Position numbers and translations under genes: made by a program. A DNA stretch of 7,783 nucleotides from Ignavibacteriales bacterium (GTDB lineage: Bacteria; Bacteroidota; Ignavibacteria; Ignavibacteriales; Ignavibacteriaceae), in the NCBI GenBank assembly GCA_020061995.1, contig JAGUXE010000022.1:1-7783 (forward strand). Direction: 5' to 3'. Positions 1 to 7,783 of this stretch are shown here, one piece after another; within the stretch, counting starts at the first letter, position 1; each line of letters opens with the position of its first letter. Below the pieces are notes generated by a model, which searched no databases, was not told the DNA's origin, and worked only from the letters and a program-made list of their open reading frames with translations.

Positions 1-875
1 AATAAAGGTTTTCTAATATATTCGATTGTAATCTTCAATTCATCAAGCTTATCAATTAGTTTTTGTAATTCAGAAAAATCAGATGAAAGTATCAAATGTA
101 TTGGTGAATTAATAACTAGTTTTAGATTTACCATATTTCGTTCTTTAAGTCGTGTTAACAGATTAATTAGCACAGCTTTTGCAATCAATCCGGGAACGAC
201 AATTTCATCAACACCATCTTTTATTTCTTCTAAAAGCTGTGATGTATCTACCATTTCGAGAAGTGATTTCAATTCAGAATTTGTTTCATTCATTTTAGAA
301 ATAATTTTTATGGTCTTTAATTCCCCATATTTTTCTTTAGAAACTGAATATGAAAATATTCGTTCAATTGACTTCATTTCAGACGAAAGTACAGAAATAT
401 TACTATTTCTCGAAGCTCCGGTTGTAAATATTATTTTATCAATGATCGACATTGGTGAAATTCGATTAAGTGAACCATCAACAAAAAGAATTTCAACTTT
501 GTACTCATTAATCAGATCAATAATATTTTCGAGATCACTTTTTTTATTTGGACCTGAAATTACAAGTAATCCGGGCTTAGTAATTTTTACAATAAAAATT
601 TCTCCAAGTGCAGTCTTCAACCCGGTTCTTTTTAACAATTCGTATTTAACATCACTTGTTTGTAAACATTTTTCGGATGTTGCAACAATTACATTTTTTT
701 CAATTAACAATCTCGGTTTTGGAAGTAGAGTAATATTATCAATTTCTTCCCCATCATAACCTATTCCTGTAACTGCAATTGTTTTTTGATATTGTCCTAA
801 ACTTCCAAGTAAAAAAGAAAGAGTTGTAGTCTTTCCTGTATTCTTTGCTGTTCCCACAATACCGATTACTTGCAT
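1..875 (-). CDS. KamB-like P-loop reactivase subunit for a B12-dependent aminomutase (3' end outside window)
   Basis: The reading frame is open from an ATG at 873-875 to the left edge: 291 codons without a stop, C-terminus missing. The product opens with a BioD-like P-loop: G8, five residues, then G14-K15-T16-T17. It continues with a GYDGEEID motif at 39-46, a KPR motif near 53-55 and a Walker-B-like strand ending VDGSLNR at 132-138. From memory, this order matches KamB, the non-MutS subunit of the D-lysine 5,6-aminomutase reactivase. That factor uses ATP to exchange damaged cobalamin on the mutase. I could not run an alignment. The gene starts only 3 nt after the stop of the mutase gene and has no good ribosome binding site, which suggests translational coupling and a role serving that mutase. 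A MutS-like KamC partner would be expected just beyond the left edge. Alternatively it is an unrelated SIMIBI-class GTPase/ATPase. The P-loop call is firm and the KamB call is moderate. Confidence 0.7.
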   Translation of the reverse strand, partial: MQVIGIVGTAKNTGKTTTLSFLLGSLGQYQKTIAVTGIGYDGEEIDNITLLPKPRLLIEKNVIVATSEKCLQTSDVKYELLKRTGLKTALGEIFIVKITKPGLLVISGPNKKSDLENIIDLINEYKVEILFVDGSLNRISPMSIIDKIIFTTGASRNSNISVLSSEMKSIERIFSYSVSKEKYGELKTIKIISKMNETNSELKSLLEMVDTSQLLEEIKDGVDEIVVPGLIAKAVLINLLTRLKERNMVNLKLVINSPIHLILSSDFSELQKLIDKLDELKITIEYIRKPL

Positions 876-878
876 ATC

Positions 879-2687
879 TTAATTTAGGTTTCTTATAGTT
901 TCAAAACCGAATTTACCGGGATATGCACCATCCTCCTGGTTTCCCAGATCACCTAAATTAATTGATTCTGCAAGATTATTTCTACTCGCAACCAATTTTA
1001 ATACATCTATTACTTTTTTCCTTAATTCAGAAATAAAATCATCACATTTTGAAGTAGTGCTAAATGAAGCATCACCGATAAACCTATAAGCATCGGTTAT
1101 GGCTCTTATACTATCAATTCTTGATGTAATACAGATTGGACCTCTTGAATAGGCTTCATCTGTAGAAGCAACAGTTATTGCATCAACTCCTAATGAGGCA
1201 GCAAGCGCTGCATGATAAGAAGTTGCATTTGCACTTTGCACACGTTCTTCAGTTTGAGTCATAAAAGCAATTGGTTCACCGGGCCAAATTGGCATATCGG
1301 CAATTGACCTTAGGAGTTTAATTTTGGCAGCATTATAATCAATAAAATTTTGCTTCATCATTCCGTTAATTACTATATGTGGACCATAACAGAAAAGTGG
1401 TTTTGGGATTGCTTTAGCACCAAGTTTTTTACCAAGCATAACATTAATTAATAACCCTGCTAATGTTTTCCAGGCAGGAACACCACTCAACTCATCATTC
1501 CCCGGAATATCAAAAGGCATTTTAAATTTTGCCGAAAGTTTAATTGCTTCAATACCATCAATTGCAAGTCTAGTTGGATCAGTACCTGCACCAAGTGAAC
1601 CATAAACTAAATTTATTTTCGATAGATCTGCTCCTGCTAATCCGGCTAAAAGAACTGTCTCGGGAGTATTTAATCCTCGGTGTGCACGAACAGTTAATAA
1701 AGTAGTTGGGTCTAACAATTCACGCATTAATTTTATATTTTCAAATGATGTGATAGTCCCATCATTTTCGTGTGTTAGGAGTCCTTCAATTAGTCCTTCA
1801 TATCGAGCTTCCCATGATGGATTAATAATCAGATAACCGTTTATTCCCCATCGTTCACAAATCTTACCGTGTGCAATATCTAATATTGGACACCCGCTTC
1901 CTAAAAATTTGAAGATTGCCGGTTGTTTTTCATTATGCTGAATTTTGACGGGATTGATTACACCAGATTCTTTTAAATATTTCTTAAGTGCTTCTAACTC
2001 ATTTTGAGAAACTTTTCTTACACCTTTGGGATATTGTTGATTCTTATTTGCAGCAACAATAACTGCATCTGAAATAAGATTGTATTTCTGAATAAGTTTT
2101 TCTTTTACTTCAGAATTCTTCGTTTGAAAAATTTCTTCTTTTAATTTAGCTCTTTCTACTGCAGGTGAAGTCTTGCTCTCTCCCCATTTAAGAGTTTTAT
2201 CAATTATTCCTTCAAGAAGTGACTCAATTTCCTTATCAAAAAAATCATATGAATATTTAGAAGTGAAATCTTTTTTCTCTCGCTGCAAACCTTTGTTGGA
2301 AATTTTTACTTCTCTCCCTTCTATATAAGCTAATAGTTCGTCAAGATTTGAGTGTTCACCAAAGCCTTTATCGAAGCCAAGTTCGGCAGCTAATTCAGGT
2401 GTTATCGGTTTTCCACCAATTACAATTTTTGATTTTTCTCTAACTCCGGCAGCATCTAATAGGTCTACAAATCTGGCTAATAATTCTGCAACACCATAAC
2501 CAAGAGTTCTACTTACAAGGATAAAATCATAATTCCCTTTTAATGCTTTATTTACAACCGCTTCCATCGATAAATCCGGTGAAAGTAATTCGGTATTATG
2601 ACCGTTTTTGTCCAATTCACTTTTAATGATTTTAATCCCGACATCATGAACAGGGTCAAGAGGTACACATAGAATATTTTTAACCAT
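879..2687 (-). CDS. Adenosylcobalamin-dependent aminomutase-like protein with N-terminal B12 domain fused to OraS/KamD-like segment and TIM barrel
   Basis: This 602-aa protein resembles D-lysine 5,6-/D-ornithine 4,5-aminomutases with the parts reordered. Residues 1-125 are a B12-binding Rossmann domain: D11-P-V-H14-D-V-G17, then 41 residues to S59, and G91-G92. H14 is the presumed lower cobalt ligand. Residues 140-220 resemble OraS and the KamD N-terminus (TSPAVER, 173-179). Residues 250-540 are the likely TIM barrel, with ARYEGLIEG (294-302; OraE has YDGLIEG), ENIKLMREL (316-324; KamD has ENFRLMREA) and RGLNTPETVLLAG (337-349), which also recalls GlmE. In KamE and OraE the PLP lysine lies 11 residues after the B12 histidine; here that residue is L25 and the loop is about 8 residues shorter. 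A PLP Schiff base is therefore doubtful. The start overlaps the 85-aa gene by 8 nt, with AAGGGA upstream. The substrate and exact reaction are unknown, and a carbon-skeleton (glutamate-mutase-type) rearrangement is a real alternative. Confidence 0.82.
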   Translation of the reverse strand: MVKNILCVPLDPVHDVGIKIIKSELDKNGHNTELLSPDLSMEAVVNKALKGNYDFILVSRTLGYGVAELLARFVDLLDAAGVREKSKIVIGGKPITPELAAELGFDKGFGEHSNLDELLAYIEGREVKISNKGLQREKKDFTSKYSYDFFDKEIESLLEGIIDKTLKWGESKTSPAVERAKLKEEIFQTKNSEVKEKLIQKYNLISDAVIVAANKNQQYPKGVRKVSQNELEALKKYLKESGVINPVKIQHNEKQPAIFKFLGSGCPILDIAHGKICERWGINGYLIINPSWEARYEGLIEGLLTHENDGTITSFENIKLMRELLDPTTLLTVRAHRGLNTPETVLLAGLAGADLSKINLVYGSLGAGTDPTRLAIDGIEAIKLSAKFKMPFDIPGNDELSGVPAWKTLAGLLINVMLGKKLGAKAIPKPLFCYGPHIVINGMMKQNFIDYNAAKIKLLRSIADMPIWPGEPIAFMTQTEERVQSANATSYHAALAASLGVDAITVASTDEAYSRGPICITSRIDSIRAITDAYRFIGDASFSTTSKCDDFISELRKKVIDVLKLVASRNNLAESINLGDLGNQEDGAYPGKFGFETIRNLN

Positions 2688-2937
2688 TGACTATTCCCTT
2701 ATTCTCATTGTTCGATTGATTCATCAACCATGGATAAGAATTCCCGGGTTTATAAACATACTTTCGTAATCTAACCCTCATTCCATAACCATCAAATTCT
2801 TCATACATGATATCAATCTCACCCAAGTTCATTTCAATACCCAATTGCAGGGCGATTTTTTTACCGTCGTTAGGATTGGAACATACGATATATGTTTCTA
2901 CATCTATCGCATCCATTATACTATCCATTGCTTTCAT
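2680..2937 (-). CDS. Small stand-alone aminomutase dimerisation-domain (OAM_dimer-like) protein
   Basis: This is an 85-aa soluble protein with no signal peptide or membrane segment. Residues 26-43 (KKIALQLGIEMNLGEIDI) followed by an alternating strand near 50-62 resemble, from memory, the dimerisation domain at the N-terminus of KamE (around KQIALKMGLEE) and in the middle of OraE (around FAKKMNLEEVEV). In those enzymes the domain is covalently joined ahead of the B12 domain. Here it is a separate gene whose stop overlaps the mutase start by 8 nt, so it is probably a co-translated small subunit. The 15 C-terminal residues are polar, Asn-rich and probably disordered. The ATG at 2935-2937 is the only ATG between the upstream in-frame stop and the conserved region's first methionines. 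Its ribosome binding site (GGAAT) is weak, and a start at M4 cannot be excluded. The family call rests on a short match. Confidence 0.62.
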   Translation of the reverse strand: MKAMDSIMDAIDVETYIVCSNPNDGKKIALQLGIEMNLGEIDIMYEEFDGYGMRVRLRKYVYKPGNSYPWLMNQSNNENKGIVNG

Positions 2938-3036
2938 AAAAAGAATTCCATCTAATACATATGTGAAATTATCGAGAAGCGATTGAGAAAATTAAATTAT
3001 CGCTTCCCGTATGGAGGTCGGAGAGACCTAAATTAA
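2938..3036 (-). promoter_or_regulatory. Intercistronic region with two consecutive stem-loops
   Basis: The 99-nt gap between the PLP-enzyme stop and the 85-aa gene is the longest in the operon and holds two inverted repeats. The first is AGGTC (3015-3019) with GACCT (3025-3029) and a 5-nt loop. The second is GAAGCGAT (2976-2983) with ATCGCTTC (2999-3006), 15-nt loop, extended by two more pairs beyond one mismatch (2973-3009). Neither is followed by a T-run on the minus strand, so they are not classical terminators. They could be an mRNA stabiliser, a processing site or an attenuator that sets the level of the mutase genes relative to the upstream half of the operon. I see no cobalamin-riboswitch B12 box. 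Confidence 0.45.
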
Positions 3037-4503
3037 TTATTCGAAAAGACCTGCATGTTCACAAACAATTTCAATTAACATTACAAGTCCGCGAACTGTC
3101 ATTCTTGCTCTTTCTTCAATGATCTGACCGTTATTGTCTGTAGTACCAAGACCCGGTGAAATAAAAATATTTGCGTCATAAGCAATAGTTGGGATTATTC
3201 CCATTTGAGACATACCATCTTGGAATAAATTTGAACCTGAGTACATATCTTCAATACTGAAAATCGGAATTCCGATTTCGCCATTTTTCCAACTGTCTTC
3301 ATAATTGATTTCTACTGTTCCACAATTCAAACTCTTTTCTATTCTAAAGAAAGGACGAATTCGTGAATCAATCCTACTGAATTCATCTGTAACTATATTG
3401 TAAAGATCATCAATTGGTTTAGTTAAAAGAGTAGGATTGTCTCTCAAAACTCTGAGTGCTGCTAATTGTCCTGTTAAACCTTCTTTACCCGGATCCAATG
3501 TAACATAGGCAGCTTTACCGTATGATGCTGTTGTGCCATATCTCTGACCATGATATCCTAAGGCTCTTCTTATTGGGACAAGTACATCTTCTTTACCAAT
3601 TATTAAAGCACTCGTTGAAGAACCTGTTGCTTTATCCATACTGAAAATCATAACATCAGCACCAACATTTTTAATATTTGTACCAATGAATGGAATTCCC
3701 CAGGCATTATCTATAACGTAAGGAACATTATATTTTTTTGCTAAGTCAGCGATACCTTTAGAGAGAAGCGGTGTCCCATTTTTATCCTTTTCGCCATAAC
3801 CATAACCTGTTGTATCATAACCCAACGATGCAAATCCGGATAATAATGTTCTATGAATATTGGCTGTTTCAGCAATTGATTTTAATGATGCTTTAGCATC
3901 AGTATTTTTTAATAATGGAACCGGGTGGTAGTTTATTCCGTGAACAGGATATTCAGCCCCTTCAAGTGGGACTAATACTGTATCGAAATTATTTTGTCGT
4001 TTACCATAAAAACCTAACTCACCTGCAGTTGTACCTCTATCAGCAAGAATGTCTTTATACTTTGGAGGAAAAGGTCTACCGTAAGAAGCTTGATGATGTA
4101 CGTGTCTTTCAAGAGGCGCAATATAACGTGAGCGATAATTATCCCCTCTTCCTTGAGATGGAGGTGTCATCAACGAATCGAAAGAAACCCAAAGTCCACC
4201 TTCACAAGTATTTACCGGTGCCGCATCATAATCATCACCATAATATTCTTTTACAATTTCTCTAATTTGATCAACATATACGGCAAGAGGAACAACTTTT
4301 TTTGCTTCCTGAGCCATGAAATGTTCGATATCATCTCTTAGTGGAGATGGACAACCGGAAATCGCACCTGTTAAACCGAATGCGCCTTTTAGTTCTGCAG
4401 GGATATTTAAAGTTTCACCTGCTTTTTTTGCATCAGCATATATTTGCGGTATACGTTGTTGTAATCTTTTATACATCTGAAATTTTAATTTTGGCTTAGC
4501 CAT
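3037..4503 (-). CDS. Fold-type-I PLP-dependent enzyme of unassigned reaction
   Basis: This 488-aa cytosolic protein carries the hallmarks of the aspartate-aminotransferase fold. A strand ends in VIDNAWG, where D265 is the likely partner of the pyridine nitrogen. IFSMDKATGSS follows, with K291 as the likely Schiff-base lysine, and then a GYHGQRYGTT segment (317-325). The N-terminal 120 residues are unusual, with a GLTGAISGCPSP motif (43-54) and NTCEGGLW (98-105) that could form a substrate pocket. I do not recognise the subfamily. It is not the fold-type-II OrtB thiolase subunit of the ornithine pathway. It may act as an aminotransferase, a C-C lyase or a CoA-dependent cleaving enzyme downstream of the dehydrogenase, or possibly supply or handle PLP-bound substrate for the mutase. 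All of these roles are inference. It is preceded by a good ribosome binding site (CGGAG, about 7 nt from the ATG) and lies 35 nt after the 145-aa gene. Confidence 0.75.
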   Translation of the reverse strand: MAKPKLKFQMYKRLQQRIPQIYADAKKAGETLNIPAELKGAFGLTGAISGCPSPLRDDIEHFMAQEAKKVVPLAVYVDQIREIVKEYYGDDYDAAPVNTCEGGLWVSFDSLMTPPSQGRGDNYRSRYIAPLERHVHHQASYGRPFPPKYKDILADRGTTAGELGFYGKRQNNFDTVLVPLEGAEYPVHGINYHPVPLLKNTDAKASLKSIAETANIHRTLLSGFASLGYDTTGYGYGEKDKNGTPLLSKGIADLAKKYNVPYVIDNAWGIPFIGTNIKNVGADVMIFSMDKATGSSTSALIIGKEDVLVPIRRALGYHGQRYGTTASYGKAAYVTLDPGKEGLTGQLAALRVLRDNPTLLTKPIDDLYNIVTDEFSRIDSRIRPFFRIEKSLNCGTVEINYEDSWKNGEIGIPIFSIEDMYSGSNLFQDGMSQMGIIPTIAYDANIFISPGLGTTDNNGQIIEERARMTVRGLVMLIEIVCEHAGLFE

Positions 4504-4538
4504 TCTCGAACTCCGTTCTATTTATTTTTAAAGTTAAA

Positions 4539-4976
4539 TTATTTATTAAATCCTTTGATAACTATTTCGTCTCCGATTTTTAATCCGAGTTGTTTTCCGG
4601 GTATTCTTTCCTTAACCGAGATTATAGTATTTTGATGATTCGGCATGTGTGTATCATCATAACCAATAATTGTTCCTATTTCTTTTCCATTCCATGTAAC
4701 CGGGTCACCGGTAAGTAAAACACCGCTATTTTTCAATTCGACAAACGCTATATATGCAATATTATCAACCTTATCTCCGGGTTTTGCAGATGAATCATCT
4801 GTTGCGATTAATTCAATTATAGTTCCTTGAGAAAAGGCTCTGGATATGGGATGAATTAAATTCAAATCTCTATTTTCCAACTTACCATCAAGTACTACAA
4901 CAACTTCACAAACGATATCTTTTTTTGAGTGATAAAATGTACTGTTGACAAGATTTCTTTTATATGGATCTGACAT
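4539..4976 (-). CDS. Small beta-rich conserved-looking protein of unknown function
   Basis: This is a 145-aa soluble protein with no signal peptide or membrane segment. It consists mainly of short strands and turns: CEVVVVLDGK (24-33), TIIELIATDD, KPGDKVDNIAYIAFVEL (66-82), a polar loop GYDDTHMPNHQN (106-117) rich in possible metal or substrate ligands, and KIGDEIVIKG near the C-terminus (numbering from the first of two ATGs). The GD turns recall a GroES-like or OrtA-like small beta-barrel, but the match is too weak to name a family. The second ATG (4974-4976) is chosen because AGGAG at 4982-4986 lies 5 nt from it but only 2 nt from the first ATG (4979). That AGGAG overlaps the TAG stop of the upstream dehydrogenase gene, so translation is probably coupled. 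Its position between the dehydrogenase and the PLP enzyme suggests an accessory or small subunit for one of them. Confidence 0.72.
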   Translation of the reverse strand: MSDPYKRNLVNSTFYHSKKDIVCEVVVVLDGKLENRDLNLIHPISRAFSQGTIIELIATDDSSAKPGDKVDNIAYIAFVELKNSGVLLTGDPVTWNGKEIGTIIGYDDTHMPNHQNTIISVKERIPGKQLGLKIGDEIVIKGFNK

Positions 4977-4984
4977 CATTTCTC

Positions 4985-5908
4985 CTAAACAAGTTTTTTC
5001 ACAAAATCTTCAAGAGTGCCATGAAGAAAATCAATTACCGGAAGTTCAATCATTGTATAACAACCCGGTTTTTGTCTACCAGCCGCTCGTGCGGCAGAAA
5101 CCATAACTTGTGCGGTAAGAGCAGGATTATTAATCCTCATCTCAAATTTCATTATTTGATTGTGTGTGGTTCCCGAAACTCCTTTTCTCTCCATTAGTAC
5201 GCCATGTCCAACATCAATTAAATTTTGAACATCCTCCACCTCAAAAACATAAGTACGATCTTTAACAAAATATGGATCTGATTTAATTGCAATCTCAATA
5301 TCTTCGAACTTCACATCAGTTCCCAATTCTACATATACCATTCTTCTGTGAATACCCATTCCGGCAGGAACTGTTATTGATAGGGCATTTTTGACTCCTT
5401 TAATTGCTTTAACAGCACAAGTGTGTCCCATTGACATTCCGGGTCCATAATTTGTATGAGTAATCCCTCTTGGTGCCATTGCTAAAAACCAACCTCTGAT
5501 TACCGAATCAATTCCAGGGTCCCATCCCGCAGAAATAATAGAAACTTTGTTATTCTTCTTTGCAATTAAATCAAGATCATTCTTTAAATGAGGGATTTCA
5601 GAATGAATATCAAAACTATCAACAGTGTTGATACCTTTTTCCAATAAAGCGGATACTGTACTTTGTACACTTCTTGAAGGAGCACATACTATTGCTACAT
5701 CAACACCCTCAAGTTGTGAAATATCATTAACAATTTTAATTTCATTATCTCTTGAACATTTTTGTGATTTTAAAGACGCTCTAATTTTATCAATATCAAC
5801 TAAATCAACAATCCCTGCAAGTTCCATATCAGGTTCTTGAAGTAAAGCATCAAGTGCACTACACCCCACATTACCAAAACCAATTATAGCCGCTTTAATT
5901 TTATTCAT
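4985..5908 (-). CDS. ddh: meso-Diaminopimelate dehydrogenase family (type II-like) amino-acid dehydrogenase
   Basis: This 307-aa enzyme matches the meso-diaminopimelate dehydrogenase family, which reversibly oxidises the D-centre of a diamino acid to a keto group plus ammonia. Visible features are the Rossmann motif GFGNVG (10-15), SAGWDPG (126-132), YGPGMSMGH (154-162), PAGMG (181-185), ERKGVSGTTHNQ (240-251) and INNPALTAQ (259-267). Length and motifs resemble, from memory, the type II enzyme of Symbiobacterium thermophilum, which also accepts other D-amino acids. Residues 35-36 are Asp-Leu where that enzyme has the Arg-Arg pair contacting the NADP phosphate, so NAD may be the cofactor. The operon context (B12 mutase, PLP enzyme, regulator) points to catabolism rather than lysine biosynthesis. 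The natural substrate could be the mutase product instead of diaminopimelate. The start ATG follows AGGGGA by about 7 nt. The gene lies 30 nt after the regulator. Confidence 0.85.
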   Translation of the reverse strand: MNKIKAAIIGFGNVGCSALDALLQEPDMELAGIVDLVDIDKIRASLKSQKCSRDNEIKIVNDISQLEGVDVAIVCAPSRSVQSTVSALLEKGINTVDSFDIHSEIPHLKNDLDLIAKKNNKVSIISAGWDPGIDSVIRGWFLAMAPRGITHTNYGPGMSMGHTCAVKAIKGVKNALSITVPAGMGIHRRMVYVELGTDVKFEDIEIAIKSDPYFVKDRTYVFEVEDVQNLIDVGHGVLMERKGVSGTTHNQIMKFEMRINNPALTAQVMVSAARAAGRQKPGCYTMIELPVIDFLHGTLEDFVKKLV

Positions 5909-5938
5909 CCTATTTTCCCCTATTGATATAATATAAAA

Positions 5939-6634
5939 CTAATTATTTGTTTCTGAATTGAAGAACAAATTCAATGCTTTTCTGGCATTTTCACCATGAT
6001 TTTTTACTAAAATTTCAATTTCACTCTCGTCTTTATTTTCAAGAGCTGAAATGAAAGAATCGTGTTCATGTACCGATTCATCAAGATGAGAAATTAATGA
6101 GAGGTAAATATAGTTGTATCTTAAGGTTTGATTTCTTAGAACAACTATTGTTTTTCTCAACTTATCATTTCCACAATTGTCATTTATTTTTTGGTGAAAT
6201 TCAGCATTCAGTTCGAGAAATTCTTTATAATTTTTTTCTTCTGAATTTGCAATAGTCCGCATTCTATTATTAATATCGCGTAATTCCTTCAATATTGTTG
6301 GATTTAAGAATTTTACAGAAAGTCTCGCGGCTAATGCTTCTAAACAACTTTTAATCTCATAAGTTTCTTCAGCATCTTTTAAGGAAAGTGCGCTAACAAC
6401 AGCCCCTTTTCGTGGGTTTACAGTTAAAAAACCTTCTGCTTCTAATTGAAGAAAAGCTTCCCTTAATGGTGTTCGGCTTACGCCCAATTGATTTGCCACA
6501 TCAGGTTCAGCAAGTCGTTCACCGGGGACAAGTTTCCCTTCGATTATTGAGTCTCTTATTGATGCAGAGATTCTGTCGCGTAGCGATCTAATTTGCCTTA
6601 CATCGAAATTGATTAAATTTTGAATATTTTCCAT
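5939..6634 (-). CDS. GntR-family (FadR/FCD-type) transcriptional regulator
   Basis: This 231-aa DNA-binding protein is probably the local, ligand-responsive regulator of the operon it heads. The N-terminal winged helix-turn-helix (about 15-80) has the family signature PGERLAEPDVANQLGVSRTP and then LREAFLQLEAEGFLTVNPRKG. An all-helical FCD ligand-binding domain follows (about 84-226). Three likely metal-binding histidines are visible: H147 (AEFHQK), H191 (HEHDSF) and H213 (KNHGEN); the usual acidic ligand before the first appears as Asn (LNAEFH). The ATG at 6632-6634 is chosen because AAGGA lies 5-6 nt upstream. A longer frame beginning with TTG at 6676 would run through the operator and has no ribosome binding site. 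The operator at 6650-6671 just upstream implies autoregulation. The effector is probably a substrate or intermediate of the encoded pathway (inference). Confidence 0.9.
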   Translation of the reverse strand: MENIQNLINFDVRQIRSLRDRISASIRDSIIEGKLVPGERLAEPDVANQLGVSRTPLREAFLQLEAEGFLTVNPRKGAVVSALSLKDAEETYEIKSCLEALAARLSVKFLNPTILKELRDINNRMRTIANSEEKNYKEFLELNAEFHQKINDNCGNDKLRKTIVVLRNQTLRYNYIYLSLISHLDESVHEHDSFISALENKDESEIEILVKNHGENARKALNLFFNSETNN

Positions 6635-6649
6635 CTTTTTCCTTAATAC

Positions 6650-6671
6650 TGTATATTGTATACAATATACA
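6650..6671. promoter_or_regulatory. 22-bp perfect palindromic operator for the GntR/FCD regulator
   Basis: The half-site TGTATATTGTA is followed directly by its exact reverse complement, giving a 22-bp perfect palindrome with core TTGTATACAA. FCD-type GntR regulators commonly bind short palindromes of this TNGTATACNA type. It ends 15 nt before the chosen ATG of the regulator and coincides with the expected transcription start, which fits repression by blocking initiation or escape. I found no second copy in the window. Confidence 0.75.
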
Positions 6672-6673
6672 AC

Positions 6674-6705
6674 CAAAAATTAATACTAATTTTTCTCTTA
6701 TCAAA
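6674..6705 (-). promoter_or_regulatory. Candidate Bacteroidetes-type promoter of the GntR-led operon
   Basis: On the minus strand TTTG (6705-6702) is followed after 19 nt by TAATTTTTG (6682-6674). This resembles the Bacteroidetes -33 TTTG and -7 TAnnTTTG elements with one extra T. The implied start near 6668 falls inside the palindromic operator. The region is very AT-rich, so chance matches are likely. Confidence 0.4.
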
Positions 6706-6762
6706 TAAAAAAATGATTTTTTTAAAAAGAATTTTTAATGACTGTTTTATTGGTTGTAGATT

Positions 6763-6791
6763 AAAAAAAAGGCATCAAAAGATGATGCCTT
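6763..6791 (-). terminator. Intrinsic terminator of the DUF2807 lipoprotein gene
   Basis: On the minus strand a perfect 8-bp stem, AAGGCATC with GATGCCTT (6784-6791 and 6769-6776) around a 7-nt loop, runs straight into a tract of eight Ts (6770-6763). It lies 24 nt after the stop of the lipoprotein gene and before the promoter of the next operon, so it separates the two transcription units. Confidence 0.88.
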
Positions 6792-6814
6792 CAAAGTTTA
6801 GAATTTTAAGAAAT

Positions 6815-7519
6815 TTATTTCGCTTGTGAAATTCCTGAACCACCACTAAAATTTGTTCGACCCAAAGCTGCTGTCCCATAATACTTTAGTTGAGATCCGC
6901 CACTTTGGGAGGTGTTAAGGGTTCCTGTTAAATTAATAGTTCCATGTGAACCACCGGACATTTCTACATCTGCATCGATTGATTTAAAATTCTTAAGATT
7001 AATAATTGATCCACCCGAAGCACTTACATACAAGTCTCTTCCTTCTCCTTCTAAATCACTAGAACTACCACCGGATAACGAGATTTTAATATCACTACAT
7101 TTCAAAACACCCTTTAGTGCAGAACCACCAGACATATCTGCTGAAAATCTCTCATCATTAATCTCCATTTCAATTTTGCCTCGACTCCCGCCACTGAGAT
7201 TAAGTTGATTTAACAACGGCATTGAGATATTAATAAATACATCCCCTCTCGATAGCAATCGTTTTTCTGAAAAATAAAATTTAAGTTTATCCCCAATTTG
7301 ATCGACAACCAGATAATTCATAGTTTTGTCTCCTGCCTTTACTTCAACAGAATAGGAGTCTGACTGAACTATATTTACTTTCATACCACTGCTAACTGAT
7401 ACTTTTTCAAAATCCACATTATTAAAGCTTCTGGCAATTGGTTCACCTCCACCATTTACGCTCACAAAGGAACATCCGCCAAATATTAATAAAATAATCG
7501 GAACAATAACTTTAAACAT
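6815..7519 (-). CDS. DUF2807 (GIN-domain) putative lipoprotein with seven SGGS repeats
   Basis: This 234-aa protein is probably exported and lipid-anchored. The N-terminus has two charged or polar residues and a hydrophobic stretch ending LLIFGGC, with C16 as the candidate lipidated cysteine (the -3 position is Phe, so the lipobox is imperfect). The mature part begins with the family-typical FEKVSVSSGMKVNIVQ (37-52). It then carries SGGS at 109, 130, 149, 168, 188, 206 and 225, a period of about 19 residues expected of a right-handed beta-helix. Such head-GIN proteins are frequent in Bacteroidota and their role at the cell surface is unknown. The ATG at 7517-7519 is chosen because GGAGG lies 5 nt upstream; a TTG four codons earlier is part of that ribosome binding site. 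The gene has its own terminator and appears unrelated to the neighbouring catabolic operon. Confidence 0.85.
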   Translation of the reverse strand: MFKVIVPIILLIFGGCSFVSVNGGGEPIARSFNNVDFEKVSVSSGMKVNIVQSDSYSVEVKAGDKTMNYLVVDQIGDKLKFYFSEKRLLSRGDVFINISMPLLNQLNLSGGSRGKIEMEINDERFSADMSGGSALKGVLKCSDIKISLSGGSSSDLEGEGRDLYVSASGGSIINLKNFKSIDADVEMSGGSHGTINLTGTLNTSQSGGSQLKYYGTAALGRTNFSGGSGISQAK

Positions 7520-7783
7520 TTTAACCTCCAATAATTCATTTACGATTCAATTAACTCTTCAAAAATAGTTAGTCAAAACTATATTTGCACCTTATTAGGA
7601 TATTCGTAAAAAAGTAATGTCTAAACGTACAAATATGATGATAGAAATATTACTGCAACGATTCTAGATAATATAAAACCTGGTTCTTAAATTATTATAT
7701 CTTATTTTTAACAAATTAATTTTAACAAATACATCAAATAATGGATTACAAAAATAAGAATAAGACCATAGAAATATTAATAG
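7520..7783. other. AT-rich intergenic region upstream of the lipoprotein gene
   Basis: I see no complete gene in these 264 nt. On the minus strand TAGTTTTG (7581-7574) fits a Bacteroidetes -7 element and would give a 5' leader of about 50 nt for the lipoprotein gene, but no convincing -33 TTG precedes it. On the plus strand an ATG at 7741 opens a frame of 14 codons to the window edge without a ribosome binding site; it could be the start of a divergent gene but cannot be called. Confidence 0.4.
7706..7730. repeat. Short tandem direct repeat (2 x 11 bp)
   Basis: TTTTAACAAAT occurs at 7706-7716 and again at 7720-7730, separated by TAA, a 14-nt period. A second pair, ATAGAAATATTA, occurs at 7641-7652 and 7768-7779. 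Both are exact but lie in very AT-rich sequence, so they may be chance. If functional they would be binding sites between the lipoprotein gene and whatever lies to the right. Confidence 0.3.

Follow-up and report, generated by a model that had tools for sequence, protein, structure and literature searches.

Results

Gene content of the window

The window, that is, the whole stretch of 7,783 nucleotides of contig JAGUXE010000022.1 (Ignavibacteriales bacterium) that was analysed, carries its genes of interest on the minus strand, and these are presented with their main features in Table 1. The start of the 602-aa gene is overlapped by 8 nt by the 85-aa gene. Upstream of the operon, the window encodes at 6815-7531 a DUF2807 (head GIN domain) protein in which GGS motifs recur; at locus L001 it likewise lies upstream of the operon.

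Table 1. Positions of genes and protein features in the window.
Feature	Coordinates	Strand	Remarks
GntR/FCD regulator, head of operon	5939..6637	-	
meso-Diaminopimelate dehydrogenase-like protein, 307 aa	4985..5908	-	TIGR01921, 308.5 bits vs 180.6 needed
DUF6917 protein, frequent companion of 488-aa PLP enzyme	4539..4979	-	
488-aa PLP enzyme, probably fold type I	3037..4503	-	Weak matches: aminotransferase class V, Cys/Met sulfhydrylase families
85-aa gene, free OAM_dimer-like subunit	2680..2937	-	
602-aa AdoCbl mutase-like protein: B12 domain, OraS/KamD-N-like helices, TIM barrel	879..2687	-	
KamB-like P-loop reactivase gene, truncated at window edge	3..875	-	NF052386, 186.1 bits vs 210 needed
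B12-binding domain, residues 1-125	2313..2687	-	Motif D11-P-V-H14-D-V-G-I-K19; Leu25 at expected PLP-lysine position
Helical segment, residues about 148-245	1953..2246	-	Structural alignment with LAM alpha N-terminus
TIM barrel, residues 250-602	882..1940	-	
NPSWEARY (289-296)	1800..1823	-	Positional match to LAM PLP-phosphate loop R-S-T-G-Q-S
VRAHRGLNTPE (333-343)	1659..1691	-	Aligned to LAM VNYASGLCMPE
D510-E511	1155..1160	-	Aligned to OAM D337-E338

Domain architecture of the probable two-gene mutase

The initial annotation had parsed the 85-aa and 602-aa genes as a free dimerisation domain and a B12-OraS-like-TIM fusion of the KamDE/OraSE type. Sequence and structural model bear out this parsing, but not the type in its usual sense, a PLP-dependent aminomutase, because across the family other residues stand in place of the PLP lysine and of most further PLP contacts. 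A cut between the dimer and B12 domains with a joining of the latter to KamD, as the initial annotation proposed, would be a candidate origin of this order, which may alter how the B12 domain swings over the barrel. The predicted structure of the 85-aa protein showed the proposed match to the KamE/OraE dimerisation domain (rows 1-6), as did profile comparison (85%/55%), with a value of 4% against KamE in global mode. PF16554 was detected in 15 of 63 of these proteins at E-values up to 10 (best 8.4e-5); taken together, these results are a weak but consistent indication of OAM_dimer identity. Single-sequence PDB and profile searches with the 85-aa protein found no OAM_dimer chain, and whole-genome searches with PF16554 and PF09043 in 10 genomes carrying the new pair did not pick it up, the three matches to each model being ordinary KamDE genes.

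The B12-binding domain PF02310 was found in all 72 members of the 602-aa family, where H14 and G91-G92 are invariant and G17 and S59 are each kept in 66 sequences; the axial-histidine motif is spaced D-x2-H-x2-G (D11, H14), in contrast to the usual D-x-H-x2-G. Structure and profile comparisons place the TIM barrel in the type of lysine 5,6-aminomutase (LAM) and D-ornithine 4,5-aminomutase (OAM), nearer to KamD/OraE than to GlmE or methylmalonyl-CoA mutase, in agreement with the first reading of the locus. A barrel related to GlmE rather than to LAM was considered and ruled out by the same comparisons (GlmE 6%, not significant), and PF06368 (GlmE) had no match in the 72 members at E 0.01. Compared by profile with KamD and OraE, the helical segment alone gave 13% and 0.2%, respectively, with no clear match, and PF16552 (OAM_alpha) was found in one of the 72 members. 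On sequence and model, the two genes are an adenosylcobalamin mutase-like pair of the LAM/OAM structural lineage, with the dimer domain predicted as a separate protein and the B12 domain fused before the OraS-like helices and the barrel.

A different arrangement was seen in Desulfotomaculum copahuensis (L076, 7-2238), where a single open frame encodes KamD and KamE in the order TIM-dimer-B12, and a similar long frame occurs in L110; single-chain lysine aminomutases therefore seem to exist.

The PLP site

In LAM, PLP is contacted by Lys144 of the B12 domain, by Arg184, Ser189, Arg268 and backbone 187-189 at the phosphate, by Ser238 at the ring nitrogen, Asn299 at O3', Tyr263 through stacking, and Tyr236 (PMC3958899). 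These positions were located from sequence-profile alignments rather than from superposed coordinates, and their residue composition was determined over 72 sequences. For the phosphate loop, hhalign produced a gapped alignment with KamD and a gap-free one with OraE; the gap-free register was used, which also gives equal spacing to the next motif (GT..T.EN).

The LAM contact positions fall inside conserved motifs of the 602-aa family. Leucine (71 sequences) or phenylalanine (one) stands where the Schiff-base lysine would be expected (K144 beta / K629), at a distance of 11 residues from the axial histidine on its C-terminal side. At the phosphate, the R184 position holds D39/N31/C2, that of G187 tryptophan throughout, that of S189 A70/V2 and that of R268 A55/G17. 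The Y236 position (A335 in the window protein) is alanine in 68 sequences with four others, the S238 position (R337) is invariably arginine, and the N299 position holds E38/D33/Q1. Five of the six contacts R184, S189, S238, R268, N299 and Y263 are thus replaced, the stacking Tyr263 being kept as Y362 in 72/72. Among the comparison sets, 23 of 25 KamE frames and all 8 OraE-set frames kept the lysine pattern; for the phosphate pattern, the figures were 22 of 24 for KamD and again all 8 for the OraE set.

As read from the alignments, the PLP pocket is taken apart throughout the sequences examined. Since the Schiff-base lysine and nearly all PLP-holding side chains are lost, the 602-aa mutase is most likely PLP-free, and because these two defining features of the lysine and ornithine aminomutases are both altered, it should not be filed among them. 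An enzyme that still depends on PLP as LAM and OAM do, through new PLP-holding residues and a relocated lysine, is unlikely. The barrel does offer a candidate in Lys357, which lies five residues before Y362 and is, like it, invariant in 72/72; PLP is used by LAM and OAM, the nearest relatives of the mutase in structure, and a KamB-type reactivase accompanies the mutase. However, replacement affects the phosphate loop and the two phosphate arginines as well as the serine at the ring nitrogen and the asparagine at O3', and a relocated lysine by itself would leave the pocket unrestored.

Residues proposed for radical chemistry and carboxylate binding

Glu511, within ASTDEAY, aligns with Glu338 of OAM, within ITPDEGRN, and is invariant (72/72). 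The position of Glu338 within the OAM sequence is identified by the mutagenic primers in PMC4413051, where variants of this residue are described as impaired in substrate-induced Co-C homolysis and where Glu330 of glutamate mutase and Glu370 of methylmalonyl-CoA mutase are given as comparable residues. With the B12 ligand His14 and Glu511 both kept, the enzyme should make the 5'-deoxyadenosyl radical.

The barrel further contains invariant Arg295, Arg334, Arg337, Arg373, His336 and Glu297 in the 72 sequences. The substrate claw of glutamate mutase consists of three arginines, 66, 100 and 149 (PMC9545868); by spacing, R149 of GlmE falls within RHGTPDA, which resembles VRAHRGLNTPE of the 602-aa protein in motif position only. 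The replaced PLP contacts, the kept counterpart of Glu338 and the four invariant arginines together point to a radical B12 mutase that is probably PLP-free and acts on a carboxylate-rich substrate.

Family distribution and gene neighbourhood

The 602-aa protein has many relatives over its full length, with 1062 matches among 8000 scored candidates, and the best 120 of the 1062 are 597-614 aa long and at least 65% identical. Their names, where given, are generic (B12-binding domain protein, cobalamin-dependent protein, methylmalonyl-CoA mutase subunit, hypothetical protein). One genome per species was retained for the locus scan, resulting in 75 loci which, with phylum names taken from record titles, span Ignavibacteriota, Bacteroidota, Atribacteria, Thermotogota, Sumerlaeota, an Omnitrophota MAG and Bacillota including Paenibacillus and Symbiobacterium.

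The adjacent pair recurred in this survey, the 85-aa gene being present in 71 of the 75 loci in addition to the window. In 61 of 72 cases it either overlaps the start of the mutase gene or ends no more than 35 nt away; in the others, the gap is 38-67 nt in seven and about 0.9 kb in four. In one of the latter (L010, 9056-9976) a CorA-type magnesium transporter gene lies between the two genes, and the similar 0.9-kb gaps are in L012, L013 and L070. Two of the four loci lacking the 85-aa gene (L023, L025) end at a contig edge, and in the other two no match to the 85-aa profile was found at the locus; in these, L030 (2437-4239, Sumerlaeota) and L046 (9986-11905, Bacillota MAG), the mutase has neither a detectable 85-aa partner nearby nor a KamB-like match.

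Long flanks on both sides were available for 39 loci (fully flanked loci); all 39 have the 85-aa gene, 36 have KamB, 28 DUF6917, 27 the PLP enzyme and 15 diaminopimelate dehydrogenase (DAPDH). The KamB-like gene lies within 400 nt of the mutase in 63 of the 65 cases having it, window included, and no KamB was found within the stretch covered at the three Paenibacillus loci. In Desulfosporosinus (L034; 2919-6611 and 14962-18838), the set DUF6917 - PLP enzyme - FAD oxidoreductase occurs twice, around one mutase.

DUF6917 carries the signature G-x-D-x-x-H-x-P-N-H-x-N, invariant across 29 sequences and possibly a metal or ligand site; its relation to OrtA, suggested by eye, was not supported by profile comparison (1.3%). 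No close solved relative was found for the 488-aa PLP enzyme or for the multispan protein F61, present in six loci and a putative permease by appearance only, and therefore no reaction was assigned to either by homology.

Proposed link to diaminopimelate

The window dehydrogenase had as best PDB match the meso-diaminopimelate dehydrogenase 3wb9 (385.7 bits), which we take to be the S. thermophilum enzyme. In all 26 copies from such operons that reach 290 aa, that of the window among them, the patterns AGWDPG, GPGxSxGH, HxRxVYV and NPAxT are invariant. DapF is clustered with the mutase in five of the 75 loci, directly before the 85-aa gene in Thermotogota (L029, L031) and Atribacteria (L032) and further off in L039 and L062; L029, L032 and L039, the ones scanned as loci, passed the DapF cut-off. 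Genome G006 has another DapF elsewhere. Uptake genes were also found at some loci, of TRAP type in L027 and L029 and of LivF/G/H-type ABC in L032. The presence of DAPDH beside the mutase, and of DapF and amino-acid transporters in other phyla, suggests diaminopimelate catabolism.

No DapB match was found in six of 10 genomes (G001-G005, G008), and the Ignavibacteria G001-G003 among them have DapF and the DAPDH of the operon. The absence of DapB as proof of catabolic diaminopimelate genes was set aside, a missed or divergent DapB or incomplete MAGs being possible.

Neighbouring enzymes vary among loci. A GIDA-like FAD protein (F21) occurs in 15 loci, one of which (L029) has DAPDH too, and an OCD/SbnB-like enzyme occurs without DAPDH in three Paenibacillus loci; of the 24 fully flanked loci that lack DAPDH, 13 showed no FAD-type, OCD-like or DAO-type oxidoreductase. 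The 488-aa PLP enzyme is missing from 12 fully flanked loci: two from Paenibacillus have a Cys/Met-type PLP enzyme and L032 has an ACC-deaminase/CuyA-like one, while for the other nine (L048, with the OCD-like enzyme, and eight others) no substitute was identified. With these gaps in 13 of 24 and nine of 12 loci, the pathway logic fails at some loci.

This variation, the 24 of 39 fully flanked loci without DAPDH and the small number with DapF would fit a PLP-free AdoCbl mutase or ammonia-lyase acting on another amino acid (e.g., one derived from lysine, ornithine or glutamate), in which case the DAPDH-like enzyme would be a recruited general D-amino-acid dehydrogenase. Such a reading is rather improbable, since the DAPDH is far above its equivalog cut-off and has a meso-DAPDH as its closest PDB match, and we know of no action of DapF on lysine or ornithine. 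Nevertheless, amination of other 2-keto acids is also catalysed by type II homologues of DAPDH, the S. thermophilum enzyme among them (PMC7084900), and therefore the DAPDH-like enzyme does not fix the substrate of the mutase.

Discussion

The set of a mutase, an amine oxidation and a PLP enzyme mirrors ornithine fermentation, and a dicarboxylic substrate is here more likely. The mutase seems to represent a branch of the LAM/OAM scaffold that does without PLP, and its cassette appears linked to diaminopimelate. The best explanation overall, with a probability of about 0.5, is a PLP-free AdoCbl radical mutase of the LAM/OAM lineage that forms part of a catabolic cassette and has diaminopimelate or a close relative as its most likely substrate. 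Against it stand the kept Tyr263, and DAPDH and DapF in only 15/39 fully flanked and 5/75 loci, respectively. Far less probable than any reading above is a corrinoid methyl-transfer or sensory protein, since, although the B12 domain scores against methyltransferase corrinoid proteins too, all 72 members are matched by the LAM beta and OraE models, which give the best E-values, the barrel resembles that of LAM, and Glu511 never varies.

For the PLP-free mutase, uptake of the substrate would be followed by the mutase step, attended by the KamB-type reactivase. With His14 as the B12 ligand, Glu511 would promote breakage of the Co-C bond to give the 5'-deoxyadenosyl radical, PLP would not be used, and Arg295, Arg334, Arg337 and Arg373 with His336 may hold the carboxylates by analogy with the arginine claw of glutamate mutase. 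The D-amino centre would next be oxidised by the diaminopimelate-dehydrogenase-like enzyme, or by other oxidoreductases in some phyla, and the product would finally be cleaved by a PLP lyase with DUF6917. As a specific guess, a glutamate-mutase-like glycyl shift may convert diaminopimelate into 2,5-diamino-3-methyladipate, from which the dehydrogenase would yield 2-amino-3-methyl-5-oxoadipate, to be split by the PLP lyase into pyruvate, 2-oxobutyrate and ammonia. Such a shift would have to start from an unactivated C4 radical, which is demanding chemistry. The more extended proposal, in which a PLP-free radical B12 mutase with a detached dimer subunit, derived from or ancestral to LAM/OAM, opens an undescribed anaerobic route of diaminopimelate (cell wall) degradation, is put forward tentatively.

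Few enzymes combine the chemistries of B12 and PLP in a single scaffold, and LAM and OAM are two of them (PMC3958899). A widespread natural version of this scaffold without the PLP pocket would raise the question of whether PLP was gained or lost there, and of the role of the barrel without it, and a separate dimer subunit would allow large-scale movement of the B12 domain to be studied by mix-and-match experiments. Should the reading of diaminopimelate as substrate be true, the cassette would be a turnover route for a cell-wall-specific amino acid in anaerobes. Judged from listings and the starts of abstracts in the open-access PMC literature, no description of this B12 mutase family was found, nor any paper on diaminopimelate degradation or catabolism or on DUF6917.

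For glutamate mutase (GlmE/GlmS), no significant profile match to GlmE was found; its B12 domain is a separate protein (GlmS), whereas that of the new mutase is fused, and GlmE has, to our knowledge, no OAM_dimer partner. Compared to lysine 5,6-aminomutase (KamD/KamE; PDB 1xrs, 8t0v, 9q1a), the new mutase differs in domain order and chain break, lacks the PLP lysine, has the PLP phosphate and ring contacts replaced, and carries D-x2-H instead of D-x-H. With D-ornithine 4,5-aminomutase (OraS/OraE; PDB 3kow-3kp1) it has in common the domain set, the OraS-like segment and Glu511 as the equivalent of Glu338. OraE combines TIM, dimer and B12 domains in this order in one chain, with PLP on Lys629, while the new mutase starts with the B12 domain and has the dimer domain on a protein of its own; at the locus level, DUF6917 differs from OrtA, to which it has no profile match. 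In the ornithine pathway, an oxidising dehydrogenase and a PLP enzyme are encoded near OraS/OraE, and the same is seen near the new mutase.
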